DNA from: Flavobacteriaceae bacterium
GTDB taxonomy: Bacteria; Bacteroidota; Bacteroidia; Flavobacteriales; Flavobacteriaceae
DNA length: 64,000 nucleotides
Assembly: GCA_947451475.1 (NCBI GenBank)
Contig: CANFZC010000004.1
Span: forward strand, 1-64,000
Reading direction: 5' to 3'
The notes below the pieces were generated by a model. It was not told the origin of the DNA, did not search any database, and saw only the letters and a list, made by a program, of their open reading frames with translations. Below, one piece after another: positions 1 through 64,000 of the stretch. Both the position numbers and the translations under genes were made by a program. How positions within the stretch are numbered: position 1 is the first letter of the stretch; the number at the start of each line of letters is the position of its first letter.

Positions 1-336
1 AGTTCTCGCTCCAATCCATAAGACATCAATATCATGTTCTAAAGCCAATTTTACGTGGGTAGCATTTGCCACTTCCGTCGCCATTAATAAACCCGTTTCA
101 GCTTTAGCTTTTTGTAACCATTTCAAACCCAAAGCTCCGACCCCTTCAAATCCGCCTGGTCGCGTCCTTGGTTTCCATATCCCCGCTCTATATATGCTGA
201 CATCAGAATTTTTTAATTCATGAGCTATTTTCAAAACTTGTTCTTCGGTTTCAGCACTGCATGGACCTGCAATTACCAAAGGATGGGTTAGTTTAAAATC
301 ATCCAGCCATTTTCTGTTTTCTAAAGTGATATTCAT
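1..336 (-). CDS. 3-deoxy-7-phosphoheptulonate (DAHP) synthase, probably fused to chorismate mutase; partial, runs off window start
   Basis: Minus-strand reading from ATG at 336: MNITLENRKWLDDFKLTHPLVIAGPCSAETEEQVLKIAHELK..; GPCSAE motif typical of the AroF/KDPG-type DAHP synthase; follows tyrA in the same operon. Confidence 0.85.
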   Translation of the reverse strand, partial: MNITLENRKWLDDFKLTHPLVIAGPCSAETEEQVLKIAHELKNSDVSIYRAGIWKPRTRPGGFEGVGALGLKWLQKAKAETGLLMATEVANATHVKLALEHDIDVLWIGART

Positions 337-339
337 AGC

Positions 340-1191
340 TTATTTTTTTCCGATTAATATTTCTTTTATCCTATTGGTATTCTGCATTTCATTGAACACC
401 TCTTCATAGTTTTCTTCCTCCAGTAACTTTTTAAAATGGGTCAAATTGACTATATATTCTTCTAAACTCTTAACAACATGTTCTTTATTTTGTTTAAAAA
501 TGGGAGTCCACATAGCAGGAGAACTTTTTGCTAATCGGACAGTGCTTTCAAATCCACTTCCTGCCATGTCAAAAATATCCCGCTCATCTTTCTCTATTTC
601 TACTACTGTTTTTCCTAACATGAATGAACTGATATGAGAAAGATGAGAGACATAAGCAATGTGCTTATCGTGGGCTTTAGGATCCATATACCGAATGCGC
701 ATTCCTAATCTTTTAAACAATTCCATTCCGATTTCTTGCAATTTAAAGGTTGTTTTTTCAACCTCGCATATAATATTCGTCTTTTCCCTAAAAAGGCCTC
801 TTACAGCCGCCAATGGACCTGAAAATTCAGTACCCGCTATAGGATGTGTTGCTAAATAATTTCTTCTATTTGGGTGCTTTTCGACCGCTTCACAAATAGG
901 CAATTTGGTTGAACCCACATCGATTACCAAAGTATGTTCCCCAACCTGATCCAATATATTTGGCAAAAGTACTAAACCAACATCAACTGGCACTGCCACA
1001 ATGATTATATCAGCCTCAGAAATAGTATCTAATGTCGCCTTTACATCAATTATTCCTAGCTTTAGAGCCTCATCTAGATGGGTTGCATTAGCATCTATAC
1101 CAAAGACTTTACTATTTTCATATTGCGCTTTAATATCAAGCGCTAAAGAGCCCCCTATCAACCCTATGCCAATTACATATATATTTTTCAT
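340..1191 (-). CDS. tyrA: prephenate dehydrogenase
   Basis: GIGLIGGSLALDIK Rossmann motif, ATHPIAGTEFSGP motif; in Phe/Tyr operon. Confidence 0.9.
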   Translation of the reverse strand: MKNIYVIGIGLIGGSLALDIKAQYENSKVFGIDANATHLDEALKLGIIDVKATLDTISEADIIIVAVPVDVGLVLLPNILDQVGEHTLVIDVGSTKLPICEAVEKHPNRRNYLATHPIAGTEFSGPLAAVRGLFREKTNIICEVEKTTFKLQEIGMELFKRLGMRIRYMDPKAHDKHIAYVSHLSHISSFMLGKTVVEIEKDERDIFDMAGSGFESTVRLAKSSPAMWTPIFKQNKEHVVKSLEEYIVNLTHFKKLLEEENYEEVFNEMQNTNRIKEILIGKK

Positions 1192-1200
1192 ATGACTTAA

Positions 1201-2346
1201 TTAAAATCTTGAAATAGCCTCCACTATTCTTTCTTCGGTAGCACACAATGAGAATCGAATATATCCCTCGCCATTACTGCCAAATATAGTCCCCGGCGTA
1301 ATGAAAATATTTTTCTCAATCAATACTTTATCAATAAATGCTTCTGCTGAATCAATTCCTTCTGGGAGCTTAGCCCAAACAAATAAGCCAACAGTATTTT
1401 TATCAAAAGTACAATTCAACTTCATTGCTAGTTGAAAAATCAATTTTCTCCTTTTTGTATAAATTTCATCCTGCAGCTTGAACCAATCTTTGCCTAGTTT
1501 TAATGCGGCTACTGCACCCTTTTGAATTCCATAAAACATGCCACTATCCATGTTACTTTTAACTTTTAAAACAGCGTCAATAAATTGCACATTTCCCATG
1601 ACCATGCCCACTCGCCATCCAGCCATATTATATGTTTTCGATAAAGAATTCAATTCTAATGCCACATCTTTAGCGCCCTTTACCTGCAGTATTGAAATGG
1701 GATTGTTATTCAATATAAAACTATATGGATTGTCATTAATAATTAAAATTTTATGCTTTTTCCCAAATGCTATTAACTTTTCAAACAATTCAAGCGTTCC
1801 ATTAACACCTGTTGGCATGTGCGGATAGGAAACCCACATAATCTTTACTTTCGTTAAATCATGTTGTTCCAATTGTTCAAAATTTGGCTTCCAACCATTT
1901 TGTTCATTTAGATCATAAAAAACCGGTTTTGCTTGAACTAATTCGGTTACTGAGGTATAGGTAGGATAAGCTGGATTGGGTATTAAAACCTCATCCCCTT
2001 CATTCAAAAAAGCCAAAGAAATATGCATAATTCCTTCTTTGGAACCCATTAATGGCAAAATTTCAGCATTATCATCCAAGCTAACGCCAAAATGTTGGAG
2101 GTAAAAATTAGCCATTTCTTTTCGCAACTCGGGTAACCCTTGATAACTTTGATATTCATGAGCTTTTGCTTCAAACATCGCTTTATTCATTGCCTCAATA
2201 ACTCTTGGGTCGGGTGCTAAATCGGGGCTACCGATGCCCATATTGATGATTGGTTTTCCTTCTGCAAGCATTATACGTACTTCACGTAACTTTCTAGAAA
2301 AGTAGTATTCCTCGACACTGTTTAATCTGTTCGCTGTTCGTATCAT
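1201..2346 (-). CDS. pyridoxal phosphate-dependent aminotransferase (class I/II), likely aromatic branch
   Basis: NPAYPTYTS, SLSKTYNMAGWRVGM PLP-Lys motif; overlaps pheA stop by 1 nt (TAATG). Confidence 0.88.
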   Translation of the reverse strand: MIRTANRLNSVEEYYFSRKLREVRIMLAEGKPIINMGIGSPDLAPDPRVIEAMNKAMFEAKAHEYQSYQGLPELRKEMANFYLQHFGVSLDDNAEILPLMGSKEGIMHISLAFLNEGDEVLIPNPAYPTYTSVTELVQAKPVFYDLNEQNGWKPNFEQLEQHDLTKVKIMWVSYPHMPTGVNGTLELFEKLIAFGKKHKILIINDNPYSFILNNNPISILQVKGAKDVALELNSLSKTYNMAGWRVGMVMGNVQFIDAVLKVKSNMDSGMFYGIQKGAVAALKLGKDWFKLQDEIYTKRRKLIFQLAMKLNCTFDKNTVGLFVWAKLPEGIDSAEAFIDKVLIEKNIFITPGTIFGSNGEGYIRFSLCATEERIVEAISRF

Positions 2347-3170
2347 TACTTTCTATTTTTATATTCGCCCAACACTTTGAAATGATTGGTCATAATTTCT
2401 ACTATTTTGGTTGCTTTCTCATAGTGCTTATACTTTTCAAATACCACATCTACAAAGAATGAATACTGAAACGGCGTTTCTATTATGGGCATCGATTGTA
2501 TTTTTGTTAAATTCAATTTACAATTCGTCATTACATTCAGAACGGTGGCCAAACTCCCCGGCGTATCATCTAATTCAAATTTAATAGAGGCTTTATTGAT
2601 TTCCTCTTTAGACCATTCATTTTTCGTTTTACTAATGATGAAAAAGCGAGTCATGTTATTGTTTACCGTTTGAATCTCTGGAGCAATTATTTTTAAATCA
2701 TATAGATTGGCCGCTACTTTGCTTCCTATTGCTGCGATTCCTTTGATTTGCTTTTCATGAATGCGCCTAGCCGTTTCTGCGGTATCTTTATCTTCCACCA
2801 ATTTAATTTGAGGGTACTTTTTTAAGAATTCCATACATTGTAGCAAAGCCATGGGATGGGAATGCACCTCTTGTATATCCTCCAAGCTCTGGCCATCCAA
2901 CACCATTAAATTTTGTATTATCTCCAAATAGTATTCACCAATAATATGCAACTCATTCTTATCAATCAATGCATAATTTGGTATAATAGATCCTGCAATG
3001 GAATTTTCAATCGCCATCACAGCTTGTTGGGATTGATTGTTCACCAAACTGTCGGTCAAAGCTTCAAAAGACAAGCATTCATCTACTGATACATTCTCCT
3101 GAAAATACTCTAGTGCCACCTGATGGTGAAACGATCCTTTAATCCCTTGTATGGCTATTTTTTCTTTCAT
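2346..3170 (-). CDS. pheA: prephenate dehydratase (with C-terminal ACT domain)
   Basis: IQGIKGSFHH, ENSIAGSI, NNMTRFFIIS, and ACT-type ELDDTPGSLATVLN. ORF track starts at TTG 3179; ATG at 3170 is more likely because the upstream bases are the terminator U-tract. Confidence 0.9.
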   Translation of the reverse strand: MKEKIAIQGIKGSFHHQVALEYFQENVSVDECLSFEALTDSLVNNQSQQAVMAIENSIAGSIIPNYALIDKNELHIIGEYYLEIIQNLMVLDGQSLEDIQEVHSHPMALLQCMEFLKKYPQIKLVEDKDTAETARRIHEKQIKGIAAIGSKVAANLYDLKIIAPEIQTVNNNMTRFFIISKTKNEWSKEEINKASIKFELDDTPGSLATVLNVMTNCKLNLTKIQSMPIIETPFQYSFFVDVVFEKYKHYEKATKIVEIMTNHFKVLGEYKNRK

Positions 3171-3177
3171 AATAATC

Positions 3178-3207
3178 AAAAAAAAATCCCAACTCTCGTT
3201 GGGATTT
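3178..3207 (-). terminator. attenuator terminator upstream of pheA
   Basis: RNA sense: AAATCCCAAC-GAGA-GTTGGGATTT followed by a run of T; 10-bp perfect stem, GNRA-type loop, directly before the pheA start. Confidence 0.9.
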
Positions 3208-3227
3208 ATATCTCGTATGTTTTCTTT

Positions 3228-3317
3228 TTATTTTTTAACATAACACAATACTAATCCCTTTTTCTGTCCGAAGAAGAAATAAAAGAAATAGTTATAATAA
3301 GTGTTGAATGTTCTCAT
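3228..3317 (-). CDS. Phe/Tyr-rich attenuation leader peptide (29 aa: MRTFNTYYNYFFYFFFGQKKGLVLCYVKK)
   Basis: ATG 3317 to TAA 3228; 10 of the first 16 residues are Phe/Tyr; sits between a probable promoter and the attenuator terminator. Confidence 0.88.
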   Translation of the reverse strand: MRTFNTYYNYFFYFFFGQKKGLVLCYVKK

Positions 3318-3473
3318 TTATCATTTTGTGTTCTGCTAATGTAAAAAATAAAAGTGTAGGTTTTACATTAAACTAACTAAAAAATTACTCCAACGTTTTC
3401 GTCACACATGTTAAAAACTGTATTTCTTCTTTATCGATTCATTAATTATTACATTTGTGACAAATTAGTTACT

Positions 3474-4373
3474 ATGTCAATAGAAGTTCAGAACATTTCC
3501 AAAAGTTACGGCACTCAAAAAGCATTAGACCAAGTTTCTTTTTCAATCAAAAAAGGAGAAATTGTAGGTTTCCTAGGCCCTAATGGTGCTGGAAAATCAA
3601 CTTTAATGAAAATACTAACGACATTTATTACTGCTGATTCGGGAACTGCTGCAGTAAATGGATTCGACCTAAATGAAGCGCCATTAAAAGTTCAGCAATC
3701 TGTTGGTTATTTACCCGAGCACAATCCATTATACTTGGACCTCTATGTGCGCGAATATTTAGCATTTAATGCTGATGTTTATAAAGTAGCTAAATCTCGT
3801 ATCGAGGAAGTTATAGTGCTTACCGGATTAACCCCGGAAAGCCATAAAAAAATCGGGCAATTATCTAAAGGGTATCGACAACGTGTAGGACTTGCTACAG
3901 CATTACTTCACAACCCAGATGTGTTAATATTAGACGAACCCACAACAGGACTTGACCCAAACCAATTGGTAGAAATTCGGAACGTTATAAAGAATGTAGG
4001 CAAAGACAAAACTGTATTTCTTTCAACTCACATTATGCAAGAAGTAGAAGCTATTTGTGACCGGGTAATCATTATTGATAATGGCAAAATTGTAACTGAT
4101 AAAAAACTAGATAAATTAGTAACTGAAGAGAAAGAACAAATCATTGAAGTTGAATTTGACAAAGTCGTTGAGGCAGCTTTATTGGCAAATTTACCCAACA
4201 TAAAAAGCTATAAAAACAGCAATGGAAACCATTGGCTACTAACGTTCACGACCGAAGTGGATATGAGACCAATGCTATTTGATTTTGCAAATGAACAGGG
4301 TTTAAAAACACTACAAATTAGTTTGAAAAACAAAAACCTAGAACAAATATTTCGTGAAAAAACGAAATACTAA
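3474..4373 (+). CDS. gldA: gliding-motility-type ABC transporter ATP-binding subunit GldA
   Basis: Walker A GPNGAGKST, signature LSKGYRQRVGLA, Walker B VLILDEPTTGLDP; GldA-like N-terminus MSIEVQNISKSYGTQKAL. ATG at 3474 is preferred over ORF start 3408 because TACATTTG (3450-3457) looks like a -7 promoter element. Confidence 0.85.
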   Translation: MSIEVQNISKSYGTQKALDQVSFSIKKGEIVGFLGPNGAGKSTLMKILTTFITADSGTAAVNGFDLNEAPLKVQQSVGYLPEHNPLYLDLYVREYLAFNADVYKVAKSRIEEVIVLTGLTPESHKKIGQLSKGYRQRVGLATALLHNPDVLILDEPTTGLDPNQLVEIRNVIKNVGKDKTVFLSTHIMQEVEAICDRVIIIDNGKIVTDKKLDKLVTEEKEQIIEVEFDKVVEAALLANLPNIKSYKNSNGNHWLLTFTTEVDMRPMLFDFANEQGLKTLQISLKNKNLEQIFREKTKY

Positions 4374-4408
4374 AAAAGCGATATGGCTTTAAAACAAGCT
4401 GCTAATTT

Positions 4409-5158
4409 TTACGGATATACCACATGTCCATAAAATAGTTGTTGTAAGTCCACCTCTGGTGGGACATTTGTTAGGATTAAATTTCCAGTACTATTTAGCA
4501 ACCCCTTTATACTTTGCACAGGATGCACTATCATATCATTTGACCCGCGATGGTAAACTGTAATAGTTTGAGCTATTAAATCTTGTGCCTCAATTCTGCC
4601 GTCTCCAAAAGAGAAAAATAAATTAGCCTCGTTGGTTTGCCCGGATAAATAAAACCGCGATACATTATTACTCTCAATATGTAAATAATCATTATTTACA
4701 TTGAGAATAAAATCTCCAATTCCGGCTCCTGACTCACCATCACCATCTTTATCTAAAGCATACACATTTAAAACTGGATAATTCAAAACTCCAATTGAAC
4801 TGATATTTTTCTCAGTTTTTGAATAAATCTCTTCCAAAGTTGGTGTTGTCACAACAATCTTAGTTGACCCATATGCCCTAACCCAATTACAACTCACTAC
4901 ATCTTTAAAAATAAGTTGGTCCCCATTTTGCTGTACGGTCACATTATCAATAAAATTCTCTCCTGCTATAATTTGAACTTTATATTCTGACCCTACTTTT
5001 ATAACGACCTCTATTCCTCGATATACTTTTATCTTCTTGAAAGGTTGCACGATCACATCCTTTGTAATGATATCTCCAGTACTTTCAATGCAATCACTAG
5101 GTTTGTCACAGGAACTGAAAACTAAAACAAATGTTATAAAAACCAGTATTTTTTTCAT
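4409..5158 (-). CDS. putative auto-transporter adhesin head GIN domain (DUF2807-like) lipoprotein
   Basis: Lipoprotein signal MKKILVFITFVLVFSSC; KKIKVYRGIEVVIKVG..DGESGAGIGDF repeats typical of the GIN/DUF2807 fold. Confidence 0.7.
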   Translation of the reverse strand: MKKILVFITFVLVFSSCDKPSDCIESTGDIITKDVIVQPFKKIKVYRGIEVVIKVGSEYKVQIIAGENFIDNVTVQQNGDQLIFKDVVSCNWVRAYGSTKIVVTTPTLEEIYSKTEKNISSIGVLNYPVLNVYALDKDGDGESGAGIGDFILNVNNDYLHIESNNVSRFYLSGQTNEANLFFSFGDGRIEAQDLIAQTITVYHRGSNDMIVHPVQSIKGLLNSTGNLILTNVPPEVDLQQLFYGHVVYP

Positions 5159-5165
5159 AGCTATC

Positions 5166-6254
5166 TTATAATCTTATACCAATACCAAACTCTAATGCTT
5201 CGGCCAAAAACATATGTGTCTTAACATGAAAGCTACTAAAAATTTTTGGCGTGAAATAATATTTCATACCCACCCTATCATAAATTGCAATATCTTTTTT
5301 TAATGGTTGGTATACATAATATCCCAATTGTGCTTCCAAAGAAATCTTGTTAATAAATAACTCATGACCCACAAAAATACCTACACGTTTATAATCCAAA
5401 TTTGGATCAATGTGTTTATCTGGAAAAGCGACTGAGTAATATTTTATATAATCTTTAAAAGAGTTAGTAAGAAACAATTCCGTTCCGAACTGCAATGAAG
5501 ATTTTCGACCTAATCTTTTATCAGCATAAAATCCAATGTGATAAAAGGGCCGTTGTCCCGTCCTAATAATTTGGCTCTCATTAATCCCACTTCGAACAAC
5601 TAAATTATAATGTATCGGCTCTCGATAATATTTTTTCTCAATAATAGTATCATTAACTATTGCTTTTTTTTCTTCAAAATTATAATTCAGCCCCAAATTC
5701 AACAAATAAGTATTTATACCACTGTTTGGTGACTTAAACCTTCCATTGGAATAATGGGTGAACATTATTCCTGCATGAAAACCAAAAGGTTTTAGCAGCC
5801 TTTGATTATCATAACTAACCCCTACATTTGTATTGTCTAAAAAACGAGTTCCAAATGCCTTATTTATACTATTGGTTTCCTTATTATAGGGATTTGTAGT
5901 CATTGCAATCCCTTGAGATAACCTTAGTTGAAGATGACGGTTTAAAAAATAAAAATTGTATAGTCCTCCCACTGCATAACATGTACCAAGGGGTTGACTT
6001 TTAAAATCCTGAAATAAAAAATAAACCCCGTAATCCGGGAAGTCATATACTTTTTCCCATTCTTGCTCCCCATGTGTTCTTGCTAAATAACTTAGCATTA
6101 AACCGTCGGGATGACCATTTATCAAATTCAAAACATCATCCCGATGAGGCAAAACGTTCCCTCTTAAGATTGATGCCTCAATGGAAAAAGTATCCTTGTG
6201 TTGACCAAAAATAGCCGTTGAAACCAGTAAAATGAAATAATAAAAAGACCTCAT
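5166..6254 (-). CDS. acyloxyacyl hydrolase / lipid A deacylase (PagL)-like outer membrane protein
   Basis: Signal peptide; HAGIMFTHYSNGRFKSPNSGIN (PagL-like HxSN motif), beta-barrel C-terminus. Confidence 0.65.
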   Translation of the reverse strand: MRSFYYFILLVSTAIFGQHKDTFSIEASILRGNVLPHRDDVLNLINGHPDGLMLSYLARTHGEQEWEKVYDFPDYGVYFLFQDFKSQPLGTCYAVGGLYNFYFLNRHLQLRLSQGIAMTTNPYNKETNSINKAFGTRFLDNTNVGVSYDNQRLLKPFGFHAGIMFTHYSNGRFKSPNSGINTYLLNLGLNYNFEEKKAIVNDTIIEKKYYREPIHYNLVVRSGINESQIIRTGQRPFYHIGFYADKRLGRKSSLQFGTELFLTNSFKDYIKYYSVAFPDKHIDPNLDYKRVGIFVGHELFINKISLEAQLGYYVYQPLKKDIAIYDRVGMKYYFTPKIFSSFHVKTHMFLAEALEFGIGIRL

Positions 6255-6394
6255 CTAAAAAATTAAAAACGCACAAATATAGCAGAATATATTTAGGAGC
6301 TGATTGGGTCGTCTACTATGTGGTAAATTAACCAACTATTGTAATTCACAATCATTTCCAAAACCCGCTGATAAAAGATGCAATACATATGCTT

Positions 6395-7351
6395 TTAAAA
6401 TACAGAAGAAGCAATTGCCTTAATGTTTTCAGCCTTCCCCATTGAATAATAATGCAAAACAGGAATTCCTGCAGCGACTAATTCTTTACTTTGAGCAATA
6501 CACCACTCAATACCAATTTGTCTCACGACATCATTGTCTTTAGCCTTTACTACCGACATAATTAAATCATCGGGTAGCTCTAGACTAAATCGATGTGGAA
6601 TTAGGTTCAATTGTTTTTTTGTGGCAATAGGTTTCAACCCAGGAATGATAGGCACGGTAATTCCCGCCGTTCTACATTTATCGACAAAATCAAAAAATCG
6701 TTTATTATCAAAAAACATTTGTGTAATGATATAATCTGCACCGTTTTTAATTTTTTCTTTCAAAAAATGAATGTCACTATCTAAACTTGGTGCTTCCATA
6801 TGTTTTTCAGGATAACCCGCCACACCAATACAAAAATTTGTTTTGGCCGAATTTTTTAAATCTTCATCTAAATAAACACCATTGTTTAGGTTGCTAATTT
6901 GCGTGACCAATTCACTAGCATATTCATTTCCCTCCTTTTCGGCATGAAAATAAGTTTCGGTTTTCAAGGCATCTCCACGTAGCGCAACCACATTATCTAT
7001 TCCTAAGAAATCCAAATCAATCAATAGGTTCTCGGTATCCTCTTTAGTAAATCCACCACACAAAATATGTGGTATTGCATCTACATTATATTTGTTCTGA
7101 ATACCAGCACATATTCCAACCGTTCCCGGCCGCTTCTTTACAATCTTCTTTTGCAATAAACCGCTTGGTAATTCCTTGTATTCATATTCCTCACGATGGT
7201 AGGTTACATCTATAAAAGGAGGCTTAAACTCCATTAAAGGATCTATACTATCAAAAATTGATTGTATATTTTGTCCTTTTAAAGGAGGCAAAATTTCGAA
7301 AGAAAATAACGGTTTCCCGTTTGCGTTTTCTATATGTTGAGTTACTTTCAT
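6395..7351 (-). CDS. metF: methylenetetrahydrofolate reductase
   Basis: FSFEILPPLKG, DFLGIDNVVALRGD, ADYIITQMFFD motifs; downstream of metH. Confidence 0.92.
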   Translation of the reverse strand: MKVTQHIENANGKPLFSFEILPPLKGQNIQSIFDSIDPLMEFKPPFIDVTYHREEYEYKELPSGLLQKKIVKKRPGTVGICAGIQNKYNVDAIPHILCGGFTKEDTENLLIDLDFLGIDNVVALRGDALKTETYFHAEKEGNEYASELVTQISNLNNGVYLDEDLKNSAKTNFCIGVAGYPEKHMEAPSLDSDIHFLKEKIKNGADYIITQMFFDNKRFFDFVDKCRTAGITVPIIPGLKPIATKKQLNLIPHRFSLELPDDLIMSVVKAKDNDVVRQIGIEWCIAQSKELVAAGIPVLHYYSMGKAENIKAIASSVF

Positions 7352-7357
7352 AATTGT

Positions 7358-7393
7358 AAGTCTTAAAGTTAGAAAGTCGAATGTCGAAAGTTA
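7358..7393. repeat. degenerate tandem heptamer-like repeat (AAGT core every 7-8 bp)
   Basis: AAGTCTTAAAGTTAGAAAGTCGAATGTCGAAAGTT in the metH-metF gap; same consensus as the array inside metH (8021-8062). Confidence 0.65.
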
Positions 7394-7428
7394 TTGTAAA
7401 CTTTATGACAATAGACTTGACGACGAAT

Positions 7429-10092
7429 TTAATCAGCTATATTTGGTGCTAACCATTTGTTGGCCATTTCGGTAGATATTCCTCTACGTTTGGCATATTC
7501 TATTACTTGATCTTCTTTAATTTTTCCTAATCCAAAATACTTGCTTTCGGGATGGGCAAAATAATACCCAGAGACTGACGCTGCTGGCCACATGGCCATA
7601 CTTTCAGTTAAGGTTACTCCGATTTCATTTTCTACATTTAATAATTTCCATATAGTTGGTTTTTCTAAATGATCTGGACAAGCTGGATATCCTGGTGCTG
7701 GGCGAATTCCTTTATATTCTTCATCTATCAAATCTTGATTTGATAGACATTCTTCAGAGGCATAACCCCAAATTTCCCTGCGCACTTTTAGATGTAAAAA
7801 TTCGGCAAATGCTTCTGCCAGCCTATCGCCCAGAGCTTTGACTAATATGGAATTATAATCGTCCAGTTGTTTCTCGAATTCGGTTGCTTTTTCATCGACT
7901 CCAAATCCTGTTGTAACGCAAAAACAGCCAATGTAATCTTGTTTTCCAGAATCTTTTGGCGCTATAAAATCGGCCAAGGCTATGTTAGGAGCTCCAGCTG
8001 TTTTTTGAGATTGTTGGCGTAATGTCAAAAGTCGAAAGTCGGAAGTTGAAAGTTGAATATCGTCATCATTGATTGTGTTGGCTGGAAATATCCCTAAAAT
8101 CCCTTTGGCAGTCAACCATTTTTCTGCCACAATTTGCTGCAACATTTTTTGGGCATCATCAAATAAAGCAGTGGCTTGTTCACCCACTACCACATCCGTT
8201 AAAATGGCAGGATATTTTCCGTGCAATTCCCACGATTGGAAGAAAGGTGTCCAATCGATAAAATCAACTAATTCAGATAGCTCCACTTCAACTGTTTTAC
8301 TCCCTATGAAATTGGGTTTAATTGGATTAAAATTATCCCAATTCAATTGTAATTTATTTTTCCGAGCATCTTCGATAGACAGAAAGTTTTTATCTCTACT
8401 TCTACTCAAATAACCTTCTCGTAATTTATTGTATTCATCCCGAACTGCTTTAGCATATTCTTGCTTCGTTTCAGCTTGTAACAAATTGCTTGCCACGGTT
8501 ACCGCACGAGACGCGTCGTTTACATGGACCACCGTCTCCTTATACTCAGGTGCAATTTTTACTGCTGTATGCGCACGAGAAGTAGTTGCACCACCAATCA
8601 TTATTGGAATTTTGATGTTGAGTTTGTCCATTTCTTTGGCCAAATAAACCATTTCGTCGAGTGATGGAGTAATCAATCCACTCAACCCAATGATATCTAC
8701 ATCATGCTCTATTGCTGCTTGAATGATTTTTTCGGGTGGTACCATAACACCCAAATCGATGATTTCAAAATTGTTGCAACCTAAAACAACCGCTACAATA
8801 TTTTTCCCAATATCGTGTACATCCCCTTTTACAGTGGCCATCAATACTTTACCAGCCGAAGCTGATTTTCCTTCTTTTTGAGCTTCAATAAAGGGCAATA
8901 AATAGGCAACCGCTTTTTTCATTACACGAGCAGATTTCACAACTTGAGGTAAAAACATTTTTCCACTTCCAAACAAATCCCCGACAACATTCATTCCAGC
9001 CATCAAATTAATTTCAATGACATCAATAGCTTTTTCAGAAGAGGCTCTTGCTTCTTCCACATCTATTTCAATGAACTCATCAATTCCTTTCACTAAGGAA
9101 TGAGTTAATCGCTCTTGAACTGAACCATTACGCCATTCTTGAATTGTCTTTTCATTTACTTTAAAATCGCCTTTGAAACTCTCGGCTAAATCAAGTAATC
9201 GCTCTGTTGCATCCTCTCTTCTGTTCAACAAAACATCTTCAACATGTTCTAATAATATCGGGTCGATTTCATCATAAATCTCAAGCATCTCTGGATTTAC
9301 AATTCCCATCGTCATTCCGTTTTTGATAGCATGATACAAGAACGCCGAATGCATCGCCTCACGCACTTTGTCATTTCCACGGAACGAAAATGACACATTA
9401 CTAACGCCACCTGAAATTCCGGCATATGGCAAATTTTCACGAATCCATTTGGTCGCTTTAAAGAAATCTAAAGCATTTAATTTGTGTTCATCCATTCCCG
9501 TTGCCACTGGGAAAATATTTGGGTCAAAAATGATGTCTTCGGCTGGAAAACGCACTTCATTTACCAGAATATCATAACTCCTTTTACAGATTTCAATCCG
9601 TCTTTCGTAGGTATCTGCTTGACCGTCCTCATCAAAAGCCATTACAATAACAGCCGCTCCATATCTTTTTATCAACTTGGCATGATGGATAAAAGCCTCC
9701 TTTCCTTCTTTTAATGAAATAGAATTTACGATACCTTTTCCTTGAACAACTTTTAATCCAGCTTCAATAATTTCCCATTTTGAACTATCAATCATCACGG
9801 GAACGCGCGCTATATCTGGCTCGGCAGCTATTAGATTTAAGAATTTGGTCATGGCATAAACACCATCCAACATTCCTTCATCCATATTAACATCAATAAT
9901 TTGAGCACCCCCTTCAACCTGCTCTCTCGCGACTGAAAGTGCTTCTTCATATTTCTCTTCTTTAATTAATCGAAGAAATTTGCGGGAGCCCGTTACATTA
10001 GTTCGTTCTCCAACGTTTATAAAATTCGATTTTGGAGTAACTATTAGTGGCTCCAAACCTGATAATCTTAAATATTTAAATGCTTCAGCCAT
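7429..10092 (-). CDS. metH: methionine synthase, C-terminal part (pterin-binding, cobalamin-binding and activation domains)
   Basis: [14 protein letters not shown] pterin domain; [13 protein letters not shown] cobalamin motif (DxHxxG); activation domain [15 protein letters not shown]. Start [10 protein letters not shown] at 10092, overlapping the stop of the upstream ORF by 1 nt. Confidence 0.92.
8021..8062. repeat. six-unit heptamer tandem repeat inside metH
   Basis: AATGTCA AAAGTCG AAAGTCG GAAGTTG AAAGTTG AATATCG; encodes the in-frame insert [14 protein letters not shown] in the translated protein. Confidence 0.8.
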
Positions 10093-11081
10093 TATATTGT
10101 TTCTAAAATTGTTCTTGGTTTGAATTCCCTTGCAACATCGGCTATTGCTTTTATATGTTCTGGAGTTGTACCACAGCACCCTCCTATAATATTAACTAAA
10201 TTGTCTTGTAAATATTCCTTAATCAATGCTTGCATTTCCAAAGGGGTTTGATCGTATTGACCGAAAGCATTTGGCAAACCTGCATTTGGATGTGCCGAAA
10301 TATTCAATTGAGTATTCAGTGCCAATCGCTTTAAATAGGGTTTTAATTGATCTGCACCTAGGGCACAATTAAACCCTATACTTAAAAGAGGTATGTGTGC
10401 TATTGAAATTAAAAAAGCTTCAACTGTTTGGCCTGATAGCGTTCTTCCTGAGGCGTCGGTAATTGTTCCAGAAACCATTACTGGAATCTCAATATTGCGT
10501 TCTTCTTTTACTTCTTCAATTGCAAATAAGGCTGCTTTAGCATTAAGGGTATCAAAGATAGTTTCAACTAAAAGCACATCCACACCGCCGTCTATTAAAG
10601 CTTCCACTTGTTGTTTATAGGCAATCCGCAAATCATCAAAAGTGACCGCACGAAACCCAGGGTCATTCACATCTGGTGACATTGATGCAGTTCGATTGGT
10701 AGGACCTATAGAGCCCGCAACAAATCGTGGTCGATCTGTGAACTCATCTGCCACCTCTCTTGCGATTTTGGCTGATTCGAAGTTTAATTCGTAGACTAAA
10801 TCTTCTAGATAATAGTCTGACATTCCAATAGTAGTTCCTGAAAATGTATTGGTTTCTACAATATCAGCACCCGCTTGAAAATACAAACGATGCACTGCTT
10901 TCACAGCTTGAGGTTGTGTTATAGAAAGCAAATCGTTATTTCCTTTTAATGGGTGTGGAAAATCTTTAAACCGTTCACCCCGAAAATCTTCTTCAGAGAA
11001 ATTATTTCTTTGAAGCATAGTACCCATAGCACCATCTAAGACTAGAATTCTTTCTTTGATGGCTTCTTTAATTTTTGACAT
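10092..11081 (-). CDS. metH: methionine synthase, N-terminal homocysteine-binding part
   Basis: [27 protein letters not shown] zinc/homocysteine motifs. Confidence 0.92.
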
Positions 11082-11127
11082 TTATTCTTCTTTACTAAAA
11101 TTGATAAATAGTAACCTGAGTTGAAAC

Positions 11128-11160
11128 AAAAAAATGCAGTTTAAAAAGCTTAAACATGCA
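11128..11160 (-). terminator. intrinsic terminator of the SAM-I riboswitch expression platform
   Basis: RNA sense TGCATGTTTAA-GCTTT-TTAAACTGCA-TTTTTTT, upstream of metH. Confidence 0.8.
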
Positions 11161-11240
11161 GGGCACTAGTACCAATTGCTTCGCTCAGGAGCTCCTAAAA
11201 TATAGTATGTGTTATCTGGAAAGTGAGAAGAATTCTCTGG

Positions 11241-11341
11241 GTTATCTGTTCTCAATTCAATGAGATAGAATGTAGCACCTTCTTTTGGCAAAGGGTTGCT
11301 AAGCTTTCAACGGGTCTATTCCCTCCAGCTTTCGTGATAAC
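11241..11341 (-). ncRNA. SAM-I (S-box) riboswitch aptamer
   Basis: RNA sense: GTTATC(P1)ACGAAAGCTGGAGGGAATAGACCCGTTGAAAGCTTAGCAACCCTTTGCCAAAAGAAGGTGCTACATTCTATCTCATTGAATTGAGAACAGATAAC(P1'); has S-box core GAGGGA..GAAAGC..GCAACC..GGTGCTA, P4 hairpin and 6-bp P1; upstream of metH. Confidence 0.93.
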
Positions 11342-11458
11342 AAACAATACGATTATGAACGGTACAAAGTAAGAACATAGAAATGGGATTTGCAAGCAAA
11401 TTAAAAAAATAAAAACCTACAACGATGTAGTTGCGATTTAAAAAAAAACAAAGATTAA

Positions 11459-11488
11459 TTTGGAATTAAAATTGATTTCATACATTTG
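11459..11488 (+). promoter_or_regulatory. Bacteroidetes-type promoter of metK (TTTG-N18-TACATTTG)
   Basis: Exact TAnnTTTG -7 element (11481-11488) and TTTG -33 element (11459-11462) with 18-nt spacer. Confidence 0.7.
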
Positions 11489-11498
11489 CACACGAAAA

Positions 11499-11550
11499 TA
11501 GGAGGAAAAATTTGAACTGATTGCAACCTCGTTAAAAAATGCTAAAGCAG
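11499..11550 (+). ncRNA. SAM-II-like riboswitch aptamer
   Basis: AGGAGGAAAAATTTGAACTGATTGCAACCTCGTTAAAAAATGCTAAAGCAG matches SAM-II pattern P1(GAGG)-AUUUGA-UUGCA-P1'(CCUC)-GUUAAA-GCUAAAGC; immediately upstream of metK. Confidence 0.85.
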
Positions 11551-11617
11551 AAACTCTCCTTTAGCATCCCCTGCAATCTTCTTTTTCAATATAATAATAT
11601 TAAACTAAATTATAGTT

Positions 11618-12868
11618 ATGGCTTATTTATTTACGTCGGAGTCAGTGAGTGAAGGACATCCAGACAAGGTGGCAGACCAAATTAGTGATGCATTAATCGA
11701 CAACTTTTTGGCATTTGATGCCGAGTCAAAAGTAGCTTGTGAAACTTTGGTTACGACAGGTCAAGTGATATTGGCTGGAGAAGTTAAATCAAGTACTTAT
11801 CTTGATGTCCAACAAATTGCAAGAGAAGTTATTCGTAAAATCGGATATACTAAAAGCGAATATATGTTTGAAGCCGATTCTTGTGGTGTATTATCTGCAA
11901 TTCACGAACAATCTGCTGATATCAATCAGGGAGTTGACAGAGCGAGCAAAGAAGAGCAAGGAGCTGGAGACCAAGGTATGATGTTTGGCTACGCTACCAA
12001 TGAAACTGAAAACTATATGCCATTGGCATTAGATTTATCACATGCTTTGTTAATCGAATTAGCTAATTTAAGAAGAGAAAATAGTGAAATTAAATATCTT
12101 CGCCCTGATGCAAAATCACAAGTTACTTTAGAGTATTCTGACGATAACAAACCTGTAAGAATTGATGCCATTGTAATTTCAACGCAACATGATGATTTTG
12201 CAGATGAAGCCACTATGCTTGCTAAAATTAAAAGTGACTTAATTTCCATTTTAATCCCTAGAATTAAGGCTAAATATCCTCAATATGCCCATTTCTTTAA
12301 TGACAATATCACCTACCACATCAATCCAACAGGTAAATTTGTAATTGGTGGACCTCATGGAGATACAGGATTAACTGGGCGAAAAATTATTGTAGATACT
12401 TATGGTGGAAAAGGCGCTCACGGTGGTGGTGCGTTCTCCGGAAAAGATCCATCTAAAGTTGACCGTTCTGCTGCTTATGCTACACGTCACATTGCTAAAA
12501 ACCTAGTAGCTGCAGGTTTGTGCGACGAAATATTAGTTCAAGTTTCTTACGCCATTGGAGTTGCTAAACCAACATCCATAAATGTTAATACCTATGGAAC
12601 TTCAAAAATAAACATGACAGATGGAGAAATTAGTAAAGTTGTGGAAGGTATTTTTGATATGCGACCTTACTTTATAGAGCAACGTTTAAAATTAAGAAAC
12701 CCAATTTACAGCGAAACTGCTGCTTATGGGCATATGGGAAGAACTCCTCAAACGGTTAACAAAACGTTCCAGTTACCAAATGGACAACCTAAAACAGTTA
12801 CGGTAGAATTATTTACTTGGGAGAAACTAGACTTCGTAGATAAAGTCAAAGCTGCTTTTGGATTGTAA
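11618..12868 (+). CDS. metK: S-adenosylmethionine synthetase
   Basis: [49 protein letters not shown] motifs. Confidence 0.97.
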
Positions 12869-12893
12869 TAAATTACTAAATCAATAAATATAG

Positions 12894-12923
12894 AAAAGCC
12901 CCAAATTAATTTTGGGGCTTTTT
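12894..12923. terminator. bidirectional terminator
   Basis: AAAAGCCCCAAA-ttaat-TTTGGGGCTTTT between convergent metK and the TonB-like barrel gene. Confidence 0.9.
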
Positions 12924-12927
12924 ACAT

Positions 12928-15627
12928 TTATAAGTTATACTTCAGACTGAAAAGAATGTAACGCGGTTGAACAAAATATTTTGAGTTTGAAATAGTGTAT
13001 TGATTAAAACTATTATCATTCAGAGATTTTGTATTTAATAAATTTGTTGCTGAAATTTTAAATTCCCATTTACTGTCTTTCTTTTGATAGACTAGGCTAG
13101 ACGAAAGGAAATCATATTCATTGTTTGCCGTTTTATTATTATTATAATAATGGTAAAATTCATATTCCGTAATCCATGCAAAGCTTTTGAGGAAGTAATA
13201 ATCTAGGGTGACAAATGGTTTATCAGTGGTGTACTTAATATGATTATACTCATTTAAGGTATAGGTATATCCTACTTCCAAATTGGGCATGTTCCTAAAA
13301 CTTGTGGAGGCTTTGATGGTGTAGTTTTGAGTAAAACTTTCCGTATCCTTGAACTGCCCTTGTACATTATTATAAAACTTCGACCAATTGATGCTCGCAC
13401 TTAGAGAAGCTTTATAATACTTTAGAAAAGAACGTCCATAGCTTCCCATAGAAGAGAACGATTCGTCAGCAAAATTGGATTTGTAGACTGTAGATACTTG
13501 GTTAGCATCTACAAAATTTACTATAGATTTTATTGCATTTGTGGTTCTAGTATAAGTAGCATTAGCAAAAATGTTTTCAAAGTTGAACATATTGTATTTA
13601 AAATAACGCAAAGAATGTACCTGTGATGCAGCGTTTTCCAAATTACGGTTTCCCTTAAACAAGCTACTATAGTTTGATAACACATATCCCTCTGCTAACC
13701 GATTGATATCCGTAAAATCATTACTTAAAGAAAAATTATAAGTTAATGTTTCTGCTTTTTTAATTTGATATAACACATAAAAATCTGGAAGTAGTTTTGC
13801 AAAATTGGTTTTCACACTAGTTTCCTGTTGTTGATTATTCAAATTGTATTGATGCAAACTAACGCCAGGATTAAAGGTGAATTTTCCACTCAATATTTTA
13901 TAATGCAATCCCACAAAAACATCATTAAAAACATATTTGACCTTATTATTTATGGTTGCATCATTTAAATCATTTTGATCCTCATTATCCAATATTTGAA
14001 ATATATGGGAATTAAAATTTTGATTTGAATACGTATCTCCCAACGTGATATTGATATTACTTTTAGGAGTAACCATGTAATAATAATCAAATTTACTGTC
14101 TATTTTATTAGTTTTAACAAAACGGCTTTGATTGAGATTGGTTCTGCTACTTGGCGTCTGAGGATCATAATCCAGTAGGGTAAAAAATGGCTTGTTCTGA
14201 ATATTGGCATTATAAAAAGGGTCTTCGTTCTGATATAAGTGCTGAACTTCGAAGGCAAAAACATTTTTATCATTTAGCGTATAATACAAGCCTAAATTTT
14301 GATTAAATGTGGTGGGACGTTGCTTTTTGCTTGTGAAAATCGATTCATTGCTTGTTCCTTGTTCATATATATATTGTCTTTCCAAACTACTGAACTCATC
14401 CTGCTTAGAAAGTCTTCCTAAAAAGTCATAATCAAATTGAAAATTAGTATTTGGTTTATAACTAGAACTCAATTTAAACAACCCAAAGTTACTCTTCTGA
14501 CGATCCTCTTCATTACTACTGATTTGGCTGTTGTCTAAAATCCTATTGGTCTGTGATTCTGTCTGGAGCAACGTCTTTGATCCCGAAAAGATCCCAAAAC
14601 CGCTTAATGTCCAAGTTTTTGAAGGATTAAACGAAAAATTTGCGGCTCCAAATTTGGTATCAATATCTTTAGCTCTATTATTTCGAAGCATTGAAATTCC
14701 TAAATCATTTGAAGAAACATTAAAACTACTGCCTCCTTTAGCCATTAATTTTTTGAAGCCACCAGTCATTTTAAAGTAATCCTGAATGGTCAAAGGCAGT
14801 TCCCCAATATTGTTAAAATTAGTGATCACATTAATGCTGTATTTTGGACTGTAATAAAACACTTTTGGGTTTACAATGTACCGATCCATTTTTTTATCAC
14901 TGCCGCCACCACCTGCAGTAATATCACCAAACCAAAAGTTTTTTTTACCATCTTTTAGTTTAATATTCATTGCAACATTATCCTGGTTGTTCTCAACGCC
15001 TTTAAGTATAGAGTTTTCGTTATAATTTCTAAGCACTTGTACTTTATCAATAGCATCTGCAGGTATATTTTTTACCCCCAATTTCGTATCACCGTCAAAA
15101 AAATCTTTCCCTTCTACCATTATCTTAGAAACCTTTTTCCCTTCGACTTCTACTTCACCATCAGCATTTACCTCGACTCCTGGGAGTTTTTTCAAAACGT
15201 CTTCTAACTTTTTTTCTGTTCCAGTTTTAAAAGAATCAGCATTATATACAATAGTGTCACCTTTAATTGAGACCGGCATTTCTCTCACAATTTCCACGCC
15301 TTCTAATTCAATACCTCCGCTTTCCATACTAATGTTTTGCGTTATATTTTCAGATTGTGTGGAAATAATGATTTCTTTATTCTTCATCCCTAGATAACTT
15401 AACTTTACAGTATAGGTACTATTCGCTTTAAGGCTTAATACAAACCTACCTTTATCATTGGTAATGGCATAAGAATCCATGGCTTTAGTACCTTGATTCA
15501 TAGCCATGATATTAGCCATTTCTAATGGTTCTTTCTCGGTATTCTGAATAATCCCTTCAAATTTAATACTCTGTGAAAAAGAAATAAAACTGCAAAAAAA
15601 TAATAAGAATTGTAATAGTTGCTTCAT
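12928..15627 (-). CDS. outer membrane beta-barrel protein with carboxypeptidase-regulatory-like N-terminal domain (TonB-dependent-receptor-like)
   Basis: Signal peptide; CarboxypepD_reg-like IKFEGIIQNTEKEPLEMANI; plug-like LEDVLKKLPGVEVNADGEVEVEGKKVSKIMVEGKDFF; barrel C-terminus. Confidence 0.8.
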   Translation of the reverse strand: MKQLLQFLLFFCSFISFSQSIKFEGIIQNTEKEPLEMANIMAMNQGTKAMDSYAITNDKGRFVLSLKANSTYTVKLSYLGMKNKEIIISTQSENITQNISMESGGIELEGVEIVREMPVSIKGDTIVYNADSFKTGTEKKLEDVLKKLPGVEVNADGEVEVEGKKVSKIMVEGKDFFDGDTKLGVKNIPADAIDKVQVLRNYNENSILKGVENNQDNVAMNIKLKDGKKNFWFGDITAGGGGSDKKMDRYIVNPKVFYYSPKYSINVITNFNNIGELPLTIQDYFKMTGGFKKLMAKGGSSFNVSSNDLGISMLRNNRAKDIDTKFGAANFSFNPSKTWTLSGFGIFSGSKTLLQTESQTNRILDNSQISSNEEDRQKSNFGLFKLSSSYKPNTNFQFDYDFLGRLSKQDEFSSLERQYIYEQGTSNESIFTSKKQRPTTFNQNLGLYYTLNDKNVFAFEVQHLYQNEDPFYNANIQNKPFFTLLDYDPQTPSSRTNLNQSRFVKTNKIDSKFDYYYMVTPKSNINITLGDTYSNQNFNSHIFQILDNEDQNDLNDATINNKVKYVFNDVFVGLHYKILSGKFTFNPGVSLHQYNLNNQQQETSVKTNFAKLLPDFYVLYQIKKAETLTYNFSLSNDFTDINRLAEGYVLSNYSSLFKGNRNLENAASQVHSLRYFKYNMFNFENIFANATYTRTTNAIKSIVNFVDANQVSTVYKSNFADESFSSMGSYGRSFLKYYKASLSASINWSKFYNNVQGQFKDTESFTQNYTIKASTSFRNMPNLEVGYTYTLNEYNHIKYTTDKPFVTLDYYFLKSFAWITEYEFYHYYNNNKTANNEYDFLSSSLVYQKKDSKWEFKISATNLLNTKSLNDNSFNQYTISNSKYFVQPRYILFSLKYNL

Positions 15628-15648
15628 GTTTATTAAGTGCTGTAGCAT

Positions 15649-16560
15649 TTAGTTACCCATTCTCATTTGCATTCGGTTACCACCTTGACCTGGCCCATCA
15701 TACATTTGACGCATTTCTTCCATTTTTTTCACAACCGTTTCATCGTATTTCTTCTGAGACACAACATCTCCATTGGTCGAAGCTTTTATCGTTACTTTCT
15801 CTTTTGGATTAAGGACTACTTTTGAACATAATATTATTGTTTTCCCATCATTAACTTCTAAAATTAAACCGGGCAATCCCCAATAATTATCAGGCCCTTG
15901 ATTAACTGGAATTTCAGGAGTATACCACGCGGTTACCGTAATTTCTTTCGGGATTTCGAAATCATCCATGAAATTGGTTTTTTTATTTTTATCCTCCGTT
16001 TTTGACTCTTCTTTTTTTTCCTCTTTATCCTTTCGTGGTCTATAATTTTTAAAATCAGTTTGACTAACTGGTCGCACAGCAGTTGCTTTAAAACAAGTAT
16101 AACCACCAATAACTTTAGTCTCCGATTCCATCTTCCAACTTAATTTCGGCAATGAATCTTTTACCAAAAATTCTTTACCCATAAATTCTTTATCAACTAT
16201 GTAAGTTTTGTCCTTAACATTTTTGTAGAAGGTACCTCCACCTCCTGAAATTGAATTAAACATCATTCGCATACCACCACGACCTTCATTTCCTCCCGGC
16301 GCATCCAATTTCTGTTCCTCTTTATATATTGAAGCCGCTTTATCAAAATTTAAAATAAATGTTTTTTCAAACATTTTTTTCATTCGCTCTTCAATCATTT
16401 TCTGCATTTCGGGGGTCATCTCTTTATTTCCTTCAAAGCGACTTTTGAAATCAGCAGTGCTAGTTTTTGATTCATAAACCGCCGTTCCTTGAAAATCCTT
16501 TTGTGCAAAAGTGAATAAGGAGGTCATTGCAAATAACAAAGTATAGGTAAGTTTTCTCAT
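15649..16560 (-). CDS. GLPGLI family protein
   Basis: Contains NYWGLPGLILEVNDGKT; signal peptide. Confidence 0.9.
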   Translation of the reverse strand: MRKLTYTLLFAMTSLFTFAQKDFQGTAVYESKTSTADFKSRFEGNKEMTPEMQKMIEERMKKMFEKTFILNFDKAASIYKEEQKLDAPGGNEGRGGMRMMFNSISGGGGTFYKNVKDKTYIVDKEFMGKEFLVKDSLPKLSWKMESETKVIGGYTCFKATAVRPVSQTDFKNYRPRKDKEEKKEESKTEDKNKKTNFMDDFEIPKEITVTAWYTPEIPVNQGPDNYWGLPGLILEVNDGKTIILCSKVVLNPKEKVTIKASTNGDVVSQKKYDETVVKKMEEMRQMYDGPGQGGNRMQMRMGN

Positions 16561-16680
16561 TGTTTTTTTAAATTTTAAAGAACAAAGATGACGATTTGAA
16601 TTAAATAATGATACAAATTTTTGTTAAAATAGTAGTTTAATAACTCTTGGAATTAATACAGTTTACAGTAAATTAGCATT

Positions 16681-17475
16681 ATGATGAAAAACCTTTTTAA
16701 TTTACTACTACTATTTGTTTTTTCTTTGGGGTTCTGTCAAAAACCCAAGCTTAAAACGATTATGATAGATACTGCGCAACTTGAAAATAAAATCTATTCA
16801 GGTTTCGACGGACTCGGCAATAACTACTATATTAAGGACAATGTTTTTATAAAACAGGACGCAAAACAAAAATGGGAATACAAAAACGTTGCATTGGGTA
16901 AAATAACCTCTGTTGATTTTATTAATCCATTGCAAATTGTTGTTTTTTATGAAAACTTCAATACCATAGTCACTCTTGACAGCCAATTGAATGAAATTCA
17001 AAAATTAAATCTTTTTGACATTGATAATTCCATATTTGCATCCAAAATTGGAATGGCTTCTCAAAATCAATTTTGGATTTACAATGCACTAACACAACAA
17101 ATCATGTTGTTCAACCATAAAAATAACACTTTCAAAAACATTGGAAATCCCATTCAAGAAGGCATAAAATATACCCAATCTGATTTTAATTATTTCTATT
17201 GGGTTGATGAAAACAATAACTGGTATTCTACTGATATTTTTGGCAAAGTAACTTTGTTGGCTAACATTCCACCTTGGGAAAATATCCAGTTAATAGATTC
17301 AGATCGCCTCTTGTTCTCACACGACAGTGTTCTTTACTGCCTGAATAACAAAACAAAAGTCATCTTCGAAATAGAAATTGTTGAGAAATCGTTTCAGAAT
17401 TTTTATTACAAAGACCAAATTTTAGCTATTTTTACCAACCAACAAATTAAGAATCTTAAATTAAAATTACCATAA
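16681..17475 (+). CDS. conserved hypothetical secreted protein
   Basis: ORF with signal peptide, ends at the start of the downstream kinase (overlap at 17475). Confidence 0.6.
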   Translation: MMKNLFNLLLLFVFSLGFCQKPKLKTIMIDTAQLENKIYSGFDGLGNNYYIKDNVFIKQDAKQKWEYKNVALGKITSVDFINPLQIVVFYENFNTIVTLDSQLNEIQKLNLFDIDNSIFASKIGMASQNQFWIYNALTQQIMLFNHKNNTFKNIGNPIQEGIKYTQSDFNYFYWVDENNNWYSTDIFGKVTLLANIPPWENIQLIDSDRLLFSHDSVLYCLNNKTKVIFEIEIVEKSFQNFYYKDQILAIFTNQQIKNLKLKLP

Positions 17476-18089
17476 TGCACATAGCGGTAGCAGGAAACAT
17501 CGGAGCAGGAAAGACAACGTTAACACGATTTTTAGCCAAACATTTCAAATGGGAACCTCACTTTGAAGACGTAGTAGACAACCCTTATCTAGATGATTTT
17601 TACCATCAAATGGAACGCTGGTCATTCAACCTTCAGATTTACTTCTTAAACTCTCGTTTTCGTCAAGTTTTACAAATTAGAGAAAGTGGCAAAAACATTA
17701 TTCAAGATCGAACGATATATGAAGATGCTCACATCTTTGCGCCCAACTTACACGCTATGGGATTAATGACTAATCGTGATTTTCAAAACTACACTTCTCT
17801 TTTTGAATTAATGGAAGGATTAGTTGGTGCTCCTGATTTGTTAATCTATTTACGTAGTTCAATACCTAACTTAGTGTCGCAAATTCATAAACGTGGACGC
17901 GATTATGAAAACACCATCTCGATAGACTATCTAAGCCGATTAAATGAGCGCTATGAGGCTTGGATTACTACTTACGACAAAGGAAAATTATTAATTATAG
18001 ACGTGGACAATATTGATTTCGTTAATAATCCGGAAGATTTAGGTATGATAATCAATCGAATCGATGCCGAATTGAATGGATTGTTTTAG
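17475..18089 (+). CDS. deoxynucleoside kinase
   Basis: P-loop GNIGAGKTTL; QDRTIYEDAHIFA; dNK-family LRSSIPNLVSQIHKRGRDYE. Confidence 0.92.
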   Translation: MHIAVAGNIGAGKTTLTRFLAKHFKWEPHFEDVVDNPYLDDFYHQMERWSFNLQIYFLNSRFRQVLQIRESGKNIIQDRTIYEDAHIFAPNLHAMGLMTNRDFQNYTSLFELMEGLVGAPDLLIYLRSSIPNLVSQIHKRGRDYENTISIDYLSRLNERYEAWITTYDKGKLLIIDVDNIDFVNNPEDLGMIINRIDAELNGLF

Positions 18090-18093
18090 AAAT

Positions 18094-18141
18094 ATACGTT
18101 ATAAAAAAGCCCCGCAATAGCGGGGCTTTTTTATAACGTAT
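18094..18141. terminator. bidirectional terminator, 22-bp perfect inverted repeat
   Basis: ATACGTTATAAAAAAGCCCCGC-AATA-GCGGGGCTTTTTTATAACGTAT; 3' arm includes the last codons of the beta-mannosidase. Confidence 0.92.
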
Positions 18142-20611
18142 CGTATAATGACTTAACTTTAATATCAATTACAGGCTTTGATAATTTAACTATAACCTTT
18201 TGCCCCGGTATAACATCAAAATAATTTTCACTAAAAAAAGTATCTTTTATAGAAGATAAACAGACATTCTTTGCTAAAACATCCGAAGTTACTTCAATTG
18301 TTGACGCATCAATACTTTTAATTTGAAGCGTTGGTTTAGTCAAAAACAAATCTTTAGGTTTAACAAAATAATAAAGGGAGTTTGTCACGGTATTATTTGA
18401 TGAAAATGTAACCTCAAGTACTGTTTTATTTAAATTATAAACGTTAATAACATTTTTTGGAATGGTATATTGGACTAAACTAGAGTTTTCCAAAACCCTT
18501 CTTTTAACATTATCATTCCACAATATAGCACCGCTAAAATCAAACAAAGTCAATTTTAATTCACCTTCCTTATTTTCTATAGCGTCATTTACGACGTAAA
18601 CATCATAGTGATCTTGCTCCTCTTTTGCCGAAATCAAGACCGCTTCATAACTCTTCTTAACCTGATACTGTAGTGCTTTCCACCTACCAAAATAATCGAC
18701 CGAACTCCATGAAGTTACAGGCCAACAATCATTCAATTGCCAAAACAAGGTTCCCATACAATTTGGCTTAGCCCTACGATGGGCTTCAATGGCTGTCTTC
18801 ATCCCTTCTGCTTGAAGTAATTGTGATACATAACCATAATCCTCAAGCGAATCTGGCACTTTGTAATCGCGTGCCATATATTCAGTAATGGTCGTATAAC
18901 CTGTGGGATGCTTTTGATGACTCTTGAACGCCTTTGAATCAAAGTTCAACTCCTCTTTAGTACTAAAAGCCTGAACTGTTCTCCAATCAGGCATGCCTTG
19001 AAAACCATATTCACTCATAAAGCGACCCACTTTTTTCTCATACATTTGAAACGGCTCCAATCCCCACCACACCCCCCAATAATGGGAATCGCCTTGTTGC
19101 AAACTCTCTTTTCTTCCCCAACCTATTGAGGGCGAGGAAGCCCAATATCGGTTTTCATTAGTAGGTAATAATCGGTCTAATGCTTGCGGAATTACCTGGT
19201 GAAATAAATTGGTGTAATCACGCCAAATCTTTGTGGAATCTGCTACAGTATATTGAAATTGCTTTTGCCAACCCCAATTGTGCCAACCTTCATCTACTTC
19301 GTTATTTCCACACCACAATGCGATACAAGGGTGATTTTTCAAACGATTTACATTATCTTCTACTTCGGCCTTTACATTAGCTACAAAATCACTTTCTCCC
19401 GGATACATGGCGCAAGCAAACATAAAATCTTGCCACACCAAAATCCCATTCTTATCACATGCCTCATAAAAAGCGTCATCCGCATACACTCCTCCTCCCC
19501 AAACACGTAACATATTCATATGGGTATCAAACGCATTTCTGACAATGGCACGGTATGATGAATCCTTTGCTCTTGGCAAAAAACTGTCAGATGGTATATA
19601 ATTAGCTCCTTTCATAAAAACAGGAACACCATTTACTTTAAAATAAAAACTTTTCCCAATACTATCTTTCCCTTGAACTAATTCAATAGTTCTTAATCCC
19701 AAATTCATTTTTTTTGAAACTTTAACTTGTTTACCCTTTTTTAAAGAAATAATAAAAGGATACAAATAAGCTTCCCCTAAACCGTTAGTCCACCATAATT
19801 TTGGTTGGTTTATCGTATAGTTAACCACTAAACGATTCATCCCTTTCTTAATCAAAAACTCATTTGTAATGTCATTTATTGATAGTTGAAATTTACCTGT
19901 AATCGTACTGTTTACAACCGTGACAAATTCCAATTCGGCTCTAGTAGTAGAAAGCTCCTTTTGATTGTATTGCACATCAACGATTGCAGCTTTACTCCAA
20001 AAATTCAAGCTTACCTTTTTCCATATTCCTGAGGTGACAAATCGTGGTCCCCAATCCCAACCATATTGATATTGCGCTTTACGAGTAAATATTTTTTCCT
20101 CTCCAGGTAAAGTATAAGGCAATTTTTCAGCGGCTAGCTTTCCTTTTTTTACTGCAGAATCAAAAGTAATTTTAAGTTGGTTCTTCCCCAACTTCAAAAG
20201 CCTTTTGACATCTACTTTCCAAGTACGAAACATATTGTTGGCCGACAGAATTTTGACCCCGTTTAAATAAACTTCCGCATAAGTGTCCAACCCATCAAAT
20301 TGTAAAAGGCAATTTTCATATTGGGCTTCTTTTTTTGAAACAACAAAGGTAGTTTGATATAACCAATCTTCATTTTCTATCCATTGTAACTGCTTTTCAT
20401 TATCTCCAATAAAAGGATCAGCTATAATTTTATTGCGAAATAAATCGGTATGAACTGTTCCTGGCACCAAAGCTGGCAACCATTGAAACACTTTATTACT
20501 AGTGGTTTTGAATTCCCACTTTTCTGAATCTAAACCGCGTTCGTACTGCTGTGCCCAAATTAAGGCAGGTAAGAAAATAAAAAACAGACTTTTCAGATAG
20601 GGCAAATTCAT
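18131..20611 (-). CDS. glycoside hydrolase family 2, beta-mannosidase-like
   Basis: NMLRVWGGGVYADDAFYEACDKNGILVWQDFMFACAMYP, WCGNNEVDEGW; signal peptide. Confidence 0.9.
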   Translation of the reverse strand: MNLPYLKSLFFIFLPALIWAQQYERGLDSEKWEFKTTSNKVFQWLPALVPGTVHTDLFRNKIIADPFIGDNEKQLQWIENEDWLYQTTFVVSKKEAQYENCLLQFDGLDTYAEVYLNGVKILSANNMFRTWKVDVKRLLKLGKNQLKITFDSAVKKGKLAAEKLPYTLPGEEKIFTRKAQYQYGWDWGPRFVTSGIWKKVSLNFWSKAAIVDVQYNQKELSTTRAELEFVTVVNSTITGKFQLSINDITNEFLIKKGMNRLVVNYTINQPKLWWTNGLGEAYLYPFIISLKKGKQVKVSKKMNLGLRTIELVQGKDSIGKSFYFKVNGVPVFMKGANYIPSDSFLPRAKDSSYRAIVRNAFDTHMNMLRVWGGGVYADDAFYEACDKNGILVWQDFMFACAMYPGESDFVANVKAEVEDNVNRLKNHPCIALWCGNNEVDEGWHNWGWQKQFQYTVADSTKIWRDYTNLFHQVIPQALDRLLPTNENRYWASSPSIGWGRKESLQQGDSHYWGVWWGLEPFQMYEKKVGRFMSEYGFQGMPDWRTVQAFSTKEELNFDSKAFKSHQKHPTGYTTITEYMARDYKVPDSLEDYGYVSQLLQAEGMKTAIEAHRRAKPNCMGTLFWQLNDCWPVTSWSSVDYFGRWKALQYQVKKSYEAVLISAKEEQDHYDVYVVNDAIENKEGELKLTLFDFSGAILWNDNVKRRVLENSSLVQYTIPKNVINVYNLNKTVLEVTFSSNNTVTNSLYYFVKPKDLFLTKPTLQIKSIDASTIEVTSDVLAKNVCLSSIKDTFFSENYFDVIPGQKVIVKLSKPVIDIKVKSLYDTL

Positions 20612-21276
20612 TTAAGCCTTGATTTTAAAGCCTGTATTTCCTGAGCATCTGCTGTAACACCCTCATTAGTTATAGCTGAAGAATGAAAATAAACTGCTTT
20701 TGTGATCTCCTGGATTTCTGCTAAGTTTGACGAACGCAATCCTCCACCTGGCATTATGGTAATTCTATTTGTAGCTTTGCTAACCAACTCACATAAATGG
20801 AACATTCCTTCAGTTACATTTTTTGCTTGCCCCGATGTCAGTATAGTGGTAAAACCGCATTCAATAATTTGTTCCAAAGCATCAAAAGCATCTGCTACTT
20901 CATCAAATGCCCTATGAAATGCACAAGGAGTTGGATGCGCTAAAGCAACCAACGATTTATTTTGTTCGATATTAATCGTTTTATCTTCCTTTAATATACC
21001 AAAGACAAAACCATCTGCTTTTAGATTTTTAAGCGCAATAACGGAAGCTTTCATCTCGTTAAACTCTGCATCGTCATAAGTAAAATTCCCTCCTCTAGGC
21101 CTAATCATAACATGAATAGGAAGGGAAAGCACTTCACGTAATTGAATGAACGTTTCTCTTTTGGGTGTAATTCCTCCAACACTAATATCATCGCATAATT
21201 CAATTCGGTCTGCACCGTTTTTCATTGCAATTATTGCTGATGCAGCATTAAAACATGCTATTTCAAGTTTTGCCAT
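20608..21276 (-). CDS. cutC: CutC family protein (annotated as copper homeostasis)
   Basis: DRIELCDDISVGGITP, HVMIRPRGGNFTYDDAE, CAFHRAFDEVAD, ILTSGQAKN, IMPGGGLR motifs. Confidence 0.9.
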   Translation of the reverse strand: MAKLEIACFNAASAIIAMKNGADRIELCDDISVGGITPKRETFIQLREVLSLPIHVMIRPRGGNFTYDDAEFNEMKASVIALKNLKADGFVFGILKEDKTINIEQNKSLVALAHPTPCAFHRAFDEVADAFDALEQIIECGFTTILTSGQAKNVTEGMFHLCELVSKATNRITIMPGGGLRSSNLAEIQEITKAVYFHSSAITNEGVTADAQEIQALKSRLK

Positions 21277-22268
21277 TACTTTAAAAAATAATCAGAATCT
21301 ATTAATTTATTCCCGGTTGTATCGTTTACGGCAAAATTAAATCCACCTTGAATACAATAGGCCCCATAATTACCTTGTTTATCTAAAGCGATAAAGCCTA
21401 CTTGTATGTCCTTAAGGTTCTTGTTTCGATTTGCAGTAAGTTTAACGATACGCGAAACTGCCTCTTCACAAGCTTCTTGCGGTGATTTTCCATGACGCAT
21501 CAATTCAACCACCAAGTGACATCCCGCAATGCGAATGACTTCTTCTCCATGTCCAGTAGCAGTTGCTGCTCCTATTTCGTTATCAACATACAAGCCCGCT
21601 CCAATAATGGGTGAATCTCCCACCCTGCCATGCATTTTATATGCCATACCACTTGTGGTACAAGCTCCTGAAAGATTGCCATGGCTGTCCAATGCAATCA
21701 TTCCTATAGTGTCGTGATTTTCAACATTAACGATGGGTTTATATTGACTTGTTTTAAGCCATTCTTTCCATTCCATTTCTGAAGCCTCCACCAATAAATT
21801 TTCTTTAGGAAACCCTTGCGATAAAGCAAATTGTAGTGCTCCATCTCCTACTAACATTACATGGGGTGTCTTTTCCATTACCGCTCTAGCTACTGATATT
21901 GGGTGTTTAATGTGTTCTAAACAGGCAACCGAACCTATGTTAGCATACTCATCCATAATACAAGCATCTAGGGTTACACGGCCATCTCTATCAGGTCTAC
22001 CACCGTACCCAACACTACGCTCTGTAGGGTCACCCTCGGGAATTTTGACTCCTGCTTCCACAGCATCAAGTGCTCTACCGTTATTCTTTAGGATTTCCCA
22101 AGCGGCTCCATTAGCTTGCACTCCAAAATTCCATGTTGAAATAACAATAGGCTTGTTACTTTTACTTTTAGAATTTATCAAATTCTCATTTTTAGGTGTA
22201 AATGAGGGTAGTGCTACAGCAATCGACCCTATAGCAGCTGTTTTAAGAAAATCTCTTCTATTTGACAT
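21276..22268 (-). CDS. N4-(beta-N-acetylglucosaminyl)-L-asparaginase (glycosylasparaginase), Tat-type signal
   Basis: RRDFLKTAA signal; autoproteolytic NHDTIGM; GRVGDSPIIGAGLYVDNEIGAATATGHGEEVIR. Confidence 0.9.
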   Translation of the reverse strand: MSNRRDFLKTAAIGSIAVALPSFTPKNENLINSKSKSNKPIVISTWNFGVQANGAAWEILKNNGRALDAVEAGVKIPEGDPTERSVGYGGRPDRDGRVTLDACIMDEYANIGSVACLEHIKHPISVARAVMEKTPHVMLVGDGALQFALSQGFPKENLLVEASEMEWKEWLKTSQYKPIVNVENHDTIGMIALDSHGNLSGACTTSGMAYKMHGRVGDSPIIGAGLYVDNEIGAATATGHGEEVIRIAGCHLVVELMRHGKSPQEACEEAVSRIVKLTANRNKNLKDIQVGFIALDKQGNYGAYCIQGGFNFAVNDTTGNKLIDSDYFLK

Positions 22269-22278
22269 ATTCCAATTT

Positions 22279-24543
22279 TTAATTGACTCCTATTTCGTCC
22301 ACAAACAACCAAGCATCATTTCCTGCACCTGGGCTTCCATCGGGAATTTTACCAATATTAGCTGCAATAACTTTGATAAACCTCGCTTCTCGCGCTGTAA
22401 ATTTAACTTCAATTTCTCCCTTTTGAATTTGAATATCTTCCAAAGAAACTTGCTTTATTCGTGTATAATTTTGACCATCCAAAGAGTACAATACTTCAAT
22501 TCCGCTTGGGTAATAGATCCAACTAGCTTCATTAGCCAAAACACTAACAGTTATTGTAGAAATAAGGTCAGATTTACCCAGGTCAATTACTGCATTCAAA
22601 TCTTTTCCCGAAAAACCTAACCAATCACGACCAAACTTACTACTATTTCCCAAAATACCATCAACCAGGGTGAAAGCTCCTCCCGTATTATAACTTTCAT
22701 GAGGCTGGTTAACTAAAGTGATTTTTTTACCTGTAGCTTTATTAAAATAAAATGTTTGTTCTGTAAGTGTACTTTGTTGTTTGTCATTTTCAAAATAGGC
22801 CGCTTTAAGGGTTTGACTTTTATTAATAACAATTGAATTTGTATATGAATTTGAGTTTACTGTTGGTGCAACTCCATCAGTAGTATATTTTATTTTATGT
22901 GCATCATTGGCTGATTTGAATTCCAACACTACGCCATCATTGTTAGGTGTTGCACTGACTTTAGTTATTACTTCAAAAACCGCCTTACTATAAGTAATAC
23001 CTTTTCTATCAAACACAGCAAAATGTTGTATCATTCTATTTTGAAAATTGACATACTGAGCGGGATTTGAAGTGCCCCATAACACTTCGGACAAAGCCAA
23101 TATTCTTGGAAAAATCATATATTCTACATTTTCAGGAGTGTACATATATTCAGTCCAAACATTTGCCTGTGCTCCTATAATATAGGTGGTTTCATCAGTA
23201 GCTAAATCTGGCGGCACGGGATTAAAAGCATAAACTTTTTCAACGGGAGTATAGCCCCCAATGGCCAAAGGTTCATTTTTTGGGTCTCCTTGATAATGAT
23301 CGAAATAACAATGAGATCCTGGTGTCATTACCACAAAATGATGTTGCTTTGCAGCATCAATCCCACCTTTAGTCCCACGCCAACTCATAACGGCTGCGTT
23401 AGGAGCCAAACCGCCCTCCAAAATTTCATCCCAACCTATTATCTTTCTTCCATGATTGTTAACAAATTTCTCTATAGTTTGAATAAAATAACTTTGTAAT
23501 TCGTGCTCATCCTTTAATCCTTTTTGTTTAATTGTCTCTTGGCAATTCGGGCACTTTTTCCAACGTGTTTTAGGACACTCATCGCCACCTATATGAATAT
23601 ACTCTGATGGAAATAAATCCATTACTTCGGTTAAAATATTTTCTAGAAAATTAATAGTTTCTGCTTTTGGACAAAATACATCGTCCAAAATACCCCATTG
23701 CTTTGCTACTTCAAAGGGCCCGCCTGTACAAGAAAATTCGGGATAGGAAGCCAAGGCAGCTAAAGCATGGCCAGGCATTTCAATTTCAGGAACAATAGTA
23801 ATATGACGTTGCGCAGCATAAGCCACTACCTCTTTAATTTCATCCTGAGTATAAAAACCTCCATAGTGTTTATCATCAAATATATGCTCTCGATAATGAC
23901 CAATCATAGAACCGTTTCTCCAAGCTCCAATTTGTGTTAACTTGGGATATTTTTTTATTTCTATACGCCAACCTTGATCATCAGTCAAATGCCAATGAAA
24001 GGTGCTAAATTTATAAGCAGCCAGATAATCAATATATTTTTTCACAAAGGAAACCGTAAAAAAATGTCGTGCACAATCCAGATGCATTCCGCGCCATTTA
24101 AACTTTGGAGCATCTTCAATCCGCAAACAAGGTAACTTTAATTTTTCTTTACTTTCTATTGGCAATATTTGTAATAGAGTTTGAATTCCATAAAAAAAGC
24201 CTTCATTTTGATCGGCAGCAATGGTTACCTTCTCTTTAGAAATAGTAAGTTGATAACCATTCATGGCTACATTGGAAGCCACGGTCCTACTAATACAGAT
24301 TTTAGAAACTTTACCCGCTACAGGAAGGATTCTTAACCCTATACCTGTCCGCTCTTTAATAGCCTGCTGAAGATATTGGGCCTCAAACAACGTCTCGTCT
24401 GCTTGAATAATCGTTTCATTACTTAAAATAAAATTCCCATCTTGAATTTGGAGCGATTGAGGTTGAGGTATTAAGGACAATGGATTTTGAGAAAATGCAA
24501 CATTAATTAGTAAAACTAAAAAAAAAGTGAATTTATTAGTCAT
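22279..24543 (-). CDS. beta-N-acetylhexosaminidase (GH20)
   Basis: MHLDCARHFF, FHWHLTDDQGWRIEIKKYPKL, IHIGGDECPKTRW catalytic motif; C-terminal F5/8-type-like region. Confidence 0.93.
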   Translation of the reverse strand: MTNKFTFFLVLLINVAFSQNPLSLIPQPQSLQIQDGNFILSNETIIQADETLFEAQYLQQAIKERTGIGLRILPVAGKVSKICISRTVASNVAMNGYQLTISKEKVTIAADQNEGFFYGIQTLLQILPIESKEKLKLPCLRIEDAPKFKWRGMHLDCARHFFTVSFVKKYIDYLAAYKFSTFHWHLTDDQGWRIEIKKYPKLTQIGAWRNGSMIGHYREHIFDDKHYGGFYTQDEIKEVVAYAAQRHITIVPEIEMPGHALAALASYPEFSCTGGPFEVAKQWGILDDVFCPKAETINFLENILTEVMDLFPSEYIHIGGDECPKTRWKKCPNCQETIKQKGLKDEHELQSYFIQTIEKFVNNHGRKIIGWDEILEGGLAPNAAVMSWRGTKGGIDAAKQHHFVVMTPGSHCYFDHYQGDPKNEPLAIGGYTPVEKVYAFNPVPPDLATDETTYIIGAQANVWTEYMYTPENVEYMIFPRILALSEVLWGTSNPAQYVNFQNRMIQHFAVFDRKGITYSKAVFEVITKVSATPNNDGVVLEFKSANDAHKIKYTTDGVAPTVNSNSYTNSIVINKSQTLKAAYFENDKQQSTLTEQTFYFNKATGKKITLVNQPHESYNTGGAFTLVDGILGNSSKFGRDWLGFSGKDLNAVIDLGKSDLISTITVSVLANEASWIYYPSGIEVLYSLDGQNYTRIKQVSLEDIQIQKGEIEVKFTAREARFIKVIAANIGKIPDGSPGAGNDAWLFVDEIGVN

Positions 24544-24589
24544 AAAATACGAATTTGTAATTGGTTAAATTTACACAAAAAAGAGTAAA

Positions 24590-24619
24590 AAAAATGCCTC
24601 ATGAATATGAGGCATTTTT
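24590..24619 (-). terminator. terminator of hppA
   Basis: AAAAATGCCTCAT-GAAT-ATGAGGCATTTTT. Confidence 0.85.
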
Positions 24620-24638
24620 ATATTAAATTTATGAAATA

Positions 24639-27197
24639 CTATTTCATGGCATCCATTTTAGCTTTAACTTCATTATAGGTGCCTTCAATAGTTTCAGTAA
24701 CTTTTTTACCATCCACTGTTTTGGTAATTGTAGCACTTACATGATTTGTGCCATTTTCAAGATCTTTCATTGAATAACCTTTTGCACAACATGATTTACC
24801 TTCCCCTTCTTTAGGGGCAACAAATTTTCCGTCAGCACCATAATGCGACAAACATGCTTGTTTTTGCTCTGGTGAGCATTTTAGACTATCGCACATAGCA
24901 GCGCATTCGTCTTTAGTCATCGTAGCACATTTAGACATATCACATTTACCCATATCTTCTGAACATGAAGTTTTCATCTCCATAGTACATTTTACTTCTT
25001 TCAATACAGGGGAAGAAACAGTTCCATTACCTAAGATAGGAGCAATAACTAGTCCAATCAAACAAGTCAATTTGATTAAGATATTCATTGATGGTCCTGA
25101 TGTATCTTTAAATGGATCTCCGACAGTATCACCAGTTACCGCTGCTTTATGAGCATCAGAACCTTTAAAAGTCATTTCTCCGTTGATTTCAACACCAGCT
25201 TCAAATGATTTTTTAGCATTATCCCAAGCACCACCTGCATTGTTTTGGAACACAGCCCAAAGTACACCTGATACCGTTACACCTGCCATGTATCCGCCTA
25301 ACATTTCTGCTATTAATTGATTGTTATCTCCGTAAACTAATTTACCTAATAACACGATAGCTATAGGGAAACCAATAGTTAATATTCCTGGCAACATCAT
25401 TTCACGTAATGCCGCTTTTGTAGAGATTTCGACACATTTACCATATTCTGGTTTACCAGTTCCTTCCATAATTCCTGGTATTTCTTTGAACTGACGACGC
25501 ACTTCGTATACCATGTCCATAGCTGCTTTACCTACCGAGTTCATTGCCAAAGCTGAGAATACTACAGGAATCATACCTCCTACAAATAACATAGCTAATA
25601 CTGGCGCTTTGAAGATATTGATACCATCAATACCAGTAAATGTAACATAAGCTGCAAATAATGCTAAGGATGTTAAAGCTGCAGAAGCAATAGCAAAACC
25701 TTTTCCTGTTGCTGCGGTTGTGTTACCAACTGAATCCAAAATATCTGTACGTGTACGAACTTCTTTAGGTAATTCACTCATTTCAGCAATACCTCCAGCG
25801 TTATCAGAGATTGGTCCGAAAGCATCGATTGCTAATTGCATAGCCGTCGTAGCCATCATTGCAGATGCAGCTAACGCCACACCATAGAAACCAGCAAATG
25901 CATAGGATGCCCAAATAGCACCTGCAAATAATAAGACTGTAGGGAAAGTAGAAATCATACCGGTAGCTAAACCGGCGATTACGTTAGTTCCTGCACCTGT
26001 TGATGATTTTTGTACAATGGCCAAAACTGGTTTTGTACCTAAACCTGTATAATATTCTGTTACTGATGAAATAGCACCACCAACAATTAATCCAACTATT
26101 GTTGCATAGAAAACTCTCATTGAAGAGATATCTTTTAATCCTTCCCCGAAGAAACTCATTTTCATGGTTTCAGGTAACATGAATTTCACTAAGAAGAAAC
26201 AAGCAATTGCTGTTAATACAATAGAAATCCAGTTTCCAATATTTAATGCTTTTTGAACTTGTGCTTCTTTAGCATTATCATCAGAAATTTTTACCACCAT
26301 TGTTCCAATGATAGAAAATAAAATTCCAAAACCTGCAATTGACATTGGCAATAAAATTGGCCCTATTCCACCAAAAGCATCTTTTAAATTACCTCCCATA
26401 TCTTTGATAACATAATTACCAAGAACCATTGCCGCAAGAACTGTAGCAACATATGAACCAAATAAATCGGCACCCATTCCTGCTACGTCACCTACATTAT
26501 CTCCAACGTTATCAGCAATCGTAGCTGGGTTACGTGGATCATCTTCTGGAATACCTGCCTCTACTTTACCCACTAAGTCAGCACCAACATCAGCGGCTTT
26601 AGTATAAATACCACCTCCAACACGAGCAAACAAAGCAATAGATTCAGCTCCTAAAGAGAAACCAGCTAAAGTTTCAAGCACTTTGGTCATATCTTCAGTA
26701 GAAGTCCAAGCTCCTTTCATGAAGATTGTATAGAAAATAATAAAAAATCCAGTTAATCCTAAGACCGCTAAACCAGCAACACCTAATCCCATTACTGTAC
26801 CACCACCAAAAGAAACTTTTAATGCCTGTGGTAAACTTGTACGCGCTGCTTGAGTAGTTCTTACATTTGTCTTTGTAGCAATTTTCATACCCATGTTACC
26901 AGCTAATGCTGAGAAGAAAGCTCCAAAAATAAATGCTACAACAATTAAAATATCTGTTTTAACACCTGGAATAAAAGTAATACCCGCTAGAACAATACTC
27001 GCTATTACAACAAATACCGCTAACAACCTGTATTCTGCTTTAAGGAAAGCCAAAGCACCTTCATAGATGTAGTCTGAAATCTCTTTCATCTTGCCATCTC
27101 CAGCATCTTGTTTTAACACCCAAGCTCTTTTTGCTGCCATAAAAAGCAGACCTATTATTGCCATTACAATTGGCACGTAAATCATCATTGATTCCAT
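24639..27197 (-). CDS. hppA: membrane-bound ion-translocating pyrophosphatase with Cys-rich C-terminal extension
   Basis: [54 protein letters not shown] (K+-dependent-type signature); [31 protein letters not shown]. Start MESMMIYV at 27197. Confidence 0.95.
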
Positions 27198-27483
27198 AAA
27201 TATAATTTTCGTTATAAATTTTATCGGGGGCAAAAATAACAAAATTTTAAGAACTTATACAAGTTGTTCCCTTTTATAAAAAACAAAACTGCTAATTTCC
27301 TATAGGTCGCTATATTTCAACTCGCTTTTTGACGTAATAATGCCACAATATAGCTGTACCCCTTTGTATTGTGATTACTAATTATCGAACTTTAAAATAC
27401 CAAAGTTAAACATTCTTCGATTCATTTATTAGAGCATTGGACCTTCAATATTTTCAGTATAAATACTGAATGTCTTCTGAATG

Positions 27484-29964
27484 TTAGAAATAGAATCCAA
27501 ATGACCCTTTAATTGTGAAGTTATTAGTATCGGGTAAGTTTCTATAATTGCCTCGCCATGCAAAGTCCAATCGAAACACTTTAAAAATATTACCAATACC
27601 TGCATTATACTCCCAATAAGGTTTTTCAGGAGCTTTATAGATCAACCCAGACGCGTTAATTGCTTTGTTTTGGTCTGAAACAGTGCCGTAGACTCCTTTA
27701 ATTCCTACAATTTCACGTAAATTCAATTTTCGTAATACAGGAATTCGAGCAAATATCTTTCCATTGAAATTATGCTCCCATTGTAAAGTTGCATATTGAT
27801 CCGCTACAAACTCATAGAAATTCAAATTACTAAATGTGTTTTCAATAATAAAATAAGTCTGATTCCCAGGCACAACACTCATTAAACCCAACGGAATTTT
27901 GCCATAAGTTTTACCCAACTCCATAATAAAATTAGACCGGCCTAAAGCACCAATAATAATGGGTTGTTTATAATACAATTGTAGTTTCTGATAATCAAAG
28001 TCACTTTTAATAAAACCTTTGAATCCTTGACTGTAATTCACAAAAAAGCGACTGTAGGGACTATCAATATCACGGCGCTCCACGCCATATCCTATCGTTT
28101 TCTTTTTTGGTGTATATTCAATCTGTAGATTCAATTCTGATTGCTTTACTTCACTTTTGGTAGTTGTAAAAGTATCATCCTCATAATAATCCAACTTAAA
28201 AGTAGACGAGGCAGACTCTAACGTTCTATAGGTAAATCCTAGTTGAAACGTTAGGTTTTTCACCGGTTCAATTTCTCCTTGAAGAGAAGTTAAGTTAATA
28301 TTAGTTAGCTTTCCATTTGAACCTGTAGTAAACAAACCAGACGAAGCATAACTCCTCCCCAACACATCATTGGTTGTAGTCAAACTTGCCCCTATCTGTT
28401 CCACATCTCGACGATTTCCACCGGATATAATAATTCGGTTTTTCTTATTGATCATCCATTTTCCAGAAGCACCATATTTGAATTTATTATCATCAAATCC
28501 ATAAGCTGTATAACCTTGTAAACGCCATAAATCATTAGGCCCAAAATAAGTTCTTCCACCAGCTCTAAGCCTCAATCCTTCCACTTGATTATATCCAATA
28601 GTAGAAAAAATGGGTCCGTAATCAAAATGCCCATACTGAATGTATCCACTTCCTAAAATAGAAACTAAATTATATATCTGCTTAAATCGTTTCACCGTTT
28701 TAAGCGTATCTATCATCTTGTATATTTTGACCTCATCTTTATTCAGCTTTTCAAATCTATTTTCTTGCCAAAATTCATCTGTCTTGGCATAGACAGAATT
28801 ATCTATGTAATTAACTTCATCTTTATAAAACTTATCAGGTTTCTTTTCATTAAATTTAAAATTCTTGTAAAGTGTTGTCCTTTTACCATAAACACCTTTC
28901 GATTCTTCTTTCTTTCTTAAGGCAAAATCAGACATCATATAATCACGAGTAGGTAAAAAAACAGAATCATTTAACACCTCAAATTCTTGCTCGATATAAA
29001 TATCTTTAACCCAGTTAATATTGGCACTTTTAGTAACCGCCATATTAATTGTTTTAATTGCAAACGTGGTATCATTTACCCAAAAATCCCCTTTAAAAGT
29101 AAGTTCATTTTTACGTCGAGGATAAAAAACTATATTATAACACAGCTTATTGTCAATTACCGCTGTATCCGCCAAAACATAATTATAGACGTCAATACCG
29201 GTGCGTGATAGAGGGCTTGTAAAACTCTTATCAAAGAAATTTAAATAATTGTCATAAATATCAAAATCACTATACAAATCTTTGATAAACATATTAACGC
29301 CATCTCCATTCCCCAATCCTGAGTTCTTATTTGCCTTTAGTATTTCTTTTGTTTTCTTAGTTTCATTATCTCCATAAAATTCTGAAAGGGTCTCATTAAT
29401 AAAAATAGGTAAATAGGTTTTTCCAGTTACTTTTGAAGTATCTACATTCTTGAACACAAATTCCATCCCTTTGAAAATCTTGCTTTTCATAAAGGCACTG
29501 TCTATGGTGTTCATATCAAACTCTACTTTTTCGTATTTATCATATTGATATTGTTTGAACATCTTCAATCCATTTTTTCGTCGACGCTCCCAAATTTTCC
29601 TAAGTATATCAAGCGCAGGATTATTTTTTTTGGATGTTTTACCTGCATATATTTTAACCTCTTTCAAGGTATTGCCTTCTGTCAATATAACCTTAAAATC
29701 ATAATTAACTTGTTTTGGCAATTTTACCTCTTTATCAGGAAAACCAACAAAAGACACTATTAAAGCAGTATAATTCTGTGGTGATTCAATATAAAAACGC
29801 CCGTCTTCATTAGAAACCACACCGGTCTTTGACCCTTTAAATACAACATTTGCGTAAGGAACCGGTTGCTTAGAATTGTCTAAAACAATTCCACTAACTT
29901 TCGTTTGGGCAAAAATTGTAGTAAGAAAGAAAACAAAAAATAAACAAGAAAATATTTTTTTCAT
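27484..29964 (-). CDS. DUF5686 / carboxypeptidase-like regulatory domain outer membrane protein
   Basis: CarboxypepD_reg VSGIVLDNSKQPVPYANVVFKG; large barrel with DUF5686-like layout; start MKKIFSCLFF at 29964 (ORF-track start extends into a terminator). Confidence 0.75.
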   Translation of the reverse strand: MKKIFSCLFFVFFLTTIFAQTKVSGIVLDNSKQPVPYANVVFKGSKTGVVSNEDGRFYIESPQNYTALIVSFVGFPDKEVKLPKQVNYDFKVILTEGNTLKEVKIYAGKTSKKNNPALDILRKIWERRRKNGLKMFKQYQYDKYEKVEFDMNTIDSAFMKSKIFKGMEFVFKNVDTSKVTGKTYLPIFINETLSEFYGDNETKKTKEILKANKNSGLGNGDGVNMFIKDLYSDFDIYDNYLNFFDKSFTSPLSRTGIDVYNYVLADTAVIDNKLCYNIVFYPRRKNELTFKGDFWVNDTTFAIKTINMAVTKSANINWVKDIYIEQEFEVLNDSVFLPTRDYMMSDFALRKKEESKGVYGKRTTLYKNFKFNEKKPDKFYKDEVNYIDNSVYAKTDEFWQENRFEKLNKDEVKIYKMIDTLKTVKRFKQIYNLVSILGSGYIQYGHFDYGPIFSTIGYNQVEGLRLRAGGRTYFGPNDLWRLQGYTAYGFDDNKFKYGASGKWMINKKNRIIISGGNRRDVEQIGASLTTTNDVLGRSYASSGLFTTGSNGKLTNINLTSLQGEIEPVKNLTFQLGFTYRTLESASSTFKLDYYEDDTFTTTKSEVKQSELNLQIEYTPKKKTIGYGVERRDIDSPYSRFFVNYSQGFKGFIKSDFDYQKLQLYYKQPIIIGALGRSNFIMELGKTYGKIPLGLMSVVPGNQTYFIIENTFSNLNFYEFVADQYATLQWEHNFNGKIFARIPVLRKLNLREIVGIKGVYGTVSDQNKAINASGLIYKAPEKPYWEYNAGIGNIFKVFRLDFAWRGNYRNLPDTNNFTIKGSFGFYF

Positions 29965-29975
29965 ATCCAAAAAAA

Positions 29976-30006
29976 AAACTTCATCAAGTAATTTTTGATG
30001 AAGTTT
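29976..30006 (-). terminator. terminator of pdhB
   Basis: RNA sense AAACTTCATCAA...TTGATGAAGTTT followed by a T run. Confidence 0.85.
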
Positions 30007-30026
30007 CAAATATAGGTAATTTTAAA

Positions 30027-31004
30027 TTATTTGTAAGCTACTTTTTTCACTGCTTTGATAACATCTTCGGCATTTGGCAACCATTCTTTTAGTAAAGTTG
30101 GAGAATATGGAGCTGGTGTATCAGCTGTAGTGATTCTCTGTATTGGAGCATCCAAATAATCAAATGCTCTTTCCTGAACCATATAAGTAATTTCAGAAGC
30201 AACACTTGCAAATGGCCACGCTTCTTCTAAAACAACTAATCGATTCGTTTTTTTAACTGAAGTAATAATTGTATCGTAATCCATAGGACGTACAGTTCTT
30301 AAATCTATAATTTCACATGATATTCCCTCTTTAGCTAGTACTTCAGCTGCAAGATCAGCTTCTTTAATGATCTTACCAAATGACACTATAGTAACATCCG
30401 TTCCTTCTCTTTTAATAGCAGCGACTCCTAATGGTATTGTATAATCTCCCTCTGGCACTTCTCCTTTATCCCCATACATTTGTTCCGACTCCATAAAAAT
30501 AACAGGGTCGTTGTCACGTATTGCGGCTTTCAACAAACCTTTAGCATCATATACTGTAGAGGGCACTACAACTTTCAACCCTGGTGTATTAGCAAACCAA
30601 TTTTCAAATGCCTGGGAATGCGTGGCTCCTAATTGACCAGCAGAAGCTGTGGGCCCTCTAAAAACCATTGGCATAGGAAATTGCCCAGCAGACATTTGAC
30701 GCATTTTTGCAGCGTTATTGATGATTTGATCAATTCCAACTAAAGAAAAATTAAATGTCATATATTCAACAATTGGACGACAACCATTCATAGCTGAACC
30801 TACTGCAATTCCAGCAAAACCTAATTCAGCAATTGGTGTATCTATAACTCTTTTGGGACCAAATTCGTCCAACATTCCTTTTGAAGCTTTATAGGCTCCA
30901 TTATACTCTGCCACTTCTTCTCCCATTAAATATACGGATTCATCGCGACGCATTTCTTCACTCATCGCTTCGGCAATCGCTTCTCTAAATTGTATCGTTC
31001 TCAT
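30027..31004 (-). CDS. pdhB: pyruvate dehydrogenase E1 component subunit beta
   Basis: MRTIQFREAIAEAMSEEMRRDESVYLMGEEVAEYNGAYK, GPTASAGQLGATHSQAFE. Confidence 0.93.
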   Translation of the reverse strand: MRTIQFREAIAEAMSEEMRRDESVYLMGEEVAEYNGAYKASKGMLDEFGPKRVIDTPIAELGFAGIAVGSAMNGCRPIVEYMTFNFSLVGIDQIINNAAKMRQMSAGQFPMPMVFRGPTASAGQLGATHSQAFENWFANTPGLKVVVPSTVYDAKGLLKAAIRDNDPVIFMESEQMYGDKGEVPEGDYTIPLGVAAIKREGTDVTIVSFGKIIKEADLAAEVLAKEGISCEIIDLRTVRPMDYDTIITSVKKTNRLVVLEEAWPFASVASEITYMVQERAFDYLDAPIQRITTADTPAPYSPTLLKEWLPNAEDVIKAVKKVAYK

Positions 31005-31034
31005 AAAAATTACTTTGTATCAATTTTGGATAGC

Positions 31035-31042
31035 AAAAGTAA
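31035..31042 (-). promoter_or_regulatory. putative -7 promoter element of pdhB (TACTTTTG)
   Basis: RNA-sense TACTTTTG matches TAnnTTTG upstream of pdhB. Confidence 0.5.
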
Positions 31043-31114
31043 AAATTTAAAATGATAAACCATTTTTTTTGGAGCTTTTTGTAGGTCGTATTTTCGAATA
31101 TATAGATTTCTAAG

Positions 31115-31130
31115 TTACGAAATCGATATA
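31115..31130. repeat. left copy of 16-bp direct repeat TTACGAAATCGATATA
   Basis: Exact match to 32754-32769. Confidence 0.85.
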
Positions 31131-31375
31131 TTATTAAAAAGGTTCCACTCCAACCCATGATACTTAGTAACTTCATTATCAAATCGGTTGGCTTTTTCAC
31201 TAGGCTCTTTTGCCAGTTTTGCACTTTTATCGGCTTGCTGTTCATCTCCATTCCTATGATATTTTACTGCGTATAAATGAGCTTTTGCAGCATACTGATG
31301 CTCTTCTGCTGCTCCTTTGTGGCTTTTGATACTATTCGATGTAGACTCGTTAAACGTTTCCCTAGTTTTAAAATT
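31115..31375 (-). pseudogene. startless ORF remnant (NFKTRETFNESTSNSIKSHKGAAEEHQYAAKAHLYAVKYHRNGDEQQADKSAKLAKEPSEKANRFDNEVTKYHGLEWNLFNNISIS)
   Basis: Open frame directly after, and in frame with, the TAA stop of the 107-aa ORF; no ATG; protein-like composition; stop codon falls in the 16-bp repeat. Confidence 0.5.
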
Positions 31376-31699
31376 TTATCCGTTATTTTCTTCCAGATTA
31401 TTATGATTGTCGCCACCAATACTATAACCATTGTTTTCTTCATCTTCATTGCCATTTTTTTCTTGTTCATCATCTAATTCCGAACCGGGAATATCAAGAT
31501 CTGAGCCCGATTTATCTTGATTGAAATCTTTCTCATTATTGATTCCATCATTTTTATTAGATTCTTTTGTTTTACTAATGTCCTCGGGATTGATTTCGAT
31601 TTCTTTTTTGTCGACATTATAAATATCTTGACTAGGAGGATAGTTAAGAAAACTCGGGAACTCCTGTTTAGACCTGCCTAATTTTGTTTCTTTTTTCAT
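31376..31699 (-). CDS. acidic small hypothetical protein (107 aa)
   Basis: ATGA overlap with upstream membrane ORF; protein-like sequence with acidic repeats. Confidence 0.65.
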   Translation of the reverse strand: MKKETKLGRSKQEFPSFLNYPPSQDIYNVDKKEIEINPEDISKTKESNKNDGINNEKDFNQDKSGSDLDIPGSELDDEQEKNGNEDEENNGYSIGGDNHNNLEENNG

Positions 31700-32112
31700 G
31701 ACTTTTCTTCTTTCGTTATCTTCGCTCTTTCACTTTTTAGCTTTAATTCTTCTATATCAGCATCCATTTTTTCTTTTTTCAATCCAACTCTAATAAAACC
31801 AAATAAACTCATATAAACATTAGCCAACCAAACTAATGAAAACATAGAAATAAGATAACCTCTCCAATCATAATACAACAGTTGAAATTCTGTCATAAAC
31901 AAAAAAGCTAAACTTACATAATGGCTAAAACAATATTCGCATGTGAATAAATAGAAAAATTTCCGGGTAAATAATGAATTGCTCCGTTTTGACTTTTTAA
32001 CACAAAACTCTCGTGGTTCCCTAAATATTTCTTCCCGAGTTACGGTCCAAGAAACACAAGCTATCGGAATTGCCAGTAGAAACAAATGCAATATTTGTTG
32101 ACTAAATAACAT
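31696..32112 (-). CDS. hypothetical integral membrane protein
   Basis: Hydrophobic segments; EYCFSHYVSLAF motif; overlaps the next gene by 4 nt. Confidence 0.65.
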   Translation of the reverse strand: MLFSQQILHLFLLAIPIACVSWTVTREEIFREPREFCVKKSKRSNSLFTRKFFYLFTCEYCFSHYVSLAFLFMTEFQLLYYDWRGYLISMFSLVWLANVYMSLFGFIRVGLKKEKMDADIEELKLKSERAKITKEEKS

Positions 32113-32189
32113 GATAATATAAATTTAAATTCTATTTCTTAACTTCAATCATAGCATTAGTCTATTGATGTCAAATCTTATCAATGCCA

Positions 32190-32645
32190 TCAATTTTTAA
32201 TTGGTACAATGAGCAGTAGTGTTTTTGCGTTTTTTAAAACACGCTCCGTAACACTGCCCATAACGGCATTTTCAAGCCAGTTTTGGCTATGGGATCCTAA
32301 AACGATTATATCGGAATGCAGCTTTTTTGCCGTCGCTAATATTACGGTTGAAAAATCTCCTTTCTCTGCTATAACGTCAACATCCGTTTTATTCAAACGA
32401 TATTTTATTTTATTTAAAAAATTCATAGAAGATTCTAATAGGCTTTCATTATTATCGACATTAAAAAAATCATAGCCGTAAAAACCCATGAATGGCTCAG
32501 AGTCTATAGTACTATAATAGGAATCATCAGCTACTACATGCAGTAGGGTAACTCTAGCATTCATAAGCTGAGCCAATTCAAAACCCTTTTCAGCAATTAA
32601 TTGAGCTGAAAGACCATAATCTAGTGCAATTAAAATTTTATCCAT
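32190..32645 (-). CDS. universal stress protein (UspA family)
   Basis: MDKILIALDYGLSAQLIAEKGFELAQ...DIIVLGSHSQNWLENAVMGSVTERVLKNAKTLLLIVP. Confidence 0.92.
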   Translation of the reverse strand: MDKILIALDYGLSAQLIAEKGFELAQLMNARVTLLHVVADDSYYSTIDSEPFMGFYGYDFFNVDNNESLLESSMNFLNKIKYRLNKTDVDVIAEKGDFSTVILATAKKLHSDIIVLGSHSQNWLENAVMGSVTERVLKNAKTLLLIVPIKN

Positions 32646-32677
32646 AAGTAACTTATTTATAATTTGAACGGTGGAAT

Positions 32678-32694
32678 TACATTTCGTAAATGTA
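32678..32694. promoter_or_regulatory. palindrome TACATTT-CGT-AAATGTA, candidate regulator site for uspA
   Basis: 7-bp perfect inverted repeat 33 bp upstream of the uspA start. Confidence 0.4.
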
Positions 32695-32753
32695 CATTAC
32701 CCCCATTTTTGAATATTTATAAAACTTATCTTTAATGTTATATAATTAACGCT

Positions 32754-32769
32754 TTACGAAATCGATATA
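32754..32769. repeat. right copy of 16-bp direct repeat TTACGAAATCGATATA
   Basis: Exact match to 31115-31130. Confidence 0.85.
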
Positions 32770-32818
32770 ATAGAGAAAATTATTATGCACGCATAGTACA
32801 TTATTCAAAATAATGTGC

Positions 32819-32826
32819 TAATTTTG
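32819..32826 (+). promoter_or_regulatory. putative -7 promoter element of etfB (TAATTTTG)
   Basis: Matches TAnnTTTG; 33 nt before ATG 32860. Confidence 0.55.
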
Positions 32827-32859
32827 TGCTTCGAATTTCTCAATAAACACTTAATAATT

Positions 32860-33606
32860 ATGAAAATATTAGTTTGCATCAGTCATGTGCCTGATACTAC
32901 TTCCAAAATCAATTTCATCAATGGTGATACCGAATTTGACACAAATGGAGTGCAATTTGTAATTAATCCAAATGATGAGTTTGGATTAACCAGAGCAATT
33001 TGGTTTCAAGAACAACAAGGTGCCCATATAACGGTTGTTAATGTTGGGAACACTGATGCTGAAGCAACACTTAGAAAAGCATTAGCCATCGGAGCAAACG
33101 AAGCTATCCGAGTAAATGCAACACCAATAGATGGCTTTTTTGTAGCCAAACAGTTGGCCGAAGTGGCTAAAGCAGGCGGTTACGATTTAGTAATCTGCGG
33201 AAAAGAATCTTTAGATTATAATGGTGGTATGGTCCCGGGAATGTTGGCTTCGTTGTTGGATTACAACTTTGTAAACTCTTGCACCGAATTAACCATTGAC
33301 GGAAATACAGCCAAAGCAGCACGAGAAATTGATGGAGGGAAAGAAATTATTTCAGCAACATTACCTTTATTAATAGGAGGTCAAAAAGGTTTAGTGGAAG
33401 AAAAAGATTTACGTATTCCGAACATGCGTGGCATTATGACTGCAAGAACAAAAGTATTAACCGTTTTAGAACCAGTGGCTGCTAATGTAAATACCAAAGC
33501 TGTGAAATTTGAAAAACCAGCACCAAAATCAGCTGTGAAATTGTTTACCGCAGACGATTTAGACGGCTTAGTAAATGCATTACACAACGAAGCAAAAGTT
33601 ATCTAA
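32860..33606 (+). CDS. etfB: electron transfer flavoprotein subunit beta
   Basis: MKILVCISHVPDTTSKI; VICGKESLDYNGGMVPGMLA; start moved from ORF-track 32815, which contains the promoter. Confidence 0.93.
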   Translation: MKILVCISHVPDTTSKINFINGDTEFDTNGVQFVINPNDEFGLTRAIWFQEQQGAHITVVNVGNTDAEATLRKALAIGANEAIRVNATPIDGFFVAKQLAEVAKAGGYDLVICGKESLDYNGGMVPGMLASLLDYNFVNSCTELTIDGNTAKAAREIDGGKEIISATLPLLIGGQKGLVEEKDLRIPNMRGIMTARTKVLTVLEPVAANVNTKAVKFEKPAPKSAVKLFTADDLDGLVNALHNEAKVI

Positions 33607-33622
33607 TTTAAAAACATACAAC

Positions 33623-34591
33623 ATGTCATTATTAATATATGCAGAATCTGTCGACGGAAAATTCAAAAAAGTAGCTTTTGAATTAGCCTCCTATGCAAAA
33701 AAAGTAGCCGAATCACTAGGAACAACTGTAACTGCTGTAACAGTAAATGCTACAAATGTTTCCGATTTATCAAAATATGGTGTAGATAAAATTTTAAAAG
33801 TTACTAACGACAAATTGGCTAACTTTAATGCTAAAGCTTATGCAGATGTTATCAAACAAGCCGCATTGAAAGAAAGTGCTAAAGTGATTTTATTATCTTC
33901 TACTACCGATAGTTTATACTTAGCCCCAAATGTTGCCGTTGGATTAGAAGCTGGATTTGCCTCTAATGTTGTGGGATTACCTACTAGCATTAACCCATTT
34001 CAAGTAAAAAGAAATGCTTTTTCTAATAAAGCATTTAACATTACAGAACTATCAACTGACATTAAAGTTTTAAGCTTAGCTAAAAACTCTTACGGAGTAT
34101 TTGAGAATACCTCAACTTCTATAGAAGAAGATTTTGCGCCTAGCTTAAACGATACTGATTTCGAAATGAAAGTAGTTGCAGTAGAAAAAACAACTGGTAA
34201 AGTAACAATTGCCGATGCAGATATTGTAGTTTCAGGAGGTCGTGGCTTAAAAGGGCCAGAAAACTGGGGGATGTTAGAAGAATTAGCTACTGTATTAGGA
34301 GCAGCAACAGCCTGCTCAAAACCAGTCTCCGATTTAGGCTGGAGACCTCATAGTGAGCACGTAGGACAAACTGGAAAGCCAGTTGCAACGAATCTCTACA
34401 TTGCCATTGGAATCTCAGGCGCTATACAACACATAGCCGGAATAAATTCTTCTAAGGTAAAGTTAGTAATCAATTCTGATCCTGAAGCGCCTTTCTTTAA
34501 AGTAGCCGATTACGGGGTAGTAGGTGATGCTTTTGATATTGTACCAAGATTAACTCAAAAACTTAAAGATTTCAAAGTACAAAACTCATAA
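33623..34591 (+). CDS. etfA: electron transfer flavoprotein subunit alpha
   Basis: VSGGRGLKGPENWGMLEELATVLGAATACSKPVSDLGWRPHSEHVGQTGK FAD-binding signature; start MSLLIYAES at 33623. Confidence 0.95.
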   Translation: MSLLIYAESVDGKFKKVAFELASYAKKVAESLGTTVTAVTVNATNVSDLSKYGVDKILKVTNDKLANFNAKAYADVIKQAALKESAKVILLSSTTDSLYLAPNVAVGLEAGFASNVVGLPTSINPFQVKRNAFSNKAFNITELSTDIKVLSLAKNSYGVFENTSTSIEEDFAPSLNDTDFEMKVVAVEKTTGKVTIADADIVVSGGRGLKGPENWGMLEELATVLGAATACSKPVSDLGWRPHSEHVGQTGKPVATNLYIAIGISGAIQHIAGINSSKVKLVINSDPEAPFFKVADYGVVGDAFDIVPRLTQKLKDFKVQNS

Positions 34592-34613
34592 ACCGAATTA
34601 TTAATTCAAAAAG

Positions 34614-34655
34614 GAGCTGTCAGAAATATATAATTTGTTGACAGCTCTTTTTTTT
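34614..34655 (+). terminator. terminator of etfBA
   Basis: GAGCTGTCA...TGACAGCTC + TTTTTTTT. Confidence 0.85.
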
Positions 34656-34836
34656 AGTATTCATTTTTTGGAGCGAAAAGTTTTTGTTACTTTGCAGTCC
34701 ATATTCCTACCATAAACTGCGAGTCCCGTCAAAACGGAATCTTTATGAAGCTGTCAGGGCTCAGTCCTTTATTATTGGAAAAGTATATAGTGCAAGGCAA
34801 AAATTAAATTCTAATATCCACAATCTAACAGCTAAA

Positions 34837-35463
34837 ATGAGTTTAGTAAAACTAACCATAAAAGGTATTTCCTATAGTCAAACACAAAATGGCGCCTATG
34901 CTTTAATTTTGAATGAAGTGGATGGAGAACGAAAATTACCCATCGTAATAGGCGCTTTTGAAGCACAATCCATTGCTATAGCCTTAGAGAAAGAAATCAA
35001 GCCCCCAAGACCTTTAACTCACGATTTATTTAAAAGTTTTGCTGATCGTTTTGATATCGTGGTAAAGCAAGTCATTATTCATAAATTAGTAGATGGCGTT
35101 TTCTACTCAAGTATCATTTGCGAAAGAGATAAAATAGAAGAAATAATAGACGCTAGGACCTCCGATGCAATTGCATTAGCATTGCGATTTAATGCCCCTA
35201 TTTTTACCTACAAAAATATTTTAGACAAAGCAGGAATTTATCTAAACACCAATCCAACAGAACATGAAAACGAGATCCCAGAGGATGACGGTGTTCTTTC
35301 AACACCTGAAACCTTTGGTCTAGATAACAATTCAAAAGTTGGTGATATTTATGCAAGCATGAGTTTGTCAGAATTGCACGATGTTTTAGAAAAAGCTGTG
35401 CAGGAGGAGGATTATGAAAAAGCAGCAAAAATAAGAGACGAGATTTCAAAAAGAGAAAGTTAA
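34837..35463 (+). CDS. bifunctional nuclease family protein (DUF151) with C-terminal UVR-like motif
   Basis: LPIVIGAFEAQSIAIALE, DARTSDAIALALRFNAPIF; C-terminal LEKAVQEEDYEKAAKIRDEI; start MSLVKLTIKG at 34837. Confidence 0.88.
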   Translation: MSLVKLTIKGISYSQTQNGAYALILNEVDGERKLPIVIGAFEAQSIAIALEKEIKPPRPLTHDLFKSFADRFDIVVKQVIIHKLVDGVFYSSIICERDKIEEIIDARTSDAIALALRFNAPIFTYKNILDKAGIYLNTNPTEHENEIPEDDGVLSTPETFGLDNNSKVGDIYASMSLSELHDVLEKAVQEEDYEKAAKIRDEISKRES

Positions 35464-35516
35464 TTAGGTTTTATTTACTTACACTTCTTATAACCTAACA
35501 AACAAATCAACATACA

Positions 35517-36341
35517 ATGAAACAATATCATGACTTAGTACGACATGTTTTAGAAAACGGTTGTCAAAAAGGAGATAGAACGGGTACTGGAACAAAAAGC
35601 GTATTCGGTTATCAAATACGTTTTGACTTAAGTGAAGGTTTTCCAATGGTAACTACCAAAAAACTACATCTAAAATCAATTATTTACGAATTGCTTTGGT
35701 TCTTAAAAGGGGATACAAATATTGGTTATTTAAAAGAGAATGGTGTTAAAATATGGGATGAATGGGCCGATGGAAAAGGCGATTTAGGCCCCGTTTATGG
35801 ACATCAATGGCGCAATTGGAATAGCGAAGAAATAGATCAAATCACCGAACTGATTGATACTTTAAAAAGCAATCCAAATAGTCGACGCATGTTGGTTTCT
35901 GCATGGAATCCATCTGTATTACCAAACACTTCAAAATCATTTGAAGTAAACGTCGCAAACGGTAAAGCGGCCTTACCCCCTTGCCATGCATTTTTTCAGT
36001 TTTATGTAGCCGATGGTAAATTATCTTGTCAATTATATCAGCGCAGCGCTGATGTTTTTTTAGGAGTCCCATTTAATATTGCTTCCTATGCCTTATTTAC
36101 CATGATGGTCGCTCAGGTTTGTGATTTACAATTAGGTGAATTCATTCACACTTTTGGAGACGCCCATATTTACAACAATCATTTTGAACAACTAGAATTA
36201 CAACTCTCACGAGAACCAAAAGCATTACCAAAAATGATCTTGAACCCCGAAATTAAAAACATTTTTGATTTTACTTTTGAAGATTTTACTTTGATAGACT
36301 ATGATCCACATCCCCACATCAAAGGAATTGTCGCTATATAA
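35517..36341 (+). CDS. thyA: thymidylate synthase
   Basis: [50 protein letters not shown]. Confidence 0.97.
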
Positions 36342-36421
36342 ATTGCTGCTTAGATACGAAAGGCGGTAAAAATTATAACTAAGTAAGGCTCTAAAAAATC
36401 TTTGATGTACTTGGGAATTTT

Positions 36422-36459
36422 AAATAAGAAAAGCCGCTATAAAGCGGCTTTTCTTATTT
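36422..36459. terminator. bidirectional terminator between thyA and the E-set domain gene
   Basis: AAATAAGAAAAGCCGCT-ataa-AGCGGCTTTTCTTATTT, 17-bp perfect stem. Confidence 0.9.
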
Positions 36460-36472
36460 TACAATCATAAAA

Positions 36473-36769
36473 TTACAATGCTAATACACTATTTTCAGCA
36501 CCAGCAAAATCATTATAAGCGTAACTATCAGCCTCAGGATCATTAACATATGAACCATCTACTATATATTTAAATTCAAAAGAGTGATCTTTAGGCAAGT
36601 CAAAAACCGCTTTAAAAGTACCATTCTTTAATTTTGCTAATTCACCTTCCGCAGGATTCCAATTATTGAAATCACCCACTACAGCAGCTGCTGTCGCTTT
36701 TTTTGCTTCGATTGAAAAAGTAACTTTTACAACCGGTTTTGTTTTTATAAATTGTTTCTTAATAGCCAT
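36473..36769 (-). CDS. isoamylase early-set / glycogen-binding domain protein
   Basis: VVGDFNNWNPAEGELAKLKNGTFKAVFDLPKDHSFEFKYIVDGSYVNDPEAD. Confidence 0.88.
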   Translation of the reverse strand: MAIKKQFIKTKPVVKVTFSIEAKKATAAAVVGDFNNWNPAEGELAKLKNGTFKAVFDLPKDHSFEFKYIVDGSYVNDPEADSYAYNDFAGAENSVLAL

Positions 36770-37204
36770 AACTAATTCATTTATAGATTACTGAAACAAA
36801 GTAAAGCGATTTTTTCCTATGTTTAACATCTTTTTACATTTTTAGGAGATTACTAAAAAGAAAGCCAATTTTAAAGAAGATATACAATTAACACCCAATT
36901 AAAAAAAATTTCTTGAATTAAGAAAACGATTTCTTAATACATTATCTTAAAACAACCATTTACTATTTTAAAATATAAATCTTACCTTTCAACCTTAAAA
37001 TCGTCTTATTTTGCAAAAAAATTAGAACAAAACAATTTTAATAATTACAATGTAAATCAAAAAAAATTCGAACTCTCAATTCTTATTTTATTTCTATTAA
37101 TGGGATTGCAATAGTTTCTTCTCTAAAATTAAATTTATAAATCTCATTGACAAAATAATTTTCACCATTATAATTAACGTAATAATTTTATAAATTTCTA
37201 CAGT

Positions 37205-37687
37205 ATGATTACAATAATAGCTGCTGTGGCAGAAAACAATGCCTTAGGAAAAAACAATCAATTGCTATGGCACTTGCCTGATGATTTCAAAAGATTCAAA
37301 ACAATAACTTCAGATCATTATATCATAATGGGGCGAAAAACTTTCGAAAGCTTTCCAAAACCACTACCAAATAGAATACATATTATTATAACAAGAAAAA
37401 AAGACTATGCCCCAGAAGGATGCATTGTTGTAAATTCACTTGAAGAAGCTATTAAATCATGTCCTAAAGACAAAGAAAACTTTATTATTGGTGGTGGAGA
37501 AATCTATAATCAATCCATCCCATTAGCTGATAAAATTGACATCACTAAAGTACATCACAGTTTTGAAGCCGATACTTTTTTTCCAGAAATAGAATTGAAC
37601 CAGTGGAAATTAGAACATAATGAATTCCATTCAAAAGACGATAAACACGCTTTCGACTTTACTTTTTTAACCTACCTACGTAAATAA
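37205..37687 (+). CDS. folA: dihydrofolate reductase
   Basis: IIAAVAENNALGKNNQLLWHLPDDFKRFK, IMGRKTFESFPKPLPNR. Confidence 0.95.
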   Translation: MITIIAAVAENNALGKNNQLLWHLPDDFKRFKTITSDHYIIMGRKTFESFPKPLPNRIHIIITRKKDYAPEGCIVVNSLEEAIKSCPKDKENFIIGGGEIYNQSIPLADKIDITKVHHSFEADTFFPEIELNQWKLEHNEFHSKDDKHAFDFTFLTYLRK

Positions 37688-37690
37688 AAA

Positions 37691-37711
37691 AAACACCCCA
37701 AAGGGGTGTTT
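37691..37711. terminator. terminator between folA and the convergent membrane ORF
   Basis: AAACACCCC-aaa-GGGGTGTTT. Confidence 0.8.
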
Positions 37712-37740
37712 AAAACCAAAATAAATAATAGCATTACCTT

Positions 37741-38088
37741 TTATGACTCCAATAATATCTGGCAGCTAAGCATGAAAATAATAACAACAAGCACTAAGCC
37801 TGAAGCTATCATTATAATATTGGAAACTCGATCTGAGTACATTTCATAAAATCCCTTAATACCAAATACCACAAAAGTACTAAAGGTGAAATATGTCAAA
37901 ATTTCCAAAAAATTATTTAACCCAATAAATAAGTGTAAATCAACCACATTGCCCCCAATTAAATTGATAGAATCCTTCAAAAGAAAAAGCAAAACGAATG
38001 TGATTAGTATGGAAATCAACACCCATTTTAATTCTGTAATAATGACCCTTACATTCATGCTGTCAAATATTTTGGTTTTCATGTACAA
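37741..38088 (-). CDS. hypothetical membrane protein
   Basis: 115-aa ORF with three hydrophobic segments. Confidence 0.6.
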   Translation of the reverse strand: MYMKTKIFDSMNVRVIITELKWVLISILITFVLLFLLKDSINLIGGNVVDLHLFIGLNNFLEILTYFTFSTFVVFGIKGFYEMYSDRVSNIIMIASGLVLVVIIFMLSCQILLES

Positions 38089-38110
38089 AGTTTCAAATTA
38101 ATTACGAGAA

Positions 38111-38136
38111 AAAAATCCCCAACAATGGGGATTTTT
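38111..38136. terminator. hairpin with flanking A/T tracts, possible terminator
   Basis: AAAAATCCCCA-acaa-TGGGGATTTTT. Confidence 0.65.
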
Positions 38137-38226
38137 CATTTATTAAATACATCTTTTTACTACAATTTAACATCTTAGAGCTGAAACTCGAACTAAGCAC
38201 TAAGTATTGTAATCAAAATAATGGTT

Positions 38227-38234
38227 TATATTTG
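38227..38234 (+). promoter_or_regulatory. putative -7 promoter element of the menaquinone methyltransferase (TATATTTG)
   Basis: TAnnTTTG 14 nt before ATG 38249. Confidence 0.55.
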
Positions 38235-38248
38235 CCTAAAAATTGCAA

Positions 38249-38980
38249 ATGTCTAAAAGTATATTGCCCTATAAAGATTCATCTCTTGGCAAAAAAGAGC
38301 AAGTCACTAAAATGTTCGATACAATATCAGGAAATTATGATGGATTAAACAGAGTTATTTCTCTAGGCATAGATGTGAAATGGCGAAAAAAAGTAGTGTC
38401 ATTAGTAGCTGCGAACAATCCAAATACCATCTTAGACATTGCAACAGGCACAGGCGATTTAGCTATTTTGATGTCTAGTACTTCTGCCCAAAAAATAGTA
38501 GGTTTGGATCTTTCTGTCGGCATGTTAAATGTAGGTAGAAATAAAATTTTAGATAAAAAACTTAACCATAAAATTGAAATGGTAGTCGGGGATAGCGAAA
38601 ACATACCCTATGAAGACAATTCTTTCGATGCTATAACTGTTTCCTTTGGCATTAGAAACTTTGAAACTTTGGAGAAAGGACTAGGTGAAATTTATCGCGT
38701 TTTAAAACCTAACGGGCACCTTGTCATCTTAGAAACATCCATTCCCACGAAATTTCCATACAAACAAGGGTATTTCATATATTCTAAATACATACTGCCT
38801 TTATTAGGAAAGCTTTTTTCAAAAGACAATAATGCATACGGTTACTTATCAGAATCTGCAGCCAATTTCCCTTTTGGAGAAGCATTAAACAATATTTTGG
38901 AAAAAGTTTCGTTTATAGAGTGTAAAGCGCTGCCTCAAACTTTTGGAGTAGCAACAATATATACCGCAACTAAAAAATAA
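38249..38980 (+). CDS. ubiE: demethylmenaquinone methyltransferase
   Basis: MFDTISGNYDGLNRVISLGID, ILDIATGTGDLAILM, ITVSFGIRNFE. Confidence 0.95.
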   Translation: MSKSILPYKDSSLGKKEQVTKMFDTISGNYDGLNRVISLGIDVKWRKKVVSLVAANNPNTILDIATGTGDLAILMSSTSAQKIVGLDLSVGMLNVGRNKILDKKLNHKIEMVVGDSENIPYEDNSFDAITVSFGIRNFETLEKGLGEIYRVLKPNGHLVILETSIPTKFPYKQGYFIYSKYILPLLGKLFSKDNNAYGYLSESAANFPFGEALNNILEKVSFIECKALPQTFGVATIYTATKK

Positions 38981-39003
38981 AAAATGCCTTTTTCTGCGAA
39001 GCC

Positions 39004-39705
39004 ATGAAAAAATTACTAATTCTCTTAATCTTATTCTCGATTAATACGCAAGCCCAACTTGGCAGAAGCTTATTTACCAAAGACCCTATTATTAATTTAG
39101 AAAACTTTGATAAACAAAGAATTTATTGGGGATATTTTTTAGGATTTAGCACCTTTGATTATAAAACGGATTATAAAATTCCAGGATATGATATAGATGT
39201 ACAAGGTCATACTGGATTCAACGTAGGTTTAGTAGGAAGCTTAAGACTCCAAGAATATTTAGAATTACGTTTTGAGCCAGGCTTATATTATGCTAGCAGA
39301 ACTTTAACGTACTCCGGATTTAGTAATAATCGTGATGCGATAAGAGAGGTGAAAGCCACTTATATAGATTTCCCAATATTGCTAAAATTTTGCTCTTTAC
39401 GAACCGGAAATGTTAGGCCTTTTCTCGTAGGGGGTGTTTCTTCCACTTTAAATCTCTCCAGCAATTCCAAATCAAAAGACGATAATTTAGAACAAAAATT
39501 CCGAGTAAAACCTTGGACACAAAATTACCAAATCGGTTTTGGTGTCGATCTATACTTCGAATATTTCAAGTTTTCTCCCTCAATTAGAGGCGTATTTGGT
39601 TTAAATGACGAATTAATTAGAGACATAGACCCAAACAGTCCATGGACAAGCAACATTCAATCTTTACGAACAAGAGCTGTTTTAATAAATTTTACTTTCC
39701 ACTAG
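39004..39705 (+). CDS. porT: PorT-type outer membrane protein (type IX secretion)
   Basis: Signal peptide; LRLQEYLELRFEPGLYYASRTL; adjacency to ubiE as commonly seen in flavobacteria. Confidence 0.75.
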   Translation: MKKLLILLILFSINTQAQLGRSLFTKDPIINLENFDKQRIYWGYFLGFSTFDYKTDYKIPGYDIDVQGHTGFNVGLVGSLRLQEYLELRFEPGLYYASRTLTYSGFSNNRDAIREVKATYIDFPILLKFCSLRTGNVRPFLVGGVSSTLNLSSNSKSKDDNLEQKFRVKPWTQNYQIGFGVDLYFEYFKFSPSIRGVFGLNDELIRDIDPNSPWTSNIQSLRTRAVLINFTFH

Positions 39706-40430
39706 AAACCTCTTCTAAATTCGCTTAAAAAAATCGCAGTTGCTGTAGCGACATTTAAACTTTCTGTCTTTTGAATAGACCCAAATCTAGGGATAGCAAT
39801 CCTATTGATTATTGCTTTTTCTAGTGAAGTAGAAATTCCATTTGCTTCATTGCCTAAAACCAAAATCCCTTCATTAGGCAGTGCTTTTTGGTAAAGATTT
39901 TCTCCGTCCATAAAAGTTCCAAATACCGGTAGTGATGTATTAGCTATAAAATCTTTCAAATCTAAATAACTCACATTTACTCTAGAAATAGAACCCATTG
40001 TGGCTTGTACTACTTTAGGATTAAAAACATCGACAGTTTCGCCTGAACAGAGTAGTTGGGTAACTCCAAACCAATCGCAAAGACGAATAATAGTACCCAA
40101 ATTACCAGGGTCTCTAATGTCATCTAACGCTACCATCAACCCCTTTTCTACTACCGGTAGCGGCAACGGTATTTTAAAAATTGCTAAACAAGAGCTTGGG
40201 GTATTTAGAGCAGAAATACGCTTCATTTCTAGCTCCTTAATCAATGTTTTATTAGCTGTAGAAACTTTATTAAATACAGCTTCTGTCTCAAATAAATGTT
40301 CTAGCACAAAATTTGATTCTAACAATTCCTGTATTACTTTTACACCTTCCGCAAGAAATAATTGATGTTCCTGACGGTATTTTTTATGCTGAAGACTAGT
40401 TATTAATTTTATTTGGTTTTTACTAACCAT
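39702..40430 (-). CDS. TrmH/SpoU family RNA methyltransferase
   Basis: ALDDIRDPGNLGTIIRLCDWFG, LVLGNEANGIS, SLNVATATAIFLSE; start MVSKNQIKLI at 40430. Confidence 0.92.
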   Translation of the reverse strand: MVSKNQIKLITSLQHKKYRQEHQLFLAEGVKVIQELLESNFVLEHLFETEAVFNKVSTANKTLIKELEMKRISALNTPSSCLAIFKIPLPLPVVEKGLMVALDDIRDPGNLGTIIRLCDWFGVTQLLCSGETVDVFNPKVVQATMGSISRVNVSYLDLKDFIANTSLPVFGTFMDGENLYQKALPNEGILVLGNEANGISTSLEKAIINRIAIPRFGSIQKTESLNVATATAIFLSEFRRGF

Positions 40431-40467
40431 AAAATACTGTACTTTTGAATTAAATATTTCGCAACAC

Positions 40468-43011
40468 TTGAAAAATAGTATCACAAAAATATCATTATTT
40501 ATTCTAACTGGACTAATTATCTTTGGTTGTAACACTACAAAAAGAGTTCCCGACGGAAAAACCCTTTTAACCAAAAATGATATTTATGTAGATGGCAAAA
40601 AAGATAACAGTGAAGATATTTTTAATCAATTATATCAAAAACAAAACACCTCTATTTTAGGATATCATCTTCGCCTTAATCTCTTTAATTTAGCTAGACC
40701 AAAATCAGATTCTTTGTTCAAAGCAACTATGATTAAACATCCTAATCGCTACTACCGCAAAGCTAAATGGCTCTCAAAAAAGCAAGTAAAACGATTAGGA
40801 GAATCATTCCTCTACTCTGGAATTGATGATTTTTTAAAAAGAACAGGAGAAGCGCCCGTTATTTTAGATACTGCAAGTACACGTAAATCTTTAAGACGCT
40901 TAAAATCTTATTATTTCAACAAAGGCTTTTTTGACGTTTCTACCAAATATAAAATTGACAGCCTTGCATCCAAAAAAGTCAAATTAAAATATGACATTAT
41001 CAATGGCAAACCTTATGCAATTGACACTATTAATACGAATATCGCTAGTCACTCCTTAGATTCAATATACAAATTAAGAATATCAAATTCCTTAATCCAA
41101 AAAGGAGAGCAGTTTAACAAAAGTAAATTTGATGAAGAAAAAAATCGAATCACTGAAGATTTTAGAAATAACGGTGCGTTCCGTTTTCAACAAAATTATA
41201 TTACGTATAATCTAGACACCATTGTAAAAACGCACAAGGTAAATGTTGATTTATTAGTCGAAAATGAATCCATTCGAACAGAAGACAGTCTTAAATCAGC
41301 ACCTTTTGAATTATACAAGATTAGCAAAGTAAATATATTTACAGATCATAATCCAAGTAATCCTAATGCTAAAATAACTGACAGTATTGCATACAAAGAC
41401 TTCACTCTTTATGGTGTCAACAAAATCAAGTACCGCCCAAAAGCTATAACTGACGGTATATTTGTAACCAAAGGAAATTATTATGCTGATACTAAAAATG
41501 CTTTAACATCAAAATATTTGAGCAATCTTAAAGTATTTAATTACCCGTTAATTCAATACATAGAAGATAAATCACAAAAATATAGCTTGATTGCCAATAT
41601 TTATTTGCCTCCAAGAGATAAATACACCTATGGGATCTCCAATGACTTTTCGCATTCTAATATTCAAGATTTCGGGATTACAGGCAATACATTTCTGGGC
41701 ATTCGTAATGTATTTAACGGGGCCGAAACTTTTGACCTTGGCTTCCGAGGAAATATTGGTTCCTCTAAAGATTTAGCCAATCCTCGCAACAATTTTTTCA
41801 ACATTTCAGAAATTGGTGTTGATGCTAACCTGAATTTCCCAAGATTATTTCTTCCTTTTAAGACAGACAAAATCATTCCTAAAACAATGATTCCATTCTC
41901 AAAATTAAGCGTGGGGTATTCAAAACAAACTAATATCGGATTAGACAAACAGAACTTTACTAGTTCGCTCACCTACAATTGGACTCCAAAGAAAAACACC
42001 AATTTCAAATTTGAATTATTCAACATTCAATTTGTCAAAAACTTAAATCCTGGGAATTATTTCAACATCTATAAATCATCCTATAACACCCTAAATAGTA
42101 TTGCCCAAAACTATACCATTAATCCAAATTATTTAGACAACAATAATCTGATCATTGGAACTGGAACCACTGGATTTACCATCGATGCTCTTACTAATGG
42201 CAATAATCTAGCCTTATCCTCTAGTGATTTAAAATCTGTTTTGAGTATTGCTGAAAGACAAGTACGCCTCACCGAAAACAACTTGATATTTGCCTCCAGT
42301 ATCGTCTACTCCAAAACTTCGCAAAAAGACCTTTTTGACAATAATTTTTATGCATTTAAAACAAAACTTGAGTCAGCAGGAAATATGTTGTCGCTCTTTG
42401 CCAGAGCTGCCAAGCAATTAAAAAATCAAAATGGAGCCAACACTATATTCGATGTCGAATTTTCTCAATACATCAAAACAGAATTTGAATTCATAAAACA
42501 CTGGGATTTGCGTCGCAAAAAAGTATTGGCATCCCGTGCATTTTTTGGAATAGCAGTTCCTTATGGCAATTCAAACAGTATTCCCTTTTCCCGAAGTTAC
42601 TTTGCTGGGGGATCAAACGACAATAGAGCATGGCAATCCTACAGTTTAGGACCAGGTGGAAGCAGCAGCATCCTAGATTTCAACGAGGCTAATATGAAGA
42701 TAATGATGAGTACGGAATTGCGCTTCAACATCTTCCAAAAATTAAACGGCGCTCTTTTTATAGATGCTGGCAACATTTGGAATGTACTAGACAATACTAC
42801 TTTTGAACCTTCAATTTTTAGTAATATCAAATCGTTAGAAAATATAGCAGTTGGTTCTGGTTACGGATTCCGATATGACTTTAATTTCTTTATTCTTAGA
42901 TTCGATATGGGATTCAAAACTTACAACCCCGCTAGAACTGAAGATAAATGGTTCAAAGAAATGCGCTTTAATAAATCAGTTCTAAATATTGGCATAAATT
43001 ACCCTTTCTAA
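40468..43011 (+). CDS. BamA/TamA-family outer membrane lipoprotein (TamL-like), TTG start
   Basis: Lipobox LIIFGC; POTRA-like and surface-antigen barrel; TTG start at 40468 is the only start giving the signal peptide. Confidence 0.85.
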   Translation: MKNSITKISLFILTGLIIFGCNTTKRVPDGKTLLTKNDIYVDGKKDNSEDIFNQLYQKQNTSILGYHLRLNLFNLARPKSDSLFKATMIKHPNRYYRKAKWLSKKQVKRLGESFLYSGIDDFLKRTGEAPVILDTASTRKSLRRLKSYYFNKGFFDVSTKYKIDSLASKKVKLKYDIINGKPYAIDTINTNIASHSLDSIYKLRISNSLIQKGEQFNKSKFDEEKNRITEDFRNNGAFRFQQNYITYNLDTIVKTHKVNVDLLVENESIRTEDSLKSAPFELYKISKVNIFTDHNPSNPNAKITDSIAYKDFTLYGVNKIKYRPKAITDGIFVTKGNYYADTKNALTSKYLSNLKVFNYPLIQYIEDKSQKYSLIANIYLPPRDKYTYGISNDFSHSNIQDFGITGNTFLGIRNVFNGAETFDLGFRGNIGSSKDLANPRNNFFNISEIGVDANLNFPRLFLPFKTDKIIPKTMIPFSKLSVGYSKQTNIGLDKQNFTSSLTYNWTPKKNTNFKFELFNIQFVKNLNPGNYFNIYKSSYNTLNSIAQNYTINPNYLDNNNLIIGTGTTGFTIDALTNGNNLALSSSDLKSVLSIAERQVRLTENNLIFASSIVYSKTSQKDLFDNNFYAFKTKLESAGNMLSLFARAAKQLKNQNGANTIFDVEFSQYIKTEFEFIKHWDLRRKKVLASRAFFGIAVPYGNSNSIPFSRSYFAGGSNDNRAWQSYSLGPGGSSSILDFNEANMKIMMSTELRFNIFQKLNGALFIDAGNIWNVLDNTTFEPSIFSNIKSLENIAVGSGYGFRYDFNFFILRFDMGFKTYNPARTEDKWFKEMRFNKSVLNIGINYPF

Positions 43012-43061
43012 AATCAGAAATTATTATTTTTGTACCCTTAACTTAAAAACAACACATTACA

Positions 43062-44129
43062 ATGGCTCACAATATAAAACCAGGAGTAGCGACAGGAGAT
43101 GAAGTTCAAGCAATTTTTAGCTATGCTAAAGAAAAAGGATTTGCGCTTCCAGCCGTAAATGTTATCGGCTCAAGTACTATCAACGGTGTTTTAGAAACTG
43201 CGGCAAAACTAAATGCCCCTGTTATCATCCAATTTTCAAATGGTGGATCGGCTTACAATGCGGGAAAAGGACTCTCGAATGCCGGAGAAAAGGCAGCTAT
43301 TGCCGGAGGTGTAGCAGGTGCTAAACACATACATACTCTAGCAGAAGCATATGGAGCTACTGTTATTTTACACACTGACCATTGTGCAAAAAAACTATTA
43401 CCTTGGATTGACGGTTTGCTAGATGCTTCCGAAAAACATTTTGCCGAAACTGGCAAACCCCTTTTCTCTTCTCACATGATTGATTTATCAGAAGAGCCTA
43501 TTACAGAAAATATTGAAATCTGTAAAACCTATCTAGCTCGTATGAGTAAAATGGGAATGACTTTAGAAATCGAACTCGGCATTACCGGTGGCGAAGAAGA
43601 TGGGGTTGATAACTCCGATGTTGACAGTTCTAAATTATACACTCAGCCATCTGAAGTGGCTTATGCCTACGAAGAATTAGCAAAAGTTTCTCCAAGATTT
43701 ACCATAGCGGCTTCTTTTGGAAATGTCCATGGAGTATACAAACCAGGAAATGTAAAACTAACTCCAAAGATTTTGAAAAATTCACAAGAATATGTTCAAA
43801 ATAAATTCAATACAGGTCCTAATCCAGTAGATTTTGTTTTCCATGGAGGATCTGGTTCAACATTAGAAGAAATTAGAGAAGCTATTTCTTACGGTGTTAT
43901 CAAAATGAATATCGATACTGATTTACAATTTGCATATACTGAAGGAATTCGCGACTATATGGTAAACAATATTGAGTACCTTAAAACACAAATAGGAAAT
44001 CCAGAAGGTGCAGATGCACCCAATAAAAAACACTATGATCCAAGAAAATGGATTAGAGAAGGCGAACTTACATTCAACAAAAGATTAGAACAAGCTTTTG
44101 CCGACTTAAACAATGTAAATACATTATAA
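43062..44129 (+). CDS. fbaA: class II fructose-bisphosphate aldolase
   Basis: LHTDHCAKKLLPW, FVFHGGSGSTLEEI, MNIDTDLQFAYTEG. Confidence 0.96.
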   Translation: MAHNIKPGVATGDEVQAIFSYAKEKGFALPAVNVIGSSTINGVLETAAKLNAPVIIQFSNGGSAYNAGKGLSNAGEKAAIAGGVAGAKHIHTLAEAYGATVILHTDHCAKKLLPWIDGLLDASEKHFAETGKPLFSSHMIDLSEEPITENIEICKTYLARMSKMGMTLEIELGITGGEEDGVDNSDVDSSKLYTQPSEVAYAYEELAKVSPRFTIAASFGNVHGVYKPGNVKLTPKILKNSQEYVQNKFNTGPNPVDFVFHGGSGSTLEEIREAISYGVIKMNIDTDLQFAYTEGIRDYMVNNIEYLKTQIGNPEGADAPNKKHYDPRKWIREGELTFNKRLEQAFADLNNVNTL

Positions 44130-44165
44130 ATTTCAAATTAAGACTTATGAAGCAAGGCATTGCTT

Positions 44166-44193
44166 AATTCATAATTCTTAATTCAAAATTCAC
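44166..44193. repeat. four-unit heptamer tandem repeat AATTCNN
   Basis: AATTCAT AATTCTT AATTCAA AATTCAC, exact 7-bp period, upstream of accD. Confidence 0.75.
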
Positions 44194-44201
44194 TATTAAT
44201 T

Positions 44202-45056
44202 ATGGCTTGGTTTAAAAGAACAGAAAAAGGGATTACCACCGCAACAGAAGACAAAAAAGATGTTCCTAAAGGACTTTGGTACAAATCACCTACAGGGAAA
44301 ATCATTGACCAAGATGAATTGGCTAGAAATCTATGGGTAAGTCCTGAAGATGATTTCCACGTTAGAATTGGCAGTAAAGAGTACTTCGAAATCTTGTTTG
44401 ACAACAACGAATTCAAAGAGTTAGACGCCAAAATGACTTCCAAAGACCCTTTACATTTTGTAGATACTAAAAAATACGAAGACCGTTTAAAAGAAGCTAT
44501 TGACAAAACAGGTCTAAAAGACGCCGTACGAACTGGTGTTGGTAAATCAAAAGGGAAAGATTTAGTAGTGTGCTGCATGGATTTTGCATTCATCGGAGGT
44601 TCAATGGGTGCCGTGGTAGGAGAGAAAATTGCTCGCGGAATCGATTATTCCATCAAAAACAGAATCCCTTTTGTCATGATTTCAAAAAGTGGTGGTGCTC
44701 GAATGATGGAAGCAGCGTATTCGTTAATGCAATTAGCCAAAACTTCCGCAAAATTAGCCCAATTAGCCGAAGCTAAAATCCCTTATATTTCATTATGTAC
44801 AGACCCTACAACAGGAGGAACTACGGCTTCCTATGCAATGCTTGGCGATATCAACATCTCTGAGCCTGGAGCACTAATAGGCTTTGCTGGCCCAAGAGTA
44901 GTGCGTGACACTACCGGGAAAGATCTACCAGAAGGATTCCAAACCGCAGAGTTTGTACTGGATCATGGATTTCTTGACTTCATTACCCCTCGTAAAGAAT
45001 TAAAAGAAAAAATAAACTTGTATATAGACTTAATTTTAAATCAAGACGTACGCTAA
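44202..45056 (+). CDS. accD: acetyl-CoA carboxylase carboxyltransferase subunit beta
   Basis: [53 protein letters not shown]. Confidence 0.95.
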
Positions 45057-45076
45057 GCTTAATTACAAAAATTAAT

Positions 45077-45122
45077 AAAAACGAAAAGACACTAAGCGTA
45101 TACTTAGTGTCTTTTCGTTTTT
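45077..45122. terminator. bidirectional terminator, 20-bp perfect stem
   Basis: AAAAACGAAAAGACACTAAG-cgtata-CTTAGTGTCTTTTCGTTTTT between convergent genes. Confidence 0.93.
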
Positions 45123-45141
45123 ACTATATTCTCTATTAAAA

Positions 45142-46398
45142 TTATATCCCGCTTCGAATTGCTTCTACTGGATCTAACTTCGATGCAGAAATAGCAGGCA
45201 GTATACCCGAAATTAACCCCACCACTACTGATAATCCCGTGCCGATAAGCACATTGGCCATACTTAATACAAATTCAAAGTCTAGTGCTTTTGACAATAC
45301 TATGGCCAGCAACCAAACGATCATCAAACCTATAGCACCACCTATCAAACAAAGAATAATGGCTTCAAATAAGAATTGAAACAAGATGAACTTATTTTTA
45401 GCCCCCAAGGATTTTTGAATTCCAATGAGATTTGTCCGCTCTTTAACCGAAACAAACATGATATTAGCAATACCAAATCCTCCTACCAAAAAAGAAAAAA
45501 AGCTAATCATAATGCCACCCTTACGAACATTACCTAATATCCCATCAATAAAATCAGTCAAACCAGAAAGCACATTAACAAAAAAGTTGTCGATATCCCC
45601 TTGTTTTACCCCTCTTAGGTTGCGCAGCTTTTGTGAAATATCACCTTTAAGGGCTGCCATATCAATCCCCTTTTCAGGTTTAATAACTATTACCGGCAAA
45701 ACTCTCGGATTATTATCACCATAAATGCGACGTAAATAAGCCGAAGGAAAAAAAGCAGACGTATCATCGCCGCCGCCTATGTCAATTCCCGAGTTACCTT
45801 TCTTTTTGGTGACACCAATCACCGTGAACCGTTGACCATACATACGAACTGTTTTTCCGACAGGCTCCATTTCTCCAAAAAGATTTTTAGCAATATCATT
45901 CCCTAATACAACTACCTGCCTCCCCGAATTAGATTCTGCTTCGTTAAAAAAACGCCCTTCCGAAAACTCCATGCGCTGAATGTCAACAAATTCTGAGGTT
46001 ACCGCCACCATATTCACATTATCTGCCGTATTGGAGTCAAAAGTTATATTCTGACTAGAGGCAAAATATTGAAAACATGAATTCTCAACATGATCTATAG
46101 AACCTTTCAAATTTTGATATTCCTCATAAGTAACATTAGGAAACTGTTCTCTCTTCCACCTAGGCACCTCAGTCGGACCAAAAGATTGACTAGTTAGATA
46201 AATAGTATTTTTATCTAGCGTACTTAAATTCTTTTGAATTTTTTGATCCAATGAATCTACTGCAGCCAAGACCGCAATAATAGAAAAGATGCCAATAGTT
46301 ACACCCAACAGTGAAAGCATTGTACGTAGTTTGTTATTGCGCAAAGCGTTCATAGCAAAAGCAAAACTTTCTTTCAGCAGTCGGAAATATAAAATCAT
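45142..46398 (-). CDS. ABC transporter permease, MacB/FtsX-like
   Basis: NALRNNKLRTMLSLLGVTIGIFSII, periplasmic domain, C-terminal ISGILPAISASKLDPVEAIRSG. Confidence 0.92.
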   Translation of the reverse strand: MILYFRLLKESFAFAMNALRNNKLRTMLSLLGVTIGIFSIIAVLAAVDSLDQKIQKNLSTLDKNTIYLTSQSFGPTEVPRWKREQFPNVTYEEYQNLKGSIDHVENSCFQYFASSQNITFDSNTADNVNMVAVTSEFVDIQRMEFSEGRFFNEAESNSGRQVVVLGNDIAKNLFGEMEPVGKTVRMYGQRFTVIGVTKKKGNSGIDIGGGDDTSAFFPSAYLRRIYGDNNPRVLPVIVIKPEKGIDMAALKGDISQKLRNLRGVKQGDIDNFFVNVLSGLTDFIDGILGNVRKGGIMISFFSFLVGGFGIANIMFVSVKERTNLIGIQKSLGAKNKFILFQFLFEAIILCLIGGAIGLMIVWLLAIVLSKALDFEFVLSMANVLIGTGLSVVVGLISGILPAISASKLDPVEAIRSGI

Positions 46399-46530
46399 TG
46401 TAAATCTTTTTTATAGTGGTAAATTTCCGTAAAATTAATGGAAATCACTAGTGTTTTATGGTTAGACTTATTGGTGTCAAAAAATAAAATAATGTTACAT
46501 TCTTAGCTTGAATTTTGCACACAAAAAAAC

Positions 46531-46538
46531 TACTTTTG
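46531..46538 (+). promoter_or_regulatory. putative -7 promoter element of purH (TACTTTTG)
   Basis: Matches TAnnTTTG upstream of purH. Confidence 0.45.
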
Positions 46539-46583
46539 TCCCCTTAAAACTATCTGTCTTTAAAAAGGCAAAACTCACACAAC

Positions 46584-48110
46584 ATGACTACTACAAAATC
46601 AATCCAATCGGCACTAATTTCAGTCTTTTCAAAAGACGGCCTAGAACCTATTGTTCGCAAACTACACGAGCAAAATGTTACTCTATACTCTACTGGAGGA
46701 ACAGAAGAATTTATAAAAAATTTAGGAATCCCAGTTGTCCCAGTAGAAGAGGTTACCTCTTACCCATCAATTCTTGGCGGACGAGTAAAAACATTACATC
46801 CCAAGATTTTCGGTGGCATTCTTAACCGTCAAGATAACGATTCTGATGCCGCACAAATGGTAGAATTTAACATTCCACAACTTGACCTGGTAATTGTTGA
46901 CTTATATCCTTTTGAAAAAACTGTAGCCTCGGGAGCTAGTGAAGCCGATATCATTGAAAAAATTGATATTGGTGGCATTTCTCTAATTCGTGCCGCAGCA
47001 AAAAACTTCAAAGACACTGTTATTGTAGCTTCTGTTAACGAATACGCCACACTTTTAGAATTAATCTCTAAGCAAAATGGTGTGACCACTATAGAACAAA
47101 GAAGACTTTTAGCAACGAAAGCGTTTCATGTTTCCTCCCACTATGACACCGCGATTTTTAATTATTTCAATACCGAAGAAACCTATTTCAAAACCAGTAT
47201 TGAGAATGGTCAAATATTACGCTATGGAGAAAATCCTCATCAAAAAGGCTTTTTCTTCGGAGAATTCGACAGCATGTTTACCAAACTTCACGGTAAAGAG
47301 CTATCCTACAACAACCTTTTAGACGTAGATGCTGCCGTGAATTTAATTTTAGAATTTAAACAAAACGACCCTACTTTCGCTATACTCAAACACAACAATG
47401 CATGTGGTCTAGCAACTAGAACCAACATGAAAGAAGCCTATTTGGCGGCTCTAGCAGGCGACCCTACCTCAGCTTTTGGAGGTGTTTTAATCGCTAATGG
47501 CAAAATAGATGCAGCTACTGCAACTGAAATAAACAGTCTGTTCTGTGAAGTAGTTATTGCCCCAAGTTATGACGAGGAAGCAATCGCTATTTTGTCGGAA
47601 AAGAAAAACAGAATCATTTTAGTCCAACATGAGGTGGCGTTACCTAACAGCCAAGTAAGAACTTGTTTAAACGGACTTTTAGTACAAGATCGCAACAACG
47701 CTACTGATAAAAAAGAAGATTTGAAGGTAGTCACTACTGCTGCACCTTCAACTTCTGAAATAGATGATTTACTATTTGCATCAAAAATTTGTAAAAATAC
47801 CAAATCAAACACCATTGTTTTTGCAAAAAACAGTACATTAGTAGCATCAGGAACCGGGCAGACCTCTAGAGTAGACGCATTAAAACAAGCCATCGAAAAA
47901 GCAAACGCTTTTGGCTTTGATTTAAAGGGAGCAGTGATGGCCAGCGATGCTTTCTTTCCGTTTCCCGATTGTGTAGAAATCGCTCATAATGCAGGAATTA
48001 CGGCTGTTATTCAGCCAGGAGGCTCCATTAAAGACGAGCTAAGCATTAATTTTTGCAATGAAAATAAAGTTGCAATGGTATTTACAGGAACACGTCATTT
48101 TAAACATTAA
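46584..48110 (+). CDS. purH: bifunctional AICAR formyltransferase / IMP cyclohydrolase
   Basis: ALISVFSKDGLEPIVRKL, LGGRVKTLHPKIFGGIL, LKHNNACGLA, QPGGSIKDE. Confidence 0.97.
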   Translation: MTTTKSIQSALISVFSKDGLEPIVRKLHEQNVTLYSTGGTEEFIKNLGIPVVPVEEVTSYPSILGGRVKTLHPKIFGGILNRQDNDSDAAQMVEFNIPQLDLVIVDLYPFEKTVASGASEADIIEKIDIGGISLIRAAAKNFKDTVIVASVNEYATLLELISKQNGVTTIEQRRLLATKAFHVSSHYDTAIFNYFNTEETYFKTSIENGQILRYGENPHQKGFFFGEFDSMFTKLHGKELSYNNLLDVDAAVNLILEFKQNDPTFAILKHNNACGLATRTNMKEAYLAALAGDPTSAFGGVLIANGKIDAATATEINSLFCEVVIAPSYDEEAIAILSEKKNRIILVQHEVALPNSQVRTCLNGLLVQDRNNATDKKEDLKVVTTAAPSTSEIDDLLFASKICKNTKSNTIVFAKNSTLVASGTGQTSRVDALKQAIEKANAFGFDLKGAVMASDAFFPFPDCVEIAHNAGITAVIQPGGSIKDELSINFCNENKVAMVFTGTRHFKH

Positions 48111-48116
48111 TTTGTT

Positions 48117-48124
48117 TAACTTTG
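48117..48124 (+). promoter_or_regulatory. putative -7 promoter element of mreB (TAACTTTG)
   Basis: Matches TAnnTTTG upstream of mreB. Confidence 0.5.
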
Positions 48125-48165
48125 TCCGTTAATTTTTTATAAACATTTAAACCCTTAAAAAACTT

Positions 48166-49194
48166 ATGGGATTTTTTGATTTCATGACTGAGGATATAGC
48201 AATTGACCTTGGTACAGCAAACACTCTGATAATTCACAATGATAAAGTTGTAATTGATAGCCCCTCAATTGTTGCTCGTGACCGTATATCGGGTAAAATC
48301 ATCGCCGTTGGTAAAGAAGCCAATATGATGCAGGGTAAAACACATGAAAACATTAAGACCATTAGACCTTTGAAAGATGGGGTAATTGCAGACTTTGATG
48401 CCTCTGAAAAAATGATCAGTATGTTCATCAAAAGCATTCCTGCTTTAAAGAAAAAAATGTTTACTCCTGCACTTAGAATGGTGGTTTGTATACCCTCAGG
48501 GATTACCGAGGTAGAAATGCGTGCGGTAAAAGAATCATGCGAACGTGTAAATGGAAAAGAAGTATATCTTATCCACGAACCTATGGCAGCAGCTATCGGT
48601 ATTGGCATCGACATCATGCAACCAAAAGGAAATATGATTGTGGATATAGGTGGTGGTACTACCGAAATTGCAGTGATTGCTTTAGGAGGAATTGTTTGTG
48701 ATAAATCGGTTAAAATTGCCGGTGACGTTTTCACAAACGATATCGTTTATTACATGAGAACACAACACAATTTATTCGTAGGGGAAAGTACGGCAGAGAA
48801 AATCAAAATTACCATCGGTGCTGCTACAGATGATTTAGAAACACCACCAGACGATATGTCGGTGCAAGGTCGTGATTTATTGACCGGTAAACCTAAACAA
48901 GTTGAAGTGTCTTACAGAGAAATCGCCAAAGCCTTAGACAAATCAATCCAAAGAATCGAAGATGCGATCATGGAAACGTTGTCACAAACGCCACCAGAAT
49001 TAGCCGCTGATATTTACAACACTGGAATTTATCTTGCTGGTGGGGGTTCAATGCTAAGAGGTTTAGACAAACGTATTTCTCAAAAAACAGACTTACCAGT
49101 ATACATTGCCGAAGACCCATTAAGAGCCGTAGTACGAGGTACAGGAATGGCACTTAAAAACATTCCTAAATTCAGAAGCATACTTATAAAGTAA
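48166..49194 (+). CDS. mreB: rod shape-determining protein MreB
   Basis: DIAIDLGTANTLI, MIVDIGGGTTEIAVIALGGIV. Confidence 0.97.
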   Translation: MGFFDFMTEDIAIDLGTANTLIIHNDKVVIDSPSIVARDRISGKIIAVGKEANMMQGKTHENIKTIRPLKDGVIADFDASEKMISMFIKSIPALKKKMFTPALRMVVCIPSGITEVEMRAVKESCERVNGKEVYLIHEPMAAAIGIGIDIMQPKGNMIVDIGGGTTEIAVIALGGIVCDKSVKIAGDVFTNDIVYYMRTQHNLFVGESTAEKIKITIGAATDDLETPPDDMSVQGRDLLTGKPKQVEVSYREIAKALDKSIQRIEDAIMETLSQTPPELAADIYNTGIYLAGGGSMLRGLDKRISQKTDLPVYIAEDPLRAVVRGTGMALKNIPKFRSILIK

Positions 49195-49298
49195 GGTCCA
49201 AATAAAAGAATTCACGATTCCGACCTAGCCTTTTAATACAATAGCCTTGGAATTTGAGTTTACAGATTTGATTATTTAAAAAATTTTAATTTTTTACG

Positions 49299-50126
49299 AT
49301 GCAGCAAATTTTTAATTTCATACTTAAAAACAGTAATCGCTTACTGTTTTTGCTGCTTTTAGTCATATCGCTTTCCCTTACGGTTCAATCCCACTCCTAC
49401 CACAAAAGCAAAGTCATAAGTTCTGCTAATTTCTTCACAGGTGGTATCTATGAAAAAATTAATAATGTAAATGAATATTTTGGTCTGAAAGAACAAAATG
49501 AAGAACTCGCATTAGAAAATGCCCGCTTAAAATCACTGCTTTTCAATGTAAAAGATACGGCCAAAGCGCCTGAAATCGATAGCATCAAAGGGGTTAAAAA
49601 AACTGACATCATTGTTTCCAAAGTCATCCACAACTCCTATAGTGTTTACGAAAATTTCTTAACCATTAATAAAGGGGCAACAGCAGGAATCAAACCAAAA
49701 ATGGGAGTCATCAATAGTGCCGGTATCGTAGGTATTATTGACAAGACTTCCAAAAATTATGCAACGGTTATTAGCATCTTAAATATTGAATCAAAAATCA
49801 ATGCCAAAATAAAGAAATCAAACCATTTTGGTTCCCTAGTATGGAACGGTAAAAGTACCGGATTTGTGCAGTTAATAGACGTCCCAAGATTGGCTGGCGT
49901 ACGCAAAGGAGACACCATAGTAACGGGTGGAGAATCTATTATCTTTCCAGAAAATATTGGTATCGGAACCATCGATAAAGTTTATATAGACGATGTTACC
50001 CACTACTATACTTTAGACATCAAATTGTTTAATGACATGACCAATCTAGGCCATGTATACATCATCAAAAGTAAAGATGCAGAAGAGATTACCAAACTAG
50101 AAAATCAAAACAAAAAAGATGAATAG
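49299..50126 (+). CDS. mreC: rod shape-determining protein MreC
   Basis: N-terminal TM, coiled coil, KPKMGVINSAGIVGIIDKTSKNYATVISILN. Confidence 0.93.
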   Translation: MQQIFNFILKNSNRLLFLLLLVISLSLTVQSHSYHKSKVISSANFFTGGIYEKINNVNEYFGLKEQNEELALENARLKSLLFNVKDTAKAPEIDSIKGVKKTDIIVSKVIHNSYSVYENFLTINKGATAGIKPKMGVINSAGIVGIIDKTSKNYATVISILNIESKINAKIKKSNHFGSLVWNGKSTGFVQLIDVPRLAGVRKGDTIVTGGESIIFPENIGIGTIDKVYIDDVTHYYTLDIKLFNDMTNLGHVYIIKSKDAEEITKLENQNKKDE

Positions 50127-50625
50127 TGCCATACTAGGAAATAGCGCCCGATTTGTTTTGCTACTTGCAGCACAAGTTTTGATATTCAATAGGATTGATC
50201 TTTTTGGATTCATCAATCCATTTCCTTACGTGCTTTTCATTATCTTATTTCCTGTAAATGGAAACAAAACAGGACTACTAGTAGCTAGTTTTTTCTTAGG
50301 CTTATTAATGGATATGTTTTGCAATTCAGGAGGTGTACACGCAGCAGCTTGTTTGATCTTGGCCTACTACAGACCTGCTGTCTTCAAGTTTTCCTTCGGG
50401 TTAAGCTATGAATACCAAACAGTTAAACTAAACGACGTACTATCCCCTGAACGGTTTTCCTTTATTTTAATCGCCGTGATACTCCATCACTTTGTGCTTT
50501 TTATACTAGAAATATTCAAAATAACATTCCTTTGGGAAATTCTTGTCCGTACCATTTTGAGTACGCTTTTCACAATCATCATTTGTATTATCATCATCTA
50601 CATCATTAAGCCGAGCAAACGATGA
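50119..50625 (+). CDS. mreD: rod shape-determining protein MreD
   Basis: Multi-TM; position between mreC and PBP2; overlaps both neighbours. Confidence 0.88.
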   Translation: MNSAILGNSARFVLLLAAQVLIFNRIDLFGFINPFPYVLFIILFPVNGNKTGLLVASFFLGLLMDMFCNSGGVHAAACLILAYYRPAVFKFSFGLSYEYQTVKLNDVLSPERFSFILIAVILHHFVLFILEIFKITFLWEILVRTILSTLFTIIICIIIIYIIKPSKR

Positions 50626-52571
50626 GAAAAGTTTTGTTGCCCACAATCATTTTCATTGCTACAATTTTATTGGTAATTCGCTTATTTTACCTCCAAGTAA
50701 TTGACGATTCACTCAAATTAAAATCAGACAATAATGCCATTAAAATCAAATACGACTATCCCGAAAGAGGATATATCTACGATCGTTTTGGCAAACTCCT
50801 AGTAGCCAATCAGCCTTCCTATGACATCATGGTCATTCCCAAAGATGTTAAAGATTTAGATACTACCGAATTTTGTGCGTTACTCAAAATCACTAAAGAA
50901 GATTTTCTCAAAAAAATGGCCAAAGCCAAAGTATATAGTCCTAGATTACCCTCTGTATTTTTAGCGCAACTAAACAAAAAAGAATATGCTGCCTTTCAAG
51001 AAGTCCAACGCATTTTTACAGGCTTTTACATTCAAAAACGGTCGCTAAGGGATTATCAGGTTCCCTATGGAGCAAATGTATTTGGCTTTATCACACAGGT
51101 AAATGACAAAATCATTGAAAAAAACAAATACTATAATAGTGGTGATTTAATTGGACGTCAAGGTGTAGAAGAAAGTTATGAAGAAATACTACGCGGAATT
51201 AAAGGGGTGAAATATATTCAAAAGGACAAGTACAACCGAGAAATCGCTTCCTATAAAGAAGGAAAATTTGATACGATAGCTTTACAAGGAAAGGACATTA
51301 ACCTTTCGATTGATGGCGAACTACAAAAATACGGCGAAGAATTAATGGTTAACAAACGCGGAGGTATCGTCGCAATCGAACCCAAAACGGGCGAAATCCT
51401 TGCTTTAATAACCGCTCCTTCCTACGACCCAGCCATTTTAGTAGGCCGTCAACGGTCCAAAAATTACACCATGCTCTACCATGACTCTATCGCAAAACCC
51501 TTATATGATAGAGGTCTTTTAGCACAGTACCCACCAGGATCACCTTTCAAAATTATGACGGGTTTAATTGCATTACAAGAAAATGCAATTGATGAAAATA
51601 CTACAGTAGTTTGTAATCACGGCTTTAGCTTTGCTCCCGGTAGATTTATGAGATGCCACTGCCATGGTGGAGCCATGCAATTACATCGCGGAATTTACGA
51701 ATCCTGTAATACGTTTTTCTCTACTTCCTATATGCGAACCTTAGACAAGTTTGCCGACCCATCAGTAGGTGTAGATGTATGGAGTAAACATTTGAAAACC
51801 TTTGGTCTAGGACAATTTATGGGATATGACTTACCTACGGGCAGAAAAGGAAACATCCCTACGTCCAAAACCTACAACAAAGTATACAAAGGATGGCGTT
51901 GGAGCAGTAAAACCATAGTGTCAAATGCAATCGGACAAGGCGAAGTATTAATGACGCCTATGCAATTGGCCAATATGATGGCTACCGTTGCCAACAGAGG
52001 CTATTACTTCACTCCTCACATTGTGAGAAGAATCAAAGGACAAGTAATTGACAAAAAATTCACCACCAAACACATTGCCACGATCGACAGAAGGCACTTT
52101 GAAACCATGATTAGTGGTCTATTTGATGTTTATAATTTTGGTACAGCCCACGGTTTAAATGTAGATGGAATCGAAATCTGTGGTAAAACAGGTACCGCAG
52201 AGAACTTCGCTAAAGTTGATGGCAAACGGGTCCAACTTAAAGATCACTCCATCTTTGTTGCCTTTGCTCCCAAAGACAATCCAAAAATTGCAATCGCTAT
52301 ACTAGTAGAGAACGGCGGATTTGGAGCAACTATAGCCGGACCTATTGCTAGTTTAATGATTGAAAAATACATCAAACGAAAAATAACCCGTAAAGATCTT
52401 GAAACTAGAATCCTAGCTAAAGACTTGCAACCCGAATACAATCGATTTATTACCAAACCGGTCAAGGACACATTAATCAACACTAAAGTGGCCAACCCAG
52501 AAAAAGCAGTAGTTAAAGCAGCAGCAAAAGATACCAGTGAAATTAAAAAGAGCATTGCTCCAAAGCCTTAA
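50622..52571 (+). CDS. mrdA: penicillin-binding protein 2
   Basis: ERGYIYDRFGKLLVANQPSYD; transpeptidase motifs, including KTGTAENF. Confidence 0.95.
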   Translation: MRKVLLPTIIFIATILLVIRLFYLQVIDDSLKLKSDNNAIKIKYDYPERGYIYDRFGKLLVANQPSYDIMVIPKDVKDLDTTEFCALLKITKEDFLKKMAKAKVYSPRLPSVFLAQLNKKEYAAFQEVQRIFTGFYIQKRSLRDYQVPYGANVFGFITQVNDKIIEKNKYYNSGDLIGRQGVEESYEEILRGIKGVKYIQKDKYNREIASYKEGKFDTIALQGKDINLSIDGELQKYGEELMVNKRGGIVAIEPKTGEILALITAPSYDPAILVGRQRSKNYTMLYHDSIAKPLYDRGLLAQYPPGSPFKIMTGLIALQENAIDENTTVVCNHGFSFAPGRFMRCHCHGGAMQLHRGIYESCNTFFSTSYMRTLDKFADPSVGVDVWSKHLKTFGLGQFMGYDLPTGRKGNIPTSKTYNKVYKGWRWSSKTIVSNAIGQGEVLMTPMQLANMMATVANRGYYFTPHIVRRIKGQVIDKKFTTKHIATIDRRHFETMISGLFDVYNFGTAHGLNVDGIEICGKTGTAENFAKVDGKRVQLKDHSIFVAFAPKDNPKIAIAILVENGGFGATIAGPIASLMIEKYIKRKITRKDLETRILAKDLQPEYNRFITKPVKDTLINTKVANPEKAVVKAAAKDTSEIKKSIAPKP

Positions 52572-52583
52572 TTTCTATAAAAG

Positions 52584-53843
52584 ATGAAAAATCAAAGCGT
52601 AACAAATAATTTAGACTGGATGAGCGTTGGCATCTATATTACCCTAGTAATATTAGGATGGCTGAACATCTATTCGTCGTCACTCTCTTCCATAGCCGAA
52701 GAAACTTCGATTTTTGATTTTACTCAGATTTATGGTAAGCAGTTCCTATTCATCATACTATCTGTGCCCTTAGTTTTTGTCGTTTTATCCGTAGATGGTA
52801 AGTTTTATGAAAAATTTTCCAGTGTGATTTATATCATCGGACTACTTTCTCTGGCCGGACTTTTTGTTTTCGGAAAAACAATCAAAGGTCAGGCCAACTG
52901 GTATTCCTTCGGATCCTTCGGACTACAGCCTTCAGAGTTTGTGAAGGCTTCTACCGCCCTTGCCTTGGCAAAATACCTAAGTGATGTACAAGTCAATCTA
53001 AAAGATACCAATAGGCAAATACAAGCTTTAGGAATATTAGGCCTCCCAATCATGTTGATCATTCCTCATGACCCTGGAAGTGCTTTAATTTACAGTGTCT
53101 TTATTTTAGTGTTATACCGCGAAGGATTACCTTCTTGGTACGTTTGGACCGGATTTATAGCGCTCGTTTTATTTGTGTTAGCGCTACTCATAAAACCGCT
53201 ACTTTTAACTGGTATCGCTTTAGCCGTTATTGTTTTTATCTATTACCGAAGCCGCATCATCAATCGAAATTGGGTATTAAGCTCGATTATATTTATTTTA
53301 ATTGGTGGCTTTGTGTTTTCAGTAGATTATGTTTTCACTAACGTCTTCAAGCAACACCACCGCGATCGTTTTAATATCATTTTAGGGAAAGAAGTTGACA
53401 TGAAAGGTATTGGATACAACACCAACCAATCTGAAATTGCAATAGGATCCGGTGGCTGGTTCGGAAAAGGATACCTAGAAGGTACACAAACCAAGGGAGG
53501 ATTCGTACCCGAACAACACACCGATTACATCTTCACCACCGTAGGTGAAGAATGGGGGTTCTTAGGCTCTCTTTTTGTAATTGCTCTTTTTCTGTTTTTA
53601 ATAATGAGAATCATTTATCTCGCCGAAAGACAAAAGACCAAATTTAGTAGGGTCTACGGCTATTGCGTAGCCAGTATTCTCTTTATTCACTTCTTTGTGA
53701 ATATCGCCATGGTAGCGGGTATCTTTCCAACAATTGGAGTGCCATTGCCCTTCTTTTCCTATGGAGGTTCAGGTCTTTGGGGCTTTACCATTTTATTGTT
53801 TATCTTCCTTAAAATGGATGCAAATAAGGTGAATGAGTGGTAA
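52584..53843 (+). CDS. rodA: rod shape-determining protein RodA (SEDS)
   Basis: SEDS family: LQPSEFVKASTALALAKYL, FVPEQHTDYIFTTVGEEWGFLG, VPLPFFSYGGSGLWGF. Confidence 0.95.
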   Translation: MKNQSVTNNLDWMSVGIYITLVILGWLNIYSSSLSSIAEETSIFDFTQIYGKQFLFIILSVPLVFVVLSVDGKFYEKFSSVIYIIGLLSLAGLFVFGKTIKGQANWYSFGSFGLQPSEFVKASTALALAKYLSDVQVNLKDTNRQIQALGILGLPIMLIIPHDPGSALIYSVFILVLYREGLPSWYVWTGFIALVLFVLALLIKPLLLTGIALAVIVFIYYRSRIINRNWVLSSIIFILIGGFVFSVDYVFTNVFKQHHRDRFNIILGKEVDMKGIGYNTNQSEIAIGSGGWFGKGYLEGTQTKGGFVPEQHTDYIFTTVGEEWGFLGSLFVIALFLFLIMRIIYLAERQKTKFSRVYGYCVASILFIHFFVNIAMVAGIFPTIGVPLPFFSYGGSGLWGFTILLFIFLKMDANKVNEW

Positions 53844-53891
53844 GAATACACTTATCAGTATTCCCTAATCATTATCAATATCCCATAAAAA

Positions 53892-53917
53892 AACCACCCT
53901 TTAGGTGGCTTTTTCTT
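53892..53917. terminator. terminator between rodA and the convergent protease gene
   Basis: CCACC-cttta-GGTGG + CTTTTTCTTTTTT. Confidence 0.75.
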
Positions 53918-53931
53918 TTTTTGTTACTTGC

Positions 53932-56184
53932 TTAGGACTTCACAGCTTTGTCTTTTTTGGCCTTATTTGTCAATCCCTTATTATTCTCAGATTGTAAATC
54001 ATTTAAGATGTGAATAGCCTCTTCTATATAAATATCCTTTGATAAACTCTCGTGCCAACGATCTCTTTTCTCTTTTAGAACATTGTCTTTCTTCATCGCT
54101 GCCAATTCATAAGGCAACGACTTGAACTCAAATAAATTTTTATAATCTACGATAGACTTGTATTTTTTACTCTTGTCTTCTAAAGCCTTTTGCTCCGCTT
54201 TAAACTTATCTATATTTAAACTATAAACATTTTCTTTATTACGCTCATCCAACCATTTCGCATTTTCATCAATTAATTTCATTTGAGCATTATTTGCCAT
54301 ACGCTCTCTGCTTTTAGCAATGGCTACATCAAAGTTGTTTTGTTTATTCCAGACATGATAATCCGCAGGGTCTATTTTATCCCATGGCATAGCATTATCA
54401 ATATCTTTTTCTCCCATTTTTAAATAAGAATAGCGGTCTGGAATTGCAATATCACTCTTAACTCCTTCTAATTGTGTTGAACCACCATTAATTCTATAAA
54501 ATTTTTGAGTGGTCGTTTTCAAAGCACCCAAATCGCCATAAGTACTGCCCCTAACAAATTGATTCAAATCAATTACATTCTGAACCGTTCCCTTACCATA
54601 AGATTGCTTGCTTCCTATGATAACACCACGTTTATAATCCTGTATAGCCGCCGCCAATATCTCGGATGCAGAAGCCGAAAATTCATTAATCATAATAACC
54701 AATGGTCCATCCCACTGTACTTTTAAATCTCGGTCAAACAAAACTTCTTTCTTACCTGCGGCCGATTTAATCTGAACTATTGGACCTTGCTCAATAAACA
54801 ACCCAGCAATGTCAACCACCGTTTTCAAAGAACCCCCTCCATTATCTCTAACATCCATAACTATTCCTTGCACGCCTTCTGCTTTCAAACGGTCTACTTC
54901 TATCGCCACGTCTTTACCTGCATCGCGACTGTTTTGATCTTCAAAGTCTATATAGAATTTTGGTAAATAGATAACACCATACTTAAACCCGTCTTTTTCA
55001 ACAACGCTAGATTTAACATAGGTCTCCTCTATTTCTACCTCATCTCTAATAATCGTAATTACTTTTATAGTCCCATCCTGCTTTTTAACAGTTAAACGAA
55101 CCTCAGTTCCCTTAGGCCCCTTAATTTTTTTAACTACATCATCAAGACGCATACCCACTACATCAACCGCATCAGCATCTTTCTGTGCTACTTTCAAAAT
55201 GATATCACCTGATTCTAATTGTTTCCCTCGCCAAGCAGGACCACCCGAAATCAATTCTGAAATTTCAGTAAAATCCCCCTTCTTTTGCAAACGTGCCCCT
55301 ATTCCTTCTAATTTTCCACTCATGCTCACATCAAACTTCTCTTTTTCAGCAGGTCCAAAATAAGACGTATGAGGATCAAATCGCGATGCAATGGCGTTTA
55401 CATAGATAGAAAACCAATCTTCTCTATCCAAATCCTTGATAAAACTAAAATTGTCATTCAATGAATTTAAAGTAGCCTCTCTAGTAGATTTTTCTATTTC
55501 AGCATACGTTTTTGGCTTTTCAGTTCTTCGCTTAGCATCGTCTTCTCTAAATTTTTTCTCCATTTCAGGAGTGACTTCATCACTAGAATCTTTTCGATAA
55601 TCCGCTAATTTTTCCTCTATAGTTTTAGTAGCGTCCTTAGCTAAATCTTCTTGCAACTTTTGCTTCTCTACTAAGGAAGATAAGGCAGACAATTTCACTT
55701 GTAAACGCCATCTGTCTTTTAATTCCTCCGTTGTTTTAGCAAAAGGCATTTTCTCATAATCGGTGTTAAAGGACTCGTCTTTCTTATAATCAAACGGATT
55801 AGCCAATGCTTCTTTATAATAGCTTTTGCACTCTTCCATTCGTTGCATCAAACGACTATAGGTTAAATCAAAAAAAGTCAAATCTTTATTTTTAATCTGA
55901 TCATCCAATTCGGTTTCGAATTTAACAAACTCGTCAATGTCCGATTGTAAAAAGAAACGTTTAGAGGGATCCAATGCATTTAAATAGTCTTTATACACCC
56001 CTTTTGAAAACGTATCGTCTATAGCCGCAGGATTATAATGCCCTTTTTCAATTACAAAAGTCAATAGCTCCAATAACAATTTGTCCTTTTCAGGATCCGT
56101 TGAAGCCTTTTGTTTTGGCATAAAACTCCATAGCGCTACTGATAACGTTACAACTACCAGCAGTATTTTATAGTTTCTTTTCAT
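53932..56184 (-). CDS. carboxy-terminal processing (tail-specific) peptidase, S41
   Basis: PDZ region; MINEFSASASEILAAAIQDYKRGVIIGSKQSYGKGTVQ; start MKRNYKILL at 56184. Confidence 0.94.
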   Translation of the reverse strand: MKRNYKILLVVVTLSVALWSFMPKQKASTDPEKDKLLLELLTFVIEKGHYNPAAIDDTFSKGVYKDYLNALDPSKRFFLQSDIDEFVKFETELDDQIKNKDLTFFDLTYSRLMQRMEECKSYYKEALANPFDYKKDESFNTDYEKMPFAKTTEELKDRWRLQVKLSALSSLVEKQKLQEDLAKDATKTIEEKLADYRKDSSDEVTPEMEKKFREDDAKRRTEKPKTYAEIEKSTREATLNSLNDNFSFIKDLDREDWFSIYVNAIASRFDPHTSYFGPAEKEKFDVSMSGKLEGIGARLQKKGDFTEISELISGGPAWRGKQLESGDIILKVAQKDADAVDVVGMRLDDVVKKIKGPKGTEVRLTVKKQDGTIKVITIIRDEVEIEETYVKSSVVEKDGFKYGVIYLPKFYIDFEDQNSRDAGKDVAIEVDRLKAEGVQGIVMDVRDNGGGSLKTVVDIAGLFIEQGPIVQIKSAAGKKEVLFDRDLKVQWDGPLVIMINEFSASASEILAAAIQDYKRGVIIGSKQSYGKGTVQNVIDLNQFVRGSTYGDLGALKTTTQKFYRINGGSTQLEGVKSDIAIPDRYSYLKMGEKDIDNAMPWDKIDPADYHVWNKQNNFDVAIAKSRERMANNAQMKLIDENAKWLDERNKENVYSLNIDKFKAEQKALEDKSKKYKSIVDYKNLFEFKSLPYELAAMKKDNVLKEKRDRWHESLSKDIYIEEAIHILNDLQSENNKGLTNKAKKDKAVKS

Positions 56185-56410
56185 AAATAGAAGTATAATT
56201 TTCATTAATCTTGGGTCTAAAATAAACAAAAAACAAGCCACAGCTTTTCTTATGACGCTAATTTTTTGTTAAAAACATTATTATTTTGTCCTGAATCAGG
56301 GAAAGGTTCAAAGTTATAAAAAATGTATCTTTATAAAACTTTAAAAAAAGTTAATTTCGCAAGCAATCTAGCACCTTCAAAAATCGTGCTATAAAATTTA
56401 AAACGTCCAA

Positions 56411-57181
56411 ATGATTTTCAAACCCACCATTTTAGTGACCAATGATGACGGCATCAACGCTCCAGGAATTAGAGCTCTAATTTCAGTGATGGCCGAAATA
56501 GGTACCGTAATCGTCGTAGCGCCCGATAGCCCTCAAAGCGCTATGGGACATGCAATTACCATAAACAGCACCTTGTATTTAAACAAAGTATCTACCGACA
56601 ATGCCGAGATTACTGAATATGCTTGCTCCGGAACTCCAGTGGATTGCGTCAAATTGGCGGTAAACGAAATCTTGAAAAAGAAACCCGATTTATGCGTGTC
56701 AGGAGTCAACCACGGCTCTAACTCATCCATCAACGTAATTTATTCTGGCACCATGAGCGCTGCTGTAGAAGCCGGCATAGAGGGAATACCCGCCATCGGT
56801 TTCTCGCTATTGGATTATGCTTGGAACGCCGACTTCGAAGCCATCAAGCCTTTTATAAAGAAAATAGCCTTAGAGGTGTTGGCCAAAAAAATGACCGAGG
56901 GAACCGTCCTAAACGTAAATTTCCCCAAACTTAAACAAGAAGAAATTAAAGGAATCAAGATATGCCGACAAGCCAAAGCACTATGGATGGAACGTTTCGA
57001 CAAAAGACAAACGCCTTTCGGTAAAGACTATTACTGGCTTACCGGTGAATTTGTCAACCAAGACAAAGGAGAAGACACTGATGAATGGGCCTTAGCCAAT
57101 GGCTATATTTCCATAGTACCCGTACAATTTGATTTAACGGCACACCATGCGATTGCCCAACTCAATACTTGGAATTTATAA
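56411..57181 (+). CDS. surE: 5'/3'-nucleotidase SurE
   Basis: ILVTNDDGINAPGIRALISVM, APDSPQSAMGHAIT, SGVNHGSNSSINVIYSGTMSAAVEA. Confidence 0.97.
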   Translation: MIFKPTILVTNDDGINAPGIRALISVMAEIGTVIVVAPDSPQSAMGHAITINSTLYLNKVSTDNAEITEYACSGTPVDCVKLAVNEILKKKPDLCVSGVNHGSNSSINVIYSGTMSAAVEAGIEGIPAIGFSLLDYAWNADFEAIKPFIKKIALEVLAKKMTEGTVLNVNFPKLKQEEIKGIKICRQAKALWMERFDKRQTPFGKDYYWLTGEFVNQDKGEDTDEWALANGYISIVPVQFDLTAHHAIAQLNTWNL

Positions 57182-57233
57182 CATAAAAAGCGCGACTAAA
57201 TTTTATTCAAAATAACAAATAGGCAAGCATAAA

Positions 57234-58346
57234 ATGAAATACTATATTATAGCGGGGGAAGCATCCGGCGATTTACACGGAGCCAATTTAATGAAGGCAC
57301 TTTATAAAGAAGATGCCTCTGCAGAAATCCGCTTTTGGGGCGGTGACTTAATGGAAGCAGTAGGCGGTACACTAGTAAAACACTACCGCGAATTAGCCTT
57401 CATGGGATTTGCCGAAGTAATCTTGAATCTAAAAACGATCCTAAACAATATCAAAATCTGCAAAGCCGATATCGAACAATTCCAGCCCGATGTCATCATC
57501 TTTATCGATTACCCAGGCTTCAACATGCGCATCGCTAAATGGGCCAAACAAAAAGGAATCAAAACCCATTACTACATAGCACCTCAAATCTGGGCATGGA
57601 AAGAAAACCGCATCAAAGCCGTTAAAAGAGATTTCGACAAACTATTCGTAATCCTCCCCTTTGAAAAAGAATTCTTCGAAATCAAACACCACTTTCCCGT
57701 AGATTTTGTAGGCCATCCCCTAATCGACGCCATCCACAATCGAACACGATCACAAGAAGCGTCCTTTAGAAACAACAACAACCTAGACGACAAACCCATC
57801 ATCGCCTTACTTCCGGGTAGCCGCAAACAAGAAATCGCCAAAATGTTATCTCTAATGTTAAGTGTAGTGGAGGATTTCAACGAATACCAATTTGTTATTG
57901 CAGGGGCTCCTAGCCAGGACTACCATTTTTACGAACAGTTTCTAACCAATAAAAACGTAAAATTCATTGCAAACCAAACCTATGACTTACTAAGCATCGC
58001 TACAGCGGCCCTAGTAACCTCCGGAACTGCTACGCTAGAAACTGCCTTATTCAAAGTACCCGAAGTCGTATGCTACAAGGGAAGCTGGGCTTCCTACCAA
58101 ATTGCAAAACGCATCATCACCCTGAAATACATCTCTCTTGTAAATCTAATTATGGATGAAGAAGTGGTAACCGAATTAATACAAGATAAGTGCACTAAAA
58201 CGAACTTAAAAACAGAACTTTCAAAACTACTCGAACCTGCCTACCGAAAGGCTTTACTCGAAAAATACGATGCCCTAGAACTTAAATTAGGTGGCATCGG
58301 GGCCAGCGACAAAACTGCTAAATTAATCTTAAAAGACCTGAATTAG
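57234..58346 (+). CDS. lpxB: lipid-A-disaccharide synthase
   Basis: IIAGEASGDLHGANLM, FIDYPGFNMRIAKW, ALLPGSRKQEI. Confidence 0.96.
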   Translation: MKYYIIAGEASGDLHGANLMKALYKEDASAEIRFWGGDLMEAVGGTLVKHYRELAFMGFAEVILNLKTILNNIKICKADIEQFQPDVIIFIDYPGFNMRIAKWAKQKGIKTHYYIAPQIWAWKENRIKAVKRDFDKLFVILPFEKEFFEIKHHFPVDFVGHPLIDAIHNRTRSQEASFRNNNNLDDKPIIALLPGSRKQEIAKMLSLMLSVVEDFNEYQFVIAGAPSQDYHFYEQFLTNKNVKFIANQTYDLLSIATAALVTSGTATLETALFKVPEVVCYKGSWASYQIAKRIITLKYISLVNLIMDEEVVTELIQDKCTKTNLKTELSKLLEPAYRKALLEKYDALELKLGGIGASDKTAKLILKDLN

Positions 58347-58369
58347 TTGGTATTAGTGTTTTAAAATGG

Positions 58370-58377
58370 TATCTTTG
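58370..58377 (+). promoter_or_regulatory. putative -7 promoter element of the NlpC/P60 gene (TATCTTTG)
   Basis: TAnnTTTG 16 nt before ATG 58394. Confidence 0.55.
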
Positions 58378-58393
58378 CAGTCAATTCTATTGG

Positions 58394-59002
58394 ATGAAAA
58401 GCATACTAAAAATAACAGTTCTACTACTTGTTTGCAGCAGCAAATTGTTCGCCGCCAACGGGACTAATTATGTTGTTTTAAAGAAGACTCTGCCCCTATT
58501 TCATATCGATTCAGTAAAAACTAACACTACGGATCCCAATAAAACAGACCCGAAAAAAACCTTCGCACTTAACACCAAAAACGAAGCCGACATCATCATC
58601 TCAGAAATGGATGAAAGCTATGTAGCCGAACAATTGATTAATGTGGCTTCAGATAATCTTGGGATCGTTTACCGCGCAGGAGGCACTACCAAAAATGGCT
58701 TTGACTGCTCTGGTTTGATTTTCTCGACCTTCAGAAAATTCGACATTACATTACCCCGATCTTCCAACGAAATGGCACTAATCGGCTCTAAAACCGACCT
58801 AAAGAATGCCAAAAAAGGAGACCTTGTTTTCTTTGTTAATCGTGGACAACACCACATCAATCACGTAGGCATGGTCGTTGAAGTTACCGAAGACGACGTG
58901 AAATTTATTCACTCTTCTACCAATAGCGGCGTAGTGATTTCATCCATGAACGAACCCTACTATAAAAGAACTTTCGTTCAAATTAACAGAGTAGTAGAAT
59001 AA
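58394..59002 (+). CDS. C40 family (NlpC/P60) peptidase
   Basis: GIVYRAGGTTKNGFDCSGLIFSTFRKFDITLPRSSNEMA, HHINHVGMVVE. Confidence 0.94.
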   Translation: MKSILKITVLLLVCSSKLFAANGTNYVVLKKTLPLFHIDSVKTNTTDPNKTDPKKTFALNTKNEADIIISEMDESYVAEQLINVASDNLGIVYRAGGTTKNGFDCSGLIFSTFRKFDITLPRSSNEMALIGSKTDLKNAKKGDLVFFVNRGQHHINHVGMVVEVTEDDVKFIHSSTNSGVVISSMNEPYYKRTFVQINRVVE

Positions 59003-59042
59003 TTTTCTTTCATTTTTAAGATTTTTCACGTACTTTAGTGAC

Positions 59043-61067
59043 ATGAAAATCTTACAATTTCCTCTTTCAAAGATTGCAATTACCTTTCTCTCTGGAATAC
59101 TTTTATTCCAATATACCCTTATTCCACCTCATTTCTTATGGATAGGCATAGTTAGTTGCGTAAGCTCTTTATTGCTTACACATTGGCGCATACTAAAAGT
59201 AAATCAATCCAAATTCCTCTTCGGAATCGCAGTAATGCTAACCGCAATACTACTAGGCTACACTACAGCGCTAATTCACAAAGAATCTCTTAGGCCTAAT
59301 CATTACACACACCTTATTAACGATAATAGCGAACATGTTCTTCAGCTTTTGGTAATTGAAAAAATAAAAAACACCACCAAAAATACCCGATATACGACAG
59401 AAGTGCTAAATATCGATACCCATAAGTGCACCGGAAAAGCAATTCTAAACATACACAATCCTAATGCGGCCAACTTTAACATAGGAACTACCCTTCTGGT
59501 CAAAGGAAATCTCTACCGAAACCGAAATATAGGCAACCCCAACGTTTTTGATTATGGTGCCTACCTAGAAAATCAAGAGATCTATGCTCAAGTCTATACC
59601 CAAAATAACCTAATCAAAACCACAGGCTACCAATCCAGCATCTGGGCCTCCTTCTCCAACTTCAGAACTAAAATCATCACAAATCTAAAACGATCCGGCA
59701 TCAATAAAACAGAATTGTTTGTCCTAAACGCATTAGTCCTCGGACAACAACAAGACATCTCGCCCGAAATAGTCAAAGAGTATCAATATGCCGGCGCCAT
59801 CCACGTGCTTTCCGTCTCAGGCTTGCATGTAGGCTTCCTCATGCTATTCATTACCTTTCTGCTAAAACCAATACCCAATTCAAGAAAAGGATCTTTGTTT
59901 AAGGCTATTGTCATCATAAGCTCCCTATGGACCTTCGCCATCATAGCAAGCCTCTCTCCTTCCATTGTCCGTTCCGTTACCATGTTCTCCTTTCTTACCA
60001 TTGGTTTATCACTAAGAAGAACCGTAGCGGTCTACCATACACTGTTAGTGTCGATTCTACTCATCCTATTATTTAAACCGTCATTCCTATTTGATGTCGG
60101 CTTTCAATTAAGCTACTTAGCCCTATTTTTTATTCTTTGGCTCCAACCCCTATTGGCGACAATCTGGACACCCAAAAACAAATTAACCTCCTACTGCTGG
60201 GACATCATCACCGTTTCCTTTGCCGCTCAACTAGGTACCATGCCGCTAAGCTTGTATTACTTCCATCAATTTCCAGGTTTGTTTTTTGTGACCAATTTAC
60301 TCATATTACCCCTAATCGGACTCATCATGGCAGTTGGAGTACTAGCAGTAGTTATAGCACTATTTACTACACTGCCTCACTTCTTAGCAAAAGCAGTAGA
60401 ACTCCTAATCGCACTACTCAACACCATTATCCACTATATTGCAACCCAAGAAGAATTTGTCCTTAGAAATATTGCCTTCTCCACAGAAATGCTATGGAGC
60501 TCCTATTTAATTATACTTTTTACAGTCCTTTGGTGGAAAAAACCAACATACCCAAAACTGATACTCTCGTTAACCAGTATCGTAGCGCTCCAACTCATTG
60601 TCATCCATCAAAACTACAACACCGCAAATAGCGCCGAATTCATAGTATTCAACATTAGAAAAAACACCCTTCTAACCGAAAGAATAGGCAACAAGGTCAC
60701 CGTTTATAGCAACGACAGCATTCGCAACACGATCGACAACAACAATACCTTACAATCCTATATAACGGGGAATTTTTGCCAACAAATAAAGGCTAAACCC
60801 ATTCAAAACCTAAACTACTTCAAACAGCAAAAAATCTTATTAATTGACAGTACAGCACTTTACCCTTTGACGAGTTCGGCCGACATAGTAATCCTAACGC
60901 AATCACCAAAACTCAATCTAGAACGATTCCTAAAACACAACAAACCCAAACAACTCATAGCAGACGGATCCAACTTTAAAAGCTATGTAAAACGCTGGAA
61001 AGCAACCTGCCTAAAACAAAAAATCCCTTTTCATTATACCAATGAAAAGGGATTCTATAAATCATAA
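59043..61067 (+). CDS. comEC: ComEC/Rec2 family competence protein
   Basis: DUF4131-like N-terminus; competence-domain YQYAGAIHVLSVSGLHVGFLM. Confidence 0.92.
   Translation: MKILQFPLSKIAITFLSGILLFQYTLIPPHFLWIGIVSCVSSLLLTHWRILKVNQSKFLFGIAVMLTAILLGYTTALIHKESLRPNHYTHLINDNSEHVLQLLVIEKIKNTTKNTRYTTEVLNIDTHKCTGKAILNIHNPNAANFNIGTTLLVKGNLYRNRNIGNPNVFDYGAYLENQEIYAQVYTQNNLIKTTGYQSSIWASFSNFRTKIITNLKRSGINKTELFVLNALVLGQQQDISPEIVKEYQYAGAIHVLSVSGLHVGFLMLFITFLLKPIPNSRKGSLFKAIVIISSLWTFAIIASLSPSIVRSVTMFSFLTIGLSLRRTVAVYHTLLVSILLILLFKPSFLFDVGFQLSYLALFFILWLQPLLATIWTPKNKLTSYCWDIITVSFAAQLGTMPLSLYYFHQFPGLFFVTNLLILPLIGLIMAVGVLAVVIALFTTLPHFLAKAVELLIALLNTIIHYIATQEEFVLRNIAFSTEMLWSSYLIILFTVLWWKKPTYPKLILSLTSIVALQLIVIHQNYNTANSAEFIVFNIRKNTLLTERIGNKVTVYSNDSIRNTIDNNNTLQSYITGNFCQQIKAKPIQNLNYFKQQKILLIDSTALYPLTSSADIVILTQSPKLNLERFLKHNKPKQLIADGSNFKSYVKRWKATCLKQKIPFHYTNEKGFYKS
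61017..61054 (-). terminator. terminator of the thioredoxin-family gene, lying inside the comEC 3' coding region
   Basis: Minus-strand sense AATCCCTTTTCATT-ggtat-AATGAAAAGGGATT-TTTTGTTTT, 14-bp perfect stem. Confidence 0.8.
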
Positions 61068-61077
61068 GGTGAGAATA

Positions 61078-61545
61078 TTACGCTTTCTTCTTGCTTAAGA
61101 TTTGATTAGCTCCAGCCAACCATACACTTGGACCACCAGCTACATAGCCAGTACTTCCTAATTTCTCCAAATTGATTTTGCCGTCTTTTTTAGAAGCATT
61201 CACAAACCATACGGTCGGATATCCTTGTATAGCAAACGTTTGTTGCAACTCCATGTTCTGTTTTTTAATCTCAGGAGATTGTGGAGTGTTTCTAGGGAAA
61301 TCCAATTCCACCAAAATAACATTGTCAGTAGCCCATTTTGTAAATTCTGGGGTCTTCATAACTTCTTTCTGCAAACGCATACACCATCCACACCAATCAC
61401 TTCCTGTAAAAAACAACAATAGGGGTTTCTTTTCTTTCTTAGATAGTTCCATGGCTTTATTCATATCCGTTTGCCAGGTCAACTCCTGTGCTTGTATCGT
61501 CATACTTCCCAATACTAGGAATAACGTAAGTGCTAATTTTTTCAT
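61078..61545 (-). CDS. thioredoxin family protein (secreted)
   Basis: Signal peptide; LLLFFTGSDWCGWCMRLQKEV (WCGWC), GYPTVWFVN. Confidence 0.92.
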   Translation of the reverse strand: MKKLALTLFLVLGSMTIQAQELTWQTDMNKAMELSKKEKKPLLLFFTGSDWCGWCMRLQKEVMKTPEFTKWATDNVILVELDFPRNTPQSPEIKKQNMELQQTFAIQGYPTVWFVNASKKDGKINLEKLGSTGYVAGGPSVWLAGANQILSKKKA

Positions 61546-61596
61546 CTTTCTAATTTTTTTATCAAATATAACAAAAAAAGTGCCAAACCAAATTGA

Positions 61597-63096
61597 CTAC
61601 TTAACTTCTTGCATTAACTTTCTAACTAAAGGGGAAATTATAATCAACACAACTCCAGCAATCAAAGCATAAAGTGCCAATTGATAATAGCCCGATGTAT
61701 AGCCCTCAAGTTTTGTCAAAGCCGACGCGTTTTCATCCGGAGAAGACATCCCAGCTCCTAATAATCCTGCTGCATACTGGCCATAAGCACTGGCCAAAAA
61801 CCACATCCCCATCATCATACCCGACAATCGCTTAGGTGATAATTTAGTCATAATAGACAAACCGATAGGTGACAAACACAACTCTCCAAAAGTAATCACA
61901 AAATAAGCCAACGTAAATATATTTAACGAGGTCAAACCATTCCCATCAGCAAAAAATTTAGTGTAATAAAACACATAAAAAGCCAACGCTAAAAACAAAA
62001 ACCCTAAACCAAACTTAATCAAAGTATTTGGCTCGATTTTACGCTTAGCCATAGCCAACCACACCAATCCTAAGATTGGACTGAAAATAATCACAAACAA
62101 GGAGTTCGAGGTATTGTTCACAATATTCGGATTAATATCAAAAAACAACAAATTGTGATGCAAATTCTCTTTGGCAAACAAAGCTAAGGATCCACCGCTC
62201 TGCTCAAAAAAGGCCCAAAATATTACCGAAAACAAAATAAAGACAAAGGCAGCAAGCAACTTGCGCTGTGCTTTACCGTCCTTCTCCATATACGTTTCAT
62301 ACAAGAAATACAATACCGCTAATGGCCCAATAGTGTACATGAAATAATCCGTATAATCCGTATTCTTAATCATGATAAAAATCAACGGAATACTAAGCAA
62401 AGCCCCAATATAAACCACTACTTCTCGCACGGTTCTTTTCTTTACCGGCATCGTCACTAAAGGAGAATCTCCTATCGGACCCAAAGATTTTTTTGTTATT
62501 ACAAAAGTGATTAACCCTATAAACATTACAACCGCGGCCGATAAAAAGGCATAACTCCAACCATAATCTTTACTGGTACCAAAATACACACAAACAGCAC
62601 CTCCCAATAATGCACCGATATTAATACCCGAATAGAATAATCCAAATCCAGCATCTCGACGACTATCACCTTCTTTATACAACTCGCCCACCATCGACGA
62701 AATATTAGGTTTGAAAAATCCTGTCCCAATAATAGACAAGGTGATTCCTAAATAAAATAAATCCTGTGGCGAAAAAGCAATCAATAAGTTTCCCGCTATC
62801 ATCACTATACCGCCAAACAATAAGGACTTTTTAAATCCTAATATCTTATCCGCAAAGATCCCTCCTATAAAAGTAAAAGCATATACAAAAGCTTGTATCG
62901 CGCCGTACTTCAAATTAGCATCTTTATCAGACAAGGACAACCCCAATAATTTATCCGCCATAAAAATGGTCAATACACCACGCATCCCATAAAAACAAAA
63001 ACGCTCCCACATCTCTACAGTAAATAAATACCATAACTGTTTAGGATACTTCCCTTCAAAATTCTGAATGTGCTCTAAAGTCAATTTTTCACTCAT
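61597..63096 (-). CDS. peptide MFS transporter (POT family)
   Basis: WERFCFYGMRGVLTIFM, FYSGINIGALLGGAVCVYFG, FGELCLSPIGLSIMTKLSPKRL. Confidence 0.95.
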   Translation of the reverse strand: MSEKLTLEHIQNFEGKYPKQLWYLFTVEMWERFCFYGMRGVLTIFMADKLLGLSLSDKDANLKYGAIQAFVYAFTFIGGIFADKILGFKKSLLFGGIVMIAGNLLIAFSPQDLFYLGITLSIIGTGFFKPNISSMVGELYKEGDSRRDAGFGLFYSGINIGALLGGAVCVYFGTSKDYGWSYAFLSAAVVMFIGLITFVITKKSLGPIGDSPLVTMPVKKRTVREVVVYIGALLSIPLIFIMIKNTDYTDYFMYTIGPLAVLYFLYETYMEKDGKAQRKLLAAFVFILFSVIFWAFFEQSGGSLALFAKENLHHNLLFFDINPNIVNNTSNSLFVIIFSPILGLVWLAMAKRKIEPNTLIKFGLGFLFLALAFYVFYYTKFFADGNGLTSLNIFTLAYFVITFGELCLSPIGLSIMTKLSPKRLSGMMMGMWFLASAYGQYAAGLLGAGMSSPDENASALTKLEGYTSGYYQLALYALIAGVVLIIISPLVRKLMQEVK

Positions 63097-63116
63097 CGTA
63101 ACTAATTTAAAATAAC

Positions 63117-63143
63117 AAACCTACAAGCATCGCTTGTAGGTTT
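63117..63143. terminator. intergenic hairpin between two tandem POT genes
   Basis: AAACCTACAAGC-atc-GCTTGTAGGTTT; weak U tail, so may be a processing/stability hairpin instead. Confidence 0.5.
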
Positions 63144-63172
63144 GAAAGATATAAAAATATTTTAGAATTGTA

Positions 63173-64000
63173 TTAGCGGTTTTCAACTTCTAAATCAATA
63201 CCCTCAACATGATCATTGTGCATTCTTTTTTCTAACCACGAACTCAACACAAACAAGATCGCTGCAGCAGCACCCGACATGATAATGAATAACACGAAAA
63301 ACTCATATAAATTCGTAATTTGAAATCCTAAGAATTGCGTAGCACCGCCAGCGCCATCTTCTCCACCTGGAATCAAAGCACTCAAAGTACCTGCAAATTT
63401 ATTAGCTGCAGCATTCGCCAAAAACCAAGTCCCCATCATCAAAGAAGATAAACGCAAAGGAGCCAATTTAGACACCATCGACAATCCAATAGGAGACAAA
63501 CACAATTCACCTATAGTGTGAATTACATATAAACCTACTAACCACCACATAGATACTTTTTCTCCAAGTCCCAATCCTTTAACAGCGATTGCAATAACAA
63601 CATATCCCATAGCAACCAATCCTAATCCAATAGCCATTTTTTTAGGAGACGACGGCTCTAATTTTCTGGCATATAAATAGCCCCATACGATGGTCATAAT
63701 AGGTGCAAGCGAAATAACAGCTAACGGATTAACCGATTGAAAGTAAGAGGCAGGCATTTCCCAACCAAAAATCGTACGCTCGGTCTGTCTATCGGCAAAC
63801 AAAGTCAATGAAGCTCCTGCTTGCTCAAAAGCTCCCCAAAAGAAAATCACGAAGAAAGCTAATATGAAAATTACTGAAATTCTTTGCGTCTCAATTTTAC
63901 TCAAACTCTTATCGCTAAAAATAATGATTGGCATCGCAACCATAGATCCATAAATGAAATAGCTAATAATATCTACATCACTTTGGAACATTTGCTTGAA
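63173..64000 (-). CDS. peptide MFS transporter (POT family), partial at window end
   Basis: GELCLSPIGLSMVSKLAPLRLSSLMMGTWFLANA; no start within window. Confidence 0.92.
   Translation of the reverse strand, partial: FKQMFQSDVDIISYFIYGSMVAMPIIIFSDKSLSKIETQRISVIFILAFFVIFFWGAFEQAGASLTLFADRQTERTIFGWEMPASYFQSVNPLAVISLAPIMTIVWGYLYARKLEPSSPKKMAIGLGLVAMGYVVIAIAVKGLGLGEKVSMWWLVGLYVIHTIGELCLSPIGLSMVSKLAPLRLSSLMMGTWFLANAAANKFAGTLSALIPGGEDGAGGATQFLGFQITNLYEFFVLFIIMSGAAAAILFVLSSWLEKRMHNDHVEGIDLEVENR

Follow-up and report, generated by a model that had tools for sequence, protein, structure and literature searches.

Transcription of the pheA operon at the left end of the window (the whole stretch of DNA analysed, 64,000 nt) is very probably governed by ribosome-mediated attenuation, with Phe and Tyr codons of a short leader peptide as control codons; we give this reading a probability of about 0.93. 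Comparison of homologous upstream regions shows, at the level of sequence, the ORF and its in-frame selection, three predicted helices, their conservation and their geometry; from these we infer that in the cell the leader is translated, ribosomes stall on it, and termination occurs and can be relieved.

The pheA locus and its leader

The genome is a Flavobacterium, a draft or metagenome assembly of 134 contigs; among named species, pheA places F. aquatile and F. dankookense nearest to it (protein identity 89%). Minus-strand features run from 3343 to the end of the contig in the order promoter-like box, leader ORF, terminator, pheA, aminotransferase, tyrA and a DAHP synthase-like start. The features are as follows.

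3336..3343, minus: promoter -7-like box TACATTAG, by the Bacteroidetes consensus TAnnTTTG
3322..3324, minus: extra out-of-frame ATG (frame MINENIQHLL, then stop), 7 nt 5′ of the leader start, by sequence reading
3228..3317, minus: leader peptide ORF, ATG 3317 to TAA 3228, encoding MRTFNTYYNYFFYFFFGQKKGLVLCYVKK; by sequence reading and a family-wide F/Y block pN/pS of 0.18 in frame 0
3270..3308, minus: control codons, first to last Phe/Tyr in the run, by sequence and position scan
3265..3288, minus: segment 1, U/C-rich codon stretch predicted to pair with segment 2 (1:2 helix), boundaries approximate; by fold of the window with 24 close relatives and family pair counts
3237..3258, minus: segment 2, 5′ strand of the antiterminator, with its core GGGATT (3253-3258) and an extension as far as 3237; by comparison and fold
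3198..3220, minus: segment 3, 3′ strand of the antiterminator, which overlaps the 5′ arm of the terminator (3198-3207); by comparison and fold
3184..3207, minus: intrinsic terminator hairpin (3:4), 10 bp, GAGA loop; by terminator scan and family comparison
3178..3186, minus: terminator T run, 9 T, by sequence reading
2346..3170, minus: pheA, prephenate dehydratase with ACT domain (Pfam PF00800, 3.3e-57; the ACT match falls under its cut-off)
1201..2346, minus: class I/II aminotransferase (Pfam PF00155, 1.5e-55)
340..1191, minus: tyrA, prephenate dehydrogenase (Pfam PF02153, 1.7e-31)
1..336, minus: putative DAHP synthase-like gene, 5′ portion, an open frame of 112 aa truncated by the contig end

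We take the last frame to be DAHP synthase-like from its sequence and from the initial annotation of this DNA, which had also described a Phe/Tyr-rich leader at 3317-3228. That ORF is there, and 10 of its first 16 residues are F or Y; it has no Trp codon, whereas most relatives outside Flavobacterium have one. The terminator lies where it had been placed, at 3207-3178, as AAATCCCAAC-GAGA-GTTGGGATTT followed by nine T, and this hairpin with its T run is the only terminator-like site within 3100-3500 (shuffles give 0.1). It ends 7 nt 5′ of the pheA ATG (3170). The antiterminator pairing of GGGATTAGTATT (3258-3247) with GATATAAATCCC (3212-3201) likewise has one A-A mismatch and two wobbles, exactly as claimed.

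A box of the form TAnnTT[A/T]G, close to the Bacteroidetes -7 consensus TAnnTTTG (PMC7366714), is found in 123/129 homologous upstream regions, mostly 10-24 nt 5′ of the leader ATG, and in 9% of shuffles. Family leaders have a Bacteroidetes-type start context, 81% of them having A at -3 and 67% at -6; A at -3 has a role in the start context (PMC6847099), and this context together with the position of the -7-like box fits initiation without Shine-Dalgarno sites (PMC6847099). The ATG at 3324-3322 has no out-of-frame counterpart in the nearest relatives of the window. Since AUG is said to be underrepresented close to start codons in this phylum (PMC6847099), this copy may reflect an error in assembly or else a local weakening, and it could lower leader translation in this genome.

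When the own genome was searched with an RNA model, the pheA leader ranked first (50.9 bits). The second match (43.7 bits), on the other strand in a gap between two genes, was rejected, as was a long tail of weak matches that are apparently ordinary terminators and AT-rich DNA. In the same assembly, which is 92% complete, the hisG and ilvD families gave no match and the trpE search a weak chorismate-enzyme match only; the organism is perhaps a His/Trp/branched-chain auxotroph, or these genes are absent from the incomplete assembly. Elsewhere in the window, a SAM riboswitch (11239-11343, minus) and a SAM-II riboswitch (11496-11555, plus) lie back to back in one intergenic region and face a MetH-like gene (10092-11081) and a metK-like gene (11618-12868), names read from sequence.

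Conservation, selection and covariation

We sampled 300 Flavobacteriaceae genomes, one per species, found pheA in 271 and read 130 upstream regions. The initial annotation had proposed aligning pheA upstream regions of related flavobacteria as a check; leader, terminator and antiterminator were found in 130/130, which favours an attenuator. A leader detector requiring an ATG ORF with at least seven F/Y/W in 14 residues was positive at 129/130 of these regions (ORF length 17-29 codons), at 0/30 before hisG, at 0/30 before trpE and in 1.9% of shuffled sequences. The exception, L064, has the device too, >500 nt upstream of pheA and separated from it by tandem repeats; at L423/L064 (G013:C21) several copies of a ~115-nt repeat stand between attenuator and pheA. 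Among the 80 named genomes nearest the window, the leader is present in all whose upstream sequence is long enough; in two of them it begins, by reading, with TTG or GTG. The T run begins most often ~45 nt after the leader stop codon (129 regions), and in 129/129 measured the terminator stem is at least 9 bp and the T run at least 5. The stop codon itself has moved: it stands directly before segment 2 in many Flavobacterium (L180-L238) and ~20 nt past segment 2 in the window's clade (L159-L176), across which the longer ORF is kept.

The residues follow the operon. Before hisG there are His-rich leaders (LHHHHFH; 28/30 with at least three His in 14 residues) and before trpE NTWWWN leaders (29/30 with at least two Trp), both counted in Flavobacteriaceae (L293-L352), and there is no exchange of F/Y/W and His leaders. 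The hisG and trpE leaders thus look like a matching set of attenuators in the same family. The proposal that the Phe/Tyr codons fit the operon products agrees with this pattern of F/Y/W before pheA, His before hisG and WWW before trpE.

For type I leaders (23 codons), pN/pS of the F/Y block is 0.18 in frame 0 vs 2.16 and 0.51 in the two alternative frames; type II leaders give 0.45 in frame vs 1.22 and 0.81, the same order, less sharp. By these ratios purifying selection acts on the Phe/Tyr codons in frame 0 alone, and this, together with the A at -3, indirectly suggests that the short upstream ORF is translated.

Two alignments, A1 (63 sequences) and A2 (66 sequences), were folded with RNAalifold. 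Both gave the 3:4 terminator and a long 1:2 hairpin that pairs the F/Y/W codons to an A/G-rich stretch plus segment 2; with the terminator 3′ arm omitted, the 2:3 antiterminator appeared instead. A basal extension of 1:2 connects the first Tyr codons with the stop region. For 1:2 and 3:4 in A1, cells are paired in 90.6% vs 44-61% when slid, and 16 pairs have changed on both sides vs 7.8 in shuffles (0/500); the 2:3 helix has 91.2% (A1) and 99.2% (A2) paired cells. Segments 2, 3 and 4 read GGGAT/ATCCC/GGGAT in the window, GGGAC/GTCCC/GGGAC elsewhere and AGGAT/ATCCT/AGGAT in the genus mate L002, so that in each case all three strands differ together. Mapped on the pheA tree, the 2:3 core has 5-6 changes, none against the expected direction, with 3-4 well-supported independent pairs, too few events for the sign test on tree-corrected co-change of this core to be significant; deep conservation therefore carries the case for 2:3 more than covariation does. 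Run on the 24 closest relatives of the window, RNAalifold supported 2:3 for the GGGA:TCCC core only. In a swap control the raw 2:3 scores fell only slightly (15.3 vs 17.3), the core being identical in most genomes. Looking for compensatory changes in both helices had been proposed as a check; 1:2 and 3:4 have such changes, and the 2:3 core has too few for significance. Judged from the alignments, the full set of alternative helices, 1:2, 2:3 and 3:4, is conserved.

Ribosome position and competing readings

In the proposed mechanism transcription would start just 5′ of the leader ORF, and a ribosome would enter the leader by initiation independent of a Shine-Dalgarno site and trail RNA polymerase. 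When Phe-tRNA or Tyr-tRNA (in most relatives perhaps Trp-tRNA too) is scarce, the ribosome would wait on the F/Y run; stalled on segment 1, it would leave segment 2 (GGGATT...) free for segment 3, the 3:4 terminator would not form, and the pheA-aminotransferase-tyrA-DAHP synthase operon would be transcribed. With plentiful charged tRNA the ribosome would move over segment 2, after its passage 1:2 could re-form, segments 3 and 4 would pair, and transcription would stop 7 nt before pheA.

We modelled this by removing the RNA up to the leading edge of the ribosome, assumed to lie at the A-site +12 nt. Across the family, modelled pairing of segment 2 with the terminator 5′ arm is 0.70 with the ribosome on the F/Y/W codons; it starts dropping ~9 codons ahead of the stop, where it is 0.04. 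In the window it holds at 0.58 up to and including the last Phe codon, is 0.48 one codon further on and 0.04 two codons further on. The model puts the switch point one to two codons past the last Phe codon, in window and family alike, so that the control-codon run ends where the ribosome would begin covering segment 2. With upstream RNA allowed to pair, the window value goes from 0.58 to 0.07 and is at most 0.10 up to the stop; the family mean at the stop is then 0.35, not near zero. The initial annotation had a ribosome at the stop codon covering the antiterminator. With a normal footprint this would hold for the inner part only (GTATTGTGTTATG); GGGATT lies ~20-25 nt upstream of the P-site codon and would be left uncovered, because the ORF of the window's clade runs ~20 nt past segment 2. 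In the model, 1:2 re-forming behind the ribosome would hide GGGATT.

Four other readings were weighed. Control could be translational, alone or additionally, if the 3:4 hairpin beside the pheA start blocked initiation, and in the window and many relatives the hairpin does end within ~20 nt of pheA. We consider this unlikely, since T run and pheA are 50-230 nt apart in others and >500 nt apart in one, and a T run of at least 5 follows the hairpin wherever it was measured. A nascent leader that itself stalls the ribosome on a ligand (TnaC/SecM-like), rather than through uncharged tRNA, would account for conserved tails such as GQKKGLVLCYVKK and SKRNETLYV. These tails coincide with segment 2 and its helices, however, F and Y change places and replace one another freely inside the run and across families, and the hisG and trpE leaders of the same genomes bear the matching residue instead; an arrest peptide is accordingly very improbable. 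Slightly less credible still is a ligand- or protein-binding RNA, or a constitutive terminator, with the ORF incidental: the window terminator is strong alone (-13.3 kcal/mol, modelled), but the ORF is under purifying selection in frame and its residues match the operon, and a riboswitch or T-box before pheA was rejected, with no Rfam family matching at its curated score. Chance is refuted: on that reading F/Y-rich ORFs are common in AT-rich DNA, where TTT/TAT codons are frequent (1.9% of shuffles reach the detector threshold), and hairpins precede many genes, but 129/130 pheA regions stand against 0/60 before control operons, with position, spacing and helices conserved.

Distribution and known systems

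Attenuation before pheA would reach beyond the family. Outside Flavobacteriaceae, 34/61 pheA upstream regions across the class have an F/Y/W-rich ATG ORF (shuffles 0.3%), in 13 or 14 other families, the doubtful one being f45; a terminator is also present with many of these leaders, e.g. in f41. In some genomes lacking the leader, pheA lies directly 3′ of another gene (e.g. L139-L141).

One further kind of leader and one candidate were seen along the way. Thr-rich leaders ending TTTPLG stand before thrA at L411 (own genome, C45, 473-578), L419, L420 and L421; they have an ACCCC...GGGG hairpin at the stop codon and no T-run terminator before thrA, possibly a different control mode. Ile/Val-rich short ORFs (e.g. 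MKLRVVIISVIVIIIIPW) lie 350-430 nt 5′ of an ilvD match at L354, L359, L362, L370 and others and are candidate leaders.

A broader proposal, which we put somewhat below even odds, is that in Bacteroidia, where initiation proceeds without Shine-Dalgarno sites, amino-acid operons (Phe/Tyr/Trp, His, Trp, probably Ile/Val and Thr) have leader-peptide attenuation as their common control, and that the pheA leader, with a fixed Trp codon in most genera, is a combined sensor of the three aromatic amino acids. If true, it needs tight coupling of transcription and translation, with the leader ORF only a few to ~20 nt from the 5′ end. Because translation starts without Shine-Dalgarno sites, the device implies that in these bacteria a ribosome has to load immediately and keep close behind RNA polymerase, which is testable. 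For annotators there is an ORF and an RNA element to gain, as Rfam 15 has no such family.

Among known systems, Bacteroid-trp (RF01692; Weinberg 2010, PMC2864571) is likewise a leader-peptide RNA of Bacteroidetes. It matches before trpE in relatives and, unlike the pheA leader, has Trp codons and belongs to the trp operon; it gave no match to the window pheA leader at its gathering score (49 bits). The Phe leader RF01859 shares the logic and the type of target. The window leader aligns to it weakly at full length with 28.1 bits (E 0.014), far below its gathering score of 55 bits, and differs in mixing Phe with Tyr codons and in preceding an operon that combines pheA, tyrA and DAHP synthase.

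The nearest likeness is the pheA 5′ element of F. psychrophilum, the same gene in the same family as the window device. The transcriptome study of that species (ISME Commun 2021, PMC9723704) reports "strong clues" of leader-peptide attenuation before amino-acid operons, with pheA and hisG 5′ elements conserved in other Flavobacteriaceae genera and without an Rfam hit. Its main text settles the doubt of the initial annotation as to prior description, since a flavobacterial pheA element had already been reported; the peptide, alternative helices, covariation and distribution are not given in that main text, details that its supplement may hold. Going by that text, the pheA attenuator is a further case of a known control whose existence was noted in 2021, and its novelty is limited. 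Added here are a detailed proposed mechanism, its conservation and its wide distribution, by which the E. coli-type attenuator is extended, on firm comparative evidence, to the aromatic operon throughout Flavobacteriaceae and in many other Bacteroidia families.
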